Assembly: GCA_024282035.1 (NCBI GenBank)
Contig: JAMWZR010000001.1
Location: 248,001 to 312,000 of the forward strand
From: Nitrosomonas sp.
Lineage (GTDB): Bacteria > Pseudomonadota > Gammaproteobacteria > Burkholderiales > Nitrosomonadaceae
Length of the DNA: 64,000 nucleotides
Reading direction: 5' to 3'
A program made the translations under genes and the position numbers. Position 1 is the first letter of the stretch; each line of letters opens with the position of its first letter. Shown here one piece after another: positions 1 to 64,000 of this stretch. The notes under the pieces are model-generated. The model was not told the origin of the DNA and ran no database searches. It worked only from the letters and a program-made list of their open reading frames with translations.

Positions 1-565
1 TGACGGCACGGCCTCCACTGCCCTGGATCCATTCTACTGCATCATCCAGGGTGGCCCATTGGTGCGAAGTATAGCCAGGCTTGCCTTTGACCAGGTAATG
101 TTTGAAAACGGACTTGACGTCCTTGGCATGACCTTGTGCAACGAGAAAACGTGCAAAATGGGTGCGTCCAATCAATCTCCGCTCACCAACATGCGCATAG
201 GCACCTTCAAGGCTTCCATGTATGCCGATCTTGTCCAATTCAGCAGCAATATTTTCGGCCCGTTGTGCACGACCTGCGCGTACCTCGGCCAAGCCTTGAA
301 CCAAAGGCTCATGATTGGTGTCGATATTCAGTCCGACGATATGGATGGTGCGATTGCGCCAGCTGACCGATATTTCCACGCCATTAACAAATGTGATATT
401 TTTTGCCTCGGCTGCTTGTCGGGCTTCGGTCAATCCAGCGATATCATCGTGATCGGTCAGTGCCAGGGTAGTTACGCCACGTGCAGCAGCACGATCAATC
501 AGTTGGGTTGGAGTGAGCAGGCCATCGGAAATGGTGGAATGACAATGCAGATCTATGTTGAGCAT
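1..565 (-). CDS. PHP-domain phosphoesterase (TrpH/RNase AM-like), partial
   Basis: This is the N-terminal part of a PHP-domain metal-dependent phosphoesterase; the gene runs off the left edge of the window. Reading the minus strand from the ATG at 565 gives a start (MLNIDLHCHSTISDGLLTP) with the classic PHP metal-binding His-x-His near residues 7-9, followed by LTDHDD around residue 40 and a G-V-E-I-S segment, all typical of the YciV/TrpH family. Characterised members act on 3',5'-nucleotide bisphosphates or trim the 5' ends of RNA, so a cytoplasmic nucleotide or RNA phosphatase is expected. About 188 residues are visible, against roughly 280 for the family. No strong Shine-Dalgarno precedes the ATG. 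The plus-strand ORF at 59-601 is its shadow. Confidence 0.85.
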   Translation of the reverse strand, partial: MLNIDLHCHSTISDGLLTPTQLIDRAAARGVTTLALTDHDDIAGLTEARQAAEAKNITFVNGVEISVSWRNRTIHIVGLNIDTNHEPLVQGLAEVRAGRAQRAENIAAELDKIGIHGSLEGAYAHVGERRLIGRTHFARFLVAQGHAKDVKSVFKHYLVKGKPGYTSHQWATLDDAVEWIQGSGGRAV

Positions 566-695
566 GTAGACGGTTATCGGCCAAAAACAGGACAGGCATG
601 ATAACAAATAAAGCGAGCTAAGAAAAATGATTGTTTTGAAAAATTAGAGGGATAGTTTGGTAAATTATGAATGGATTGTCATTTGAGGATATGCG

Positions 696-1919
696 ATGAG
701 TAAGCAACAGACTGTTTTTGATCATATGACGGCAGCGCCGCACCGTAGTTTGTTCCTGTTCGGTGCGATGCAGGGTGTCGTGGCTGTGCTGTGGTGGATT
801 TTTGATCTGAGCGGGCGTTATGGGTTCGTTGGCACAGCGACCCAGTGGACTGTTGCGCCAACGTGGGTACATGCGTTTTTGATGGTCTACGGTTTTTTTC
901 CATTCTTTATTTTTGGTTTTCTGTTCACTACCTATCCAAACTGGATGAACGGTGAGAAAGTCAGAATACGGGAATACGTTGCCACCGGCCTGTTGATGGC
1001 TGCCGGTGTGGTGCTGGTTTATGCCGGACTGCTGACGCACAAACTGCTTGTCATCCTGGGGGTGGAATTGATGCTGACTGGATGGAGTGTGGCGGTATAT
1101 GTGCTGTTCCGTATCTTGCTGACGGCACAAGCACAGGACAAGCGCCATGCGCGCGTGACCAGTGCGGCTTTGCTGATGGGCTGGTTTGGCGTGGCCGCTT
1201 ATCTGTTCTGGCTGGTATCCGAACACTTCATGCTTCTGGATTTTGCGCGGCAGGCCGGTCTCTGGCTGTTTTTGCTACCAATCGTATTGACCGTTTCGCA
1301 TCGTATGATTCCATTCTTTTCCAGTAGGGTACTGGATAACTACGAAATGGTTCGACCTTTCTGGATGCTGTGGCTGATGCTGGCGTGTATCGTCGTCCAT
1401 GCTTGTCTACAGTTTCTGGGATTGGCGGCCTATTTGTGGTTGGTTGATTTTCCATTGCTGGCCTGTGCAGCGTATCTGTCCTATCGCTGGGAATTGCAAC
1501 GCAGTTTCCAGGTGAGCTTGCTGGCGGTACTGCACATCTCTTTTGCCTGGTTCAGCATCGCCATGTTGCTGTATGGTCTGCAAAGCCTGATTTATTTTGT
1601 ATCGGGCGATCTCCTGTTCGGACTCGCACCATTACATGCCCTCGGTATTGGATTCTTTTCCGGCATGATTCTCGCCATGGCTTCGCGCGTGACCCTGGGT
1701 CACTCAGGGAGGCCTCTTGAACTGGATCGTGCAATCTGGTTACTGTTTCTGGGTTTCCAGGCGACGGCAGTGATTCGGATTTTTGCCGATCTGGTGCCCG
1801 CCGTTGCAGCCGTGTTTTACTTGCTAGCTGCGCTGGTTTGGTTAGGCTGCTTTGGCATGTGGGCATTCCGTTTTGTTCCCATATACTGGCGAGCCCGAGT
1901 GGATGGTAAACCGGGCTAA
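696..1919 (+). CDS. nnrS: NnrS family heme-copper membrane protein
   Basis: The product is a 407-residue, very hydrophobic protein with about twelve predicted membrane segments, matching the NnrS family. NnrS proteins are heme- and copper-containing inner-membrane proteins linked to nitric oxide metabolism and to relief of nitrosative stress; their exact reaction is not settled. The N-terminal segment (HRSLFLFGAMQGVVAVLWW, residues 17-35) and the PxWxHAFLMVYGFFPFFIFGF stretch at about residues 55-75 are family hallmarks. A GAGG lies seven bases before the ATG. The gene stands alone between the divergent PHP gene and a histidine phosphatase 38 bases downstream. A role in coping with NO fits an ammonia oxidiser, but that link is inference. 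Confidence 0.9.
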   Translation: MSKQQTVFDHMTAAPHRSLFLFGAMQGVVAVLWWIFDLSGRYGFVGTATQWTVAPTWVHAFLMVYGFFPFFIFGFLFTTYPNWMNGEKVRIREYVATGLLMAAGVVLVYAGLLTHKLLVILGVELMLTGWSVAVYVLFRILLTAQAQDKRHARVTSAALLMGWFGVAAYLFWLVSEHFMLLDFARQAGLWLFLLPIVLTVSHRMIPFFSSRVLDNYEMVRPFWMLWLMLACIVVHACLQFLGLAAYLWLVDFPLLACAAYLSYRWELQRSFQVSLLAVLHISFAWFSIAMLLYGLQSLIYFVSGDLLFGLAPLHALGIGFFSGMILAMASRVTLGHSGRPLELDRAIWLLFLGFQATAVIRIFADLVPAVAAVFYLLAALVWLGCFGMWAFRFVPIYWRARVDGKPG

Positions 1920-1957
1920 TGCGGTACGCTTAAAGCTGTTTTTACATCGAAGTGTAG

Positions 1958-2503
1958 ATGGATATGGACATTTATTGCATGCGCCATGGACGTACGAATT
2001 TTAACGATCTGGGTTTGTGCAATGATGATCCGTTGCGCGATGTGCACTTAACGGAGGTCGGACAGGCACAAGCGCAGGCAGCAGCGCTGGCCCTGCGCGC
2101 AGTGCGGTTGCAGCGTATTCTCGTGTCGCCGTTGCCGCGAACGCGTGAAACGGCGGAGATCATTAACCGGCACCACGCCGCGCCTATTGAAATCCACGCC
2201 GATCTGGCTGACGTGCGTTCCGGTTTTGATGGCCGATCAGTAGGCGATTATTTTGCGGCCACCAGCCACGACCCACTTCGGGCACGTGTCAACGGAGGTG
2301 AATCATTGCTGGATCATAAACTGCGTGTGCTGCGTTTTATCGACTGGCTGGCTACGCAACCCGATCAGTCGGTGCTCATCGTCGCTCATGAAGAAACCAT
2401 GCGTGTGTTCATTGCGCATTTCGAAGGTGGTGTTGACGATGAACGGTTGCGGGACATTCATGTTGGGAATTGCGAATACAGGCATTATGTTTTGTCGCGG
2501 TGA
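1958..2503 (+). CDS. Histidine phosphatase family protein (phosphoglycerate mutase-like)
   Basis: A 181-residue single-domain histidine phosphatase. The catalytic RHG motif is at residues 9-11, right at the N-terminus (MDMDIYCMRHGRTNFN), and the second catalytic histidine is in LIVAHEETMRVF near residue 146. An SPLPRTRETAEII segment near residues 57-69 supplies the usual second arginine. The family includes phosphoglycerate mutases, alpha-ribazole phosphatase and SixA-like protein phosphatases, and the substrate cannot be told from sequence. The usual HGG around the second histidine reads HEE here, which argues against a standard phosphoglycerate mutase. It may be co-transcribed with nnrS, 38 bases upstream. 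Confidence 0.82.
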   Translation: MDMDIYCMRHGRTNFNDLGLCNDDPLRDVHLTEVGQAQAQAAALALRAVRLQRILVSPLPRTRETAEIINRHHAAPIEIHADLADVRSGFDGRSVGDYFAATSHDPLRARVNGGESLLDHKLRVLRFIDWLATQPDQSVLIVAHEETMRVFIAHFEGGVDDERLRDIHVGNCEYRHYVLSR

Positions 2504-2557
2504 TGCTTTTAGAATGTTGCTGTCATGGCATTTCAGGGGTTGATTTTTTGATTCTCC

Positions 2558-3319
2558 CTAACGCCAGCGCGCAGCCGTATCCTGTCGGTAAAACAGCGCG
2601 AGCTGTTCATACACGGCGGGAAAATGGGTTTCAATCTCCAGCGGCGATTCAAAGAAAGCTTCGCTCAGTACGGCAAAAAACTCTGCAGGATTCTCCGCAG
2701 CGTAAGGATCAATCACGGTATCTTGTAGCTGTTCGACTTGCCGACAAAAGTTCTCGTAAGCTGTGCTGAATACCCGATGCCAGGTGCGGGCACTCATATT
2801 GGTGTGCAATGGAGGGCAGCCATTGGCGCCTTCGTGCAGCATGTCGATTTTGTGTGCCAGTTCGTGAATGACGACATTGTGACCTGTATGCTCGCCGTTC
2901 TCCACTTCCTGCCAGGATAGGATGACCGGACCACTAAGCCAGGCCTCGCCGACAGCGGCATTTCGGACATGGTGTACGATGCCAAAATGGTCGGTGAATT
3001 CGTAATCCAGCAAGAAATCACCGGGGTAGACGATGACTTCAATCCAGTTTTCGTAATACTCGAGACTCAGGTTGAGGATCAGGATGCAAGCCTGAATGGC
3101 AATGGTTACCCGCATGACAGGCGTGATCTCCAATGCATGAGCGCCGTAAATTTGCTTGCCGTGTAAAAACAATGTGGCATATTCCCGCAGACGAGTCAGT
3201 TCCTCCTGATTCAGTCCTTTCAAGCAGCGCATGTGAATCAACTTCGACCATAGGGCGTCCGGGATCTTCTCTTGTTCAAGAATATGATTTTTATGCCAGT
3301 TCTTAACGCTCCATATCAT
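2558..3319 (-). CDS. mtfA: MtfA-type zinc peptidase (M90 family)
   Basis: This is an M90-family zinc metallopeptidase. The HELAHK motif (HExxH) is preceded by a hydrophobic strand, and the following IDMLHEGANGCPPL segment is also conserved in MtfA. E. coli MtfA is a cytosolic peptidase that binds the glucose repressor Mlc; whether an Mlc partner exists here is unknown. The open frame extends upstream to 3394, but I place the start at 3319 because GGAG lies eight bases before that ATG and the resulting N-terminus (MIWSVKNWHKN) fits the family. That gives 253 residues. The gene is convergent with the histidine phosphatase and divergent from cysK. Confidence 0.88.
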   Translation of the reverse strand: MIWSVKNWHKNHILEQEKIPDALWSKLIHMRCLKGLNQEELTRLREYATLFLHGKQIYGAHALEITPVMRVTIAIQACILILNLSLEYYENWIEVIVYPGDFLLDYEFTDHFGIVHHVRNAAVGEAWLSGPVILSWQEVENGEHTGHNVVIHELAHKIDMLHEGANGCPPLHTNMSARTWHRVFSTAYENFCRQVEQLQDTVIDPYAAENPAEFFAVLSEAFFESPLEIETHFPAVYEQLALFYRQDTAARWR

Positions 3320-3564
3320 ATCGGAATCTCCACGCATGCAAGTTCGACCGGAAATATTCAATTGCGGCAGGGCTATGATACTCCGAGTGCGCATTCAGTT
3401 ATGAAGGTTCAATAAAACCCGGCTTGCGGGTAATAAGCCTTCCGGCTTGAGAATGAATGCGCTATAGTCAGTCCTTTGCGCTGTCGGCAGTGATGGGCGC
3501 AGTCTATCGATTCCGGACATCCAGTGGTGATTCGGAGATTTTGTATGGGTTTAGAGGAACAGGT

Positions 3565-4545
3565 ATGGCAAAGTGGTTTGAAGATAATTCCCGGTCCATC
3601 GGACATACGCCGCTAGTGAGGTTGAATCGAATTACCGATGGTGCACCGGCATTGGTGCTGGGAAAAATAGAGGGGCGCAATCCGGCGTATTCGGTGAAGT
3701 GCCGGATTGGTGTGGCCATGATCGATGATGCAGAGCGCCGGGGAGTGCTGGGGCCAGGCAAGGAAATCATCGAGCCGACCAGCGGTAATACCGGCATTGC
3801 ACTGGCTTTTGTCGCTGCAGCTCGTGGTATTCCGTTAACCTTGACGATGCCGGAAACCATGAGCGTCGAGCGACGCAAGTTGTTAATTGCTCTCGGAGCC
3901 AAGCTGGAACTGACGGAAGGTGCACGCGGCATGAGCGGTGCACTGGCCAGGGCGGAAGAAATCGTGGCTTCCAATCCCGGTCGTTATGTGCTGCTGCAGC
4001 AATTCAGGAATCCAGCCAATCCGGCTATTCATGAAACGACCACGGGTCCGGAAATTTGGAACGACACAGATGGCGCAGTCGATATCTTTGTCGCCGGCGT
4101 CGGGACTGGCGGGACGATTACCGGGGTTTCGCGCTATATCAAGCAGATCAAGGGCAAGGCCATCACCAGCGTGGCTGTGGAGCCGACGGCGAGTCCGGTA
4201 TTGACGCAAAAGCGTGCAGGGATGTCGCTGGCGCCCGGACCACACAAGATTCAAGGTATTGGTGCCGGATTTGTGCCGGATAATCTCGATCTGTCGCTGG
4301 TGGATGCCGTGGAGCAGGTCAGTAACGAAGAAGCGATTCACTATGCGCGCCGGTTGGCGCGTGAAGAAGGCATTCTTGCCGGAATTTCCTGTGGCGCCGC
4401 AGTGGCGGCAGCAGTGCGTCATGCTCAGCGTCCAGAGAATGCCGGAAAAACCATTGTCGTGATATTGCCCGATTCTGCTGAACGCTATCTGAGCAGTATC
4501 CTGTTTGAAGGCATGTTTGACGAACAAGGTTTGACGACACCGTGA
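3565..4545 (+). CDS. cysK: Cysteine synthase A (O-acetylserine sulfhydrylase)
   Basis: Pyridoxal-phosphate enzyme that makes cysteine from O-acetylserine and sulfide. The protein aligns by eye along its whole 326 residues with E. coli Cys[20 protein letters not shown] at the N-terminus, the PLP-lysine motif [12 protein letters not shown] near residue 41, the substrate loop TSGNTGIAL, and the phosphate-binding GTGGT. The open frame starts at 3457, but the ATG at 3565 has AGAGGAAC just upstream and gives the family N-terminus. The last bases overlap the GTG of cysE by four, so the two are translationally coupled; the partners form the cysteine synthase complex in other bacteria. Confidence 0.96.
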
Positions 4546-5492
4546 GTACACATAAGCGCACGCGTGAAATCCTTTTGCGCACCACTTTTCTGGATGTGGA
4601 TCAGATCGTTGATGAATTGCGTACTTTGCGCATGGCTTCTTTGGAACGTCGCAATCGCCATGACAGGCCGCCCCGTTTACCAGCGCGAAAAATCCTTGTA
4701 GGCGTGACGGAGGGGTTGTGTGCGGCGTTGTTTCCCAATCGACTGGGCTCATCGGAGCTGGCCGATGAAGGAGTCGATCATTATGTCGGACATGTACTGA
4801 ATACGACCTTGCGTGAATTGATGGTACAAATCCAGCACGAGCTACATTACAACTCGGGTCTGGAAGTATTGAGCAGCGAGGATCGCGAACGGTCGATCAG
4901 TATTACTCAAGATTTTGCCAAACGATTGCCCGAGATTCGCAAGCTACTGGAAAGCGATATCAAGGCAGCATATGAGGGTGATCCGGCCGCGCGAAATGTG
5001 GACGAGGTGCTGGTGTGTTATCCCGGTATCATGGCCATCATGCATTATCGTCTGGCGCATGTACTGCATGGGTTGGGTGTGCCTCTGATCGCGCGCATGA
5101 TTTCAGAAATTGCCCATTCCGTTACGGGAATCGAGATTCATCCGGGTGCGCAGATCGCTGGTAGTTTTTTCATCGATCATGGTACCGGTGTGGTCATCGG
5201 TGAGACAGCCGTCATCGGACAAAATGTGCGTTTGTATCAGGCTGTGACACTGGGGGCCAAGCGTTTTCCCGTCGATGAGAATGGCGCGCTGGTCAAAGGG
5301 AATCTGCGTCATCCTATCGTCGAAGATGATGTGGTGATCTACGCTGGAGCCACGATTTTAGGGCGTATCACCATTGGACGAGGCTCGACCATTGGCGGAA
5401 ATGTGTGGTTGACTCGCAGCGTTCCGCCTGGTAGCAACATTTCGCAAGCGCAGATGCGCCATGAAGTATTTGAGGGTGGCGCCGGGATTTGA
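4542..5492 (+). CDS. cysE: Serine O-acetyltransferase
   Basis: The enzyme transfers acetyl from acetyl-CoA to serine, supplying the substrate of CysK. The 316-residue protein has an alpha-helical N-terminal half and a left-handed beta-helix half (from about residue 195) with hexapeptide repeats such as [22 protein letters not shown] and [11 protein letters not shown]. The motif [16 protein letters not shown] carries the catalytic His/Asp region. Translation starts at GTG (4542), overlapping the cysK stop. The length and the extended N-terminus resemble the EpsC/SAT branch rather than the 273-residue enteric CysE. The C-terminus is short and ends in Ile (GGAGI); a C-terminal Ile is what inserts into the CysK active site in known cysteine synthase complexes. 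Confidence 0.95.
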
Positions 5493-5521
5493 GCAATGAT
5501 TGATCGTGTTGTCGGGAGGAA

Positions 5522-5935
5522 ATGAAAATGACCATGAACAGGCTGACACTGACACTGGATGATGCCAGGAAAATCGCTGCGGGTGCGGAAGCAGAAGCAA
5601 AGGACAACGACTGGCCAGTGGTCATCGCCATAGTCGATGAGGGCGGTCATTTGCTTTTTCTGCAACGCATGGATGAAGCCCAGTATGGGAGCATTCAGGT
5701 TGCCACTGAAAAAGCGCAAGCTGCCATCGCGTTTCGGCGTCCGACCAAGGTTTGGGAAGAAAATATCGGGGAAGGACGCTTGCGATATCTGAATTTACCA
5801 GGAGCCCTGCCCATTGAAGGTGGGTTGCCGATCATGATCGACAGTCAATTCGTGGGTGCGATTGGTGTCAGTGGTGTGCGTTCGTTTCAGGACGCGCAGA
5901 TTGCCCAAGCGGGGATTGATGCATTCGCGACGTAA
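5522..5935 (+). CDS. GlcG/HbpS family protein (DUF336-type)
   Basis: A 137-residue protein of the GlcG/HbpS (DUF336) family, recognised by LTLDDARKIAAGAEAEA, the strand VVIAIVDEGGHLLFLQRMD and a C-terminal QFVGAIGVSG segment. Family members form octameric bowl-like assemblies; some bind heme and others sit in glycolate or diol operons, but the function of most is unknown. A good GGAGG lies six bases upstream of the ATG. It follows cysE by 29 bases and is probably in the same transcript, so a link to thiol or heme chemistry is possible but unproven. Confidence 0.85.
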   Translation: MKMTMNRLTLTLDDARKIAAGAEAEAKDNDWPVVIAIVDEGGHLLFLQRMDEAQYGSIQVATEKAQAAIAFRRPTKVWEENIGEGRLRYLNLPGALPIEGGLPIMIDSQFVGAIGVSGVRSFQDAQIAQAGIDAFAT

Positions 5936-5963
5936 GCCGATTGTTGTGATTCTGTCGTATTAG

Positions 5964-6458
5964 CTACGATTGTTTTTCTGCATCCATTTGCGTAAGGTGG
6001 ATCAGCATCAGGCTGATAATCACAACGAGACGAAATGCTGCTTCCTGGCTATTGGCAACGTTTGACTGCCACATCAGGAACCATTCACCCCCAATAGTCA
6101 TAAACCCGGTAAACCACAAGATAAAACCCAGTATCAATCCGAGAATGCCATAGCTTTTGGATTGATTGAATGCGAGGGGATCGTTCAAATTTTGCAATAA
6201 CCGCAATCCACCCATGCAACATAGCAGAGCAATGACGATCTCGATGAAAATGATGAATCCGTAGACGACATGATGCAGTAATGACGATTCGATGGCACGC
6301 CACATAACCCGGTTATCCGGGAAGGTCGTGTCCATGCGCAAGACATGCTCAACAAGGGAAAAATTCGAACCGTAGTCGGTGAGATTGCCGATTGCCACCA
6401 ATCCGGTGTAAAGCGCAAATGCTAGAAGCATGACGACCTTGGACAATCGGGCATACAT
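5964..6458 (-). CDS. DUF2165 family small membrane protein
   Basis: A 164-residue protein with four predicted membrane segments, matching the DUF2165 family of small integral membrane proteins of unknown function. Conserved features visible are the N-terminal hydrophobic helix followed by NLTDYGSNFSLVEHVLRMDT, the W-R-A-I-E segment, and GGEWFLMWQS between the last two helices. There is no recognisable Shine-Dalgarno at the ATG. It is convergent with the GlcG-like gene. No role can be proposed from the neighbourhood. Confidence 0.8.
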   Translation of the reverse strand: MYARLSKVVMLLAFALYTGLVAIGNLTDYGSNFSLVEHVLRMDTTFPDNRVMWRAIESSLLHHVVYGFIIFIEIVIALLCCMGGLRLLQNLNDPLAFNQSKSYGILGLILGFILWFTGFMTIGGEWFLMWQSNVANSQEAAFRLVVIISLMLIHLTQMDAEKQS

Positions 6459-6472
6459 ACGTGAATAAGATC

Positions 6473-6520
6473 AACCCGGCACGGGGTTCGATATTGAACA
6501 GACCTTGGTGCCGGGTTTTT
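6473..6520 (+). terminator. Inverted repeat with plus-strand T tract
   Basis: A perfect 10-bp inverted repeat (AACCCGGCAC at 6473-6482, GTGCCGGGTT at 6508-6517) with a 25-base loop, followed by more T residues. By its T tract it would terminate plus-strand transcription, yet both flanking genes are on the minus strand. It may stop antisense read-through, or may just be a stem-loop in the minus-strand transcript. Confidence 0.5.
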
Positions 6521-6555
6521 CTGATGAATCAGTAAAGCTTAACGAAACGAGACAT

Positions 6556-7422
6556 CTAGGAAATTTGCTGAATACCGGCAAGCAACCAGGTGGCTTGTGA
6601 ATCTTTCAGATCCTTTTGTACATGCCATATTTCATCAAATGCTTCGGGTTCGCCGTTGGGGCCATCGCGAAGTTGACCGGTGAACCGTACACTGGCAATA
6701 GCCAGATCAGCGGTGGTTTCCACTTCCAGTAAATGCGCGTCGATGAACATGACTTCGGTTTTTTGCTGCAAGCTGCCATGTTCTTTGATCTGAGCGCTGA
6801 TTTCGGCAAGCATTTCTGGTGTCGTGTAATCACGAATTTCCTCGACATTGCCATGATCGTGTGCAGTCTGCAGGCGAATGAACGATGCCTTTGCATGACG
6901 CAGGAAAGGCTCTACCTGAAAATCTGCAGGAATGCTCGGGCGATGGGAAGTGCCTGAGTCCGCTGCTACGGTATCTGCTGCCGGTGTAAATGGCGGTGTA
7001 TTGAACCCTCCTTGCTGAGTGTTCGTGTTCATTCCTGAATATTGCATGGCAGGAGCTTCTTCCGCTCGGGGTTTGCGCAGCATGCGTATGATAAAGAAGA
7101 CAGCGGCAGCAAGCGCCAGCATGACAAGAATGTCCGTCATATTGATGTTTTCGAATGCGCCACCCATGAACAGAGCAGCCAACAGACCGCCAGCTGCCAA
7201 ACCAGCCAGTGCCCCGCCCCATTTGCTACCGGTGGAAGGTGGTGTGGCTGCAGCAGGTGCAGCTGCAGGCGTGTGCTGTTGATTGGGTGTGGCTTGTTGT
7301 TGATTGACCGAGCGTTGCGTACCGACATTTTTGCCGCCACCCATGCGCTTGGCTTCCGCATCAAAAGCAAGCAAACCGAAACTTACGAAAGCCAATGTCA
7401 GAAAGGTGAGTATTTTTTTCAT
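6556..7422 (-). CDS. Tim44-like domain membrane protein
   Basis: The protein has a signal peptide or signal anchor (MKKILTFLTLAFVSFGLLAF), a low-complexity Gln/Pro/Ala/Thr linker, a glycine-rich hydrophobic stretch and second membrane segment (residues about 70-115), a second linker, and a C-terminal Tim44-like (TIM44/MRPL45) domain from about residue 165. This is a common proteobacterial arrangement whose function is not established; mitochondrial Tim44 is part of the protein import motor, but that role does not carry over. The open frame begins at 7584; I use the ATG at 7422 because GGGAGATTAGG precedes it and it opens directly on the signal sequence. Length 288 residues. Confidence 0.87.
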   Translation of the reverse strand: MKKILTFLTLAFVSFGLLAFDAEAKRMGGGKNVGTQRSVNQQQATPNQQHTPAAAPAAATPPSTGSKWGGALAGLAAGGLLAALFMGGAFENINMTDILVMLALAAAVFFIIRMLRKPRAEEAPAMQYSGMNTNTQQGGFNTPPFTPAADTVAADSGTSHRPSIPADFQVEPFLRHAKASFIRLQTAHDHGNVEEIRDYTTPEMLAEISAQIKEHGSLQQKTEVMFIDAHLLEVETTADLAIASVRFTGQLRDGPNGEPEAFDEIWHVQKDLKDSQATWLLAGIQQIS

Positions 7423-7538
7423 CCTAATCTCCCAAACTGTTGTTAAGAAAGTGTGCAGTATAGCACCGGCTTTATACCAGCTGCTATCCGATTTGGGTAT
7501 ATGTTGCAATTGCTTGTCACAGGTAACGGGCAAGTGAT

Positions 7539-7967
7539 TCAGCGAAGCAGAACCAGGTGCGGGATGGCGTCGCTTTGCATCCATACAATCGCATTTTGTT
7601 TAAACTGTTGCCCGATTGCACGAGCTGTTTCGAGATCCAAGCCTAATACAAAAAAGCTTTTCTCCTGCGGCCATTGACTGGTGGGATCGATATTCAGTCC
7701 CCCAATCATGGGGTGGCCATGCTGCATCAAGTGCTGTCTGAGTGATTCGTGCGCGGATTGATTTTCCTCAGGACTCAATAATTGGCTATAGGGGTTGTAT
7801 GCGCAGATGATTGCTGCGGTGGATTGGTGTGAGGTCAGTAGAAATTCCGACAGCGCCTGTGAAAAGTGATCGATCCGGAGTGTGATCAATCCCGAAATGG
7901 TGCCAATTTGATAATGTGTATTATGGTACTTGGCTATGAGTTGTTCATTGATCTGTGAGTGGGTCAA
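7539..7967 (-). CDS. DUF3293 family protein
   Basis: A 142-residue soluble protein of the DUF3293 family. The family pattern is visible: a central AYNPYSQLLSPEENQ motif, a middle G-L-N-I-D-P segment, then EKSFFVLGLDLETARAIG and a terminal FKQNAIVWMQSD. Function unknown. The longest frame begins with TTG at 7967 and no ATG lies near the N-terminus; there is no clear ribosome binding site, so the exact start is uncertain. It follows the cytochrome c gene by 27 bases on the same strand and may be co-transcribed with it. Confidence 0.75.
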   Translation of the reverse strand: MTHSQINEQLIAKYHNTHYQIGTISGLITLRIDHFSQALSEFLLTSHQSTAAIICAYNPYSQLLSPEENQSAHESLRQHLMQHGHPMIGGLNIDPTSQWPQEKSFFVLGLDLETARAIGQQFKQNAIVWMQSDAIPHLVLLR

Positions 7968-7994
7968 ATTCTGAGTTGAAGCTTGTTAGTGTTT

Positions 7995-8537
7995 TTAGTG
8001 ATCATGACTGTGCGCATGACCTTCCGTCGATTGCACGAGTTGCTTATATGTCATGGATGTCATGCCATGCAGTTTGAGAACAAAAGCCGTCGTTGCCCAG
8101 ATTTCATTGTCGCCATGACTCAGTCCCCAGGCGGGCATGCCAGTCATTTTCAGTCCATTCTTGATGACCCAGAAATATTTCCTGGCATATTCTAGTTTCT
8201 GAGACGGATCATTTGCAGGAGGACGTTGATGAAAAACCGGAGGTTGTGGGTACAATCCGGAGGACAGTTCGGTTGGTTGCATATCCGGAGCGAGATGGCA
8301 GCCAGTGCACATGGCATGATAGTGTTCGGCGCCGCTTTTCAGTAATTCATCATTCTCAAGAACTGGAACGGGTAGATCCTTGGCATGAGCAGCAATGGAA
8401 TTTTCTCGCATCCACTCGATCGCTTTTTCCGTGATGAGCCAGTGTTTTTCCGTTGCGGCCAGATTATAGACGCCTGATCTCAGTGCAAAAATCATCGCAA
8501 TCGCCATTGCTGCCACAAAAAACAGAATCTGTTTCAT
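7995..8537 (-). CDS. Membrane-anchored monoheme cytochrome c
   Basis: A 180-residue class I c-type cytochrome. An N-terminal hydrophobic segment (residues 2-19) exports or anchors it, and a single heme site CTGCH lies at residues 77-81. The sixth ligand is probably the Met in LKMTGMPAWG, about 55 residues later. The mature domain is periplasmic. The C-terminus ends in a short His-rich tail (HAHSHDH), which could bind metal. Redox partners cannot be named; its neighbours are an unknown DUF3293 gene and a divergent region leading to the CysB-type regulator. It does not resemble cytochrome c552 or c554 of the ammonia oxidation pathway. Confidence 0.88.
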   Translation of the reverse strand: MKQILFFVAAMAIAMIFALRSGVYNLAATEKHWLITEKAIEWMRENSIAAHAKDLPVPVLENDELLKSGAEHYHAMCTGCHLAPDMQPTELSSGLYPQPPVFHQRPPANDPSQKLEYARKYFWVIKNGLKMTGMPAWGLSHGDNEIWATTAFVLKLHGMTSMTYKQLVQSTEGHAHSHDH

Positions 8538-8627
8538 GGTATCAACCCCCGGGATGATTGAGAGGCAACCGTCAGGCTACAGTTCTTCGCCTGCTTGTCT
8601 GCATCGTACTGATAATTCCAGTAGTAA

Positions 8628-9575
8628 TCAATTTGAATTTTCTGCATCATGCAATTTGCTGTCCAGTTTTGCCTGAATGCTGTCATGTGTCAGGTGGGGA
8701 GCAAACATCTCAATGAAATCGAAGATGTAACTGCGAATGTAATTGTTGCGGCTGATGCCAATGCGTGTGGTACTGGGTTCGAACAGATGGCTGGCATCAA
8801 TGGCGCGCAAATTTTTATCACGTTTGACGTCAAAAGCCATGTTGGCCAGGATGCCAATTCCAAGTCCCAGTTCCACATAGGTTTTGATGACATCCGAGTC
8901 AATGGCGGTCAGTACGACATTGGGCTCGAGGCCACGACTGGCAAAAGCTTGGTTGATTTTGGAGCGCCCGGTGAACGCAAAGTCATAAGTGATAATCGGA
9001 TATTGATTAATCGCTTCCAGAGTAAGTTTCTTCAGTTTCATTAGCGGATGCTTGGGTGGAACGACCACGCATCGATTCCACTGGTAGCAAGGCAGCATGA
9101 CCAGTTCATGGAACTGCTCGATGGCTTCCGTGGCAATGGCGATATCGGCCTCTCCCGAGGTAACCAAGGTTGCAATCTGTACGGGGCTGCCCTGCCGTAA
9201 AATCAGCTTGACCTTGGGGTAACGAGCTGTAAAACGTTTGATTACCGGAGGTAGACTATAGCGTGCTTGCGTGTGTGTGGTGGCAATGGTGAGCGTTCCA
9301 CCCGCCTCGTTGGTGAATTCTTGTGCGATTTTTTTGAGATTATCGGCATCGCGCAGCATGCGCGTTGCGGTTTTGATAATGAGTTGGCCTGGTGGTGTTA
9401 TCTTGACGATGCGCTTGCCATTACGCAAAAAAATATCGACTCCCAGTTCATCTTCCAACATCTGTATTTGCTTACTGATGGCAGGTTGTGAGGTATGAAG
9501 GTTTTTAGCTGCCCTGGACAGATTCATTCCATGCTCAGCTGTTTCGCACAAGTAGCGCAGTTGCTGTAATTTCAT
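8628..9575 (-). CDS. cysB: CysB-family LysR-type transcriptional regulator
   Basis: A 315-residue LysR-type regulator of the CysB/Cbl branch. The winged helix-turn-helix is at residues 1-60 (MKLQQLRYLCETAEHGMNLS, TSQPAISKQIQMLEDELGVD) and the effector-binding domain follows. In enterics CysB activates sulfate assimilation genes in response to N-acetylserine and Cbl handles sulfonates. The gene is divergent from the sulfate assimilation operon that starts at 10057, so control of that operon is very likely. The residues TTHTQARY (near 97-104) and the TSGEADIAIATE segment are typical of CysB ligand pockets. Cbl rather than CysB cannot be excluded. Confidence 0.88.
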   Translation of the reverse strand: MKLQQLRYLCETAEHGMNLSRAAKNLHTSQPAISKQIQMLEDELGVDIFLRNGKRIVKITPPGQLIIKTATRMLRDADNLKKIAQEFTNEAGGTLTIATTHTQARYSLPPVIKRFTARYPKVKLILRQGSPVQIATLVTSGEADIAIATEAIEQFHELVMLPCYQWNRCVVVPPKHPLMKLKKLTLEAINQYPIITYDFAFTGRSKINQAFASRGLEPNVVLTAIDSDVIKTYVELGLGIGILANMAFDVKRDKNLRAIDASHLFEPSTTRIGISRNNYIRSYIFDFIEMFAPHLTHDSIQAKLDSKLHDAENSN

Positions 9576-10056
9576 AAAGTTGGGGAGGTGATTTCTGGTT
9601 CGTTAAAGTGCATGCATGGTTAATATGGCGCAGCTATAAAGTATAGTTATATAAATGTAACATAATAGTATTTTGAAATAATATATTGTGTTGTTATGAT
9701 TCTGCATCAATCATGCGATTACAAGAATTGCTGGTAAGCAAGCATGATACAGCAATGACCCTTCCAACTTTGAAGCTGGAGGGGTTGTTTTATTTTTGTG
9801 CCGAATTACAAGCGATTATCCTTCGGTTTTTGATAGAATACGCGCTGGTTTCATTTTGCTGCAATATACAGCGGCTGGCTGATTATCTGAATTTCCATTG
9901 CGTTCCGAAGCCGTATTGAAAGGGATGTTGGTGGCTGCACGACAGGCGCCGGAATGGTGATTTGAGTTCTATGAAATAAAAGATGTGAAGCTGCAAATGG
10001 TGATCGCTACTTTTTAATTGTTTAGCGCAGATCCATGAACGAACAAGGATTGATGA
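9576..10056 (+). promoter_or_regulatory. Regulatory region and probable long leader between cysB and the cys operon
   Basis: This 481-base gap separates the divergent regulator from the sulfate assimilation operon. Its left third (about 9600-9700) is AT-rich with several ATAA/TTAT half-sites, as expected for CysB-type control. A terminator-like hairpin sits at 9759-9796. After it, TAGAAT at about 9834 could be a -10 element for the operon, which would leave a leader of roughly 210 bases. I recognise no known riboswitch here. Confidence 0.45.
9759..9796 (+). terminator. Terminator-like hairpin in the cys leader region
   Basis: CCCTTCCAAC (9759-9768) pairs with GCTGGAGGGG (9775-9784) in an eight-pair stem including one G-U, with one internal mismatch, a short loop, then TTGTTTTATTTTT. 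No gene precedes it on this strand after 9576, so it should end a short untranslated RNA or act as an attenuator before the cys operon. Confidence 0.55.
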
Positions 10057-10287
10057 ATGAGTACAAATATTGAGAATAAACCTAAACAAGTTACCTGGTT
10101 CAATGGTTGTGGTGGACGAATTGGTATTGTCGTTGGAGAAACTGGCGAGCATGCATATATTGGCATGGCGCTGAGACATGATGAGGATGACGATGTGAAC
10201 CATATCATGAAATATGGTGCCAAATTTCCATTGGATGCAGCGTTGTTGTTGCCTGTGTCAAAACATTATGCTTCAACCGAATCCTGA
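10057..10287 (+). CDS. Small hypothetical protein preceding cysI
   Basis: A 76-residue soluble protein that I do not recognise. It has a short basic start, the segment TWFNGCGGRIGIVVGETGE at residues 13-31, an acidic DEDDD cluster near residue 43, and a plain C-terminus. There is no signal peptide or membrane segment. AAGGAT lies nine bases before the ATG. It is 84 bases upstream of cysI on the same strand and so probably the first gene of the sulfate assimilation transcript. A single Cys at residue 17 sits in a Gly-rich loop. Function unknown. Confidence 0.6.
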   Translation: MSTNIENKPKQVTWFNGCGGRIGIVVGETGEHAYIGMALRHDEDDDVNHIMKYGAKFPLDAALLLPVSKHYASTES

Positions 10288-10371
10288 TGAGTGGTCAGCC
10301 GGTTCGTATTGGAGGGATGGTGTGGTGAGAGCTTCGAGTGCATTGAATCAGATAGTTATCGAGGAATAAAA

Positions 10372-12114
10372 ATGTATCGCTACGATGAATATGATCAGCG
10401 GATAGTCGATGAGCGTGTCGTGCAGTTTCGCGATCAGGTACGCCGTCGATTGTCGGGGGAATTGACAGAAGAGGAATTCATGCCATTGCGTTTGCAAAAT
10501 GGCCTGTACATGCAGATACACGGCTACATGCTGCGTATTGCTGTACCTTATGGTCTGGTTTCCTCCAAACAAATGCGTATGTTTGCTCATATTGCACGCC
10601 AGTATGATCGTGGTTATGGTCATTTCACGACGCGTCAGAATATCCAATTCAATTGGTTAAAGCTGGAGGAAACACCTAATATTCTTGCCGATCTGGCGTC
10701 GGTGCAGATGCATGCCATTCAGACGTCGGGCAACTGTGTGCGCAACATTACATCGGACGAATTTGCTGGAGTAGCACCGGATGAAGTAGTGGATCCACGC
10801 TCCTTTGCTGAGATTTTGCGTCAATGGAGCACCTTTCATCCGGAATTCGCTTATCTGCCGAGGAAATTCAAGATTGCCATCAGTGGTGCGCAGGAAGATC
10901 GTGCGGCAATCTATGCTCATGACATTGGTTTGGCGGCAGTCCGGAACGAACAGGGTGAGATTGGTTTTCGCGTTCTGGTTGGGGGTGGACTGGGCCGTAC
11001 ACCCATTATTGGCACCGAGATTTGCGCATTCTTGCCCTGGCAACATGTGCTGACTTATGTCGAATCGATTTTACGCATATATAACCAGTACGGTCGTCGG
11101 GACAACAAATTCAAGGCTCGTATCAAGATTCTGGTCAAAGCACTGGGAATTGACGAATTCAAACGCCAGGTCGAAGCTGACTGGGCGGATCTGAAAGATG
11201 GGCCTGGAACGCTGACTGCCGAAGAAGTGGAAAGGGTGGCGGGTTATTTCACTGATCCGGCATACGAGACACTGAGTGATCATGATTCCACGATCAGCGC
11301 ATACAAAGCGGATAGTCGTCCATTTACCCACTGGATGATGCGAAATGTCAGGCCGCATCGTGTTCCTGGTTATGTGTCGGTGGTGTTGTCACTGAAGAAA
11401 CCTGGATGTACACCTGGTGATGCAACGGCTGAGCAAATGGAGGCCATTGCCGATCTGGCGGATCGTTACAGTTTTGGGGAATTGCGCGTTACGCACAAGC
11501 AGAATCTCGTGCTGGCGGATGTGCGTCAAAAAGACTTGATCCAGTTGTGGCAGGAAGCTACAGCGCTTGAACTCACATCACCCAATATTGGTTTGTTGAC
11601 AGACATCATCAGTTGTCCGGGGGCGGAATTCTGCACATTGGCAAACGCGCGTTCCATCCCTCTGGCTAAATCCATTGCGCAGCGTTTCGAAGATATCGAT
11701 TTCCAGCATGATGTCGGCGAGATCAGCATCAATATTTCGGGATGTATGAATGCGTGCGGACAGCACCATATCGGTAATATCGGTATTACCGGTGTGGAGA
11801 AAAAAGCACATGACGAATGGTATCAGGTGTCGATCGGTGGAGCGGAAGGTAATCTGAGTTCGATTGGCAAGATTATAGGGCCATCATTCACATTCAATCA
11901 GGTGCCTGAAGTGATCGATCGACTGCTACAGGTATATTTGCAGGAGCGTGTCGAGGCAGAAAGTTTTATTGATACGGTGCGTCGTGTCGGGCATGAACCC
12001 TTCAAGAAACATGTTTTTGCAACCGAATTCACCGTCGAGGATGAACCGGTTGCTGACAAGCATGCCGTCGAACCTGCGCAGTACGAAGTTCCATTCTATT
12101 CTCCGAGGTTCTAG
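10372..12114 (+). CDS. cysI: Sulfite reductase hemoprotein (nitrite/sulfite reductase family)
   Basis: A 580-residue siroheme/[4Fe-4S] reductase that converts sulfite to sulfide with six electrons. The paired half-domains of the family are present, and the cluster/siroheme cysteines are at C415 and C421 (CPGAEFC) and C458 and C462 (CMNAC). Siroheme-binding residues are suggested by the GHFTTRQNIQFNW segment near residue 85. The frame is open from 10291, but the ATG at 10372 is preceded by GAGG and matches the family start. The context (DUF934, cysH, cysD, cysN) identifies it as assimilatory sulfite rather than nitrite reductase. No flavoprotein CysJ is present, so the electron donor is probably ferredoxin or the DUF934 partner. 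Confidence 0.92.
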   Translation: MYRYDEYDQRIVDERVVQFRDQVRRRLSGELTEEEFMPLRLQNGLYMQIHGYMLRIAVPYGLVSSKQMRMFAHIARQYDRGYGHFTTRQNIQFNWLKLEETPNILADLASVQMHAIQTSGNCVRNITSDEFAGVAPDEVVDPRSFAEILRQWSTFHPEFAYLPRKFKIAISGAQEDRAAIYAHDIGLAAVRNEQGEIGFRVLVGGGLGRTPIIGTEICAFLPWQHVLTYVESILRIYNQYGRRDNKFKARIKILVKALGIDEFKRQVEADWADLKDGPGTLTAEEVERVAGYFTDPAYETLSDHDSTISAYKADSRPFTHWMMRNVRPHRVPGYVSVVLSLKKPGCTPGDATAEQMEAIADLADRYSFGELRVTHKQNLVLADVRQKDLIQLWQEATALELTSPNIGLLTDIISCPGAEFCTLANARSIPLAKSIAQRFEDIDFQHDVGEISINISGCMNACGQHHIGNIGITGVEKKAHDEWYQVSIGGAEGNLSSIGKIIGPSFTFNQVPEVIDRLLQVYLQERVEAESFIDTVRRVGHEPFKKHVFATEFTVEDEPVADKHAVEPAQYEVPFYSPRF

Positions 12115-12118
12115 TGTG

Positions 12119-12640
12119 ATGATTATCAAAAACAAGGCGATCATTGCCGATGACTGGATGGTTTTGCGATTGGGGGAGCACGACGTGGCTGAAAGCGTCA
12201 CTGTCGCTCCCGGAAAGGTGATTGTTCCACTCCAGGTTTGGTTGAAGCAGCGGGATACACTGCAACAACGCGCTGAAATTGGTGTGTGGCTGGCCAGTGA
12301 TGAGCGGCCTGAAACATTGCGAGATGATATTCGGAAATTTACTGTCATCGCCGTTGATTTTCCCCGTTTTTCGGATGGTCGTGGCTATTCGATTGCATTT
12401 AACCTGCGGAAAAGACTGGGATATGCAGGAGAATTGCGTGCCATTGGTGATGTGCTACGGGACCAATTGTTCTATATGCAACGGGTCGGTTTCGATGCTT
12501 TTGCACCGCGTTCGGATCGCAGCATTGAAGACGCACTGAAAGGTCTGAGCGATTTTTCCGAGGTATACCAGATTTCTTACGAGCCCAAGTTGCCGCTATT
12601 TAGCCGAGTGCAGCGTAAAGGAAATACTGCACAGGCCTGA
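12119..12640 (+). CDS. DUF934 protein, probable sulfite reductase partner
   Basis: A 173-residue DUF934 protein, a family that in betaproteobacteria sits directly after the sulfite reductase gene and is annotated as a probable oxidoreductase for sulfite reduction. Family signatures are DDWMVLRLGE near the start, PLQVWLKQRD, and the FPRFSDGRGYSIAFNLRKRLGY motif (residues about 78-99). No cofactor motif is visible. The frame is open from 11948 inside cysI, but the start is the ATG at 12119 (or GTG at 12116), four bases after the cysI stop, with GAGG upstream. The tight spacing supports a complex or obligate partnership, whose biochemistry is not known to me. Confidence 0.87.
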   Translation: MIIKNKAIIADDWMVLRLGEHDVAESVTVAPGKVIVPLQVWLKQRDTLQQRAEIGVWLASDERPETLRDDIRKFTVIAVDFPRFSDGRGYSIAFNLRKRLGYAGELRAIGDVLRDQLFYMQRVGFDAFAPRSDRSIEDALKGLSDFSEVYQISYEPKLPLFSRVQRKGNTAQA

Positions 12641-12641
12641 G

Positions 12642-13364
12642 ATGGAAGATCTAACACTTAAAGTTGAGCAGGTAGTTGCCATTCTGACCGAAACGGTGCG
12701 CAACTTTGCTCCGGTTACCTTTGCAAATAGTCTGGGTGCCGAAGATATGGTACTCACCGATATCATCAATCGGTATCACCTGGATATCGAGATGTTCAGT
12801 CTGGACACCGGTCGCTTGCCGCAGGAAACCTACGATTTGATGCAAACTGTGCGAGAACGCTACCAAACACCTTTACGCATTTATTTTCCAAACGTCAAGC
12901 AGATAGAAGACTATGTTGCCGAACATGGTGTAAATGGGTTTTATCAAAGCGTGGAGTTGCGTAAAGCGTGCTGTCACATCCGCAAGGTTGAACCACTGCG
13001 GCGTGCCTTACAGGGCAAGAATGCCTGGGTTACTGGGATTCGACGCGAGCAGGCTCCAACGCGGCATGATTTGCAGATCTTTGCCCATGATGCGGACAAT
13101 CATTTACAAAAAGTGAATCCATTACTGGAATGGACGAATGCGGATGTCTGGACCTATCTCAAGCAGTATCAGGTGCCTTACAACAAATTGCATGACAAGT
13201 TTTATCCCAGTATTGGTTGCGCACCCTGTACGCGTGCCGTTACACCCGGAGAGGATATCCGTTCTGGCCGCTGGTGGTGGGAATCACCGGAAACTAAAGA
13301 GTGCGGTTTGCATGCCAGTAAAGTGGTTTCGGTGAATAAGGAAGCAAAGGACCGCGCACAATAA
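12642..13364 (+). CDS. cysH: Adenylyl-sulfate (APS) reductase, thioredoxin-dependent
   Basis: A 240-residue PP-loop reductase that turns APS into sulfite and AMP. The paired cysteines C110-C111 and the C193-x-x-C196 motif are the [4Fe-4S] ligands that mark APS reductases and are absent from enteric PAPS reductases. The substrate loop is near FANSLGAEDMVL (residues 26-37) and the C-terminal KECGLH carries the catalytic cysteine. This agrees with the absence of an APS kinase in the operon. It starts one base after the DUF934 stop codon. Confidence 0.94.
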   Translation: MEDLTLKVEQVVAILTETVRNFAPVTFANSLGAEDMVLTDIINRYHLDIEMFSLDTGRLPQETYDLMQTVRERYQTPLRIYFPNVKQIEDYVAEHGVNGFYQSVELRKACCHIRKVEPLRRALQGKNAWVTGIRREQAPTRHDLQIFAHDADNHLQKVNPLLEWTNADVWTYLKQYQVPYNKLHDKFYPSIGCAPCTRAVTPGEDIRSGRWWWESPETKECGLHASKVVSVNKEAKDRAQ

Positions 13365-13411
13365 AGACGGTTTCCGCTCCTGCTTGCAATACCACGATAT
13401 TTTACAGAGAA

Positions 13412-14317
13412 ATGAATCACCCTATCTTTACTCACCTTGATGCGCTAGAAAGCGAGGCGATCCATATCATGCGCGAAGTTGCCGCTGAATGTGGTAACCC
13501 GGTTTTACTGTTTTCCGGCGGGAAGGATTCGATCGTATTGTTGCGACTTGCAGAGAAAGCATTTCGCCCCGGTCGTTTTCCTTTTCCATTGATGCATATT
13601 GATACCGAACATAATTTTCCCGAGGTTATCGCTTTTCGCGATCGCCGGGTCAATGAGCTGGGCGAGAGACTCATTGTGCGCAGTATGGAGGACTCGATCA
13701 GGAAAGGTCGGGTGGTGTTACGTTCCGAGACGCAAAGCCGCAATGCTTTTCAATCTGTAACCCTGCTCGATGCTATTGCTGAATTCAGTTTTGATGCCTG
13801 TATTGGCGGAGCGCGTCGCGATGAGGAAAAAGCGCGGGCCAAAGAGCGGATCTTTTCGTTTCGTGATGAATTCGGTCAATGGGATCCAAAAAATCAGCGT
13901 CCAGAATTATGGGATATTTATAATACACGTACACATCCTGGTGAAAATATCCGGGTGTTTCCCATTAGTAACTGGACCGAGCTTGATGTCTGGGAATACA
14001 TTGCACGCGAACGATTGGAAGTTCCGGAAATATATTTTGCACATAATCGCGAAGTGATTCGGCGCGCGACAGGTTTGTTGCCGGTATCTCATCTTGTTCA
14101 GCCACAAGCAGGCGAAAAAATTGAACAACTGATGGTGCGCTTTCGTACCGTGGGTGATATGAGTTGTACTTGTCCCGTGGAATCGCATGCTGCAAATGTC
14201 GATGCAATCATTGCTGAAACGGCCATGACGCGTATCACTGAGCGGGGGGCAACTCGAATGGATGATCAGACCTCAGAGGCATCTATGGAACTGCGCAAAA
14301 AAGAAGGTTATTTTTAG
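13412..14317 (+). CDS. cysD: Sulfate adenylyltransferase subunit 2
   Basis: The ATP pyrophosphatase-type subunit of ATP sulfurylase that activates sulfate to APS together with CysN. The 301-residue protein has the PP-loop SGGKDSIVLLRL near residue 30, LMHIDTEHNFPE near 61, and the conserved GARRDEEKARAKER segment near residue 133. It follows cysH by 47 bases and is followed by cysN. AGAG lies a few bases before the ATG. Confidence 0.96.
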   Translation: MNHPIFTHLDALESEAIHIMREVAAECGNPVLLFSGGKDSIVLLRLAEKAFRPGRFPFPLMHIDTEHNFPEVIAFRDRRVNELGERLIVRSMEDSIRKGRVVLRSETQSRNAFQSVTLLDAIAEFSFDACIGGARRDEEKARAKERIFSFRDEFGQWDPKNQRPELWDIYNTRTHPGENIRVFPISNWTELDVWEYIARERLEVPEIYFAHNREVIRRATGLLPVSHLVQPQAGEKIEQLMVRFRTVGDMSCTCPVESHAANVDAIIAETAMTRITERGATRMDDQTSEASMELRKKEGYF

Positions 14318-14414
14318 GCGTGTGTCAGGTAAGGAGTTTTTGCATAAACTGGTTCAGACATGCTGGATCGTGAACAGGTTTATGGCTACTTGGGTTTTTA
14401 AATAAGGTTTGTCA

Positions 14415-15692
14415 ATGCTGGATAGTGAGAGAACATCACTTGCGCAAAGTGAATTACTGCGTTTCATTACTGCTGGGAGTGTCGATGATGGCAAGAGTAC
14501 GCTGATAGGTCGACTCTTGCACGATTCCAAGTCTATTTTTGAAGATCAGCTGACATCAATTACGCACACGACGCGCAAGCGGGGTTCGGAGGGTGTCGAT
14601 CTGTCCCTGCTGACAGATGGATTGCAGGCTGAACGTGAACAGGGTATCACCATTGACGTGGCTTATCGTTACTTTGCGACACCTAGGCGCAAATTTATTA
14701 TTGCCGATACACCAGGACATGAACAATATACGCGCAATATGGTTACCGGCGCATCGACCGCAAATCTGGCCATTATCCTGATTGATGCGCGCAAGGGGGT
14801 ACTGACGCAGTCGCGTCGGCATGCCTATCTTGCAAGTCTGGTTGGCATTCCGCACTTGGTGGTAGCGATCAACAAAATGGATCTGGTGGAGTTTTCGCAA
14901 TCAATATTTGAGCGTATCTGTGATGAGTTCGCCGCCTTTGCCCAAAAACTTGATTTGCGCAATGTGACCTATATTCCAATGTCGGCGCTAAATGGGGATA
15001 TGGTGGTTGAGCGGGGAGATCGACTGGACTGGTATCAGGGGGTGACCTTGATGAATCTACTGGAAACTTTGTCCATCGAGGATGACATCAACCGTGATGA
15101 TTTTCGCTTTCCGGTACAATGGGTCTGTCGTCCGCATACGCCTGAACTGCATGATTTTCGCGGGTATATGGGTAGAATCGAGTCGGGTTCCATCAAGGTG
15201 GGAGATTATATCAAGGTACTACCATCCGGATTAAGCTCCCGAATCAAGGAAATATGGGTATATGAAGGTGCACTTGCCGAGGCTTTTGCCCCGCAATCGG
15301 TAACGTTGACGATTGAGGATCAACTGGATATCTCGCGTGGCGATATGCTGGCAAAAGCTGAAGAAACGCTAAGAGTTACCAAGAATTTTGATGCGATGCT
15401 GTGCTGGTTGTCGGAGCAACCGCTTGATCTGGGTCGAAAGTACCTCATCAAGCAGTCGACGCGCATGGCTAAGGTAATTATTGATCAAATCGGGTACCGG
15501 GTTGATGTCAATACCCTGGTTCACGAGGATGTGAGTGTTTTGAAAATGAATGATATTGCACGAGTGACATTGAAAGTGCAGTTGAATCTGGTCTGTGATG
15601 ATTATGCACGTAACCGTGCGACAGGATGTTTCATCATCATTGATGAAAATACCAATAATACGGTTGCTGCCGGAATGATCATGCCGACCTGA
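14415..15692 (+). CDS. cysN: Sulfate adenylyltransferase subunit 1 (GTPase)
   Basis: The GTPase subunit that couples GTP hydrolysis to APS synthesis by CysD. G-motifs are clear: GSVDDGKST (G1) near residue 20, the switch DTPGHEQYTRN near residue 98, and NKMDLVE (G4) near 153. The protein is 425 residues and lacks the C-terminal APS kinase domain found in CysNC fusions, which fits the APS-type CysH. The frame also opens at a TTG (14409), but AAGG at 14404 is correctly spaced only for the ATG at 14415. It is the last gene of the operon; the 274 bases after it hold no convincing gene. Confidence 0.95.
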   Translation: MLDSERTSLAQSELLRFITAGSVDDGKSTLIGRLLHDSKSIFEDQLTSITHTTRKRGSEGVDLSLLTDGLQAEREQGITIDVAYRYFATPRRKFIIADTPGHEQYTRNMVTGASTANLAIILIDARKGVLTQSRRHAYLASLVGIPHLVVAINKMDLVEFSQSIFERICDEFAAFAQKLDLRNVTYIPMSALNGDMVVERGDRLDWYQGVTLMNLLETLSIEDDINRDDFRFPVQWVCRPHTPELHDFRGYMGRIESGSIKVGDYIKVLPSGLSSRIKEIWVYEGALAEAFAPQSVTLTIEDQLDISRGDMLAKAEETLRVTKNFDAMLCWLSEQPLDLGRKYLIKQSTRMAKVIIDQIGYRVDVNTLVHEDVSVLKMNDIARVTLKVQLNLVCDDYARNRATGCFIIIDENTNNTVAAGMIMPT

Positions 15693-15966
15693 AAATAGAG
15701 GAATGTTTTTGGAATGTAGAGAACCTCGGTTTTGTGTTGAAGAACATGCCTGGGTACAGCGCAGGAACGTGTTGCTGTGACCTAGGGATTAGTTGTATTG
15801 CAGTCTTGGTCATTGTTGCTGATTGCCTGTTTGATTGTGATGTCATTTTCGCTATCAATGAGCAATTGGCTTGTAGAGAGCGAGTAATTTGCTGCCAAGC
15901 ATGGAATGGACATGTATTTTATTGGATCGATTACTCACGATAAAAGAATGAATTGGCGACAATAGA

Positions 15967-16362
15967 ATGAACTTGGCACCGAATGCACGTCAGAAATTGC
16001 AACAATCCTCAATCTTGGTCGTGGAAGATAACGAGCTGAATCAGTTGGTTGTCAAGGAAATTCTTGAATATGCTGGAGCAAACGTTACGATTGCCGAGCA
16101 TGGCAAAGAAGCGCTGCGGATTCTGGAGCAGACGGTGTTCAATTGCATCTTGATGGATATTCAGATGCCTGTGATGGATGGCTTGGAAACGACGCAAAGA
16201 ATCCGTGCAGATGAGCGCTGGATCAATCTGCCGATTATCGCATTGACGGCGAATGCCGATGAATATCATCGGGAATTGTGTCAACAGGCAGGTATGAATG
16301 ATTTCTTGGCTAAGCCCATCAATCCGGATTTACTAATCAATACGCTTTTGAAGTGGTTATAA
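15967..16362 (+). CDS. Stand-alone response regulator receiver protein
   Basis: A 131-residue protein made of a single receiver domain with no output domain. The phospho-acceptor is D64 in CILMDIQMPVMDG, the acidic pocket is VVEDNE near residue 18, and the conserved Thr and Lys are in IIALTANAD and DFLAKPI. The style (MDIQMPVMDG, LTANA, MNDFLAKP) is that of receiver domains detached from hybrid histidine kinases, so a phosphorelay partner or sink is plausible. It lies 78 bases before the REC-EAL gene on the same strand, and the two may act together. The cognate kinase is not in the window. Confidence 0.9.
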   Translation: MNLAPNARQKLQQSSILVVEDNELNQLVVKEILEYAGANVTIAEHGKEALRILEQTVFNCILMDIQMPVMDGLETTQRIRADERWINLPIIALTANADEYHRELCQQAGMNDFLAKPINPDLLINTLLKWL

Positions 16363-16440
16363 CGCAAAGATGATATTACTCTAAAATCAAGATATTCCAG
16401 AGGTGACAAACTTAAAAATTTAAAAGTGTTAGATTGTTGA

Positions 16441-17646
16441 ATGAGTAAGAGAAATAAGACTCGAGTGTTAGTGCTCGACGATGACAGGTTCATGCTTGAG
16501 TTTGTCAGTCATTTGTTAAAAGAGCTGGATGTTGATGAAGTACTGGTAGCAGAAGACGGCAAAGCGGGACTGTATGTGCTGTCGACGCAGATTGATGACG
16601 TTGATTTGCTTATTTGTGATATCGAGATGCCCGGGATGGATGGCATCGAATTTTTGCGGAATATTGCGAATCAGAAATATGCTGGAAAAATTGTTTTATT
16701 TTCGGGTGTCGATGAAGACTTGCTGAAAGCCATCGAACGTCTGGCCATCGTCAGGGGGCTAAACGTCATCGGTACGCTGGTTAAGCCCGTAACCATCGGT
16801 GCATTGGCGGATTTGCTGGAAAAACTGACAGTGCCGGTACAAGTGAAGGCGGACTCATCCAGATCGAGACAGATCTTTGATGTCGATGAACTAAAAGAGG
16901 CGCTACTGGCAGATCAGATCAAGATTTTTTATCAACCCAAGATCTGCGCCTTTAATCGTCGTGTAACTAGCGTGGAGTGTTTGGCCCGCTGGCAACATGC
17001 ACGATATGGTTACGTTTCTCCGGATAATTTTATTTCCGTCATTGAACAGAATGGTTTGATCAATGACTTTACTCGTAACATTCTGCGTAAATCGGTGCAG
17101 CAACTCGATACCTGGTTACAGCAGGGAATGGACTTGAAGATCTCTGTCAATGTATCGATGGAAAATCTGGATCGATTCAATCTGCCGGAGATTTATCAGG
17201 AAGCTGTGCAGAATTCCAATGTTCCCATTGAACGTGTAGTGCTCGAAATCACCGAGGGAAAACTGGGCAGGGACTTTGCGCAAAGCCTTGATATACTGAC
17301 ACGCATCAGGTTAAAAGGATTTGGTTTGTCGATTGACGATTTTGGTACTGGCTATGCGTCCATGGAGACGCTGAAGTACATGCCCTTTACGGAAATGAAA
17401 ATTGACCGGATTTTTGCCCATAAAGCGGCGGAGGATCTGGCGACTCGCGTAATTCTCGAGTCAAGTATCAAATTGGGTAAGGCCTTTGGTTTGAATGTAG
17501 TGGTGGAAGGCATCGAAACCCAAGCCGATTTCGAATTGGTTGCAGCACTGGGGTGCGATGAAATACAGGGTTATTTCATTGCCAAACCCATGCTGCCTGA
17601 CGAATTTATGGATTGGATATCGGACTATGAACAAAAGCGGAAATAG
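16441..17646 (+). CDS. Receiver-EAL c-di-GMP phosphodiesterase response regulator
   Basis: A 401-residue protein with an N-terminal receiver domain (phospho-acceptor D60 in LICDIEMPGMDG) and a C-terminal EAL domain from about residue 155. EAL domains hydrolyse c-di-GMP to pGpG. The signature reads ECL (E179) rather than EAL, but the metal and catalytic positions seen elsewhere are kept: SVNVS, LEITE, DDFGTGYAS, EMKIDR, VEGIET and EIQGY. I therefore expect an active phosphodiesterase controlled by phosphorylation. The order matches VieA/RocR-like regulators, without the HTH of VieA. It follows the stand-alone receiver gene. Confidence 0.92.
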   Translation: MSKRNKTRVLVLDDDRFMLEFVSHLLKELDVDEVLVAEDGKAGLYVLSTQIDDVDLLICDIEMPGMDGIEFLRNIANQKYAGKIVLFSGVDEDLLKAIERLAIVRGLNVIGTLVKPVTIGALADLLEKLTVPVQVKADSSRSRQIFDVDELKEALLADQIKIFYQPKICAFNRRVTSVECLARWQHARYGYVSPDNFISVIEQNGLINDFTRNILRKSVQQLDTWLQQGMDLKISVNVSMENLDRFNLPEIYQEAVQNSNVPIERVVLEITEGKLGRDFAQSLDILTRIRLKGFGLSIDDFGTGYASMETLKYMPFTEMKIDRIFAHKAAEDLATRVILESSIKLGKAFGLNVVVEGIETQADFELVAALGCDEIQGYFIAKPMLPDEFMDWISDYEQKRK

Positions 17647-17719
17647 TAGTTAGCTTGATCGGTTGTATGACATGCATGCAGAATTTTAGTATACGAGAAA
17701 AATCAAAGACCTAATTATC

Positions 17720-20700
17720 ATGACAAACTTAGATGCAACGGCGGCAGCGGTTTCACCCAATTTCAATTTCGGTTTTTCCATTTCCGATCTGTATCAGCGC
17801 AGTGGCTTGGTTAAACTGGATCAGATTTTCATGGATTTTCTGCATACCGGTGACGAAGTGCTACATCAAAAACTGGTGCAGGCACGAGCCCAGCCTGACG
17901 CATTGTTGCCGAAAGATCATTCGGCACTGCTGATAGAAATTGCACCGTGGCTTGAGGATTTCATTGCCCGTCTGTTTAACATTGAAAATGCCGTACAGCA
18001 ACTGGCTGCCAGACATCATGAATTGGCACCACTGTATTTTTGCAAGCGGCAGTTCGTTCAACGCCGCGCCAAGAGTAAGGTTTCCGACGAAGAATTGGCA
18101 ACAATCGATGGCGAAGTGCTGGAACAAGCGCTGGCAGCTGAATTTGGCGAGCGCTTCTCGGAGCTGACCTTTGCAACCAAGGTGGCACAATGGATGGAAG
18201 CTGAAACAGAGCATGAAGCGCAATTGACCAAGGCATTGCGTTATGCCGCCTGGGCCTTGCGAACACCTGCCGGACAGCTGCACACCCAGCAGGGAATTCT
18301 GTTCAAGTCACCAGCAAAACTTGATTTTCAGCATTTGCTGACGTTGCAGACCGATGAGTCCGACGGTTATACCGTACACCGGCTGGATCATGTGCGCGAA
18401 CGTGAGGGTTTTGCCCTGACCGATCAGGGCACCGATCTGATGGGAGCGCTGGATGAAGCCAATTATTGCATCTGGTGTCATGAACAAGGCAAGGATTCCT
18501 GCTCCAAGGGACTGGTGCAGAAACCCAAATCACCGGATGAGCCACGCACATTCAAGCGTAGTGAATTAGGTGCACTCCTTGCAGGTTGTCCCCTGGAGGA
18601 GCGGATTTCCGAGTTTCATATGCTGAAAACACAAGGTGTTGCAGTAGGAAGCTTGGCCATGATCGTGCTGGACAATCCGATGTGCGCGGGAACCGGTCAC
18701 CGGATTTGTAATGACTGCATGAAATCCTGCATTTACCAGAAGCAGGACCCTGTCGATATACCCCAGGCCGAGACGCGGACTTTAAAAGATATCCTGGAAT
18801 TACCATGGGGATTTGAAATTTACAGCTTGCTGACACGCTGGAATCCGCTCAATCTGCGGCGCCCGGTGCCCAAGGCGGCATCCGGTCGCAAGGTACTGGT
18901 GGTTGGTATGGGGCCTGCGGGTTATACGCTGGCGCATCACTTGATGAACGAAGGCCATACCGTGGTGGGAATAGATGGGTTGAAAATCGAGCCTTTGCCT
19001 GAAGCAATTTGTGGTGTCAATCAGAGCGGGGAACGTGTGACCTTCAATGCCATTCAACATGCCAGCACACTGGAAGAAGATCTGGACGAACGGATTGCCG
19101 GTGGTTTCGGTGGTGTGGCCGAGTATGGCATTACTGTGCGCTGGAACAAGAATTTTCTGAAGCTGATTCGGTTGCTGTTGGAGCGCCGTGAGGAATTCGC
19201 GTTATTCGGGGGGGTGCGTTTTGGCGGTACTTTGACAGCTGACGATGCCTTTGCAATGGGGTTCGATCACATCGCTCTGGCGGCCGGGGCCGGTCGTCCG
19301 ACGGTTCTGGATTTGCCAAATGGCCTGGCACGTGGGGTTAGAGCTGCATCTGATTTTCTGATGGCATTGCAACTGACGGGTGCTGCACAACATGATTCGA
19401 TTGCCAATATGCAATTGCGTCTGCCTGTGGTTGTCATCGGCGGTGGGTTGACGGCGATCGATACTGCGACGGAAGCGCTGGCCTATTATCCGGTGCAGGT
19501 AGAAAAATTCCTGCAGCGTTACGAAATCTTGTCGGCCGTGCAGGGAGAGGCGGCGATACGTGACATCTGGGACGAAGAAGAAAAGGCCATTGCCGAAGAG
19601 TACCTCGCGCATGCCAGGGCCCTTCGTGTGGAACGCGATCAGGCCGCGAAAGAAGCTCGGCCAGCGAGGATCATCAGATTGTTGCAATCATGGGGAGGTG
19701 CAACCATTGCCTATCGCAAGCGACTCATCGACAGTCCATCGTATACACTGAATCACGAAGAGGTCGAGAAAGCGCTGGAAGAGGGAATCTGGTTTGCGGA
19801 AGGTATGACACCGTCACGGGTCAATGTGGATGTATGGGGCCATATCCAGTCAGCGCAGTTTTCCGTGCAGAAACGTGATGATGCTGGCCAGTGGCAGGAT
19901 GCCGGGCAGGTCGAGTTGCCGGCGCGAGCCTTGCTGGTGGCTGCGGGAACACAGCCCAATACGGTACTGGCCAGGGAAGATGAAAAGACATTCAAGCTCG
20001 ATGGTCGTTATTTTGCTGCTTGCGATGAGGAAGGAAATCCGGTGAAGCCTGCTTATGGCAACCCCAAGCCGGAAGTTCCACAGGTACTGCTCAGTTATTA
20101 CAGGGATTGCCAGGATGGACGCTTTATCAGCTTCTTCGGAGATTTGCACCCATCGTTCTCAGGTAATGTGGTAAAAGCGATGTCGAGTGCCAAGCAAGGC
20201 TATCCGATCGTAAGTCGGGTGCTGGAGCGGATTATGCCCAGAATTCAACAGCCTGCGGAACAGTTTTTCGCTGTGTTGAACGACCGGTTGCGGCCGGTTG
20301 TGCACAAGGTGGTCAGACTGACTCCCAATATTATCGAAGTGGTAGTCCATGCGCCAATGGCAGCCGAGCATTTTCAGCCTGGGCAGTTTTATCGCTTCCA
20401 GAATTACACTACATTGGCTCCGGTTGCAGCAGATACCCGACTGGCAATGGAGGGACTTGCCTTGACCGGTGCTTCGGTAGATGTTAAACGAGGCCTGGTA
20501 TCGCTGATCGTGCTGGAAATGGGAGGCTCTTCCAATTTGTGCACATTGATGCAACCGGGAGAACCGGTGGTGCTCATGGGACCGACTGGAACGCCAACTG
20601 AAATTCCCGGAGGCAAGACGATCATAATGGTAGGGGGAGGATTGGGTAACGCTGTACTGTTTTCGATCGGTGCGGCAGCCCGAGCTGCTGGGTCAAAGGT

Positions 20701-21247
20701 TTTGTATTTTGCCGGTTACAAAAAGCTGGTCGATCGCTACAAGGTTGCCGAAATCGAGGCAGCAGCAGATATCGTGGTGTGGTGTTGCGATGAATCGCCT
20801 GGTTTTGCGGCAACGAGACCTCAGGATAAAAGTTTCGTTGGAAATATCGTACAAGCCATGGAAGCCTATGCCAGCGGTCGCCTGGGCGAGCAGCCTGTTG
20901 CCTTTTCGGATGCCGATCACATCATTGCCATCGGTTCGGATCGCATGATGGCAGCCGTGGGTGTAGCGCGCCACAATCAGCTGAAGCCTTACTTGAAGGC
21001 CGATCATTTTGCCATTGGCTCAATCAATTCGCCCATGCAATGCATGATGAAGGAAATTTGTGCGCAATGTTTGCAGCCGCACCAAGATCCAGAAACCGGA
21101 AAGATTACTTATGTATTCTCCTGTTTCAATCAGGATCAACCTCTGGATCAGGTCGATTTTTCCGGACTGGCCACTCGTTTGCGCCAAAATACCGTACAAG
21201 AGAAATTGACCAATCAGTGGATTGGTCGTTGCCTGAGCCGCATGTAG
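17720..21247 (+). CDS. Fused iron-sulfur flavoprotein: GltD/NfnB-like plus PyrK/NfnA-like
   Basis: A 1175-residue protein that joins modules usually carried by two subunits. Residues 1 to about 230 are an alpha-helical region I do not recognise. Next comes a cysteine-rich segment (CIWCHEQGKDSC near 252, then C-x7-C-x2-C-x3-C in CAGTGHRICNDCMKSC near 325-340), like the two [4Fe-4S] sites at the N-terminus of GltD and NfnB. A GltD-type flavin domain follows, with VVGMGPAG near 394 for FAD and VIGGGLTAID near 570 for NAD(P)H. From about 857 to the end is a PyrK/NfnA-like ferredoxin reductase with MVGGGLGNA near 970 and a C-x5-C-x2-C-x17-C [2Fe-2S] site near 1110. Overall it looks like a one-chain Nfn-type NAD(P)H:ferredoxin or sulfur oxidoreductase. 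The reaction is inferred, not known. Confidence 0.8.
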   Translation: MTNLDATAAAVSPNFNFGFSISDLYQRSGLVKLDQIFMDFLHTGDEVLHQKLVQARAQPDALLPKDHSALLIEIAPWLEDFIARLFNIENAVQQLAARHHELAPLYFCKRQFVQRRAKSKVSDEELATIDGEVLEQALAAEFGERFSELTFATKVAQWMEAETEHEAQLTKALRYAAWALRTPAGQLHTQQGILFKSPAKLDFQHLLTLQTDESDGYTVHRLDHVREREGFALTDQGTDLMGALDEANYCIWCHEQGKDSCSKGLVQKPKSPDEPRTFKRSELGALLAGCPLEERISEFHMLKTQGVAVGSLAMIVLDNPMCAGTGHRICNDCMKSCIYQKQDPVDIPQAETRTLKDILELPWGFEIYSLLTRWNPLNLRRPVPKAASGRKVLVVGMGPAGYTLAHHLMNEGHTVVGIDGLKIEPLPEAICGVNQSGERVTFNAIQHASTLEEDLDERIAGGFGGVAEYGITVRWNKNFLKLIRLLLERREEFALFGGVRFGGTLTADDAFAMGFDHIALAAGAGRPTVLDLPNGLARGVRAASDFLMALQLTGAAQHDSIANMQLRLPVVVIGGGLTAIDTATEALAYYPVQVEKFLQRYEILSAVQGEAAIRDIWDEEEKAIAEEYLAHARALRVERDQAAKEARPARIIRLLQSWGGATIAYRKRLIDSPSYTLNHEEVEKALEEGIWFAEGMTPSRVNVDVWGHIQSAQFSVQKRDDAGQWQDAGQVELPARALLVAAGTQPNTVLAREDEKTFKLDGRYFAACDEEGNPVKPAYGNPKPEVPQVLLSYYRDCQDGRFISFFGDLHPSFSGNVVKAMSSAKQGYPIVSRVLERIMPRIQQPAEQFFAVLNDRLRPVVHKVVRLTPNIIEVVVHAPMAAEHFQPGQFYRFQNYTTLAPVAADTRLAMEGLALTGASVDVKRGLVSLIVLEMGGSSNLCTLMQPGEPVVLMGPTGTPTEIPGGKTIIMVGGGLGNAVLFSIGAAARAAGSKVLYFAGYKKLVDRYKVAEIEAAADIVVWCCDESPGFAATRPQDKSFVGNIVQAMEAYASGRLGEQPVAFSDADHIIAIGSDRMMAAVGVARHNQLKPYLKADHFAIGSINSPMQCMMKEICAQCLQPHQDPETGKITYVFSCFNQDQPLDQVDFSGLATRLRQNTVQEKLTNQWIGRCLSRM

Positions 21248-21283
21248 GCAGGAAGAATTCAGTCAGGAAAATCCATGAATTTG

Positions 21284-21317
21284 CAGACCGACGGAAGATT
21301 AGTCGGTCTGTTTATTT
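21284..21317 (+). terminator. Rho-independent terminator after the Nfn-like gene
   Basis: CAGACCGAC (21284-21292) and GTCGGTCTG (21302-21310) form a perfect 9-bp stem with a nine-base loop followed by TTTATTT. It separates the flavoprotein gene from pntAA, so the latter probably has its own promoter in 21318-21490. Confidence 0.85.
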
Positions 21318-21491
21318 GTGAGGGGGCATTTCCAGATGTTACTGACTTTTGTTTATTGAAATGCAGTTTCGATCAAGTTTTTCCCCTGAGCGATAATGCA
21401 TTGCGGACAAATTGATTTATAATGCGCAATTCTTTGGAAAATTAAGCACAATTTTAATAAGTAGCAGGTTGGGTAAAAAGGGAGATCGTCG

Positions 21492-22613
21492 ATGCATATA
21501 GGCATACCTGCAGAGATTCGCAGTGGTGAAACGCGTGTTGCCGCTACACCAGAGACTGTGAAAAAATTTACTGCTAAGGGTGTTCATCAAGTTTCAGTGC
21601 AATCGGGAGCTGGTGCTGGTGCCAGTATTCCGGATTCAGCTTATCAGGAAGCAGGTGCAGTTATCGAGAACAATGCTGCGGAGTTGTATGCGCAGTCACA
21701 AATTATCCTCAAAGTGCGTGGACCGGATGCTGGGGAACTGGCGATGATGCGTAAGGACGCGGTGCTCGTCGGGTTATTGGCGCCACAACACAAGGAAGGA
21801 ATTGAGGCATTGGCTAAATATGGATTGACTGCGTTTGCAATGGAAAAATTGCCGCGAATTTCTCGTGCGCAGAGCATGGATGTTTTGTCATCCCAAGCCA
21901 ATATTGCCGGATACAAAGCGGTCATTATGGCAGCCAATGTATATCAAAAATTCTTTCCAATGATGATGACCGCGGCTGGTACAGTAAAGGCGGCGCGTGT
22001 ACTGGTGCTGGGTGCGGGAGTTGCAGGCTTACAGGCGATAGCGACCGCGAAAAGGCTCGGTGCCGTGGTGGAAGCATTCGATGTGCGCCCTGCAGCCAAA
22101 GAACAGGTTGAGAGCTTGGGTGCAAAATTTGTTGAGGTGCCGCTAAGCGACGAGGAGAAAGCCAAAGCTGAAACCGCAGGTGGATATGCCACTGAAATGT
22201 CGGAAGATTACAAACATCGCCAGGGAGAACTGGTGCACACGCGAGCCGCCGCTGCGGATGTCATTATTACAACCGCTTTGATTCCGGGTCGACCAGCGCC
22301 TGTGTTGATCAAGGAAGAAACCGTACAAGCCATGAAACCTGGTTCGGTAATTGTCGACATGGCAGTGGAGGCGGGTGGTAATTGCCCTATATCCGAATTG
22401 AATCAAACTGTTGTCAAGCATGGTGTGCATTTGGTTGGTATTGCCAATATTCCCGGGTTGGTGGCTGCGGATTCGAGTGCATTATATGCGCGTAATTTAT
22501 TGAATTTTATTAATTTGATGCTAAACCCAGAAAACGGTGAACTCAAAATTGATCGCCAAGATGAAATCATTGCTGGAACACTGGTTTGTACCGGTGGTGA
22601 AATCATTGCGTAA
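21492..22613 (+). CDS. pntAA: NAD(P) transhydrogenase subunit alpha, part 1
   Basis: The 373-residue NAD(H)-binding dI component of proton-translocating transhydrogenase, the enzyme that uses the proton gradient to drive hydride transfer from NADH to NADP+. It resembles alanine dehydrogenase: MHIGIPAEIRSGETRVAATP at the N-terminus, the Rossmann motif VLGAGVAGLQAIATAKRLGA near residues 172-191, and the mobile loop before the DMAVEAGGNCP segment. The alpha subunit is split into two genes here, as in Rhodospirillum rubrum, rather than fused as in E. coli. GGGAGATC is close to the ATG. Confidence 0.95.
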   Translation: MHIGIPAEIRSGETRVAATPETVKKFTAKGVHQVSVQSGAGAGASIPDSAYQEAGAVIENNAAELYAQSQIILKVRGPDAGELAMMRKDAVLVGLLAPQHKEGIEALAKYGLTAFAMEKLPRISRAQSMDVLSSQANIAGYKAVIMAANVYQKFFPMMMTAAGTVKAARVLVLGAGVAGLQAIATAKRLGAVVEAFDVRPAAKEQVESLGAKFVEVPLSDEEKAKAETAGGYATEMSEDYKHRQGELVHTRAAAADVIITTALIPGRPAPVLIKEETVQAMKPGSVIVDMAVEAGGNCPISELNQTVVKHGVHLVGIANIPGLVAADSSALYARNLLNFINLMLNPENGELKIDRQDEIIAGTLVCTGGEIIA

Positions 22614-22694
22614 TCCTGGTTGTATTTATTTAAGATCCGTATTAGGGACAAATCGGATTCTGAGCATCAGTTAACGAATTTGAAAGGAGTTATC

Positions 22695-23003
22695 ATGATT
22701 GGTGAAGTTGATCCAGTTATTATCAATTTGACGGTTTTTGTTCTCGCCATTTTTGTTGGCTATCATGTGGTATGGAATGTGACTCCTGCTTTGCACACAC
22801 CACTGATGTCTGTGACCAATGCCATTTCTGGCATTATTCTGGTTGGTGCCATGCTTGCTGCTGGACCGGCTGAAACTGATTGGGGTGTGTGGTTGGGTGC
22901 AGCCGCTGTGGCTTTGGCGGCCATCAATGTTTTTGGCGGATTTCTGGTGAGTCAGCGCATGCTGGAAATGTTCAAGAAAAAAGACAAAAAAGGAAACGCA
23001 TAA
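22695..23003 (+). CDS. pntAB: NAD(P) transhydrogenase subunit alpha, part 2 (membrane)
   Basis: A 102-residue membrane component with three hydrophobic helices, the transmembrane part of the alpha subunit (dII) of transhydrogenase. [14 protein letters not shown] in the middle is strongly conserved in the family, and the C-terminus is Lys-rich ([11 protein letters not shown]), consistent with a cytoplasmic end. The frame is open from 22620, but AAAGGAG lies seven bases before the ATG at 22695. The stop codon directly abuts the pntB start. Confidence 0.94.
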
Positions 23004-24383
23004 ATGTCAGCTAATTGGGTAGCACTTGCGTATTTAGTCGCTTCTGTATTTTTTATACTGGCCCTTAAAGGGTTGAGTTCGCCGGAATCTGCGCGCCGTG
23101 GCAATTTGTTCGGCATGATCGGGATGCTTATCGCTGTGGCCACAACCTTGACACTTACGCAAAACTGGACGCTGATTCTCGGTGCCATTGCGGTCGGTGG
23201 AGTGATTGGTGCGATCGTAGCGCAGCGTGTTCAAATGACGGCGATGCCGGAACTGGTGGCGTTCATGCACTCACTGGTGGGTCTGGCTGCTGTATTTATT
23301 GCAGTAGCAGCGGTCAATAATCCGGTGTCGTTTGGTTTGCCCGAAGTTTTGCCAGCGGGTAGCAAACTCGAATTGTTTCTGGGAACGTTCATCGGTGCCA
23401 TGACATGGTCTGGATCGGTAATCGCCTTTTTGAAGCTGTCTGGGCGCATGAGTGGTACACCAGTAGTATTTACTGGTCAGCATGCAATTAATTTGTTACT
23501 GGCCATTGCGATGGTTGGTTTTGGTTTATGGTTTTTCTTCACTGAAACCACGAACTGGAACGCCTTCATTGCCATGACAGCGATTGCTTTCATTTTGGGG
23601 TTCCTGATCATTATTCCGATTGGCGGTGCCGATATGCCTGTCGTGATTTCCATGTTGAATTCCTATTCTGGCTGGGCAGCAGCCGGAATCGGTTTTTCCT
23701 TGGGTAATCCGATGCTGATCATTGCGGGATCTCTTGTTGGCAGTTCAGGCGCCATTCTTTCGTACATCATGTGTAAGGCCATGAACAGACCATTCCTGTC
23801 GGTGATACTGGGTGGCTTTGGTAGTGATGGTGGCGCTGTAGTAGCCGATAGCGGTGTGCAGAAAACACATCGCAGCGGGAGCGCCGACGATGCAGCTTTC
23901 CTGATGGGCAATGCAGATAGCGTAATCATTGTTCCCGGGTATGGATTGGCGGTTGCCCGAGCTCAGCATGCTGTCAAGGAACTGGCCGAGAAACTACACG
24001 AAAAAGGCGTGAATGTGCGTTTTGCTATTCATCCTGTGGCTGGAAGGATGCCGGGTCACATGAACGTGTTATTGGCTGAAGCCGAAATTCCCTATGAACA
24101 AGTTCTGGAGATGGAAGAGATCAATAGCGATTTCTCCAACACGGATGTGGTGCTGGTATTGGGAGCGAATGACGTGGTCAATCCAGCAGCGAATGTCCCA
24201 GGAAGTCCGATTTATGGCATGCCTATTCTGGATGCTCACAAGGCGCGCACGGTGATGGTGGTGAAAAGGAGTATGGCTGTGGGTTATGCGGGACTGGATA
24301 ATGATCTGTTCTATATGGATAAAACGATGATGATTTTTGGCGATGCCAAGAAAGTTGTCGAAAATCTGGTCAAGGCCTTGTAG
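23004..24383 (+). CDS. pntB: NAD(P) transhydrogenase subunit beta
   Basis: A 459-residue subunit with an N-terminal membrane half of about nine helices that completes the proton channel, and a C-terminal NADP(H)-binding dIII domain. The dIII motifs are visible: VIIVPGYGLAVARAQHAV near residue 310, HPVAGRMPGHMNVLLAEA near 345, and VLVLGANDVVNPAA near 385. With PntAA and PntAB it forms the complete enzyme; the pathway role is NADPH supply, important in autotrophs fixing CO2. It is the last gene of the operon and is followed by a terminator. Confidence 0.96.
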   Translation: MSANWVALAYLVASVFFILALKGLSSPESARRGNLFGMIGMLIAVATTLTLTQNWTLILGAIAVGGVIGAIVAQRVQMTAMPELVAFMHSLVGLAAVFIAVAAVNNPVSFGLPEVLPAGSKLELFLGTFIGAMTWSGSVIAFLKLSGRMSGTPVVFTGQHAINLLLAIAMVGFGLWFFFTETTNWNAFIAMTAIAFILGFLIIIPIGGADMPVVISMLNSYSGWAAAGIGFSLGNPMLIIAGSLVGSSGAILSYIMCKAMNRPFLSVILGGFGSDGGAVVADSGVQKTHRSGSADDAAFLMGNADSVIIVPGYGLAVARAQHAVKELAEKLHEKGVNVRFAIHPVAGRMPGHMNVLLAEAEIPYEQVLEMEEINSDFSNTDVVLVLGANDVVNPAANVPGSPIYGMPILDAHKARTVMVVKRSMAVGYAGLDNDLFYMDKTMMIFGDAKKVVENLVKAL

Positions 24384-24408
24384 TCTAGAAATTCTCGAGA
24401 ATGTACGA

Positions 24409-24446
24409 GGGGAACAGTGTAACTAGACTGTTCCCCCTTATTGTTT
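24409..24446 (+). terminator. Rho-independent terminator of the pnt operon
   Basis: GGGGAACAGT (24409-24418) and ACTGTTCCCC (24427-24436) form a perfect 10-bp stem with an eight-base loop, followed by TTATTGTTTT. It lies between pntB and the convergent PAS-EAL gene. Confidence 0.88.
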
Positions 24447-24471
24447 TATGGCAAAGAACTCATTCTTGCTT

Positions 24472-25977
24472 TTACTCGAGTTCCCGGAATGGACGGGCTT
24501 TGGCGACACCAAAGCCTTGTGCGTAATCGATCCCCAATTCGGTCAGTTTGGTAATAATCTCATCGGATTCGACCAGTTCTCCAATGGTTTTGATGTCATT
24601 CTGATGTGCAAGCTGATTGATTGAAGTGACTTGCTCCAGATCACTTGGATCACGCAGAATATTGCAAATCAAGCTACCATCAATTTTCAGATAATCAACC
24701 TTGACCTCATTCAAGATATGATTGAATTCAGGATTGCCATCGAAGCTGCAGAGAGAAACCTGACAACCTAATTCTTTGATCTTGTCGATGAAGAGCAGCG
24801 TGTCTCCTAAGCTATCTCGAACGTCCAGCATCTCGATTTCGAAACAGAGCTGTGACGGAGTAACTCGGTTAGAAGCCAGTTGATTTTGGATGAAACCGGC
24901 GTAATTGCGATCCAGTAATGTGTCTTTGGCGACATTCAGGCAAAAGAATGCTTTGCTGTCTGCATGAGAAGATAGCCATTGTATGATGCAAGATGCAATC
25001 CAGCGATCGAGCTCGGGCATTAATTTGTACTGATCGATAAAGGGAAGGAAGGAATCAGGTGGCATCAAGCTATTTTCTTCTTCCTGCATGCGCACCAAGA
25101 TTTCGTAATGTATGGGCGTAATGATGTTCGATTGCAGGGGACTGATTTCTTGATAATAAAGACTGAATTCACCTTTTTCGATGGCTTGTGCAATCCGATT
25201 GGCAGCTGCTGAATCGATAGTCAGTGAGGAGGCTACAATTTTAGGGGAATGTGTTTCCTCTTTTGATGGCGGTGCAACAAGCTGATCAGCCGTTTTTTGC
25301 ACGGTTGGTGCATCACCAGGATATGGGATAGATGGTTTTACTGCCACGCGTGTTTTTTCCTGCGCACGCGGGTTGTGCACGGTATAAAAGCCTATCGTTT
25401 TACCCTTGCTGTCAAGATGAGGGATATATTGTTCCGTAAAGATGTAGGGAAGTCCCTTAATTGATTTAAGAATGCGTTCACGATGAATTGTTTTGCCCGC
25501 CAGTATTTCATTTATAGAGCTTTTAATTGCCGAATGAAACTCTTCTCCTGAGAATTCATTCAGTAATTTGCCATCGATCTGGTCGGGTTTCAGGCCAAAC
25601 CAGCGGCGAAAAATGCGATTGTGATAACGGCAGCGAAGATCAAGATTGAAATAAGCCAGCATGATGGGTATGTTTTCATCGATGATCATGGATTTTATTT
25701 TGCCCTCTGAAGCTGCTTTTTCTGCCCATAATCGGTGCTTGATTTCATTGGTCAATCTTTCCTTGACGATCAGGAGTTGATTGGTATTGTTCTTGATGTG
25801 CTTTTCAAGGCGAACAATTTGAGCAAGGACCAGAACGATGCTAGTAACAAGAGCGAGCCAGATGCCCATCTGCAAATAGGGTGTCAGAATATTAAGAAGA
25901 TAGGCATCTGCGGCGAGTGCTATGATGAGCACCAAAGCGGCGGTAATGGAGAGATAGGGCTTGATCGTGTTCAACAT
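24472..25977 (-). CDS. Membrane PAS-EAL protein with degenerate EAL domain
   Basis: A 501-residue protein with two N-terminal membrane helices (residues about 10-60), a short coiled coil, a PAS domain (about 95-220), an unstructured linker, and an EAL-type domain (about 260-500). EAL is present as EIL in YEILVRM, and the fold motifs FEIEMLD, LKIDG and AQGFGVAKARP follow. However, the metal-binding DDFGTG loop is replaced by SFDGNP, and VAEGVET by IGELVES. These losses predict no phosphodiesterase activity, so it is more likely a c-di-GMP receptor or scaffold. The start is the ATG at 25977, five bases after GGAG, rather than the ATG at 25992. Confidence 0.85.
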   Translation of the reverse strand: MLNTIKPYLSITAALVLIIALAADAYLLNILTPYLQMGIWLALVTSIVLVLAQIVRLEKHIKNNTNQLLIVKERLTNEIKHRLWAEKAASEGKIKSMIIDENIPIMLAYFNLDLRCRYHNRIFRRWFGLKPDQIDGKLLNEFSGEEFHSAIKSSINEILAGKTIHRERILKSIKGLPYIFTEQYIPHLDSKGKTIGFYTVHNPRAQEKTRVAVKPSIPYPGDAPTVQKTADQLVAPPSKEETHSPKIVASSLTIDSAAANRIAQAIEKGEFSLYYQEISPLQSNIITPIHYEILVRMQEEENSLMPPDSFLPFIDQYKLMPELDRWIASCIIQWLSSHADSKAFFCLNVAKDTLLDRNYAGFIQNQLASNRVTPSQLCFEIEMLDVRDSLGDTLLFIDKIKELGCQVSLCSFDGNPEFNHILNEVKVDYLKIDGSLICNILRDPSDLEQVTSINQLAHQNDIKTIGELVESDEIITKLTELGIDYAQGFGVAKARPFRELE

Positions 25978-26050
25978 AGAATCTCCGCGCATGTCTATTC
26001 CTAATTCAGAACATCTTATTTCGTAAATTAAGAATTACTGAAAATTTATA

Positions 26051-27097
26051 TTACAAATAATGAGACATGAAACTGGTTAATGGTTTGGGCCTCAACCAAA
26101 CTTTCCATAAGCTGGAGCGAGTCAAGTTGAAGTCTTGAGTACCTAGGTCACTCAGAACCGTAATCGTTAACTGTTCCACTGCTTTGTTTTCTAGAGCGGT
26201 AAGTATGGGGTGAAACCAATGAGTGTCCAAATATTTTAATCTTTCTCGCCAGTGGTAAGCGTCCCGGTATTTAGCTTTACCATGCAAATCATTCAGTAAA
26301 ACGAGATGATGTCCTGTCAAGCCAGTTTGCAGCCATTGTTCCGGATGCTCTGGCAATGCCGCATGAGAAGTGCTGCTGGCTGTTGCTAGCGATTGAGTGA
26401 GATCATGCTGACTCCAGATGTGCGTGAAAGGAGATTGAATGGAGTGTGGCATTGTTCCACCGCCCCAAAACCAAACGCTATTGATAGGTAATTCGCCGAG
26501 TGATTCGCGCGCCAGATTGACAGGATGTTCGTGTAAAAGCATCTGAATCTCGTTAAAAATTTTCAGCCATTTTGCACTAGCTGTTCCAGTCGGTAAATAA
26601 TGATTGATGTTCTTGCATGTTACTTCGCTTAGCGTATGCGTCAGAATCTCAGGAGCTTTTGGCAATCGGACATACCATTGCTCCGGCTTAAGGAGATTTA
26701 ATTCAAGATCATCATTTTTAAGATAATGATTCAAGTCGGTCATTATCGATGCACTTTCGCTTTCGGAAATTTGAAATGCTTGATGATCCGCTAGCATAAT
26801 ATGATTTTGTTCAATGCGAAGATGTACAGGATCGGCTCGCATCCAGAATTCTTGATCTGTTTTCATCAAGCCTGGAGCATTATTTTTAAGAAGAATAGGA
26901 GCTACGGGCCAATTGCCAGATTGTTTGGGGATATCGAATGCTGTACAAAACCAGGCTTCGATATCTTGTGGATGGTGCGTAGATTTTTGGCTTTTCGAGA
27001 GTAACGTTGTTACGGAAGGAAGTTGTAAATCATGATAAATCTCGGGTTGTTGGGGATCTGGCCAGAGTAGGTTGGGGACGAGCAAAGTTAATTTCAT
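26051..27097 (-). CDS. RpfE-type regulatory family protein
   Basis: A 348-residue cytoplasmic protein of the family labelled 'regulatory protein, RpfE type', which has a phosphoglycerate-mutase-like (BPG-independent) signature and is often found near recJ in betaproteobacteria. It opens with LTLLVPNLLWPD, has W-Y-V-R-L near the middle and the family hallmark VWFWGGG (about residues 206-212), followed later by LNDLHGKAKYRDAYHWRERL. The function is unknown; RpfE was named from the Xanthomonas pathogenicity cluster. No recJ is adjacent here. No strong Shine-Dalgarno is visible. Confidence 0.8.
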   Translation of the reverse strand: MKLTLLVPNLLWPDPQQPEIYHDLQLPSVTTLLSKSQKSTHHPQDIEAWFCTAFDIPKQSGNWPVAPILLKNNAPGLMKTDQEFWMRADPVHLRIEQNHIMLADHQAFQISESESASIMTDLNHYLKNDDLELNLLKPEQWYVRLPKAPEILTHTLSEVTCKNINHYLPTGTASAKWLKIFNEIQMLLHEHPVNLARESLGELPINSVWFWGGGTMPHSIQSPFTHIWSQHDLTQSLATASSTSHAALPEHPEQWLQTGLTGHHLVLLNDLHGKAKYRDAYHWRERLKYLDTHWFHPILTALENKAVEQLTITVLSDLGTQDFNLTRSSLWKVWLRPKPLTSFMSHYL

Positions 27098-27438
27098 CAG
27101 CGTAGCGATTAATTTTTAAAAGAGTGTTGTTCGACGAGAACTTTGCAAGATAGCTGCCCCGGTTTGGTGATTGAATATTTCCTTTCATTTATAATGATCA
27201 TAGTTGTGGATATGGATTAAATAATTTGATGCTTTATTAAAAATATTTTAGAAACAAATAATAATATAGCATTCTTATTTTCTTCATTTAACTGTGCGAT
27301 CAAAATCCTTCCTTTTTTCATTTTTTGATTCCGTGGGTTCTGAAAATAAAATGAGTGAATTGGCTTATTTGGCATGGAATCCATGATCAGAGTTTTTCTA
27401 TTTCAAACTTATTCGATGTTCCAATAACTGGAGATATC
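27098..27438. other. AT-rich divergent promoter region upstream of icd
   Basis: These 341 bases are strongly AT-rich and contain no plausible gene. They must hold the promoters of the RpfE-type gene (minus) and icd (plus). I see no clear operator, riboswitch or terminator hairpin. Confidence 0.5.
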
Positions 27439-28689
27439 ATGTTTCAGCATATCAAAGTGCCTACTGTAGGTGAAAAGATTCAGGTCAATGACGATGGCTC
27501 TATGAGTGTACCTGACAATCCCATTATTCCGTTCATAGAAGGAGATGGCATCGGCGCGGATATCACGCCGGTAATGCGGAAGGTTGTGGACGCGGCGGTT
27601 CATACAGTTTATGGCGATCGTCGTAAGATTTCGTGGATGGAAATATATGCCGGAGAAAAATCGACACGAATTTATGGGGCGGATGTGTGGCTTCCGGATG
27701 AGACCCTAGCAGCGGCCAAAGAGTTTGTCGTTTCGATTAAAGGTCCGCTAACGACTCCTATCGGTGGAGGGATTCGCTCAATTAACGTGGCTTTACGACA
27801 ACTTCTCGACTTGTATATTTGCTTGCGTCCGGTGCGGTATTTTTCTGGCGTACCCAGTCCGCTGAAAAACCCCGAAAAAACAGATATGGTAATTTTCAGG
27901 GAAAACTCGGAAGATATTTACGCCGGAATTGAGTGGGAAGCTGAATCTGATGGCGCAAGGAAAGTTATTAAGTTTTTGATGGATGAAATGAAGGTAAATC
28001 ACATTCGTTTTCCCCAAACCTCCGGTATTGGTATTAAACCTGTTTCGAGAGAGGGTACAGAACGATTCGTCAGGAAAGCAATTCAGTACGCCATAGATAA
28101 TAAAAGAAAATCGGTTACCTTGGTGCACAAGGGTAATATCATGAAATTTACAGAGGGTGCTTTTAAAAAATGGGGTTATGCATTGGCTGCCAAAGAATTC
28201 GGAGCTGAACTACTGGATGGTGGTCCTTGGATGAAACTCCAGCATGAAGGTGGCGATATCGTCATTAAGGATGTAATCGCAGATGCCTTCTTGCAGCAAA
28301 TTTTGCTGCGACCGGAGGAGTACGATGTGGTAGCCACATTGAATTTGAATGGTGATTATATTTCGGATGCATTGGCTGCTCAGGTCGGCGGTATAGGAAT
28401 TGCTCCCGGAGCAAACTTGAGTGACAGTGTTGCTATTTTTGAAGCCACACATGGTACGGCGCCTAAATATGCTGGAAAGGATCAGGTTAATCCGGGATCG
28501 ATCATATTATCCGCAGAAATGATGTTGAGGCATCTTGGTTGGTCAGAAGCAGCAGATATGCTCATTGTTTCAATGGAAAGAACAATCCAGGATAAGGTAG
28601 TCACCTATGATTTTGCACGCTTGCTTCCAGGAGCGAGGGAAGTGTCGTGCTCAGTGTTTGGTCATGAAATGATAAATCGTATGAAATAA
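27439..28689 (+). CDS. icd: Isocitrate dehydrogenase, NADP-dependent
   Basis: A 416-residue TCA-cycle enzyme converting isocitrate to 2-oxoglutarate with reduction of NADP+. It follows E. coli Icd along its length: [15 protein letters not shown], the substrate loop [13 protein letters not shown] (the Ser of this loop is the phosphorylation site in E. coli), [24 protein letters not shown] and [16 protein letters not shown]. The NADP-selecting residues are present in the [17 protein letters not shown] segment (Lys, Tyr and Val at the expected spacing). The frame opens at 27355, but GGAG precedes the ATG at 27439, which also gives the E. coli-type N-terminus. Confidence 0.96.
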
Positions 28690-28776
28690 GACGACGATTT
28701 TGATTTCTAAAAAGGAGTGCTATCTGTTATGCGCTGATTGACGTTGTCAATCACCCTCTGGATGACGGTGACTATA

Positions 28777-28817
28777 AATAAATAACCCCTTGCTTCATGG
28801 AAAATGGCAGCAAGGGG
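28777..28817 (-). terminator. Probable cspA terminator
   Basis: AGCAAGGGG and CCCCTTGCT (28786-28794 with 28809-28817) form a perfect 9-bp stem. On the minus strand it is followed by TTATTTATTTAT, so it should end the cspA transcript 83 bases after the stop codon; the opposite side has five A residues, giving some potential to stop icd read-through as well. Confidence 0.65.
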
Positions 28818-28899
28818 AAAAATAGTGATACGACTTTATTGTCTTACTGTGTCAAAAGTCTAAGCCAGTCTTTAGTGTTATAAATGAACAGTTGAACAG

Positions 28900-29103
28900 T
28901 TAAGCAGATTGGATATTGGAGGCTTGCTTTCCTTTCGGGCCTTGGGTGACATCAAAGCTCACTTTCTGGCCTTCTTTGAGAGTTTTAAATCCAGACATGT
29001 TGATTGCTGAGAAGTGTGCGAATAAATCTTCACTACCATCATCAGGAGTAATAAAACCGAAACCTTTAGAATCGTTAAACCATTTTACTGTACCTGTTGC
29101 CAT
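28900..29103 (-). CDS. cspA: Cold shock-like protein CspA
   Basis: A 67-residue single cold-shock domain that binds single-stranded nucleic acids and acts as an RNA chaperone. RNP1 ([11 protein letters not shown]) and RNP2 (DLFAHFSAI) are intact, and the start [16 protein letters not shown] is canonical. AGGAAG lies seven bases before the ATG. The 270 bases upstream, shared with divergent clpS, could include a long 5' leader as in other cold-shock genes, though I cannot show a thermosensor. A terminator lies downstream. Confidence 0.96.
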
Positions 29104-29374
29104 TTCTACTTCCTATAAAAAACTGGGCCGGAAACCCTAATACTATTTGAATTTCAAGACCATTGACGGATAAAACGGTACCGCAGAGAACTTGAAGCCA
29201 AACGCCATTTGTCGTTTTACGCAAATCTGGGGTTAAAGTCAAGCGGTTACGGTATTTTTGTTGGGGTGATAAAGTTATTGGACTAAGACACTTGAAAATT
29301 TTGTCGTAATCATCAAATATGATAAAAATAGGATAGATTATGTCTAGAGAAAAGTATGAATTGGTAAAAATAGT

Positions 29375-29683
29375 ATGGCCGCGAGTCAATCAAAAATTTC
29401 AAGAGTAAGTGAATCCAAGAGCAAAGAAAAAGTACCGCCTATGTATAAGATTCTATTGCTGAATGATGATTTTACACCGATGGAATTTGTAATAGAGGTA
29501 CTAAAGATGTTTTTTTCCATGGATCAAGAGCAAGCAACTCGAATAATGTTGAAGGTGCACACGGAAGGAGTGGGTGTGTGCGGTATCTACACGAGTGACA
29601 TAGCGAGTACAAAAGTGAGCCAAGTAACAGAGTTTTCAAGAAAGAATCAGCATCCACTTCGTTGTGTGATGGAGGAAAATTAA
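29375..29683 (+). CDS. clpS: ClpS adaptor for the ClpAP protease
   Basis: A 102-residue N-recognin adaptor that delivers N-end rule substrates to ClpAP. The conserved core is [19 protein letters not shown] (residues 24-42), with the substrate pocket Asp-Asp pair and the middle [20 protein letters not shown]; the N-terminal extension that inhibits or docks on ClpA is about 22 residues. The ATG at 29375 has no strong Shine-Dalgarno. It is divergent from cspA and followed by clpA after one base. Confidence 0.95.
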
Positions 29684-29684
29684 C

Positions 29685-31940
29685 ATGATTGCTCCGGATT
29701 TAGAAGTTAGCTTACATATGGCTTTTGTCGAATCAAGACAGAAAAGATATGAATTTATTACTGTCGAGCATTTGCTGCTGGCCATGTTGGATAATGCCAG
29801 TGCTGCAGAAGTGTTGAATGCATGCCTGATCGATATTGAAGATCTGAGAGGTGTGTTATTGGAACATATTGCTCGTCATACCCCCGTCATAAGTGGAACT
29901 GATGAAGTCGATACGCAGCCAACTCTGGGGTTTCAGCGAGTTATTCAGAGAGCTATCCTGCATGTGCAATCATCTGGGAAAAAAGAAGTCACTGGTGCCA
30001 ATGTTTTGGTTTCTATTTTCGGAGAAAAAGAATCTCATGCTGTTTATTTTCTCCAGCAAAGAGGCGTAACTCGCCTTGATGTGGTGAATTATATTTCTCA
30101 CAATATTCGCAAATTACCTCCAGAAAATGACGCCAAGAACAATCATGAAAATGATAGTGAACAAGATACTGGTGCTACCGGATTGCTGGAAAATTACACC
30201 GTTAACCTTAATCATCTGGCGCTGATAAATAAGATTGATCCCCTCGTCGGGCGTGAAAAAGAAATTGAGCGGGTGATTCAAACATTATGTCGGCGACGTA
30301 AAAATAATCCTCTCTTAGTAGGCGAAGCAGGTGTTGGAAAAACTGCCATTGCTGAAGGGCTAGCTAAACGTATTGTGGAAGGCGATGTACCGGATTTATT
30401 GCTGAAGCATCAAATTTATTCACTTGACATGGGTGCATTGCTGGCAGGGACGAAATATCGCGGTGATTTCGAGCAGCGACTCAAAACACTGCTGAAGCAA
30501 TTGACTGACAATTCATCGGCTATTTTATTTATTGATGAGATTCATACTCTGATTGGAGCTGGAGCAGCTTCTGGTGGGGTTCTAGATGCATCTAACCTAT
30601 TGAAGCCAATTTTAAGTTCTGGGCAATTGCGCTGTATTGGTGCGACTACATTTAGCGAGTACCGTGGAATATTCGAGAAAGATCATGCATTATCCAGGCG
30701 TTTCCAACAGATAGAGGTCAATGAGCCCAGTATCGACGAAACCGTTGCTATTTTGAGGGGATTAAAGTCCAGGTATGAGCACCATCACAAGGTTAAATAT
30801 ACTATCAGTGCACTTATCTCGGCAGCTGAGCTTTCAGAACGGTATATCAATGATCGGCATCTGCCCGATAAGGCGATTGATGTAATTGACGAGGCGGGGG
30901 CTGCTCAACGGATATTGCCAAAATCCAAGAAACGCAGAATTATCGGTAAAAGTGAAATCGAAAATGTTGTAGCAAAGATTGCGCGTATACCTCCGCAAAA
31001 TATCTCTTCCAACGATCGCAATAAACTGAAGACACTGGCGCGTGATATGAGGTCGGTTGTGTTCGGACAAGATGAGGCAATTAATTCTCTGACCAGTGCA
31101 ATTAAAATGGCTAGAAGCGGCTTGGGAAATCCGCAAAAACCTGTTGGTTCCTTTCTCTTCTCTGGTCCTACTGGGGTGGGTAAAACAGAAGTGGCAAAAC
31201 AGCTGGCTTATGCACTTGGTATTCATTTGCATCGTTTTGATATGTCTGAATATATGGAAAGACATGCAGTGTCGCGCTTGATCGGTGCGCCTCCTGGATA
31301 TGTTGGCTACGATCAAGGGGGGTTGTTGACCGAAGCGATCATCAAGCATCCTTATTCTGTATTGCTGTTGGATGAGATCGAGAAGGCGCATACGGATATT
31401 TTTAATATCCTGCTGCAAGTGATGGATTATGGAACACTTACCGACAATAATGGGCGTAAAGCTGATTTTCGTAATGTAATCATTATCATGACCACGAATG
31501 CCGGTGCGGAATCTTTGACCAAGTCGTCGATCGGATTTACGAAGCCGAGTTTGGTTGGTAATGAAATGAACGATATTAAAAAGCTATTTACCCCAGAATT
31601 TCGTAACCGCTTGGACGCCATCATTTCGTTCACTCCGTTGACACGGGAGATTATTTTGCGTGTGGTCGATAAGTTCCTGATTCAACTAGAGGGTCAGCTG
31701 CAAGAGAAAAAAGTTGAAGTACTATTTACCGAGAAGCTGCGAGAGTATCTTGCAAAAAATGGATTTGATCCGCTGATGGGAGCACGTCCAATGGAGCGTC
31801 TCATTCAAGATACAATTCGGAGTGCATTGGCGGATGAGTTATTATTCGGACGCTTGATGAATGGCGGCAAGGTTACAGTAGATGTCGATTCGGTCAATCA
31901 AGTAATCCTTGCATATGAAGAAGAAGTTGAAATGATTTGA
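29685..31940 (+). CDS. clpA: ATP-dependent Clp protease ATP-binding subunit ClpA
   Basis: A 751-residue AAA+ unfoldase that feeds substrates into ClpP. It has the N-domain (repeated Clp_N helices, residues 1-145), AAA-1 with Walker [10 protein letters not shown] near residue 215 and Walker [10 protein letters not shown], and AAA-2 with GPTGVGKTE near residue 495, [10 protein letters not shown] and the C-terminal D2-small domain. The absence of a long middle coiled coil distinguishes it from ClpB. It pairs with clpS immediately upstream. No clpP is in the window. Confidence 0.96.
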
Positions 31941-32268
31941 TTTTTTATTCGATTTATACGCCTAACATCTAACTATCCATGGATGATGCAGTGTTTTGAT
32001 GGGTAGTGTCATCTCGATTGGGTTGCAGCCACTGTTGAAAGAATAGATTACGTTGGATTCAGCTACTGCTAGCGGTTCTATCTCATGTGAAGGTAGAGTC
32101 TTTTCGATCAATTTAATCGTCTCATTAGACTAACGAAGTCGGATTCAAATTTTATTCCTATCTCTCCTGCACATTACCAGTTTTCTGTCTTTAGTTTAGT
32201 CCGGTAATGTTAATATACTGACTTTGACGATTTTAGATTTTTCAAATTTTCATAGGAATAGTATCACC
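31941..32268 (+). other. Upstream region of glyA
   Basis: The 328 bases between clpA and glyA contain no convincing ORF. The glyA promoter is expected near 32195-32220, where TTTAGT and TAATAT-like elements lie. I see no terminator with a strong stem after clpA, and no match I can defend to a glycine or tetrahydrofolate riboswitch. Confidence 0.4.
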
Positions 32269-33516
32269 ATGTTTTCGCAGAAGCACACCATTGAAAATGC
32301 CGATCCCGAGTTATGGCAGGCGATCAAAGGCGAGATGCAGCGCCAAGAAGAGTATATTGAGTTAATCGCATCGGAAAATTACGCGAGTCCTGCGGTCATG
32401 CAAGCCCAAGGCTCCGTGTTAACCAATAAATATGCCGAAGGCTATCCGGCCAAGAGGTATTATGGTGGATGCATGTATGCAGATCAGGTGGAGCAGTTGG
32501 CTATTGATCGCTTGAAAGCGTTGTTTGGTGCCGAGTATGTTAATGTACAGCCGCACTCTGGTTCGCAAGCCAATGCCGCTGTTTACTTATCTGCACTCAA
32601 ACCCGGTGATACATTGCTTGGTATGTCGCTTGCTCATGGTGGACATTTGACGCATGGATCCAGTGTGAATATGAGTGGCAAGATCTTCAATTCAATTTCA
32701 TATGGACTACATCCGGATACCGAGATTCTCGATTATGATGAAGTGGAGCGTCTGGCACATGAGCACAAACCCAAAATGATTGTTGCTGGTGCTTCATCCT
32801 ACGCAAGAGTAATTGACTGGAAGCGTTTCCGGAAAATTGCTGATGCTGTTGGAGCTTATCTTTTTGTTGATATGGCCCATTATGCAGGTCTGGTGGCAGC
32901 TGGTTTCTACCCTAATCCGGTAGGTATAGCCGATTATGTTACTAGTACGACACATAAAACTCTGCGCGGCCCACGTGGCGGCATTATCATGGCCAAACCT
33001 GAGCACGAGAAAGCTCTGAATTCTGCTATTTTTCCCCAAACTCAAGGCGGGCCATTGATGCATGTCATTGCTGCCAAGGCGGTGGCATTCAAGGAAGCGG
33101 CGAGTCATGAGTTCAAAAATTATCAGGAGCAAGTCATCGAGAATGCTCGTGTCATGGCCAAGGTGCTAACTCAGCGCGGGCTGCGGATTGTATCTGGACA
33201 AACTGACTGTCATATGTTCCTGGTTGATTTGCGAGCCATGAATTTGACTGGTAAGCAGGCTGAGGAATCACTGGAAAAGGCACATATCACGGTAAACAAG
33301 AATGCCATTCCAAATGACCCGCAGAAACCCTTTGTCACCAGTGGTATCCGGGTTGGTTCTCCGGCCATTACTACACGTGGATTCAAAGAACTAGAAGCGG
33401 AAGAACTGGCGAATCTCATCGCTGATGTATTGGCGGCTCCCGAAGATAATGCGGTGTTGGCCCGTGTTGCAGATGAAGCAAAACGACTCTGTAAAAAATT
33501 TCCTGTATATGGTTAA
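32269..33516 (+). CDS. glyA: Serine hydroxymethyltransferase
   Basis: A 415-residue PLP enzyme that interconverts serine and glycine and charges tetrahydrofolate with one-carbon units. Hallmarks are [18 protein letters not shown] near residue 25, [15 protein letters not shown] near 92, the PLP-lysine motif [14 protein letters not shown] near 222-235, and the C-terminal [15 protein letters not shown]. The frame opens at 32224, but the family start [16 protein letters not shown] and an upstream AGGA support the ATG at 32269. The order glyA-nrdR-ribD is common in proteobacteria. Confidence 0.97.
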
Positions 33517-33568
33517 TTTTGATTGCTTGAATTTGCTTCCCGGAAATATTTAGCCCTGTTGACCTGAT

Positions 33569-34045
33569 ATGAAATGCCCATTTTGCAATGCCGATGATAC
33601 GAATGTCGTAGACTCGCGTGTTAGCGAAGATGGGCATAAAATTCGCCGGCGAAGACGTTGTCATTCCTGTGACAAGCGCTTTACCACATATGAAACGGTA
33701 GAATTGCGCATGCCACAGGTCGTAAAGCATGATGGTAGCCGCACCGAGTTTGATCGGAACAAATTACTGATCGGCTTCAAGCGGGCTTTGCACAAGCGTC
33801 CAGTCCCGACTGGTCATGTCGATGCGGCAATTGATCGTATCGTACAGAAACTACTGGCGCTGGGTGAGCGCGAAGTGACATCGCGCAGTATCGGTGAAAG
33901 TGTCATGGAAGAGTTGTATGGGCTGGATCAAGTGGCTTATATTCGTTTTGCATCGGTTTATAAAAGCTTTCAGGGTGTCGATGATTTTCGGGATGCAATC
34001 AAGGCAGTGCAGAAGCCAGACCAAAAGCACGACAAGAAATCGTAA
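33569..34045 (+). CDS. nrdR: Transcriptional repressor NrdR
   Basis: A 158-residue repressor of ribonucleotide reductase genes that senses ATP/dATP. The N-terminal zinc ribbon ([17 protein letters not shown] with the second pair CHSCDKRF) is followed by an ATP-cone domain from about residue 50 ([16 protein letters not shown]). It starts 52 bases after glyA. No nrd gene lies in the window, so its targets are elsewhere. Confidence 0.96.
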
Positions 34046-34106
34046 TACTGCGCTGTTCCTGCCGCATGCTATCGCTGCGGGTTTCTTTTCGACGAAGCGG
34101 ATTTAA

Positions 34107-35195
34107 ATGTTCTCTCCCTCAGACTACACTCACATGGCTCACGCACTGCGTTTGGCCGAGCGAGGCTTGTATAGTACGTCGCCCAATCCGCGTGTCGGCT
34201 GTGTCTTGGTACATAACAATCAAATTATTTCGAGCGGCTGGCATGAGAAAGCCGGTTGTCCGCATGCCGAAATAATCGCATTAAGACAAGCTGGTCAGCG
34301 TGCACGTTATGCGACGGCTTACATAACGCTGGAGCCTTGCAGTCATCATGGGCGCACCCCACCCTGTGCCAATGCATTAATCGAAGCAGGCATTACTCGT
34401 GTGGTCATGGCTATGCAAGATCCCAACCCGATTGTTTCCGGACGTGGTCGTGCCATGCTGGAGCAGGCCGGTATTAATGTGCAGGCAGACTTGCTGCATG
34501 ATGAAGCGCAAGCACTCAATCGTGGATTCGTATCCCGAATGACTCGTCGCAGGCCTTGGGTCAGACTGAAAATTGCAGCCAGTCTGGATGGCAGGATTGC
34601 GCTTAATAATGGCGCCAGTCAGTGGATCACAGGCAATGCGGCACGATTGGACGGACACCGCTGGCGAGCTCGATCGTGTGCCATCATGACAGGGATTGGT
34701 ACAGTAAAAGCGGATAATCCTCAACTGACCGTGCGAGATCTTAACGTTGTGCGACAACCAACGAAGGTCGTTGTTGATAGTAAACTGGACATTTCGTACG
34801 ATGCCAGATTGCTGCAGGAGGGGAATATCGTGATTTTTACTGCGAACCCGGAAAGAAGTGAGGAAAAAGTAATGCTGGAAGAGCGTGGTGTCCGGATTTT
34901 CGTAGAGCCAAACGAAAGTGGCAAGGTTGATGTGCATAAGATGCTCAGCAGGCTTGCTGATTTGGAAATGAATGAAATCCTGGTTGAAGCCGGTGGTGAG
35001 TTGAGCGGTGTTTTGATCGAGGCTGGTCTGGTCGATGAAATAATATTTTACTTTTCACCTCAACTGCTTGGGGATTGTGCGCAGCCTATGCTTAGATTGC
35101 CCGAGCTGACCGAATTACATAACAGTAAGAAACTGACCATCAGGGATGTCCGCATGATTGGAAAAGATTTTCGCATGATAGCTGGTTTTGAGTGA
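34107..35195 (+). CDS. ribD: Bifunctional riboflavin deaminase/reductase RibD
   Basis: A 362-residue enzyme carrying out the second and third steps of riboflavin synthesis. The N-terminal deaminase domain has the zinc motif HAEIIAL (near residue 52) and PCSHHGRTPPC (near 76-86); the C-terminal NADPH-dependent reductase domain begins around residue 148 (PWVRLKIAASLDGRIAL) and includes GIGTVKADNPQLTVR. It follows nrdR by 61 bases in the usual order. Other rib genes are not in the window. Confidence 0.95.
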   Translation: MFSPSDYTHMAHALRLAERGLYSTSPNPRVGCVLVHNNQIISSGWHEKAGCPHAEIIALRQAGQRARYATAYITLEPCSHHGRTPPCANALIEAGITRVVMAMQDPNPIVSGRGRAMLEQAGINVQADLLHDEAQALNRGFVSRMTRRRPWVRLKIAASLDGRIALNNGASQWITGNAARLDGHRWRARSCAIMTGIGTVKADNPQLTVRDLNVVRQPTKVVVDSKLDISYDARLLQEGNIVIFTANPERSEEKVMLEERGVRIFVEPNESGKVDVHKMLSRLADLEMNEILVEAGGELSGVLIEAGLVDEIIFYFSPQLLGDCAQPMLRLPELTELHNSKKLTIRDVRMIGKDFRMIAGFE

Positions 35196-35204
35196 GGGGA
35201 TCGC

Positions 35205-35786
35205 TCACTCACGAAGAGGTCTTTTGGCCAGTTTGCGCTGTAATGTTCGGCGATGCATGTTGAGAATGCGGGCGGTTACGGAAATATTATTGTCGTTTTC
35301 GGTCAAAATGCGCTGGATGTATTCCCATTCCAATCTTCCTACGGAGAGTGGATTGACGCTGATCGGGATGTCAGATTCACCAACGGTGCGTTCGAAAGCT
35401 GCCATGATTTCGTCAGCATCGACAGGTTTCGCCAGATAATGAGTGGCTCCCAGTTTGATCGCTTCTACTGCGGTGGCAATGCTGGCATACCCCGTCAGCA
35501 TGACGATACGGGTGCCAAAATCTAGTGCTTTTAGTTTTTCTACAAGAACCAAACCAGATTCACTGGCCAGTTTCAAGTCGACAATAGCGTATTCGGGTGG
35601 CGTGTTCTCTGCCTGGTTGAGCGCATCTTCAATGGTATGGGCACAGACAACACCGAAGCCACGTTTTGTCATGGCCTTGGCGAGTACATTGCAAAAAACC
35701 GAATCGTCATCAACGATCAGCAAACTGGGGTTTTCATTCTCGCAGCTATCCATTACTGTGATTTGCGTCATCATATTTTTAACCAA
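35205..35786 (-). CDS. regA: RegA/PrrA/ActR-type redox response regulator
   Basis: A 193-residue response regulator with a receiver domain (LLIVDDDSVF near residue 21, phospho-acceptor in AIVDLKLASESG) and a C-terminal Fis-like helix-turn-helix (NNISVTARILNMHRRTLQRKLAKR). A proline-containing linker joins them. This is the compact architecture of the RegA/PrrA/ActR family, which controls respiration, CO2 fixation and nitrogen metabolism in response to redox state. The start overlaps the end of the sensor kinase gene by eight bases; the second ATG at 35774 is also possible. Targets in this organism are not shown. Confidence 0.9.
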   Translation of the reverse strand: MVKNMMTQITVMDSCENENPSLLIVDDDSVFCNVLAKAMTKRGFGVVCAHTIEDALNQAENTPPEYAIVDLKLASESGLVLVEKLKALDFGTRIVMLTGYASIATAVEAIKLGATHYLAKPVDADEIMAAFERTVGESDIPISVNPLSVGRLEWEYIQRILTENDNNISVTARILNMHRRTLQRKLAKRPLRE

Positions 35787-37038
35787 TCAGTGGTAAAACA
35801 ACTTGTGTGCAGGCTCCCCCCTGTTCGAGATTGAACAGACGAACGCTACCGCCAAATCGCTCGATATTGGCATTGGCCAAAAATAGGCCGATACCAAAAC
35901 CCTGGCCAGGTTTTTTGCTGGAAAAGAAAGCTTCACCGGCGCGCTGCATGGCTTCTGCCGATAATCCTTCCCCATCGTCGATGATTTCCAGGTTAAGAAT
36001 CTTGTTGTCCCAGTGGCTTTTGATTTCGATGCATTTGGAAGATGCGTCCGCTGCATTGTTGAGTAAATTCAGTATTGACTGATTTAATAATTGATTATCC
36101 ATGATGCGCGGAACCGGTTGTGTTCCACTGCTGTGATAAGTGAACTTAACGGATGGTCGTATCAATTTCCATTTATCCAGGACTTGGTGCAGAAACTCAT
36201 CGACAGGTAGTTCATTGCCTTGTTCGGCTCTATTCTGCCCCGCTTTGGCGAGCAATTGAGTCAATGTTTGTTTGCAATGGGTGATCTGGTCTCTCAGTAT
36301 GCTGATATTGTTCTGGAATTCTGTGTCCTGGGTATATTCTTGTTGAAGCTCACGAGTAACAACCGCCATGGTGGATAGCGGAGTACCGAGTTCATGTGCA
36401 GCACCGGCAGCCAATGTACCAAGCGCAATGATTTGCTCATTACGCAGAGCCTGCTCGCGAGCCTTGGCGAGATCCTGATCGCGATCCCGGATAGATGTAC
36501 TCATTTTTACAACGAACCAAGCAATGATGACCGTGCTTAATACGAAGGCTAGCCACATTCCGGAAACGTGCAATGTAAATTCGATCAAATGATTGCTGTG
36601 ATCATGGGGTAACGGAATGTAATTGAATAATAATAATGTATAACACGCGATGGTGATAATGGCCATGACCCACGTGTAACGCCAGGGAAGTGTGGCGGCT
36701 GCAATGGTGAGTGGTAATAAGTACAGTGAAATGAATGGATTGGTTGATCCGCCGCTAAAATATAGCAGACTGCTGAGTGCCAATACATCAATCAGCAATT
36801 GTGAGAAAAACTCAATATGCGAGACCGGCCACCGGCGATGTAACCGTATCCAGGTCAGGAGATTGATGCCTGTGAGTAGGGCAACTATTGATATCAGCTG
36901 TGTCCAGGGTATGACGATGTCTATCGTCCAGTATACGATCCCCAGTGTCAGGCATTGTGCCAAGATGGCAATGTTGCGTAATAGGAATAATCTTTGGAGG
37001 TTCTTGCTGAGTGGAGATTGACTGAGATCGCTGAACAT
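35779..37038 (-). CDS. regB: RegB/PrrB/ActS-type redox sensor histidine kinase
   Basis: A membrane histidine kinase with six predicted helices in residues 10-200, the GGSTNPFISLYLLPLTI segment typical of the RegB quinone-binding region, an H-box LAAGAAHELGTPLSTM, and an ATPase domain with N-box (LNLLNNAADAS), DDGEGL and GFGIGLFLANANIERFGG. A cysteine 47 residues after the phospho-His lies in RDQITHCKQTLTQL, matching the redox-active cysteine of RegB. The frame opens at 37119; I prefer the ATG at 37038 because the resulting short N-terminus before the first helix matches family members, although neither start has a good Shine-Dalgarno. Length 419 residues. Confidence 0.87.
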   Translation of the reverse strand: MFSDLSQSPLSKNLQRLFLLRNIAILAQCLTLGIVYWTIDIVIPWTQLISIVALLTGINLLTWIRLHRRWPVSHIEFFSQLLIDVLALSSLLYFSGGSTNPFISLYLLPLTIAAATLPWRYTWVMAIITIACYTLLLFNYIPLPHDHSNHLIEFTLHVSGMWLAFVLSTVIIAWFVVKMSTSIRDRDQDLAKAREQALRNEQIIALGTLAAGAAHELGTPLSTMAVVTRELQQEYTQDTEFQNNISILRDQITHCKQTLTQLLAKAGQNRAEQGNELPVDEFLHQVLDKWKLIRPSVKFTYHSSGTQPVPRIMDNQLLNQSILNLLNNAADASSKCIEIKSHWDNKILNLEIIDDGEGLSAEAMQRAGEAFFSSKKPGQGFGIGLFLANANIERFGGSVRLFNLEQGGACTQVVLPLIG

Positions 37039-37112
37039 ATTGCGAGTTAATGGTGCGTGATTTTCACTTTGGATTATGGGATAGATTAACTTAATTTTTG
37101 CTGGAAAACCAT

Positions 37113-37127
37113 GCGACAAATTGTCTC
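37113..37127. promoter_or_regulatory. Palindrome resembling a RegA/ActR-type site upstream of regB
   Basis: GCGACAAATTGTCTC contains the perfect inverted repeat GACAA-A-TTGTC. It partly matches the loose RegR/ActR consensus (GCG and GNC half-sites) and lies 75 bases upstream of the chosen regB start. The fit is imperfect, so this is only a candidate autoregulatory site. Confidence 0.3.
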
Positions 37128-37326
37128 AGGAGAAGTTTGAAAGCAGGCTATAATTCGCGGGTAGTGGATTATGCGATGTATATTTCGCAAACTAAGGATT
37201 GTCTAGTGGTGTTGCATCGATCTGTTAGTTATGGATGAGAAGCGTGGTAACTGACAGTTTTTTTCGTTAAAATCTTGAGTCATTTCACATTGGTGTGATG
37301 AATTAGTTTTCTTTCCCAAATTTCTT

Positions 37327-38445
37327 ATGATTCTTATACTAGTTCCCAATACGCAACCGGATAGCCCGGAATACAAGCAACTGATGGCGCATTTGAACAA
37401 TTTGTCAGGGATCACGGCACGTGTTCATACCGAAGTGGGTGTCGAACAGACGCTGACAGAAATTTATCTGATTGGTAATACCAAGGTGCTATCTGTTGAC
37501 GATGTCAATGCATTGCCATGTGTCGATCGTGTCGTTAGGGTTTCCGAGGAATATCGGGTACTGGGGCGGCATACCAATGATGATCGTCCGACCTATTTTG
37601 AGTATAACGGCGTGCGTTTCGGGCAGGATACCTTGAATGTTTTTGCCGGACTGTGTGCGGTCGATACCCTCGAGCATGTGGAAATGATGATGAAGGCATT
37701 GCGGGATAATGGACAGGTTTGTACTCGTATGGGTGCTTACAAGCCGCGCACGAGTCCATATTCATTTCAGGGGCATGGCAAGAGCTGTCTACCCTATGTT
37801 TTCGATTTGGCCGGAAAGTACGGAATCAAGGTCATCGCCATGGAAATCACCCATGAATCACACCTGGATGAGATTCGCGATGCACTGTATCAAACGGGAA
37901 ATTCAACCGGTGTAATGCTGCAAATCGGAACGCGTAATACACAAAATTTCGAATTGCTGAAGATCGTCGGTCGGCAGCAAAATTTTCCAGTGCTCATTAA
38001 GCGTGGTTTTGGTATCACCCTGGACGAGTCTTTGAATGCTGCTGAGTACCTCGCTTCAGAAGGTAACCGTAAAGTGGTTTTCGGTTTGCGGGGCATGAAA
38101 ACGAATATGGGCGATCCGCACCGGAATTTTGTCGATTTTTCACATGTCTCGGTGGTCAAGCGTCTGACCCGCATGCCAGTTTGTATCGATCCGTCGCATT
38201 CCGTAGGTAGTCGTGCAGTTTCATCAGATGGCGTACTGGATGTCATGCATGTGACAGCGCAAGGTATTGTGGCGGGAGCCAATATGGTGCTGGTGGATTT
38301 TCATCCGGTACCGAGCAAGGCGTTAGTGGATGGGCCACAGGCACTGCTAATGAAGGAGCTGCCACAGTTTCTGGAAGACATTCATATTGCCCGTGAGGCA
38401 TATGAAAAACGTGTAGCCTTAGCACAGCGCTACCGTGAAGAATAA
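37327..38445 (+). CDS. aroF: 3-deoxy-7-phosphoheptulonate (DAHP) synthase, class I beta type
   Basis: A 372-residue first enzyme of the shikimate pathway, joining phosphoenolpyruvate and erythrose 4-phosphate. It is of the beta type (Thermotoga/Bacillus-like), related to KDO8P synthase, and carries an N-terminal ferredoxin-like regulatory domain (residues 1 to about 68) that gives feedback control in relatives. Active-site segments include GAYKPRTSPYSFQGHG (near 138-153), LIKRGFGITLDE near 220, GLRGMKTN and CIDPSHSVGSR near 286. It is clearly different from enteric AroF/G/H. The gene stands alone between regB and ispH. Confidence 0.92.
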   Translation: MILILVPNTQPDSPEYKQLMAHLNNLSGITARVHTEVGVEQTLTEIYLIGNTKVLSVDDVNALPCVDRVVRVSEEYRVLGRHTNDDRPTYFEYNGVRFGQDTLNVFAGLCAVDTLEHVEMMMKALRDNGQVCTRMGAYKPRTSPYSFQGHGKSCLPYVFDLAGKYGIKVIAMEITHESHLDEIRDALYQTGNSTGVMLQIGTRNTQNFELLKIVGRQQNFPVLIKRGFGITLDESLNAAEYLASEGNRKVVFGLRGMKTNMGDPHRNFVDFSHVSVVKRLTRMPVCIDPSHSVGSRAVSSDGVLDVMHVTAQGIVAGANMVLVDFHPVPSKALVDGPQALLMKELPQFLEDIHIAREAYEKRVALAQRYREE

Positions 38446-38515
38446 AAAATAATACAGCACCGATAATTGATGATCGGGGTTAGGCTTTAAGCGATTTTCC
38501 TGTCGTGGAGAAAAA

Positions 38516-39460
38516 ATGATCAAAGTGTTACTTTCAAACCCAAGAGGTTTTTGTGCCGGTGTGGATCGGGCCATTGAAATTGTTGAACGGGCATTGACCA
38601 TGCATGGCGCGCCGATATATGTGCGGCACGAAGTGGTGCACAATCGCTTTGTTGTGGAAGATCTGGAAAAAAAAGGTGCAGTATTCGTCGAGAATCTGGA
38701 TGAAGTGCCTCAGGATAGTATTCTGATTTTTAGTGCACACGGAGTGTCGCACGCTGTGCGTCGCGAAGCTGCCGAGCGCAAGCTGAAGGTTTTTGATGCT
38801 ACGTGTCCGTTGGTAACCAAAGTTCATGTCGAAGTTGCCAAGATGCGCCGGGAAGGCAAGGAAATCATCATGATCGGGCACCAGGGGCATCCGGAAGTTG
38901 AAGGAACCATGGGGCAGATTGAAGGTGAAAATAACGGGATGTATTTGGTTGAAACCGAAAAGGATGTCGAGACCCTGAAAGTTAAGGACGAGTCGAATCT
39001 GGCTTATGTCACTCAAACCACACTATCGGTTGATGATGCGGCCCGTATCGTGGATGCACTGAAACGGCGTTTTCCGAAAATTCTGGGGCCGAAAAAAGAT
39101 GATATTTGTTATGCCACACAAAATCGTCAGGATGCCGTCAAGAAAATGGTCAATCAATGTGATCTGGTGATTGTCGTGGGATCACCGAATAGCTCAAATT
39201 CCAACCGCTTATGCGAAGTCGCGCGAAATGCCAATGTGGAAGCCTATATGGTGGATCGTGCCGAACAGCTACAGGAAAAGTGGTTTGATAACAAGAAAGT
39301 GATTGGTATCACTGCCGGTGCGTCCGCACCGGAAATCTTGGTGCAGCAGGTTATTTCGAGACTCAAACAGATTGGTGCCGAGCAAATCGGTGAAGATGTG
39401 CTGATTGAGGAACTCAGCGGTGTCGTAGAATCAGTCGTTTTTCCTTTGCCTAAAGCATAG
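38516..39460 (+). CDS. ispH: 4-hydroxy-3-methylbut-2-enyl diphosphate reductase
   Basis: A 314-residue iron-sulfur enzyme that makes IPP and DMAPP in the last step of the MEP isoprenoid pathway. The three cluster cysteines are in [11 protein letters not shown] (C13), [10 protein letters not shown] (near 97) and [11 protein letters not shown] (near 198), and the catalytic E in [11 protein letters not shown] plus SNSNRL are present. AGAAAA precedes the ATG. It is convergent with thiO, 19 bases away. Confidence 0.96.
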
Positions 39461-39479
39461 GTTTTGCGTAGTTTTTATT

Positions 39480-40583
39480 TCACGGATTTTCATGCCAACC
39501 AGCCTGGTACGGTGTGATATCTATCGGTTGTGGTGAATTCAACAGGTAATTCAGCATGATTTCAGCGCTGGCAGGCGCCATGGTGACGCCATAACGAAAA
39601 TGTCCGCTGTTGACAAACAAATTGTGGATGTTCGGATGCGGTGCAATAGTCGGTAGATTGTCCGGCGATCCAGGTCGTAATCCTGCCCAGTGTCGGATGA
39701 CCGGCTTTTCCTGCAGTTCAGGAAAAATCGGAAGCGCACGCTTGAACAGGTTTTTGCGTGCCAAATGTGTAACCTGCTTGTCGAACCCCGTATCCTCAAG
39801 TGTGCTGCCTATCAATACATGCCCATCCTGCCGGGGTATGATGTATAAATCTTCCTGCACCAATATGTTACTAACAGGTGGATCGTCAAATCTGAACAAT
39901 AGCATTTGTCCTTTGATTGGGCGTATGCGTAGCTTCAGGGCAGATGTACCCAAAATCTCGCTAGTCCATGCACCGGCACAGATGATGAAATAATCGGCTG
40001 TCAATTGACCGAAAGTTGTGTCAATTGAACATAAACGTTTATGTGTGTGCTGAAAATTTTCTACCTTGCATTTTTCTACGATTTTTCCTCCCAGTTGTAA
40101 AACCCGGCTGCGCAATGCTTGTAACAGTCTGGGATTGCGAATCTGAGCAATATCCGGCAGTAACAAGGTGTGGTCCTTCTGTGTCTGGACAGTACTATCA
40201 CTTGTGTTAATGATTTCCTGAGTCGGGACATACTGCTGAATATTTATGCCTCGTTGATTGCACCAATCCAGTGCAACCTTGGTTTCATGTGGGGGCAGTA
40301 TCCGCATTCCGGAAATCCAGAATTCGGGGTCAATGCCGGTAGAACTGTACAAAGCCGCTGCCCATTCTGGAAATTTCTTTGCACTATAACTCGTCAATTG
40401 TGTAACCGCATCCGAATAATGCCATGGGCAGAGTGGAGAAAGAATGCCGCCACCCGCCCAGGAAGATTCATGGCCCGCTAGATTACGATCCAGAATGGTT
40501 ACTTTTGCCCCATGCATTAAAAGGCTCTCTGCTGTCGCAAGGCCGATAATGCCTGCGCCAATGATGATGACATCTTGTTCCAT
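39480..40583 (-). CDS. thiO: Glycine oxidase ThiO
   Basis: A 367-residue FAD-dependent amine oxidase of the DAO family that oxidises glycine to the imine used for thiazole formation in thiamine synthesis. The FAD motif IIGAGIIGLATAESL is at residues 6-20, HESSWAGGGILSPLCPW (near 38-54) is diagnostic of ThiO, and the C-terminal HWAGLRPGSPDNLP and FVNSGHFRYGVTMAPAS are conserved. The gene is not next to other thi genes here. It is divergent from the type IV pilus cluster. Confidence 0.92.
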   Translation of the reverse strand: MEQDVIIIGAGIIGLATAESLLMHGAKVTILDRNLAGHESSWAGGGILSPLCPWHYSDAVTQLTSYSAKKFPEWAAALYSSTGIDPEFWISGMRILPPHETKVALDWCNQRGINIQQYVPTQEIINTSDSTVQTQKDHTLLLPDIAQIRNPRLLQALRSRVLQLGGKIVEKCKVENFQHTHKRLCSIDTTFGQLTADYFIICAGAWTSEILGTSALKLRIRPIKGQMLLFRFDDPPVSNILVQEDLYIIPRQDGHVLIGSTLEDTGFDKQVTHLARKNLFKRALPIFPELQEKPVIRHWAGLRPGSPDNLPTIAPHPNIHNLFVNSGHFRYGVTMAPASAEIMLNYLLNSPQPIDITPYQAGWHENP

Positions 40584-40682
40584 GACTAAAGTTTGGGGCT
40601 AATGTGGTCGCTAAAGTGCTGCTGGTGGAAGTAAGTTAATTTTATTGTGTGGTTAGAATTTTATATGAGAAAGAGTCGAGCC

Positions 40683-41201
40683 ATGAAGCGAACAAGCGAG
40701 TATGGCTTCACATTGATTGAGCTGATCATTGTATTGAGCATAGCGAGCATTCTGCTATCTATGGCGGTCCCCAATTACAGTGCATTCGTACAGGATAGCT
40801 TGTTGACCGCACAAAGTAATAATTTTGCCTCGACTTTGGCATTGGCGAAAAGCGAAGCCATAAAACGCAGCAGCAGAGTCACGATTTGCCCCAGTACCAA
40901 TGGTTCGGGCTGTACAGGTGGAAGTGTCTGGTCGAATGGTTGGGTCATTTTTGTTAATCCCAATGGAGACGGCACCATAGATGCCGGGGAAGAAATTTTG
41001 CAGGTCGGTTCGGCTTTATCTGGAGGGAATACTTTGGCGGGAGCCAGAACCCGGATTACATTTGCTTCCAATGGATTTGCAATGGGGTTTAGTGACAGCT
41101 TTTCGTTGTGTGACAGACGGGGTACGACTTACTCTAAAAAGATAGTACTGAATAATCAGGGAAGAACCAGATTTGAAACCGGAACTGGAGTGTGTTCGTG
41201 A
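40683..41201 (+). CDS. fimT: Type IV minor pilin FimT/GspH-like
   Basis: First gene of the minor pilin cluster, 172 residues. The prepilin leader is short, ending in Gly with GFTLIELIIVLSIASILL as the class III signal, so PilD should cleave before Phe. The remainder is a GspH/FimU-type domain with Cys residues in ICPSTNGSGC and LCDRRGT. The frame opens at 40647; AAGAG is seven bases before the ATG at 40683, while an ATG at 40665 is an alternative. FimT/FimU minor pilins prime pilus assembly and some bind DNA for uptake. The stop overlaps the pilV start. Confidence 0.88.
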   Translation: MKRTSEYGFTLIELIIVLSIASILLSMAVPNYSAFVQDSLLTAQSNNFASTLALAKSEAIKRSSRVTICPSTNGSGCTGGSVWSNGWVIFVNPNGDGTIDAGEEILQVGSALSGGNTLAGARTRITFASNGFAMGFSDSFSLCDRRGTTYSKKIVLNNQGRTRFETGTGVCS

Positions 41202-41692
41202 GTCATGAAGTTCAGTCAAGACAGAAGGGTTTCAGCCTGCTGGAGATATTGATTACGATCATCGTGATGTCGTTTGGATTGCTAGGCATGGCTGCACTCA
41301 TCATAGCAGGCGCTCGTGGGAACAATATCGCCTACTATCGCTCGATTGCGAGCAAGCAAACAGAAGATATTGCAGATCGCATGCGTGCCAATCAAGCCGG
41401 TATTATCGCCGGATCCTATGATGCGTTGACAGCCACAATACCTACAAGCAGCGATTGTATTACGAACAGTTGCAGTGCGACACAAATTGCGTCATTCGAT
41501 CATGCTCAATGGAATACGGCAAATGCGGGACTGCTGCCAAATGGTGTTGGCACAGTCACTGGCAGTATTGCAGCCGGTTATGTCATTACTTTGAGGTGGA
41601 CAGAAAAAGAAATGGGCGGGGAAGTCGATCCGAATTGTCCCGGCGGAGTTGCCACAAATACCCGGTGCTTCGTCACGAGGTTTGTTCCATGA
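41198..41692 (+). CDS. pilV: Type IV minor pilin PilV
   Basis: A 164-residue minor pilin with a type III prepilin signal (QKGFSLLEILITIIVMSFGLLG), matching PilV. The C-terminal globular part contains CITNSC, CPGG and CFVTRF cysteines. The likely start is the GTG at 41198, which overlaps the fimT stop (GTGA) and has GGAG eight bases upstream; the track frame starts slightly earlier. The stop overlaps the pilW ATG. PilV forms part of the pilus tip priming complex with PilW, PilX, FimU/FimT and PilY1. Confidence 0.86.
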   Translation: MSHEVQSRQKGFSLLEILITIIVMSFGLLGMAALIIAGARGNNIAYYRSIASKQTEDIADRMRANQAGIIAGSYDALTATIPTSSDCITNSCSATQIASFDHAQWNTANAGLLPNGVGTVTGSIAAGYVITLRWTEKEMGGEVDPNCPGGVATNTRCFVTRFVP

Positions 41693-42495
41693 AGAAAGCT
41701 TGCACAACAAGTGCGGGTGCTCTCAGGACTCGATTGAGTGGATCGATAATCCGGTACCAGGTCGGTTTTTCCTTAATCGAGATGATGATTGCCATGGCAC
41801 TGGGATTATTGCTGTTGCTGGTTATCAGCACTGTTTTCGTGAGCAGCCGGCAGACATTCCGTGAGCAGGAAGACAATGCACGTATTCAAGAAAATGGGCG
41901 ATTTGCTTTGGAAATTCTGGGGCGGAGCATCAAGCAGGCGGGGCATGTCGAAGTACCGTTCAATGATTTTAAAGTGGCATTCGAAGGAACGGCTATTACG
42001 GGCACAAACGGTGGAACCGGTGTGGCTGATACGTTGACGATCCAGTACGAGGGCGTTGCGAATGTGGATCAGGATTGTGAAGGTGCATTGGTTGATGTGA
42101 CTGGCAGGCTCATTCAGAATCATTTCAATCTTGATGCAGTAAATGCCGAGCTTCAATGTACGGGTGTCATTTCGGATACTCCCGCAGCACCCGGTGCGCC
42201 CCCGACGGGCAGTGTATTGCTGGAAAATGTTGAGGATTTACAGCTGCTGTATGGCGTTGATACCGATGCCAATCAGTCCGTGGACCAGTACGTAGCATCT
42301 CCGGCAGATTGGAATCAGGTACTTGCAGTTCGTTTGTGTGTTTTGGTGAGGTCCGATAAAACCAATATTGTTCCTGCTGGGACGAACTATTTTGACTGTA
42401 CCAATACTTCGGTGGCAAATGCTGCAGATAGACGGATGAGACGAGCATTTTCTGCAACCTACAATCTACGTAATCGCATTCACTCATTACCGTGA
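41689..42495 (+). CDS. pilW: Type IV minor pilin PilW
   Basis: A 268-residue minor pilin. The leader is long (about 26 residues) before the prepilin motif GFSLIEMMIAMALGLLLLL, and the rest matches PilW (SSRQTFREQEDNARIQENGRF). The reading frame is open much further upstream inside pilV, but the ATG at 41689 overlaps the pilV stop (ATGA) and begins in the right context. It is a component of the minor pilin complex at the pilus tip. Confidence 0.88.
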   Translation: MKKACTTSAGALRTRLSGSIIRYQVGFSLIEMMIAMALGLLLLLVISTVFVSSRQTFREQEDNARIQENGRFALEILGRSIKQAGHVEVPFNDFKVAFEGTAITGTNGGTGVADTLTIQYEGVANVDQDCEGALVDVTGRLIQNHFNLDAVNAELQCTGVISDTPAAPGAPPTGSVLLENVEDLQLLYGVDTDANQSVDQYVASPADWNQVLAVRLCVLVRSDKTNIVPAGTNYFDCTNTSVANAADRRMRRAFSATYNLRNRIHSLP

Positions 42496-43067
42496 TGAAC
42501 AGACATTTTTGCGACATTCATAAGCAAGTTGGTGCCGCATTTGTCACCGGTTTGATCTTTTTGATGGTCTTGACCTTGCTAGGTATAACCGTTGCGAAAA
42601 TGGCAACGATTGAGGAGCGCATGTCGGGAAACATGCGCGATCGCATGATAGCCATGCAAGCAGCAGAAATGGGATTGCGGTATGCAGAGCAGCATATTCG
42701 CGATAACGACCCCACTACCAATACGCCGAAAGGAATAGATGGAGTTGAAGAATTCGATGCTACCTGCACTGCTGGCCTCTGTTATTACGGTGCAGCTGTG
42801 GCGGCTCCGACAGTATCGGCATCGACGACTTATTGCACACCGTCATGTCCACTCAGTTATGTTGAAAGCAATGTTTTCAGAACTGACGGATTTACTTATA
42901 CAGCACCAGCTTTACCAAATGGTGTTCCTGCGCCAACTTATATTATCGAGGGTATCCAGAAAACACCGCCAGGCAGTAGCTTGCGTTATTACTACCGGAT
43001 AACCGTTCGCGCTCAAGGTTTAAAACCGGGGACCGTTGTCTGGTTGCAAGAAGTATTCAGACCTTAA
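42492..43067 (+). CDS. pilX: Type IV pilus assembly protein PilX
   Basis: A 191-residue protein with a PilX-type N-terminus: KQVGAAFVTGLIFLMVLTLLGITVAKM followed by EERMSGNMRDRMIAMQAAEMGLRYAE. As is usual for PilX relatives, the Glu5 of classical pilins is missing (GAAFV). The start is GTG at 42492 overlapping the pilW stop, or ATG at 42495. Four cysteines in the C-terminal half suggest disulfides. It lies 31 bases before pilY1. Confidence 0.86.
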   Translation: MMNRHFCDIHKQVGAAFVTGLIFLMVLTLLGITVAKMATIEERMSGNMRDRMIAMQAAEMGLRYAEQHIRDNDPTTNTPKGIDGVEEFDATCTAGLCYYGAAVAAPTVSASTTYCTPSCPLSYVESNVFRTDGFTYTAPALPNGVPAPTYIIEGIQKTPPGSSLRYYYRITVRAQGLKPGTVVWLQEVFRP

Positions 43068-43098
43068 TTATCGGGTGATCTTGAAGGAGTCCGAACGC

Positions 43099-46000
43099 AT
43101 GAAAAAATACATTTTGGGTTACATTTTTTCTGCTTATCTGTGTATCGGTATTTCGTTTACTCAGTTTTCTGCTGATGTAAATGCAGCGCCGCCTTTGTCC
43201 AATGGACCGCTTTTTCTGGGTGGAAATATTTCCCCGAATGTCATGTTCACATTGGATGATTCGGGATCCATGCAGTTTGAAATCATGCCGGAAGATCTGA
43301 TCCTGCAAAGTGTGTACTACATGTTTCCACGAGCCACGGGCGTGTATGGTGCAGATGAATACAGTAACTACTCGATCGATTTCGATGATACCAACATCTA
43401 TTCGGTTTCGCGCCGTTCCAGTTATGTCAATAAAATCTATTATGATCCCAAGGTAAGATACTGGCCGTGGAGTAATTCGGATGGAGCACTGATGAGTAAT
43501 GCCAGTTCTACCTGTGCGTATCATAATCCATACAATACTGCAGCCGGTTGTCGCAACTTGACAGTCAACAATTCGCAGACCTCACGTTGGTTACAAAGTA
43601 ACGGAAACCGATCGTCCAGTACGACTAAAACCTTTTACCCTGCGGTGTACTATCAATATAACAGTGGTAGTGTAAATAGTACCGGTAGTTATACTAAAGT
43701 CGAGATCAAGTCTTCTACTGCCTCTTACACTGGCGGACCCAATCGCTCCGATTGTGTTGCGGCCCCAACTTGTACTTATGATGAGGAAATTCAGAACTTC
43801 GCAAATTGGTATACCTACTATCGTTCGCGCGTGTTGCTGGCAAGGGCTGGTATCGGCAAGGCATTTTCAGCACAAGGGAATACCATGCGTGTCGGTTTTG
43901 CTGCCATCAACAAAGTTTCGACAACGGTGGATGGTACTGCAACAACGGTCGTGAAAACGGGCGTTCGGCAATTTACAGGAACAGACAGAACCAATTTTTT
44001 TACCAATTTGTATGACCATGATATCCCAGCAGAAGGCACTCCCTTGCGAGAAGCGATAATGGCTGTGGGAGAATATTTCAAGCGTACGGACGACAAGGGG
44101 CCCTGGGGGCAGACACCTGGTACAACCGGGGGAACACAGCATGAATGCCGCCAGAATTATAATATTCTGATGACCGACGGTTATTGGACTGAAGGTGCTA
44201 TTTCTGGACTGGATAATTCCGATAACCTGTCAGGTTCAACCATTACCAATCATTCTTCACCAGCATCCCCTGCAACCTATACCTATTCACCGGCGCTTCC
44301 CTATTCCGATGCGTACAGTGACACTTTGGCGGATGCGGCCATGCAGTACTGGAAAAATGATTTACGTACCGACATGAATAACAAAGTGCCGACAAATGTC
44401 CATGATCCTGCATTTTGGCAGCATCTGGTGAACTTTACTGTCGGCCTGGGTGTTACCGGTACATTGACCGAATTACCGTCTGGAGGGCAGTCATGGCCCG
44501 ATCCGACATCCAGCGATGCTACAAAAATCGATGATTTATGGCATGCCGCGGTCAATAGTCGAGGTGACTTCTTTAGTGCGGCTGATCCAACCGCTTTTTC
44601 CAATGCCCTGACGAATGCGTTGACTGCAATTGTGTCACGTACTGGATCGGCCTCGGCTGTGGCTGCCAATTCCAATTCACTGATGACCAATGGAAGAATC
44701 TATCAAGCCAAATTCAACAGCGGGGATTGGAGCGGGCAGTTATTGTCCATTCCAATTAGCGCAACGGGTGTGTTAGGTACTACGGAATGGGATGCCAGCG
44801 CTATATCTCTGGCAGCGAGCAATGTGAATCCATCTGCGCGTGTCATGATTACCAAAGGGACAACTGATGGTGTTGCGTTCCAGTATGCAAACCTAACAAC
44901 CACCCAGAAGGCTTTTCTCAATAAAAACGTTGCGGGTACGGTTGATAATTGCGGAGTGGAACGGGTTGCTTATTTGCGTGGAACAGCGACACAAGAGAAC
45001 AACAGCGGTACTTTTAACTGTGCCAGTACTTCATCGATAAACAAATTTCGCGTGCGAAGCACAACCAAACTGGGTGATATTGTCAATTCTGGTCCGACCT
45101 ATGTCAGTCGACCCGGCGCAGGTTATTCCAATGTCGATCATCCGGGTTATGCTGCTTTCAAGAATGATTACAAAGACCGTGTACCCATGGTGTATGTTGG
45201 CGCCAATGATGGCATCCTGCACGGCTTCAATGCCTGTATTGCGGGTGTGACAGCTGGGTGTACAACAGCAGATGCGGGTAAGGAGTTGTTTGCCTATATT
45301 CCCAGTCAGGTGTATGAGAACTTGAATCGTCTCTCGGACAAGGACTACAACACCAGTCATCGCTATTTTGCCGATGGTTCACCGATGGTTGGCGATATCT
45401 ATTCGTCGACTACATCGAGTTGGCGGTCTGTGTTGGTGGGGGGGCTCAATGGCGGCGGACAGGGTTTTTATGCAATAAATATTACCAATCCCAAAGATGC
45501 ATCAAAGTCGGAGCCTGTTTTTTCAGAAGCCAATGCAGCAAATTTGCTGCTATGGGAGTTCTCGAATGCCGATGATGCCGATATGGGGTATAGCTATAAT
45601 CAACCACAGATTAATCCCTTTACTGGACAAGCTAGGCAAATTGTCAAAATGGAGAATGGTCAGTGGGCCGTGGTGGTAGGCAATGGATATAACAGTGCGA
45701 ATGGTAAGGCCGTACTCTACATTCTGTTTTTCTCGGCAGGGGAGGACGGAACGTGGACTGCGGGAACTGACTATATCAAGCTGGTTGCTGATTCCGGATC
45801 GGGGAATGGTCTGTCTACACCTACACCTTTCGATTCAAATGGTAATGGTTTGGCAGATGTGATTTATGCGGGTGACTTTAAAGGCAACCTGTGGAGATTT
45901 GATGTCAGTTCATCGCTGCCTTCCAATTGGAGTGTTGGAATTGGCGGGGTGCCACTGTTTGCTGCAGGAACCACAAAACCGATTATTTCACCGCCTGTGA

Positions 46001-46614
46001 TCAGTTTTCACCCCAAAAGAGGTCAGCTGGTCATGTTCGGAACGGGCAAGTATCTGGAAACGGCAGATACAACCAGCACCAATGGACAAAGCTTTTATGG
46101 AATATGGGATCTCAACACAACGGCAACCATTACTTCCGGAATGCTGGTGCAGCAAGTGATGACAGATTCAACCTCGAGGATGGCTACACAGAATACCGTT
46201 ACGTATTCAAATACGATCAAGGGATGGTATATCAATCTTCCGGTAAGTGGTGAGAGACTGACTGGTGTGCCGGCAATTGAAGATGGTATTTTGGTTTTCA
46301 ATACTATCGTTCCTTCCGCTTCTCCATGCGATTTTGGGGGCAGAGGATTTGTGAATGCTGTGGATTTCCTGTCTGGCGCTATGTTGAACAAGCCCGCTTT
46401 TGATTACACGAGAAATCGAGTGCTTTCAATCGAAGATGGTTTGTCTGCTGGTATCGAGATAGGTTTTTCGGTTGGAGGGGTAACGCGTATTCGGGGAGGG
46501 GTAGATGATATGCTGATCTCTTCAACGGCGGATGGTACTCTGGTGCAAACCACGACTGCAAAAGGCCAATCCGGATTGCGAGGCAGAATTACTTGGCGCG
46601 AGTTTGTGCAATGA
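43099..46614 (+). CDS. pilY1: PilY1-type tip adhesin/pilus biogenesis factor
   Basis: An 1171-residue secreted protein with an N-terminal signal sequence (MKKYILGYIFSAYLCIGISF). A VWA-like MIDAS motif DDSGS sits near residues 53-57 (MFTLDDSGSMQFE) and a further VWA-like stretch with ILMTDGYW follows near 357. The C-terminal half is the PilY1 beta-propeller with a calcium loop, DSNGNGLADVIYAGD, near residues 913-927. In other bacteria PilY1 caps the pilus, controls extension and retraction, acts in adhesion and surface sensing, and connects to c-di-GMP signalling. The frame opens at 43036; the ATG at 43099 has AAGGAGT eight bases upstream. Confidence 0.92.
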   Translation: MKKYILGYIFSAYLCIGISFTQFSADVNAAPPLSNGPLFLGGNISPNVMFTLDDSGSMQFEIMPEDLILQSVYYMFPRATGVYGADEYSNYSIDFDDTNIYSVSRRSSYVNKIYYDPKVRYWPWSNSDGALMSNASSTCAYHNPYNTAAGCRNLTVNNSQTSRWLQSNGNRSSSTTKTFYPAVYYQYNSGSVNSTGSYTKVEIKSSTASYTGGPNRSDCVAAPTCTYDEEIQNFANWYTYYRSRVLLARAGIGKAFSAQGNTMRVGFAAINKVSTTVDGTATTVVKTGVRQFTGTDRTNFFTNLYDHDIPAEGTPLREAIMAVGEYFKRTDDKGPWGQTPGTTGGTQHECRQNYNILMTDGYWTEGAISGLDNSDNLSGSTITNHSSPASPATYTYSPALPYSDAYSDTLADAAMQYWKNDLRTDMNNKVPTNVHDPAFWQHLVNFTVGLGVTGTLTELPSGGQSWPDPTSSDATKIDDLWHAAVNSRGDFFSAADPTAFSNALTNALTAIVSRTGSASAVAANSNSLMTNGRIYQAKFNSGDWSGQLLSIPISATGVLGTTEWDASAISLAASNVNPSARVMITKGTTDGVAFQYANLTTTQKAFLNKNVAGTVDNCGVERVAYLRGTATQENNSGTFNCASTSSINKFRVRSTTKLGDIVNSGPTYVSRPGAGYSNVDHPGYAAFKNDYKDRVPMVYVGANDGILHGFNACIAGVTAGCTTADAGKELFAYIPSQVYENLNRLSDKDYNTSHRYFADGSPMVGDIYSSTTSSWRSVLVGGLNGGGQGFYAINITNPKDASKSEPVFSEANAANLLLWEFSNADDADMGYSYNQPQINPFTGQARQIVKMENGQWAVVVGNGYNSANGKAVLYILFFSAGEDGTWTAGTDYIKLVADSGSGNGLSTPTPFDSNGNGLADVIYAGDFKGNLWRFDVSSSLPSNWSVGIGGVPLFAAGTTKPIISPPVISFHPKRGQLVMFGTGKYLETADTTSTNGQSFYGIWDLNTTATITSGMLVQQVMTDSTSRMATQNTVTYSNTIKGWYINLPVSGERLTGVPAIEDGILVFNTIVPSASPCDFGGRGFVNAVDFLSGAMLNKPAFDYTRNRVLSIEDGLSAGIEIGFSVGGVTRIRGGVDDMLISSTADGTLVQTTTAKGQSGLRGRITWREFVQ

Positions 46615-46667
46615 GAGCAGTGAAAGGCATTCTGTTTTAATAATAAAAATCGTAACGAAAAATTTAA

Positions 46668-47144
46668 ATGGTGAAACTAATGAAATCGCGATCGTTCACA
46701 TATGAACAACAAATGACGGGCTTTACGTTGATTGAACTGATGATTACCGTCGCTATCGTTGGCATTCTTGCCTCCGTTGCGGTTCCGTCATATCAGGAGA
46801 ATGTGAGGCAAAATAACCGGGCTGCTGTAAAAGCACTGATGTATGAAAATGCACAATTCATGGAGCGGTTTTTTAGCCAGAACAACCAGTATGATGCAGC
46901 AATGGGGGCAGATGCCCGCGCCAATACTGCCGATGATGTTGCAGTAGTACTGCCGAATACGCAGTCACCCAAAACAGGTGCTGTACAATACAATATCTCT
47001 CTACAGGCTGTCGGTGATGCGACATTCGTCCTCCAGGCCGTACCAACTGGCACGATGGCGGGGGATACATGTGGTACGTTGACACTAAGTAATACTGGCT
47101 TGCAGGGTGCCGGCGGGGGTGTCGCCAACTGCTGGAACCGCTGA
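46668..47144 (+). CDS. pilE: Type IV pilin (PilE-like)
   Basis: A 158-residue pilin with the prepilin motif TGFTLIELMITVAIVGILASVAVPSYQENVRQNNRAA, the family pattern of PilE minor pilins in this cluster. Two cysteines near the C-terminus (DTCGTLTL and ANCWNR) form the D-region disulfide. ATGs at 46668 and 46680 are both possible; neither has a strong ribosome binding site. As the last gene of the cluster, and because of its short leader, it is better read as the PilE minor pilin than the major subunit PilA, but its abundance cannot be judged. Confidence 0.88.
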   Translation: MVKLMKSRSFTYEQQMTGFTLIELMITVAIVGILASVAVPSYQENVRQNNRAAVKALMYENAQFMERFFSQNNQYDAAMGADARANTADDVAVVLPNTQSPKTGAVQYNISLQAVGDATFVLQAVPTGTMAGDTCGTLTLSNTGLQGAGGGVANCWNR

Positions 47145-47193
47145 GTTTTCGAGATCCCCCGGAAGTGGGTAGCAGCAAGATGTCAGGTAAACG

Positions 47194-47901
47194 TTATTCC
47201 TTGATTTCCTGCTCAATCTGATCTGCCGTGACATGGCGAACATCTTTTCCCTTAACCATGTACACCACATATTCAGACATGTTTTTTGCATGATCACCGA
47301 TGCGCTCGATCGCTTTGGCTACGAATACGATTTCCAGGCAAGTGGAAATTTTTCTGGGATCTTCCATCATGAACGTGATAAGTTGACGCAGAATCGAACG
47401 GAACTCTTCGTCCACGAATTCATCCTGTCGCACGATGTGTGCAGCAGCATTCAAATCCAAGCGTGCAAATGAGTCCAATGCCTTATGCAGCATATCCATG
47501 GCAATGCTGGCAACGTGCTTGATTTCATTGAAACGGGGAATGTGCATACGGTCTGAAGCGTAAATCAGCTTGGCCATACGCGCGATTTTTGCAGCCTCGT
47601 CGCCAATCCGTTCCAGATCCGTGATCGTTTTGATTACCATCATGATCATGCGCAAATCACCGGCAGTGGGTTGTCTTCTGGCGATTATCTGATTGCAGAT
47701 TTCGTCGATGGAAACCTCCATGGCGTTGACGCGATGGTCACGAGTGATAACCTGGGTGATGAGCTCTTCATTGCCGCTAGTCAGAGCCTCGATGGCATAT
47801 TCGATTTGCTCTTCGACAAATCCACCCATCTGTAAAACCCGGGTGCGAACTTCCTCGAGATCCGCGTCAAATTGTTTGGATATGTGTTCTTTGTTTGCCA
47901 T
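47194..47901 (-). CDS. phoU: Phosphate signalling complex protein PhoU
   Basis: A 235-residue protein composed of two PhoU repeats of three helices each. The metal-binding motif pattern E/D-xxx-D is visible in LERIGDEAAKIARMA and IERIGDHAKNMSEYVV. PhoU links the Pst transporter to PhoR and restrains the Pho response under phosphate excess. The pst genes and phoBR are not in the window, so phoU is an orphan here. It is convergent with pilE. Confidence 0.93.
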   Translation of the reverse strand: MANKEHISKQFDADLEEVRTRVLQMGGFVEEQIEYAIEALTSGNEELITQVITRDHRVNAMEVSIDEICNQIIARRQPTAGDLRMIMMVIKTITDLERIGDEAAKIARMAKLIYASDRMHIPRFNEIKHVASIAMDMLHKALDSFARLDLNAAAHIVRQDEFVDEEFRSILRQLITFMMEDPRKISTCLEIVFVAKAIERIGDHAKNMSEYVVYMVKGKDVRHVTADQIEQEIKE

Positions 47902-47971
47902 GATGTGCTTTTTCTTTGATTAAACGAATTACCTCGCTGTTGATGCGTGCATCGGGATGGTCATGCTCAGT

Positions 47972-48631
47972 TTAAAGCGTAATGGTTTTAACGCCCTCAT
48001 TGGTTCCGAGTAAGAGTAGGTTGGCACCACGCCGAGCAAATAACCCATTGGTTACGATACCGGTAATCTGATTGAGCTTTGTTTCCAATTCGACCGGATT
48101 CATGATTTGCATGCCATGTACATCCAGAATGACGTTTCCATTGTCGGTCGTAAAGCCTTGACGTAATGCCGGATGACCACCTAACAACACAATTTCCCGT
48201 GCAACATAGCTGCGCGCCATCGGTATGACCTCGATGGGTAACGGAAAGTTGCCCAATACATCAACCAGCTTGGTTTGATCCGTGATGCAGATGAACTTGC
48301 GTGCCACAGCGGCAACAATTTTTTCCCTTGTCAGTGCGCCACCGCCACCTTTGATCATGTGTAAATGCTGAGTGATTTCATCTGCTCCATCAACATATAC
48401 CGGAATGTCGGTTACATTATTCAGATCGAGTACTTCAATGCCGTGACTTTTCAGGCGTTGCGCAGTGGCGTCGGAACTGGCGACAGCACCCTCGATCTTG
48501 TGCTTGATTTTGGCTAGTTCGTCAATGAAGTAGTTGGCTGTAGAGCCGGTGCCCACGCCTACGATACTACCTACCGGAATATGCTGAATTGCAGCGGCGG
48601 CCACTGCACGTTTTTGTTCATCTTGAGTCAT
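47972..48631 (-). CDS. rpiA: Ribose-5-phosphate isomerase A
   Basis: A 219-residue enzyme interconverting ribose 5-phosphate and ribulose 5-phosphate in the pentose phosphate and Calvin cycles. Motifs: [15 protein letters not shown] (near residue 21), [23 protein letters not shown] (near 81, containing the catalytic Asp), [14 protein letters not shown] (near 94). A perfect palindrome lies just upstream. In an autotroph it would feed ribulose 1,5-bisphosphate regeneration, which is inference. Confidence 0.95.
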
Positions 48632-48669
48632 GATGTGAATAGTTTGGAAAAAATTAAAATCGCCTATCA

Positions 48670-48683
48670 GGATAACGTTATCC
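48670..48683. promoter_or_regulatory. Perfect 14-bp palindrome upstream of rpiA
   Basis: GGATAACGTTATCC is a perfect palindrome centred on CG, 39 bases upstream of the rpiA ATG, in an otherwise unstructured region. The centre ATAACGTTAT resembles operators of LacI/GntR-type regulators, but no regulator gene is adjacent. Candidate operator only. Confidence 0.35.
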
Positions 48684-48772
48684 GCTCATTTAAACAATGT
48701 TTCTGGTGATTTGCACTGCAGCGCAGGGTATTGCAGTGGAGTCATACAGCGTAATTCGTGACAGTTACAGGT

Positions 48773-49135
48773 TTATGAATCCGGTTTGAGGACCATGATG
48801 CGCTGGATCAATCCATCCGATGAGAAAAAGATACGTTCTAGTCCGTGTCTGCATACCATTTTGCCAGAGGTTCGATCAATGCCCGTCATGATGAATGAAA
48901 ATTCCACGCCGTTGTTCGCAAGGTCCCGATACTCAGGAACTGCCCAGTGTGCATCCGGGAATCGTCCGAAAAAATCGACCATCATGGCATGAATGGCATC
49001 CCGACCTTCGAATTCACCGAAATATGCAGAATAGTAGATGGCCTCGGTGGTGAATAGGGTGCGGATACGGTCGAGATCATGAGCGTTGGAAAGGCCTACA
49101 TAATTTTGTGCCCATTCAAGTGGCCTGGTGTTCAT
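48773..49135 (-). CDS. NTF2-like (SnoaL-type) protein
   Basis: A 120-residue protein of the nuclear transport factor 2 superfamily, with the characteristic helical start and curved sheet: AQNYVGLSNAHDLDRIRTLF, YYSAYFGEFEGRDAIHAMM, GVEFSFIMTG and a C-terminal LERIFFSSDGLIQRIMV. Members range from ketosteroid isomerases to polyketide cyclases and stress proteins, so no reaction can be named. It lies 28 bases upstream-facing from the end of the yaaA gene on the same strand, and could be co-transcribed. Confidence 0.8.
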   Translation of the reverse strand: MNTRPLEWAQNYVGLSNAHDLDRIRTLFTTEAIYYSAYFGEFEGRDAIHAMMVDFFGRFPDAHWAVPEYRDLANNGVEFSFIMTGIDRTSGKMVCRHGLERIFFSSDGLIQRIMVLKPDS

Positions 49136-49162
49136 GTGTATTTATGCCTGTTAAATGAATTT

Positions 49163-49951
49163 TTAACCTTGTACGGACTTCGCTTCGTCGCGTGTAAAAA
49201 TCCATTCATCCTGGCTACTGTCATTGGGACTGAAACAGTAACCTGCTGTGTTGAAATGCTTGATAGCGTCAGGATCAGTCAATTGATTCTGAATAATGTA
49301 ACGACTCATCATGCCCCGAGCTTTTTTGGCAAAGAAGCTGATGATTTTGTAAACCCCGTTCTTCTGATCCTTGAAAACAGGAGTGAGGATACGAGCTTTG
49401 AGCTTGTCGGGACGAACGGCATTGAAATATTCCTGCGAAGCCAAGTTGATCAGCGTGGCGTCACTGCCTTGCGCCAATGTTGCATTCAGCATTTGAGTAA
49501 TTCTGTCTCCCCAGAATTCATACAGATTGTTGCCGCGTGGATTTCTAAATGCTGTTCCCATTTCCAGCCGATAGGGTTGCATCAGATCGAGTGGGCGCAA
49601 TACGCCATACAATCCGGAAAGTATGCGCAAATGTTGCTGGGCAAATGCCAAATTCGAGGCGGATAGTGTGTCGGCATCCAGTCCGGTGTAAACATCACCT
49701 TTGAATGCAAGTAGGGCTTGCTTGGCGTTATCGGGCGTAAAGGGCCTGTGCCAGGCAAAATAGCGGTTTGAATTCAGCAAAGCCAGTTTCGGACTGATCG
49801 ACATCAAGGCGCCGATTTGATCGGGTTCCAGTTTTCTGAGTGCGTCGATCAGCTGGGCGGAATCATCGAGAAAATCGGGTTGCGTATAATCCTGGATAAG
49901 AGGTGGGTTCTCAAAATCCAGGGTTTTTGCCGGTGAAATCACAATGAGCAT
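49163..49951 (-). CDS. yaaA: Peroxide stress protein YaaA
   Basis: A 262-residue member of the YaaA (DUF328/UPF0246) family, which in E. coli reduces intracellular free iron and protects against peroxide. Diagnostic segments are [14 protein letters not shown] at the start, [16 protein letters not shown] (near 90-105), [23 protein letters not shown] (near 113-135) and [15 protein letters not shown]. Ordinary single gene; the start ATG is at 49951. Confidence 0.93.
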
Positions 49952-49987
49952 GAGTTTTGTCCTAAATTGAAACGTGATTTTATTTTT

Positions 49988-52900
49988 TTAATGTGGCTTA
50001 TTGCAAAATTTGCGGGTAAACGCGGTTGCGGAGATCGGTTTCGAAATGAGGTAACCTTGAATAATGTCGCATCCCAGTTCGCGTAGTGTCTCCAGTTGCT
50101 CTTGTGTTTCCACACCTTCAGCAACAACCGAAAAGCCCAGGGTTTTGCTCATGGCAATAATGGTTTGTGCAATTGCGCGATCCTGTCCTTGCTCAGTAAT
50201 TTCATCGACAAAGCTTCGATCAATTTTTAGTTCATCGATAGGATAACTTTTCAAACGTGCGAGTGATGAATAACCGGTCCCAAAATCATCGATTGAAATT
50301 TTAATGCCCATCTTTTTTAGCCGTACTAGGGTTTCCAGTATGGCCTGATTATCATCGGCCAGAGTACTCTCGGTAATCTCCATCATAATTTTCTGCGGAG
50401 GAAGTTGATAGATTTTTAACAGGCGCTCCATCATTTCAAATACGTTGCTGCGTCGGAATTGATCGATGGAAATATTGATCGATAAATGGGGAAGCGTATA
50501 ACCCTTTTGTAACCACCGGGAAAGTTGCGAGCACGCATTGTCTGCAACCCATTCTCCCAGTTTTCCAATGAGTCCGCATTTTTCCGCAATGGGGATAAAT
50601 TGATTTGGAAGTCTTGCTTCTTGTCCCTGATTCGGCCATCGGATTAGTGCCTCGACACCGATCAATTGACCGGTCGTTAAGTCGATTTGGGGTTGGTAGT
50701 GTAACGATAATTCATTTCTGTCCAGTGCTTTACGCAAACTATTTTCCAGACGCAATCGTTTATCGACTTGTTCCATCATGGCCTGGGTGAAAAACTGAAA
50801 TGCATTTTTCCCTTTTGCTTTGGCTTCATACATGGCTGTATCCGCGTGTTTCATCAGGATTTCGGCATCTTTGCTATCGTCCGGAAAAACAGCAATGCCG
50901 ACACTGGCACCGATATGAACCATTTGTTCACCAAGAAAGCAGGATCGACTGATTGCCGAACATAAACGTCTGGCAGCCATTTCTACTTCATTTACAGTGG
51001 TATTTTCAATTAATAAAGCGAACTCGTCTCCACCGAAGCGAGCTACCGTATCAACCGCTCGCACTAAACCACGCATCAATTGGGCTACATCTTTTAAAAG
51101 CTTATCGCCGGCGGCATGCCCTAATGAGTCATTGACGATTTTGAAATCATCCAGATCGATAAAAAGCACCGCAAAGAGATAGTCGCCTCGATCACCGCGG
51201 GCTATGGCCTGCTTGATGCGGTCCAAAAATAATAAACGGTTGGGTAACTCTGTTAACGAGTCATGCGTGGCCAGGAATTCGATACGCTGCTGGGATTCTT
51301 TAACAATCGTAATGTCACTTAAGATAGCGACATAGTTGCTGGTTTTCCCAGAATGGTCCTGGATTGCATTGACCGTGAGCCATTCCGGATAAGTATCGCC
51401 ACTCTTACGCCGACTAAGAATTTCTCCCTGCCACCATCCTTGTGTTTCGATATTGTTCCATATCGATTCAATAAACTTGTCGTCCTGCAGGCCGGTTGTC
51501 ATAAAGGACGGCGGTTTGCCGATGGCTTCTTCAGCGGAGAAACCGGTAATTTTTGTAAATGCTTCATTGACTGTCAGTACTCGTTTCTTTTGATCCGTGA
51601 CAACAATGCCTTCCGATGATCGGTCGAATACCTTCGCGGCGAGTCGTAGCTGACTTTCTGCCGCCACTCGGCTGCTGATGTCGGAGGATTGGGTACAGAC
51701 GCCATAGGGTAAATTGTCGGCGCCGATCAGTGGAAATCGAATAGATAGCAGATAAATTTCCTGATTATTGAATTGCAGGTGATCTTCGGTTTCTACAGGT
51801 TGTAATTTACGGATGACTTCGAGTTCTTTTACACGAAAATCATCCGCGATGGATTGCGATAGAAACTCGCTATCTGTTTTCCCTAATATATCTTTTGATT
51901 CGATATTGAATGTACTTTCGAATTGTTGATTAACGAATTCGTACCGACCAACTATATCCTTCAAGGCGATGATCGATGTCGAGTTATTCATGATCGATAA
52001 TAACTTTTCTCTGCTAGAGCTTATCTCATCTTCAATTGCGCGGCGCTCGGTGTCATCGACCAGCGTTATGATGGCCCCAGGTACACCACTTAAGGCTGTT
52101 TCATAAGGCGCGATATGCAGTAGATAATGGCGTTCCAGCGATGGGACTGCCGATTCGATTACTTTTCTCTGTTGTATCGCATCTTGAATTTGATCGCTGA
52201 AGTTTTTCATGCCGCTCGGCAATCTGAGACTGCCGAAATGATGACCTATTGAGGATAGCGTCATCAAAAAGAGGGTTGCAGCGGGTGCATTGAAGCGCAG
52301 AATTTTTAGTTGGTCATTAACGACTATGATTGGAAATCCAACACTGTTCTGTACGATTTCAAGATCATTGAGCGTTTCAGTCAGTTCGTTGGTTCTAATC
52401 TGTAATTCTTCATTGACAGTGGTTAATTCCTCGTTGGTCGATTGCAGTTCCTCGTTGGTGGCTTCCATCTCTTCATTGGATGATTGCAATTCTTCGTTGG
52501 CAGACTGCACTTCTTCATTGAGTGCCTGTAGTTCTTCGTTGGAAGTTTCTAGTTCTTCGATGACGGTCTGGAGTCTCTCACGCGTCATGATCAGCTCGTC
52601 TTCCAGTTCGCGGATATTTAGTTTTCTGTCGGCATCCAGTTCAGCTGCATGGTCTTTGGTCTGCTGAAAATCATCATTTTGAACAGAGTGCTCTTCAAAA
52701 CAGATTAAATAGTTCGCTGATGCAATGCCTTTCTCGGTTGGATGCACTGCAAGACGGATAGCTTTGGGGGAAGCGCCAATACGCATTTGGCGAGATCGGC
52801 CGATCGCTGAATCCATCGATTTTTCTGCTTTATGCTGCAGCAGTTGAAGGTCTGGACGAAGCTCCCGGCGGATCAGGTGCATCAGATTCATACTTGGTTT

Positions 52901-54040
52901 GCCTGCCGGAATGATCAAATATGCGCTGACTTCGCCGAAAATATGTTGAATATCCAGATTATCGTTTACTAGAATTGATGGAGGAATATATTTGCGGATG
53001 GCAAGTTCCAGCAATTTTTGCTCGGTATTGTTTTTTTTATTGGACGATAAGTTCGATTCCTGGTTGAGATGTGGCAGAGAAATCGAATTGATAGGTATTC
53101 TGTGAGTACTGGCGCGGCGTTTGTAGATGCGGTGGACTTTGTCGACGATATCGAACAGATTATCCTGTTGATAGACGCTTTCGGATTTACCGAGAAACAG
53201 ATAACCGCTTTCTACCAGACCAAAATGAAATGTTGCCAATACCTTGGCTTGCAGCTCTGGTTGTAAGTAAATCAGCACATTGCGGCAACTGATGAGATCA
53301 ATGCGCAAGAATGGTGGGTCAAGTACCAGATCCTGGCGGGCAAAAACCACCATATCCCTGATAGTGCGTGATATCTCATATCGATCATGCCGTAAAGTGA
53401 AATGCCGTTTTACCAGTTCTTGATCTATTTCAACCAGCGAGCCTTCGGTGTAAGAGCCTTTCCGGGCTATATTCATGGCGTTATGATCAATATCAGTGGC
53501 AAAGATCTGTATTTTGTAGCGAGGCAGATTGCTCCCCAGCGTTTCTGCCAGCAGGATGGCGATGCTGTATGCTTCTTCTCCGGTTGCGCAGGCCGGTACC
53601 CAGATTCTGATTTCATCGCCGGTTTGTTTCTTGCTCGTGATGGTTTTGATAATCGGCTTAATCTGTGCAAATGCTTCCTGGTCGCGGAAGAATGCTGTAA
53701 CGGAAATCAGAATATCTCTGCTCAACTGTTCCAGTTCGTCTGGTGTGTCTTCTGTAAACTTTAAGTAGTCATCGAAATTGATGAAGTGGTTGGCTGCCAT
53801 ACGGCGTTCGATTCGACGCCATAATGTGCCTTCCTTATAACCTCCAAAATCGATACGGGTCTTCTGTTTTACATTGATCAGTAGTCTTTTCAGTTGAGTG
53901 GCTATGGATTGGGGCTTTGTGAGCTCTACGTGCTGCGCTATCGTCGTGCGATTACGTACGATGTTGGTGATTTCCGATGCGATTTTCTCTGGCGACAAGA
54001 CCCAGTCCACACAACCGGAGTCAATGGCCGATTGAGGCAT
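49988..54040 (-). CDS. CheR-coiled coil-PAS-GGDEF-EAL protein (downstream part of a split gene)
   Basis: The 1350-residue open frame contains the distal CheB end, then a CheR methyltransferase (about residues 40-315, SAM motif ACATGEEAYS near 150-160), a repetitive coiled coil (about 473-551, heptads such as EELQSTNEEL), three PAS-like domains (about 552-915), a GGDEF domain (GGDEF near residue 1000 with an RxxD I-site, RAVD, five residues before it) and a C-terminal EAL domain (EAL near 1128; SINIS, MEITES, DDFGTGYSSLA, LKIDRS, AEGVET, IIQGYL). Both cyclase and phosphodiesterase motifs look intact. The gene was originally joined to the CheB domain at 54642 but is separated by a 77-bp duplication that shifts the frame. 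The ATG at 54040, after GGGG, might allow re-initiation. Confidence 0.85.
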   Translation of the reverse strand: MPQSAIDSGCVDWVLSPEKIASEITNIVRNRTTIAQHVELTKPQSIATQLKRLLINVKQKTRIDFGGYKEGTLWRRIERRMAANHFINFDDYLKFTEDTPDELEQLSRDILISVTAFFRDQEAFAQIKPIIKTITSKKQTGDEIRIWVPACATGEEAYSIAILLAETLGSNLPRYKIQIFATDIDHNAMNIARKGSYTEGSLVEIDQELVKRHFTLRHDRYEISRTIRDMVVFARQDLVLDPPFLRIDLISCRNVLIYLQPELQAKVLATFHFGLVESGYLFLGKSESVYQQDNLFDIVDKVHRIYKRRASTHRIPINSISLPHLNQESNLSSNKKNNTEQKLLELAIRKYIPPSILVNDNLDIQHIFGEVSAYLIIPAGKPSMNLMHLIRRELRPDLQLLQHKAEKSMDSAIGRSRQMRIGASPKAIRLAVHPTEKGIASANYLICFEEHSVQNDDFQQTKDHAAELDADRKLNIRELEDELIMTRERLQTVIEELETSNEELQALNEEVQSANEELQSSNEEMEATNEELQSTNEELTTVNEELQIRTNELTETLNDLEIVQNSVGFPIIVVNDQLKILRFNAPAATLFLMTLSSIGHHFGSLRLPSGMKNFSDQIQDAIQQRKVIESAVPSLERHYLLHIAPYETALSGVPGAIITLVDDTERRAIEDEISSSREKLLSIMNNSTSIIALKDIVGRYEFVNQQFESTFNIESKDILGKTDSEFLSQSIADDFRVKELEVIRKLQPVETEDHLQFNNQEIYLLSIRFPLIGADNLPYGVCTQSSDISSRVAAESQLRLAAKVFDRSSEGIVVTDQKKRVLTVNEAFTKITGFSAEEAIGKPPSFMTTGLQDDKFIESIWNNIETQGWWQGEILSRRKSGDTYPEWLTVNAIQDHSGKTSNYVAILSDITIVKESQQRIEFLATHDSLTELPNRLLFLDRIKQAIARGDRGDYLFAVLFIDLDDFKIVNDSLGHAAGDKLLKDVAQLMRGLVRAVDTVARFGGDEFALLIENTTVNEVEMAARRLCSAISRSCFLGEQMVHIGASVGIAVFPDDSKDAEILMKHADTAMYEAKAKGKNAFQFFTQAMMEQVDKRLRLENSLRKALDRNELSLHYQPQIDLTTGQLIGVEALIRWPNQGQEARLPNQFIPIAEKCGLIGKLGEWVADNACSQLSRWLQKGYTLPHLSINISIDQFRRSNVFEMMERLLKIYQLPPQKIMMEITESTLADDNQAILETLVRLKKMGIKISIDDFGTGYSSLARLKSYPIDELKIDRSFVDEITEQGQDRAIAQTIIAMSKTLGFSVVAEGVETQEQLETLRELGCDIIQGYLISKPISATAFTRKFCNKPH

Positions 54041-54642
54041 CCCCGTATATTTTGCGGTACTGGGTTCTTGTACAAATGTGAATCCGCCATTCCGGAGTCA
54101 ATGGCCGATTGAGGCATCCCCGTATATTTTGCGGTACTGGGTTCTTGTACAAATGTGAATCCGCCATTTGCCTTGATTTCTCTCAATCCCACCGTGCCAT
54201 CGGAGCCAGTGCCTGAGAGTATGATGCCGATTGCATCTTCGCCTTTTTCGTTTGCAAGTGATGTTAGAAAGACATTGGCGGAAGGTTTGGGCAATGTTTC
54301 TCGTTTCGTTTCCATCAGGATGAAGCGACCATCTTTAAAAATGGTATTGCGGCTTGCCGGGGCGATATGAATGACATCCACTTGGGGTATCATTTGGTCC
54401 TCAATTTCACAGACCGCCATGGAAGTTTCTCTACCCAGTAGTTGCACCAGCAGGCTTTTGTGTGTTGGAGACAAATGCTGGATGACGACGTAGGACAATC
54501 CGAGGTTATTGGGCAATGCGGCAATTAACGCTGATAAAGCTTCCAGACCGCCAGCGGATGAGCCGATGCCGACGATATAGTAACGGGATTGCGAGGGGAG
54601 TGCTGTTGGAACGCTGTCATCTTGAGGTACATTTTTAGCCAT
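53938..54642 (-). CDS. CheB-type methylesterase domain (upstream part of a split gene), truncated
   Basis: The first 190 or so residues are a CheB catalytic domain without receiver: GIGSSAGGLEAL near residue 26 (active Ser), QHLSPTHKS near 60 (active His) and IILSGTGSDGTVG near 150 (active Asp). Reading then passes through the first copy of the 77-bp repeat and is shifted in the second copy, giving a 45-residue tail of unrelated sequence before a stop. Fused CheB-CheR proteins without REC domains are known in PAS/histidine kinase hybrids, where they appear to act in signalling rather than on classical chemoreceptors. This part as it stands would be a shortened CheB domain. Confidence 0.8.
   Translation of the reverse strand: MAKNVPQDDSVPTALPSQSRYYIVGIGSSAGGLEALSALIAALPNNLGLSYVVIQHLSPTHKSLLVQLLGRETSMAVCEIEDQMIPQVDVIHIAPASRNTIFKDGRFILMETKRETLPKPSANVFLTSLANEKGEDAIGIILSGTGSDGTVGLREIKANGGFTFVQEPSTAKYTGMPQSAIDSGMADSHLYKNPVPQNIRGCLNRPLTPVVWTGSCRQRKSHRKSPTSYVIARR
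54015..54168 (-). repeat. Exact 77-bp tandem duplication inside the CheB-CheR fusion gene
   Basis: Two identical adjacent copies, 54015-54091 and 54092-54168. As 77 is not a multiple of three, the second copy shifts the frame. Removing one copy gives a continuous frame from 54642 to 49988 of 1526 codons. No microhomology is visible at the edges. Confidence 0.95.
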
Positions 54643-54776
54643 AGTGCGTGCGACCTTGTAATGTCCAGAAAATTATAGGATTTTATGAGCAATAATCGTA
54701 ATCCAATTCCTATTTCTTGATGCAGCGCGCATGATAGCAGAGATGTGGAGCAAAAAAATCTTAATATTTTGGGGGA

Positions 54777-55343
54777 TTATCTTAGTTCGTGAAGGCAGTC
54801 GGAGCAGACACTGTGAAGCACCTTTAGCGGTTTTACTGATGCATGGCCGAGGACAACAAAAGAGTCAGCCTCATGCCAGGAATTGTCCCAGTTCCCATAT
54901 TGCTGTAGGCGATTACAAATGCTGCATCGAACGTAATTGATGGTCTGATTGTTTCTCAACTGTCGGAGAGGAGTAATTGGGGTTGTGGTTGTGAATGTCA
55001 CCGGTTTTTTCAGTGGTTCGGTGCGTATTAACACATGGGAGACACGTATCCAGCCATTTTCTTCAGGAGTGATGATCATTTGCATGAAACGTTTCATGTC
55101 GGGTGTATCGCAGCGATAGGGACGAAACGAGGTATGGGGAATCACGCGAACGGACTCGATCATGGTGGCAACATACATGCGTGTCACATCATCGCAAATG
55201 AACTCGAATAAAGGCTTTCCAACGATCTTGCTTGCGCTGGCTCGATCACTCCAGTTCTGGCTGTCCATGGCCCGATCCCAGTGATCATCGACTCGGCAGA
55301 TGATGTTGTCGTCATCCAGCCAATAGCTTAATTGGAGATTCAT
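54777..55343 (-). CDS. PAS-like protein with C-terminal zinc-ribbon
   Basis: A 188-residue soluble protein that I do not match to a named gene. The N-terminal 120 residues look PAS-like (LSYWLDDDNIICRVDDHWD, GKPLFEFICDDVTRMYV, PYRCDTPDMKRFMQM), a fold often used for sensing or protein contact. The C-terminal part has two CxxC pairs (CSICNRLQ and CSDCLHEL, about 40 residues apart), which suggests a structural zinc or iron-sulfur site. There is no enzyme or DNA-binding output domain. It lies between the giant signalling gene and the DegQ-like protease, on the minus strand. Confidence 0.72.
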   Translation of the reverse strand: MNLQLSYWLDDDNIICRVDDHWDRAMDSQNWSDRASASKIVGKPLFEFICDDVTRMYVATMIESVRVIPHTSFRPYRCDTPDMKRFMQMIITPEENGWIRVSHVLIRTEPLKKPVTFTTTTPITPLRQLRNNQTINYVRCSICNRLQQYGNWDNSWHEADSFVVLGHASVKPLKVLHSVCSDCLHELR

Positions 55344-55558
55344 AGGCTAGTTGTGAGATTTTCTAGCGTTGTTGATTACATTCCCTTAGTACTATAAACA
55401 ACCCTGATAGGGTTTACCGGAATTTTTACTGTTTGTAAGCCTGATTTATTGTGAAAAAATACAACCTGATTTGCTTATTGGGTATAGGTGACTTGTAATT
55501 TGAATGAGTCCCCCCAATTAGCGATTTTAAGTAACGAGATTGTCGACAGGAGTGAATC

Positions 55559-57046
55559 ATGATCCGCTTTAGATTTGAAACTGTAATGATGGTTATGCTG
55601 ATAGGCTTGCTGACCGTGCTCGATGTGCAGGCGCAAGGTAATGGTGTGGAAAGCCTGCGGCAGACCAGTAAAGCTTTTGCCGAGGTGGCGCGCAAGGTTT
55701 CGCCATCGGTGGTGTTGATCCAGGTGGAACGGGAGACGGAAGCCGTGCAGATGTCGCCCTTTGGTCTACCATTCGGCGATGGTGAACGCTTTCCATTTGG
55801 TGACGAGTTGTTCAAGCGTTTTTTTGGTGATCGGTTTCCCGACATGCCGCGTCACAACGCCCCTGGAAAGCCGCAAGGCAAGCAACGTTCTGTCGTTGGG
55901 CAAGGTTCCGGTTTTGTTTTTGCCGTGGATGGTAAAGCCAAGGGTAAGACTTATATCCTGACCAATAATCACGTGGTTGAAGGAAACGACAAGATTAGCG
56001 TCAAGTTTCTCGATGGCCGCGAATTCGATGCCAAAATCAAGGGTACCGACCCCAAATCGGATATAGCCGTTATCGAGATTGAGGCCAGTAATTTGCCTGC
56101 GGTCAAAATGGGTGATTACGCGCAGCTGGAAGTAGGTGAATGGGTGGTGGCGATTGGCAATCCATTCGGTTTGAGCCATACCCTGACAGTGGGTGTCGTT
56201 AGCGCTAAAGGTCGGACATCCTTGGGTATCAACGATTACGAGGATTTCATCCAGACCGATGCTGCGATCAATCCTGGCAATTCCGGTGGGCCGCTGGTCA
56301 ATCTCGATGGTGAGGTGATCGGCATGAATACCGCCATATTCAGCCGCAGTGGCGGCTACATGGGGATCGGATTTGCCATCCCGATCAATCTGGCGGCGCG
56401 TATCGCCAATCAATTGATCGAGCAGGGCGAAGTGGTGCGTGGCTACCTCGGCATCATGATTCAGCCTTTGACAACAGATTTGGCCAAGTCCTTCGAGCTG
56501 GATAGTGACAGAGGAATTCTGATCGCACAGGTGACCAAGAACTCACCTGCAGACAAAGCCGGTCTCAAGGCTGGCGATGTGATTGTCAGCTTTCAGGGAA
56601 AACCGGTCAGTGAAACCGGCAATTTCCGCAATCAGATCGCCATGGCCCAACCAGGCAGCAAAGTGGAGTTCGATATCATTCGTGACGGAAAGCAAAAAAC
56701 AGTCACGGTGAAAATCGATAAGCTCACCGACAATAAGCAGGCTGAGCAGGAATCGTCGATGGCCAGCGAAAAATTGGGACTGACAGTACAAACGATCAAT
56801 GCCAATCTGGCACGCCAATTTGGTATCAAGGCCGGAAAAGGCGTTGTCGTCACCGAAGTGACGCAGGGTTCGGTAGCGGCGATGGCCGGTATCGACCGTG
56901 GCAGCGTCATTCTGGAAGTCAATCGCAAGGCAGTAAATTCATCAGTAGAATTCAACGATGCGGTAAAAGGAAGTAACAATAACAAGGTGCTATTGTTGGT
57001 TCGGAATGATGAAGTGTCTCGTTACGTGGTCTTGAGCTGGCGATAA
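55559..57046 (+). CDS. mucD: DegQ/MucD-type periplasmic serine endoprotease
   Basis: A 495-residue periplasmic protease/chaperone of the HtrA family. A signal peptide (residues 1-25) is followed by a trypsin-like domain with catalytic H138 (LTNNHVVEG), D168 (SDIAVIE) and S242 (NPGNSGGP), and two PDZ domains (about residues 270-365 and 395-490). It degrades or refolds misfolded envelope proteins. The 27-residue LA loop (FGLPFGDGERFPFGDEL) is short, as in DegQ/MucD rather than DegP. AGGAG precedes the ATG. In many betaproteobacteria mucD follows rpoE-rseAB; that is not the case here. Confidence 0.93.
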   Translation: MIRFRFETVMMVMLIGLLTVLDVQAQGNGVESLRQTSKAFAEVARKVSPSVVLIQVERETEAVQMSPFGLPFGDGERFPFGDELFKRFFGDRFPDMPRHNAPGKPQGKQRSVVGQGSGFVFAVDGKAKGKTYILTNNHVVEGNDKISVKFLDGREFDAKIKGTDPKSDIAVIEIEASNLPAVKMGDYAQLEVGEWVVAIGNPFGLSHTLTVGVVSAKGRTSLGINDYEDFIQTDAAINPGNSGGPLVNLDGEVIGMNTAIFSRSGGYMGIGFAIPINLAARIANQLIEQGEVVRGYLGIMIQPLTTDLAKSFELDSDRGILIAQVTKNSPADKAGLKAGDVIVSFQGKPVSETGNFRNQIAMAQPGSKVEFDIIRDGKQKTVTVKIDKLTDNKQAEQESSMASEKLGLTVQTINANLARQFGIKAGKGVVVTEVTQGSVAAMAGIDRGSVILEVNRKAVNSSVEFNDAVKGSNNNKVLLLVRNDEVSRYVVLSWR

Positions 57047-57366
57047 ACTTCGTACTGGTAGTGCGTTCTGTACCGAATGGCGCAGAACGCACCGCTTGGT
57101 AATCCCGAATGAGCTTTGTATTTCGCATTGATAATAAATTTGCTGGATAAATTAATTCTGTCGCCCATTCCTTACTTGTCCTTTCCGCTCTGACCCGGCA
57201 AGTCGCTGCAACAAATTATCATGATTGTGTATGCCTATTTGGCCGCTCGATCGTTTCTTAACCCATTACCTGAAGACGTGCCTTCCCACCAACATTTCAT
57301 AGAACAAACTTATGCAAGACAGAATCCACTTTACGTTCAACGTATCAATCCACCAGGAATCCGACT
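57047..57366 (+). other. Intergenic region with a strong inverted repeat after mucD
   Basis: The gap of 320 bases holds no convincing gene. GTGCGTTCTG (57061-57070) and CAGAACGCAC (57083-57092) make a perfect 10-bp stem with a 12-base loop, 15 bases after the mucD stop, but it has no T tract. It may stabilise the mRNA end or mark a factor-assisted terminator. The ORF at 57221-57406 has no Shine-Dalgarno and no family features. Confidence 0.5.
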
Positions 57367-58728
57367 ATGGCAGCTGACTGTTTCGAAGTTGAGATCGAAT
57401 CGCTGAATCTGGATGGCAAGGGTGTCGCACAGCGCGATGGCAAGCCAGTATTGATCGAAGGCGCTTTGCCCGGCGAACGGATACGGTACGAACAAGTGAA
57501 GCTCAAGCCGCGTTATGAAGTGGGCAGGATCGTCGAGATCCTGCAAGCGAGTGAACATCGTGTGGAACCGCAATGCACCCACTTTGGTTTTTTCCAGGGG
57601 GCGTGTGCTGGATGCTCGCTGCAGCACCTCGAAGCCTCGGCGCAACTCGCCCTGAAACAGCAGACTCTGGTCGATGCGTTTTCTCAGATAGGCAAGATTC
57701 ATCCTGAAACACTGCTGGAGCCGGTCGATGGACCGAACTGGGGTTATCGGCACCGCGCGAGATTGTCTGCGCGTTTTGTGCGGCGTAGACAGCAAATGCT
57801 GGTCGGATTCCACGAACGCGCCAGGAGTTTCGTTGCCGATATGCAATCCTGCGCCATTCTTCCCGAGCGCATTTCCGGTCTGCTGATGCCGTTACGCGAG
57901 CTGATCGCGGGATTGTCGATCCGTGACCGTGTACCGCAAGTGGAAGTGGCTGTGGGTGCACAGACTGTAGTGATGGTGTTACGTGCACTCGATGTGCCCA
58001 CGGATGAAGATTGCGAAGCGCTCCTCGAATTTGGCCGGCAGCATGGCGTATCGGTTTGGTTGCAACCTGGAAGTCCCGAAACAGCAGCGCCGCTGCACGG
58101 TGAGACAAATGGGTTATCGCTGGAGCTACCCGAATTCGGTGTCACGTTACCGTTTGCTCCCACCGATTTCACCCAAATCAATCATCAAATCAACAGTACA
58201 CTGGTGCAGCGAGCCATCGAATTGCTGGCGCCGGAATCCGGCGAAGTGGTTGTGGATTTTTTCTGTGGACTGGGCAATTTCACCTTACCCCTTGCCACCC
58301 GTGCGCAGCATGTGATCGGGCTGGAAGGTTCGGCTACCCTGGTGGCGCGTGCGCAGCAAGCGGCGCAAAAGAACGGTTTGGCACAGCGCACTGCATTTGC
58401 GGTTCGTGACTTGTTCAAATGGACCCTGCAGGATTGGGAAGCACTGCTTCGGGGAGGGGATCATGGAGATTGGCCGTCAGGTCGCTTAGATCGTGTCCTG
58501 ATCGATCCACCTCGTGCCGGTGCTTTTGCGGTTGCACAGGTCCTGGCGGCTACTGCAATTCGACCCAAGCGCGTGGTTTATGTCTCGTGCAATCCTGACA
58601 CATTGGCGCGGGATGCCGCTGTGATGGTGCAGTCCGGTGCATGGCGCCTGCGTGCTGCCGGTGTGGTCAATATGTTTCCACATACGGCACATGTGGAATC
58701 ACTGGCAGTGTTTGATTCTGTACCCTGA
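57367..58728 (+). CDS. rlmD: 23S rRNA (uracil(1939)-C(5))-methyltransferase RlmD
   Basis: A 453-residue SAM-dependent rRNA methyltransferase. The N-terminal TRAM domain (residues 1-60; IESLNLDGKGVAQRDGK) is followed by the [4Fe-4S] cysteines of CTHFGFFQGACAGCSLQH (near 72-90), and the Rossmann domain has VVDFFCGLGNFTLPLA near residue 295 with the catalytic motif VYVSCNPDTLARD near 405. No strong ribosome binding site is seen, but the start MAADCFEVEIESL is that of the family. Confidence 0.94.
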   Translation: MAADCFEVEIESLNLDGKGVAQRDGKPVLIEGALPGERIRYEQVKLKPRYEVGRIVEILQASEHRVEPQCTHFGFFQGACAGCSLQHLEASAQLALKQQTLVDAFSQIGKIHPETLLEPVDGPNWGYRHRARLSARFVRRRQQMLVGFHERARSFVADMQSCAILPERISGLLMPLRELIAGLSIRDRVPQVEVAVGAQTVVMVLRALDVPTDEDCEALLEFGRQHGVSVWLQPGSPETAAPLHGETNGLSLELPEFGVTLPFAPTDFTQINHQINSTLVQRAIELLAPESGEVVVDFFCGLGNFTLPLATRAQHVIGLEGSATLVARAQQAAQKNGLAQRTAFAVRDLFKWTLQDWEALLRGGDHGDWPSGRLDRVLIDPPRAGAFAVAQVLAATAIRPKRVVYVSCNPDTLARDAAVMVQSGAWRLRAAGVVNMFPHTAHVESLAVFDSVP

Positions 58729-58768
58729 TGCGGTAAGCTCGGGTCATTGCAAATCCATCGATCCATCC

Positions 58769-59956
58769 ATGCGTACAGTAGATGATATTCCCGCTGAAAT
58801 TCGGGCGTTGCATACCGACATGCAACGTTGGCGAAGGCACATCCACCAGCACCCGGAAACGGCATTTGAAGAAACGGCGACAGCCCAGCTGATTGCCGAT
58901 CTTCTGCAAGATGCGGGCATCGAAGTGCATCAAGGTTTGGCAAAAACCGGCATCGTTGGTGTTTTGCGCCGCGGAAACGATAGCAAAAGTATTGCCCTAC
59001 GTGCCGATATGGATGCGCTTTTCATTCACGAACAAAATCGCTTCGACTATGCATCGTGTCATGAAGGCAAGATGCACGCTTGCGGCCATGACGGGCATAG
59101 TGCCATGTTGCTCGGTGCCGCGAGTTATCTGGCCCAGCACGGCCGATTCGATGGCACCGTATATTTTATTTTTCAACCGGCAGAGGAGTGTCGTGCCGGA
59201 GCGCTGCAAATGATCGACGAAGGTTTATTTGAACAATTCCCGGTGCAACGGGTGTTTGGCATGCATAACTTTCCGGATGTGCCAGTCGGACATTTCGCAG
59301 TCAGGGTTGGGCCAATGATGGCCTCGTTCGATTGCTTTGAAATCACCTTGCGAGGTCAAGCTGCCCACGCCGCCATGCCGCATCTTGGCAACGACGTGCT
59401 GGTTGCTGCGGCGCACCTGATCACGCAATTGCAAACCATCGTCAGCCGCCAGATCGATCCCGCCGATTCAGCCGTCGTCAGCGTTACGCAAGTACATGGT
59501 GGCCATACCTGGAACGCATTGCCGGATTCCGCCGTCATTCGTGGCACTTTCCGCAGTTTCAAAAAAACTGTGCGTGAGCAACTGGAACACGGCATCCAGC
59601 ATCTTGCCGACAGCGTTGCACAAGGTTTCAAACTGCATGCCGAAGTTTGTTTCAATCCCGAAAATCCCGGTTACCCGGTGACACTCAACAGCCCCGCCGA
59701 AACTGAAAGCGCCATCCGCGCTGCTACAGACGTTGCTGGTACAGCGCGCGTGGATACTGCGCCAACCCCGAGTATGGGCGCCGAGGATTTCGCCTTCATG
59801 CTGCAACACAAACCGGGATGCTACATCTGGATCGGCAACGGCAGCTCGCAAGGCAACTGCCTGCTGCATAATCCGCACTACGACTTTAATGATGAGATTT
59901 TGCCACTGGGCGCGGCGTATTGGGTGAAGCTGGTGGAGAATGAGTTGCCGGGGTAG
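58769..59956 (+). CDS. M20 family amidohydrolase (hippurate hydrolase-like)
   Basis: A 395-residue dinuclear-metal amidohydrolase of the M20D family (HipO, indole acetyl-amino-acid hydrolases, N-acyl amino acid deacetylases). Metal ligands are in MHACGHDGHSAM (near residue 104) and QPAEECRAG, and the dimerisation domain begins near AAHAAMPHLGND. The Cys in HACGHDG is the ligand of the metal-bridging type. Substrate unknown; amino-acid amide salvage is the likely theme. The frame is open from 58637, but the ATG at 58769 gives the usual start. It follows rlmD by 40 bases. Confidence 0.88.
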   Translation: MRTVDDIPAEIRALHTDMQRWRRHIHQHPETAFEETATAQLIADLLQDAGIEVHQGLAKTGIVGVLRRGNDSKSIALRADMDALFIHEQNRFDYASCHEGKMHACGHDGHSAMLLGAASYLAQHGRFDGTVYFIFQPAEECRAGALQMIDEGLFEQFPVQRVFGMHNFPDVPVGHFAVRVGPMMASFDCFEITLRGQAAHAAMPHLGNDVLVAAAHLITQLQTIVSRQIDPADSAVVSVTQVHGGHTWNALPDSAVIRGTFRSFKKTVREQLEHGIQHLADSVAQGFKLHAEVCFNPENPGYPVTLNSPAETESAIRAATDVAGTARVDTAPTPSMGAEDFAFMLQHKPGCYIWIGNGSSQGNCLLHNPHYDFNDEILPLGAAYWVKLVENELPG

Positions 59957-60381
59957 GAAGTCAAAGCCTGCTGGTGTTGCACTGTTTTTCTGATCGATGC
60001 GGATCCCCGATCGTCATGAGCTATGTTTTTGAGTGATCTAAGCGCACTAGATAGTTCTTCACAGTTTCCCGGTCCAGCACAAGGTCGGTAGGATCGCGTA
60101 GCACTTTAACGGCAGCGGAAATTTTTCTGCGTCGGTCTTTTTACATTAAAAGTTGCCGAGGTTTTCACGAAATAGAATGGCAGATTGAAGCAAAAACCTC
60201 CACATTCATCTAAATTGTTGGAGCATAGGTTGATATTCAAATTTATACAGATAAACCATATTGTATTTATGGTAATTAAGGGTCACACTTCCACCGGGAA
60301 TGTTAGAAAATTTTAACAATTCCCTTTCTTGAGATTTCTTCAGAGAAAATCCGAATAAACAATAGGGAAAGGAAGTATCAC
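59957..60381. other. Intergenic region between the amidohydrolase and rh50
   Basis: The gap of 425 bases contains the rh50 promoter and an inverted repeat at 60296-60325. On the minus strand, 60140 to 60021 reads as a 39-codon open frame with protein-like composition (ends VKNYLVRLDHSKT) but has no start codon and is cut by a TAA upstream; this may be a remnant of a lost gene. I see no tRNA. Confidence 0.4.
60296..60325. promoter_or_regulatory. Imperfect inverted repeat upstream of rh50
   Basis: GGGAATGTTAGAAA and TTTTAACAATTCCC are imperfect inverses (one-base bulge) around an AT centre. The element lies 57 bases before the rh50 ATG, where an operator or a stem in the leader would be expected. 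No known consensus is matched. Confidence 0.35.
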
Positions 60382-61743
60382 ATGAGAAAAAACTTTAATT
60401 TCACCATGCCTCTAGCGATAGGTCTACTATCACTAATTTTTAGTAATTGGGTAAGTGCCGAAACTACCGAAGTTCTGAGCGAAGCAAGAGTCGTAGCAAA
60501 ATATAATTACATTATTCATATTTTAGCTATGTTGCTTATCGGTTTTGGTTTTCTAATGGTATTTGTTCGTCGTTATGGTTTCGGGGCTGTAACCGGCACT
60601 TACCTGGTCGTTGCGACTGGGCTACCGCTTTATATCTTATTACGCGCCAATGGAATATTCGGTCATCAATTACAACCACATACGCTTGATGCCTTGTTAT
60701 TCGCTGAATTATCCGTAGCAGCCGCATTGATTGCTATGGGAGCTGTGCTAGGGCGTTTGCGTGTTTTTCAATATGCTTTATTAGCACTCATAGTTGTTCC
60801 ACTTTATTTGTTAAATGAATGGTTAGTGCTAGACGATGCAATAGGTTACACAACTGGATTCAAGGATGCAGCCGGATCAATTGTGATCCATGCATTTGGC
60901 GCTTATTTTGGATTGAGTATGTCCATAGTTCTAACTACCGCTTATCAGCGTACCAAGCCAATTGAATCTGACCATACTTCCGATCGCTTTGCAATGCTGG
61001 GATCAATGGTGCTGTGGCTATTTTGGCCAAGCTTCGCCACTGCGCTTGTTCCATTAGAAAATATGCCACAAACCGTCGCTAACACGCTACTCGCTCTATC
61101 AGGCGCTACGATTGCCACTTATTTTCTAAGCTCAAAGCTACATAATGGAAAAACTTCTATGGTTGATATGGCCAATGCTGCCTTAGCAGGAGGTGTCGCT
61201 ATTGGTTCGGTTTGTGATGTCGTATCACCTACTGGTGCATTTGGTATAGGGTTGTTGGCCGGTGCGGTTTCAGTATTGGGATATGTGTTTTTATTGCCAG
61301 TACTAGAATCAAAATTCAAAATTGTCGATACCTGTGGCGTGCATAATTTACATGGAATGCCTGGATTATTAGGTGGTTTCAGCGCTTTCTTAGTAGTCCC
61401 CGATGTGGCAGTTGCTCAATTTAACGGTATAGTTATCACAATGTTTGTGGCTATTGTAGGTGGATTAGTTGCTGGGGCAATCATTAAAGCAACAGGTACA
61501 ACCCAGGAGCCCTATGAAGATAGTGTCGAGTTTACGCACCTTGAAGGTCCAGAAACAGAAGCTCTCGATAATCAATTACAATCGCGCCTAGCGCTTCTGG
61601 AAACCAATACTGCTAAGAATACTTTAGATTCACCTGAGACAAAAGCCTTGGTGCAGGAATTGGAATCAAGGATTGAGATTCTGGAAAACAAACTCTCCAG
61701 AGTGAGCGATACCTTACAAGGTGGAAATAAACCAACCTCATAA
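60382..61743 (+). CDS. rh50: Rhesus-type (Rh50) ammonia/CO2 channel
   Basis: A 453-residue membrane channel of the Rh branch of the Amt/MEP/Rh superfamily, which passes NH3 (and possibly CO2) through a hydrophobic pore. A signal-like first helix (residues 9-26) is followed by eleven membrane segments. Rh-specific motifs are VFVRRYGFGAVTGTY, DAAGSIVIHAFGAYFGL with D162 and H170, MLGSMVLWLFWPSF, and DTCGVHNLHGMPG with H324 (the twin His). Classic AmtB signatures such as the extracellular Trp/Ser ammonium site are absent. From about residue 390 the cytoplasmic tail is acidic and heptad-patterned (LESRIEILENKLSRV), predicting a coiled coil. AGGAAGT precedes the ATG. A terminator follows. Confidence 0.93.
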   Translation: MRKNFNFTMPLAIGLLSLIFSNWVSAETTEVLSEARVVAKYNYIIHILAMLLIGFGFLMVFVRRYGFGAVTGTYLVVATGLPLYILLRANGIFGHQLQPHTLDALLFAELSVAAALIAMGAVLGRLRVFQYALLALIVVPLYLLNEWLVLDDAIGYTTGFKDAAGSIVIHAFGAYFGLSMSIVLTTAYQRTKPIESDHTSDRFAMLGSMVLWLFWPSFATALVPLENMPQTVANTLLALSGATIATYFLSSKLHNGKTSMVDMANAALAGGVAIGSVCDVVSPTGAFGIGLLAGAVSVLGYVFLLPVLESKFKIVDTCGVHNLHGMPGLLGGFSAFLVVPDVAVAQFNGIVITMFVAIVGGLVAGAIIKATGTTQEPYEDSVEFTHLEGPETEALDNQLQSRLALLETNTAKNTLDSPETKALVQELESRIEILENKLSRVSDTLQGGNKPTS

Positions 61744-61766
61744 TTTAGCTTGGCTAATTCAGATGT

Positions 61767-61817
61767 TTTTGCGTGGTTCCACTCTATTTATTCGAACCGG
61801 AATCACGCAAAATTCTT
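61767..61817 (+). terminator. Terminator after rh50
   Basis: TTTTGCGTGGTTCC (61767-61780) pairs with GGAATCACGCAAAA (61799-61812) in a 14-bp stem with one G-U pair and an 18-base loop, followed by TTCTT. The T and A arms let it work in both directions. Confidence 0.7.
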
Positions 61818-61870
61818 AGAGAGTTTTGATTCTGGATTTTGCGTTTGGTAGAGTTTAACGCTTAAAATCA

Positions 61871-62145
61871 TTACCAGCGTGCTTGAGTGTTATCCAGATC
61901 GATATCCAACTCGATCACAGCTTTGCGCATCGTGCGCTTCATAGCTTTCATAACCAATTTGATATGAACCGATGCGGATACGGCATAGTCAGGAGTACTC
62001 TCCTTTAAGCACGCTTTGCTTATTGCTAAAGAAATATAAACCATTTCCCATTCCAGTACGGAGGCGACAAGATCGCGCAGTACTTCAAGGTCAGGGGAAA
62101 TATCTTCAAGTCATCGAGGTAATATTTGACGACTTGTCTGATCAT
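61871..62145 (-). pseudogene. Small hypothetical protein gene with a one-base frameshift
   Basis: Reading the minus strand from ATG 62145 gives MIRQVVKYYLDDL, then the frame must shift by one base near 62107-62110 to continue as DISPDLEVLRDLVASVLEWE and on to a C-terminus ending AVIELDIDLDNTQARW. The two halves join sensibly if TTGAAG is read as TTGGAAG, and the 275-base length is one short of 92 codons. The composition is protein-like in both halves and no family is recognised. The codons upstream of the ATG (IEAATKLNRTHYD) also look coding, so the true N-terminus may lie further back, before an in-frame TAA. Either a decaying gene or a base-call error. Confidence 0.6.
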
Positions 62146-62277
62146 ATCGTAATGCGTTCGATTTAATTTTGTGGCAGCTTCGATTTATGCACAGAATTTC
62201 ATCCGATATGGATGGAAAAAATATCTACCGTGCTGATTAATTGATGTGCTTCCTTGTGGTTGGCACATCCTGCCGGG

Positions 62278-62594
62278 TTATTTAAGTGAAGGATCCGGTG
62301 CATAAGGTCCCATGATCTCATTTATCTTTGGCCAAACGAGATAAGCGGACCAACGTTTTCCATCGCGTGTGCAATGGATCAAATATTCATTGCGGTCGAG
62401 TGCGCTCGGCCTGTATTTGTATTCGCCGCAGTCTCCGATCTTCTTGGAAGTCAGTACTTTTGTAATCTCAACATTGAAACCATCCTCCCATGGCCCAGGG
62501 TAACGTTCACTAAGATGAGGGCAGCAAAAGTTAATGAAAAGGAAAAAATACTAAAGATTAGTAATATAAGGAATGAACAGGATGATTTGATCAT
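62278..62594 (-). pseudogene. Small secreted protein gene with a one-base frameshift
   Basis: From ATG 62594 the frame encodes a clear signal peptide (MIKSSCSFLILLIFSIFSFS, then LTFAA) and then runs into a stop. In another frame, directly at the cleavage site, a mature domain follows: PHLSERYPGPWEDGFNVEIT, then an SKKIGDCGEYKYRPS segment, and it ends MGPYAPDPSLK at 62278. Adding one C to the CCC run at 62519-62521 joins them into a 105-residue secreted protein with two cysteines in the mature part. GGGGA lies eight bases before the ATG. I do not recognise the family. It is 123 bases after mfd on the same strand. Confidence 0.65.
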
Positions 62595-62717
62595 ATGAAA
62601 TTCCCCAACTTAAATATTAAACATCCGGAATGCTGCAAGAGCGCATGCGTCCTTTTATTTTTCAATATTTCACACCTACAAAACTCATATGTCGATGGAA
62701 AAGCTATTCTTAACCTT

Positions 62718-64000
62718 TCACCCCAACTTCTGCATCAGCTCCTTAATCCTAGTCACCCGCTTATTCACATCCTCGATCTGCACTTGAACTTTCAGTCGAT
62801 CCTGGCCGGAGAGTGAGTATTCGCGGCTACTTTGGATCAGGTGGATGATTTTGATGGGGTCGATCGGCGGATTGGGGATGAATTGCACCTGGATGCTGTC
62901 GGCGCTGGCGTCAATACGAATGATGCCGAGTGGTTTGGCGGCGATGCGCAGGCGGTGGCAGTCGAGCAGGGCGCGGGCCGGGTTCGGTAGCAGGCCGAAG
63001 CGATCAATCAGTTCACGGTGCATGTCGTCAAGCTGTTCATCATCAGCGCAGTTGGCCATGCGCTTGTACAGCACCAGCCGTTCGTGGATGTCGTGGCAGT
63101 AGTCGTCCGGCAGCAGAGCGGGTACGTGCAGGTTAATTTCGGTGGCGACACCGAGCGGGTGCTGCATGTCCGGTTCCTTGCCCTGTTTCAGCGACTGGAT
63201 TGCGGTGTCGAGCATGGCGCTGTACAGGCTGAAACCGATTTCCTGCATCTCGCCACTTTGCGATTCGGAGAGTACCGCGCCTGCGCCGCGGATTTCCAGG
63301 TCGTGCATGGCCAGATAAAAACCGGAGCCAAGCTCCTCCATAGCCTGGATTGCTTCCAGACGTTTTTTCGCTTGCGCGCTGAGCGCCGCTTCCTGCGGTG
63401 TCAGCAGATAGGCGTAAGCCTGGTGGTGCGAGCGTCCGACCCGGCCACGCAACTGATGTAATTGCGCCAGGCCGAATTTGTGTGCTTCGTTGATGATGAT
63501 GGTGTTGGCGCTCGGAATGTCGATACCGGTTTCGATGATGGTGGTGCACAGCAGAATATTGAAACGCTGCTGGTAGAAATCGCGCATGACGTGTTCCAGT
63601 TCGCGCTCCGGCATTTGCCCGTGAGCAATGTGGATGCGTGCTTCCGGCAGCAGGCCAGCCAATTTTTCGTACATCAGCTGAATGCTGCTGACTTCGTTGT
63701 GCAGAAAATAAATCTGTCCACCGCGTTTGAGTTCGCGCAGACACGCTTCGCGGATGATGCCCATCGAGAAGCTGCTGACAAAGGTGCGGATCGCCAGGCG
63801 ACGCTGCGGTGCGGTGGCGATGATGGAAAAATCGCGCAGTCCTTCCAGTGACATCGCCAGCGTGCGCGGTATGGGTGTTGCGGTTAGTGTCAGCACGTCG
63901 ACTTCGGCGCGCAATTTCTTCAGTTGTTCCTTTTGACGCACACCGAAGCGGTGTTCTTCGTCGATGATCACCAGCCCCAGATTCTTGAAGTGCACATCTT
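62718..64000 (-). CDS. mfd: Transcription-repair coupling factor Mfd, C-terminal part (partial)
   Basis: The C-terminal third (about 427 residues) of Mfd, the ATPase that pushes stalled RNA polymerase off DNA and recruits UvrA; the gene continues beyond the right edge. The visible part starts inside the RecG-like helicase domain (DVHFKNLGLVIIDEEHRFGV contains the DEEH Walker B), continues through TATPIPRTLAMSLEGLRDFS, VSSIQLMYEKLA, HGQMPERELEHVM, TIIETGIDIPSANTIII, QLRGRVGRS and ends with the TRCF domain. The ATG-like start at 63995 (GTG) is internal and not the true start. Confidence 0.94.
   Translation of the reverse strand, partial: DVHFKNLGLVIIDEEHRFGVRQKEQLKKLRAEVDVLTLTATPIPRTLAMSLEGLRDFSIIATAPQRRLAIRTFVSSFSMGIIREACLRELKRGGQIYFLHNEVSSIQLMYEKLAGLLPEARIHIAHGQMPERELEHVMRDFYQQRFNILLCTTIIETGIDIPSANTIIINEAHKFGLAQLHQLRGRVGRSHHQAYAYLLTPQEAALSAQAKKRLEAIQAMEELGSGFYLAMHDLEIRGAGAVLSESQSGEMQEIGFSLYSAMLDTAIQSLKQGKEPDMQHPLGVATEINLHVPALLPDDYCHDIHERLVLYKRMANCADDEQLDDMHRELIDRFGLLPNPARALLDCHRLRIAAKPLGIIRIDASADSIQVQFIPNPPIDPIKIIHLIQSSREYSLSGQDRLKVQVQIEDVNKRVTRIKELMQKLG

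Follow-up and report, generated by a model that had tools for sequence, protein, structure and literature searches.

The exact 77-bp tandem at 54015-54168 of the window (the whole stretch of 64,000 nucleotides analysed) is, with a probability that we put at roughly 97%, the seam of a short-read de Bruijn graph assembler working at k = 77, and not a real feature. It is no chance string match, but it reflects the assembly process and not the chromosome. Its two copies are identical and adjoining, its length equals the overlap carried by contig ends, tandems of the same period recur at other sites of the assembly, and relatives possess a single copy inside an intact frame. The repeat is almost certainly an artefact, because 77 is exactly the overlap at the joints of the assembly, and as an artefact it leaves the gene in which it lies probably whole and without a switch. 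The chromosome itself most likely has just one copy. As far as can be read from the sequence, the organism very probably carries the gene intact, as a single CheB-CheR-PAS-GGDEF-EAL hybrid of 1526 codons. The features at the site are as follows.

54015..54091, no strand: copy 1 of the 77-bp repeat, its length equal to the contig-end overlap of the assembly
54092..54168, no strand: copy 2 of the 77-bp repeat, present as a single copy in L157 and L023
49988..54642, minus strand: whole CheB-CheR-PAS-GGDEF-EAL gene, 1526 codons after subtracting 77 bp
53938..54642, minus strand: apparent 234-aa ORF, CheB methylesterase part followed by an out-of-frame tail of about 50 residues past the seam
49988..54040, minus strand: apparent 1350-aa ORF, end of CheB, CheR, PAS domains, GGDEF and EAL

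The two adjoining copies show 100% identity at a spacing of 77, on which TRF and the repeat finder agree, and in this respect the description given by the sequence-only reading was accurate. Microhomology is absent from the edges of the repeat: the base before it (54014) is A, against a T as the last base of the unit, and the base after it (54169) is T, against a C as the first. The same reading had regarded the exactness of the copies and the lack of microhomology as hints of an artefact, and rightly so; the decisive clue, k = 77, needed the rest of the genome. In the assembly, the tandem is located in contig C79 (C79:302015-302168), and a 363-bp stretch around the site has one match in the genome. 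A genomic repeat was considered as the cause of a graph branch at this site and rejected, as the 77-mer is present in the examined sequence only as the two tandem copies.

Two minus-strand frames, the 234-aa CheB frame and the 1350-aa CheR-to-EAL frame, overlap at the repeat, and both have an ATG start. From the first ORF, Pfam recovers only CheB_methylest, at profile positions 1-165 of 174; from the second, it recovers CheR_N, CheR, several PAS domains, GGDEF and EAL. The ORFs and the Pfam domains thus confirm the earlier claim that CheB and the CheR-to-EAL part lie in different frames. The gene spans 4655 bp, and subtraction of one copy gives 4578 bp, or 1526 codons including the stop, exactly as had been calculated before. 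Since 77 cannot be divided by 3, a seam of this kind puts any gene that it interrupts out of frame.

A comparison with orthologues, which had been proposed along with the first description of the repeat, shows the single-copy frame to be intact in one relative (L157, 1525 aa) and open in another (L023, 1574 aa). The first of them, on contig CADEDO010000040.1 of a Nitrosomonas MAG, is the sole locus returned by a scan of genome contigs. It possesses one copy of the segment and a single open frame of 1526 codons (1525 aa and the stop), which is the length expected for the window gene after removal of 77 bp. The alignment with the first window ORF covers residues 1-187 of this protein at 94%, with identity continuing to residue 184, and that with the second window ORF covers residues 176-1525 at 91%; the ATG of the second ORF is consequently an internal CheB methionine (residue 176). 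The domain set of the hybrid is found by Pfam in one frame in L157, and in two frames flanking the seam in the window as given. The order CheB, CheR_N, CheR, PAS, GGDEF and EAL in L157 is that of CheB-CheR fusions with PAS, GGDEF and EAL; the window copy differs from such fusions merely in appearing split, owing to the seam.

The 1350-aa protein was further used as a query against 61 genomes, the window's own included. Some match was found in 60 of the 61, mostly to the GGDEF-EAL part only among the matches listed. In genome G032 (locus L023), residues 1-1348 are matched at 80%, and there is one copy at the site. More distant loci were found in G009 (L025, 39%), with an open frame of 1504 aa without stop, and in G006 (L026, 36%), with one of 1547 aa, likewise without stop. 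The match in G003 (80%) is interrupted by a contig end before the site. Of the relatives, L157 and L023 were aligned across the site, and a second copy was present in neither of the two. A search for exact tandems with a period of 15-400 returned none in the L157, L023, L025 and L026 loci.

These alignments bear directly on the reading of the locus as a stable split into two genes, each with its own start. Both ORFs do begin with ATG, in agreement with it. However, the relatives retain one frame, the first ORF ends its CheB match 9 positions short of the 174-position profile and then runs into its out-of-frame tail, and the second ORF starts within CheB. We consider the probability of such a split to be negligible.

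A further repeat was seen within the gene. An imperfect 21-bp tandem array at 52425-52542 (5.7 copies, 70% matches) encodes the heptad-like NEELQS/NEELTT linker that connects CheR with PAS. L157 has this stretch conserved as well, and it is thus an ordinary repeated linker.

The meaning of the number 77 became apparent from the rest of the assembly, a draft genome of 97 contigs and 2,930,771 bases. Four masked contigs, comprising 9,696 bases of N, were left out of the contig-end and tandem counts, so that the contig-end comparison covered the 93 unmasked contigs of the 97, with 186 ends and 17,205 pairs of ends. Among the starts of the first 20 contigs, the first 77 bases of C9 and C15 are exactly identical, and the sequences diverge thereafter. 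At least 18 exact terminal bases are common to 34 of the 17,205 end pairs, and in 30 of these 34 the number is exactly 77. Overlaps of 77 bases account for 21 of the 24 end-to-start pairs and nine of the ten same-start pairs, the remaining four overlaps being 71, 62, 36 and 33 bases long. Altogether, 57 of the 186 contig ends take part in some 77-base overlap. In a de Bruijn graph, adjacent pieces share exactly k bases.

The same length stands out among maximal exact repeats of at least 60 bp. After removal of duplicates, the examined sequence contains 46 of length 77, compared with six of length 76 and one of length 78. Contig ends are touched by 43 of the 46, and the other three are the tandems in the window, in C50 and in C52, so that the exact repeats of 77 bp in the examined sequence fall into just two classes, contig-end overlaps and tandems. 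Such a 77-base spike is what a de Bruijn graph built with k = 77 characteristically leaves behind. Smaller humps were also observed in the repeat lengths of the examined stretches, at 71 bp (13 repeats) and 75 bp (12 repeats).

Exact tandems were then sought in stretches amounting to 1,915,424 of the 2,930,771 bases, of which 1,905,728 unmasked bases were scanned with periods from 10 to 1000. The scan returned 14 rows. Ten of them have a period of 10-30, with three describing one place; the tandems with a period above 30 in these 1,905,728 bases number four, and all four have period 77. All four sit at breaks of open frames, and each of the four 77-mers occurs in the examined sequence only in the two copies of its own tandem. 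The three outside the window, all from the exact tandem scan, are listed below.

C50:3910-4063 (L066:3910-4063): 77-period tandem
C52:62753-62906 (L140:3043-3196): 77-period tandem
C73:5176-5332 (L089:5176-5332): 77-period tandem with 3 extra matching bases, tallied as 80 among the repeats

The C50 tandem lies in the gene of a large protein, with an open frame of 769 aa. The longer part of this protein has 11 other matches: seven are near end-to-end and 71-80% identical, with open frames of 851-918 aa, whereas G013 supplies the remaining four, which are partial matches and have open frames of 140-664 aa. The large protein itself is present in four of the 31 genomes searched, the window's own included, and in the window's genome it has four copies (C4, C15, C50 and C52), the other three being 71-79% identical to that of C50. 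The C52 tandem lies in a gene that, from a reading of its translation, is putatively transposase- or integrase-like; a full-length intact copy of it was not found in the same genome. The C73 tandem is in the gene of a repeat-rich protein. The tandems in C50, C52 and C73 are probably the same kind of assembly seam. For one odd length in four unlike genes a technical cause is immediate, and we can conceive of no biological one.

Recurrence and length together weigh against a genuine 77-bp tandem duplication that arose recently in the sequenced strain and that, with no regulatory role, inactivated the gene or split it. Identical, adjoining copies are what such an event would leave, and the one-copy relatives fit a recent event equally well. 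Against this, the length is the word length of the assembly, seen in 30 of the 34 contig-end overlaps, and three further exact 77-period tandems exist in other genes. Moreover, in a graph with k = 77 a true exact 77-bp tandem would form a loop, which an assembler would tend to collapse and not to write out. We consider a duplication of this kind very unlikely.

The sequence-only reading had favoured a revertible switch created by a very recent duplication, and this part of it is not supported in view of the contig-end overlaps, the three additional 77-period tandems and the one-copy relatives. Its fallback, an assembly artefact, is supported by the same overlaps, the recurrence and the relatives. 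The repeat does resemble phase variation by tandem slippage or duplication, in that exact units of a length indivisible by 3 are located inside a gene. It differs in that one period is found in unlike genes, that the aligned relatives have a single copy, and that the length is an assembly parameter. A slippage switch uncoupling the CheB part from the CheR and c-di-GMP part has in its favour just the indivisibility of 77 by 3 and the general knowledge that tandem repeats can in principle revert. All of the seam evidence speaks against it, as do the single copy in both aligned relatives, the 77-period tandems in three other, unlike genes in which we see no common function, and the start of the second ORF at an internal CheB methionine; its likelihood is close to nil. 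It is likewise exceedingly improbable that the source population truly carries the duplication and that this toggles the gene between the full-length hybrid and separate CheB and CheR-to-EAL products.

The assembly seam, by comparison, resembles the k-overlaps of SPAdes-type assemblers: an exact, ungapped repeat, equal in length to the contig-end overlap and recurring at other loci. Such overlaps are usually located at contig ends (43 of 46 here), whereas the window repeat lies inside a contig, which indicates that two pieces were joined without trimming. We propose that neighbouring graph pieces A-V and V-B, where V is the shared 77-mer, would have been joined by scaffolding or path merging with the shared word left untrimmed, giving A-V-V-B. 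We infer both the program and the step behind the seam; the former we take to be SPAdes, and 77 is among the usual SPAdes word lengths. Under this mechanism, reads would be expected to show one copy, and the cell would make one intact CheB-CheR-PAS-GGDEF-EAL hybrid protein. Tandem seams of length k are not mentioned in the literature titles and abstract openings listed by our searches; a description of the artefact may exist elsewhere.

The 77-bp tandem has no biological importance. Its value is that of a practical warning: an exact tandem of the assembler's word length k (77 in this case) calls for a comparison with the contig-end overlaps before it is interpreted as a mutation, a pseudogene or a switch. 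In this assembly alone, four such tandems were found in the part examined, each at the break of an open frame. The terminal overlaps also denote possible connections between contigs. The 21 end-to-start pairs with an overlap of exactly 77 bases are candidates for contigs that adjoin each other in the genome but were not joined by the assembler; examples of 77-base overlaps are those between the right end of C79 and the right end of C55, and between the left end of C79 and the right end of C85.
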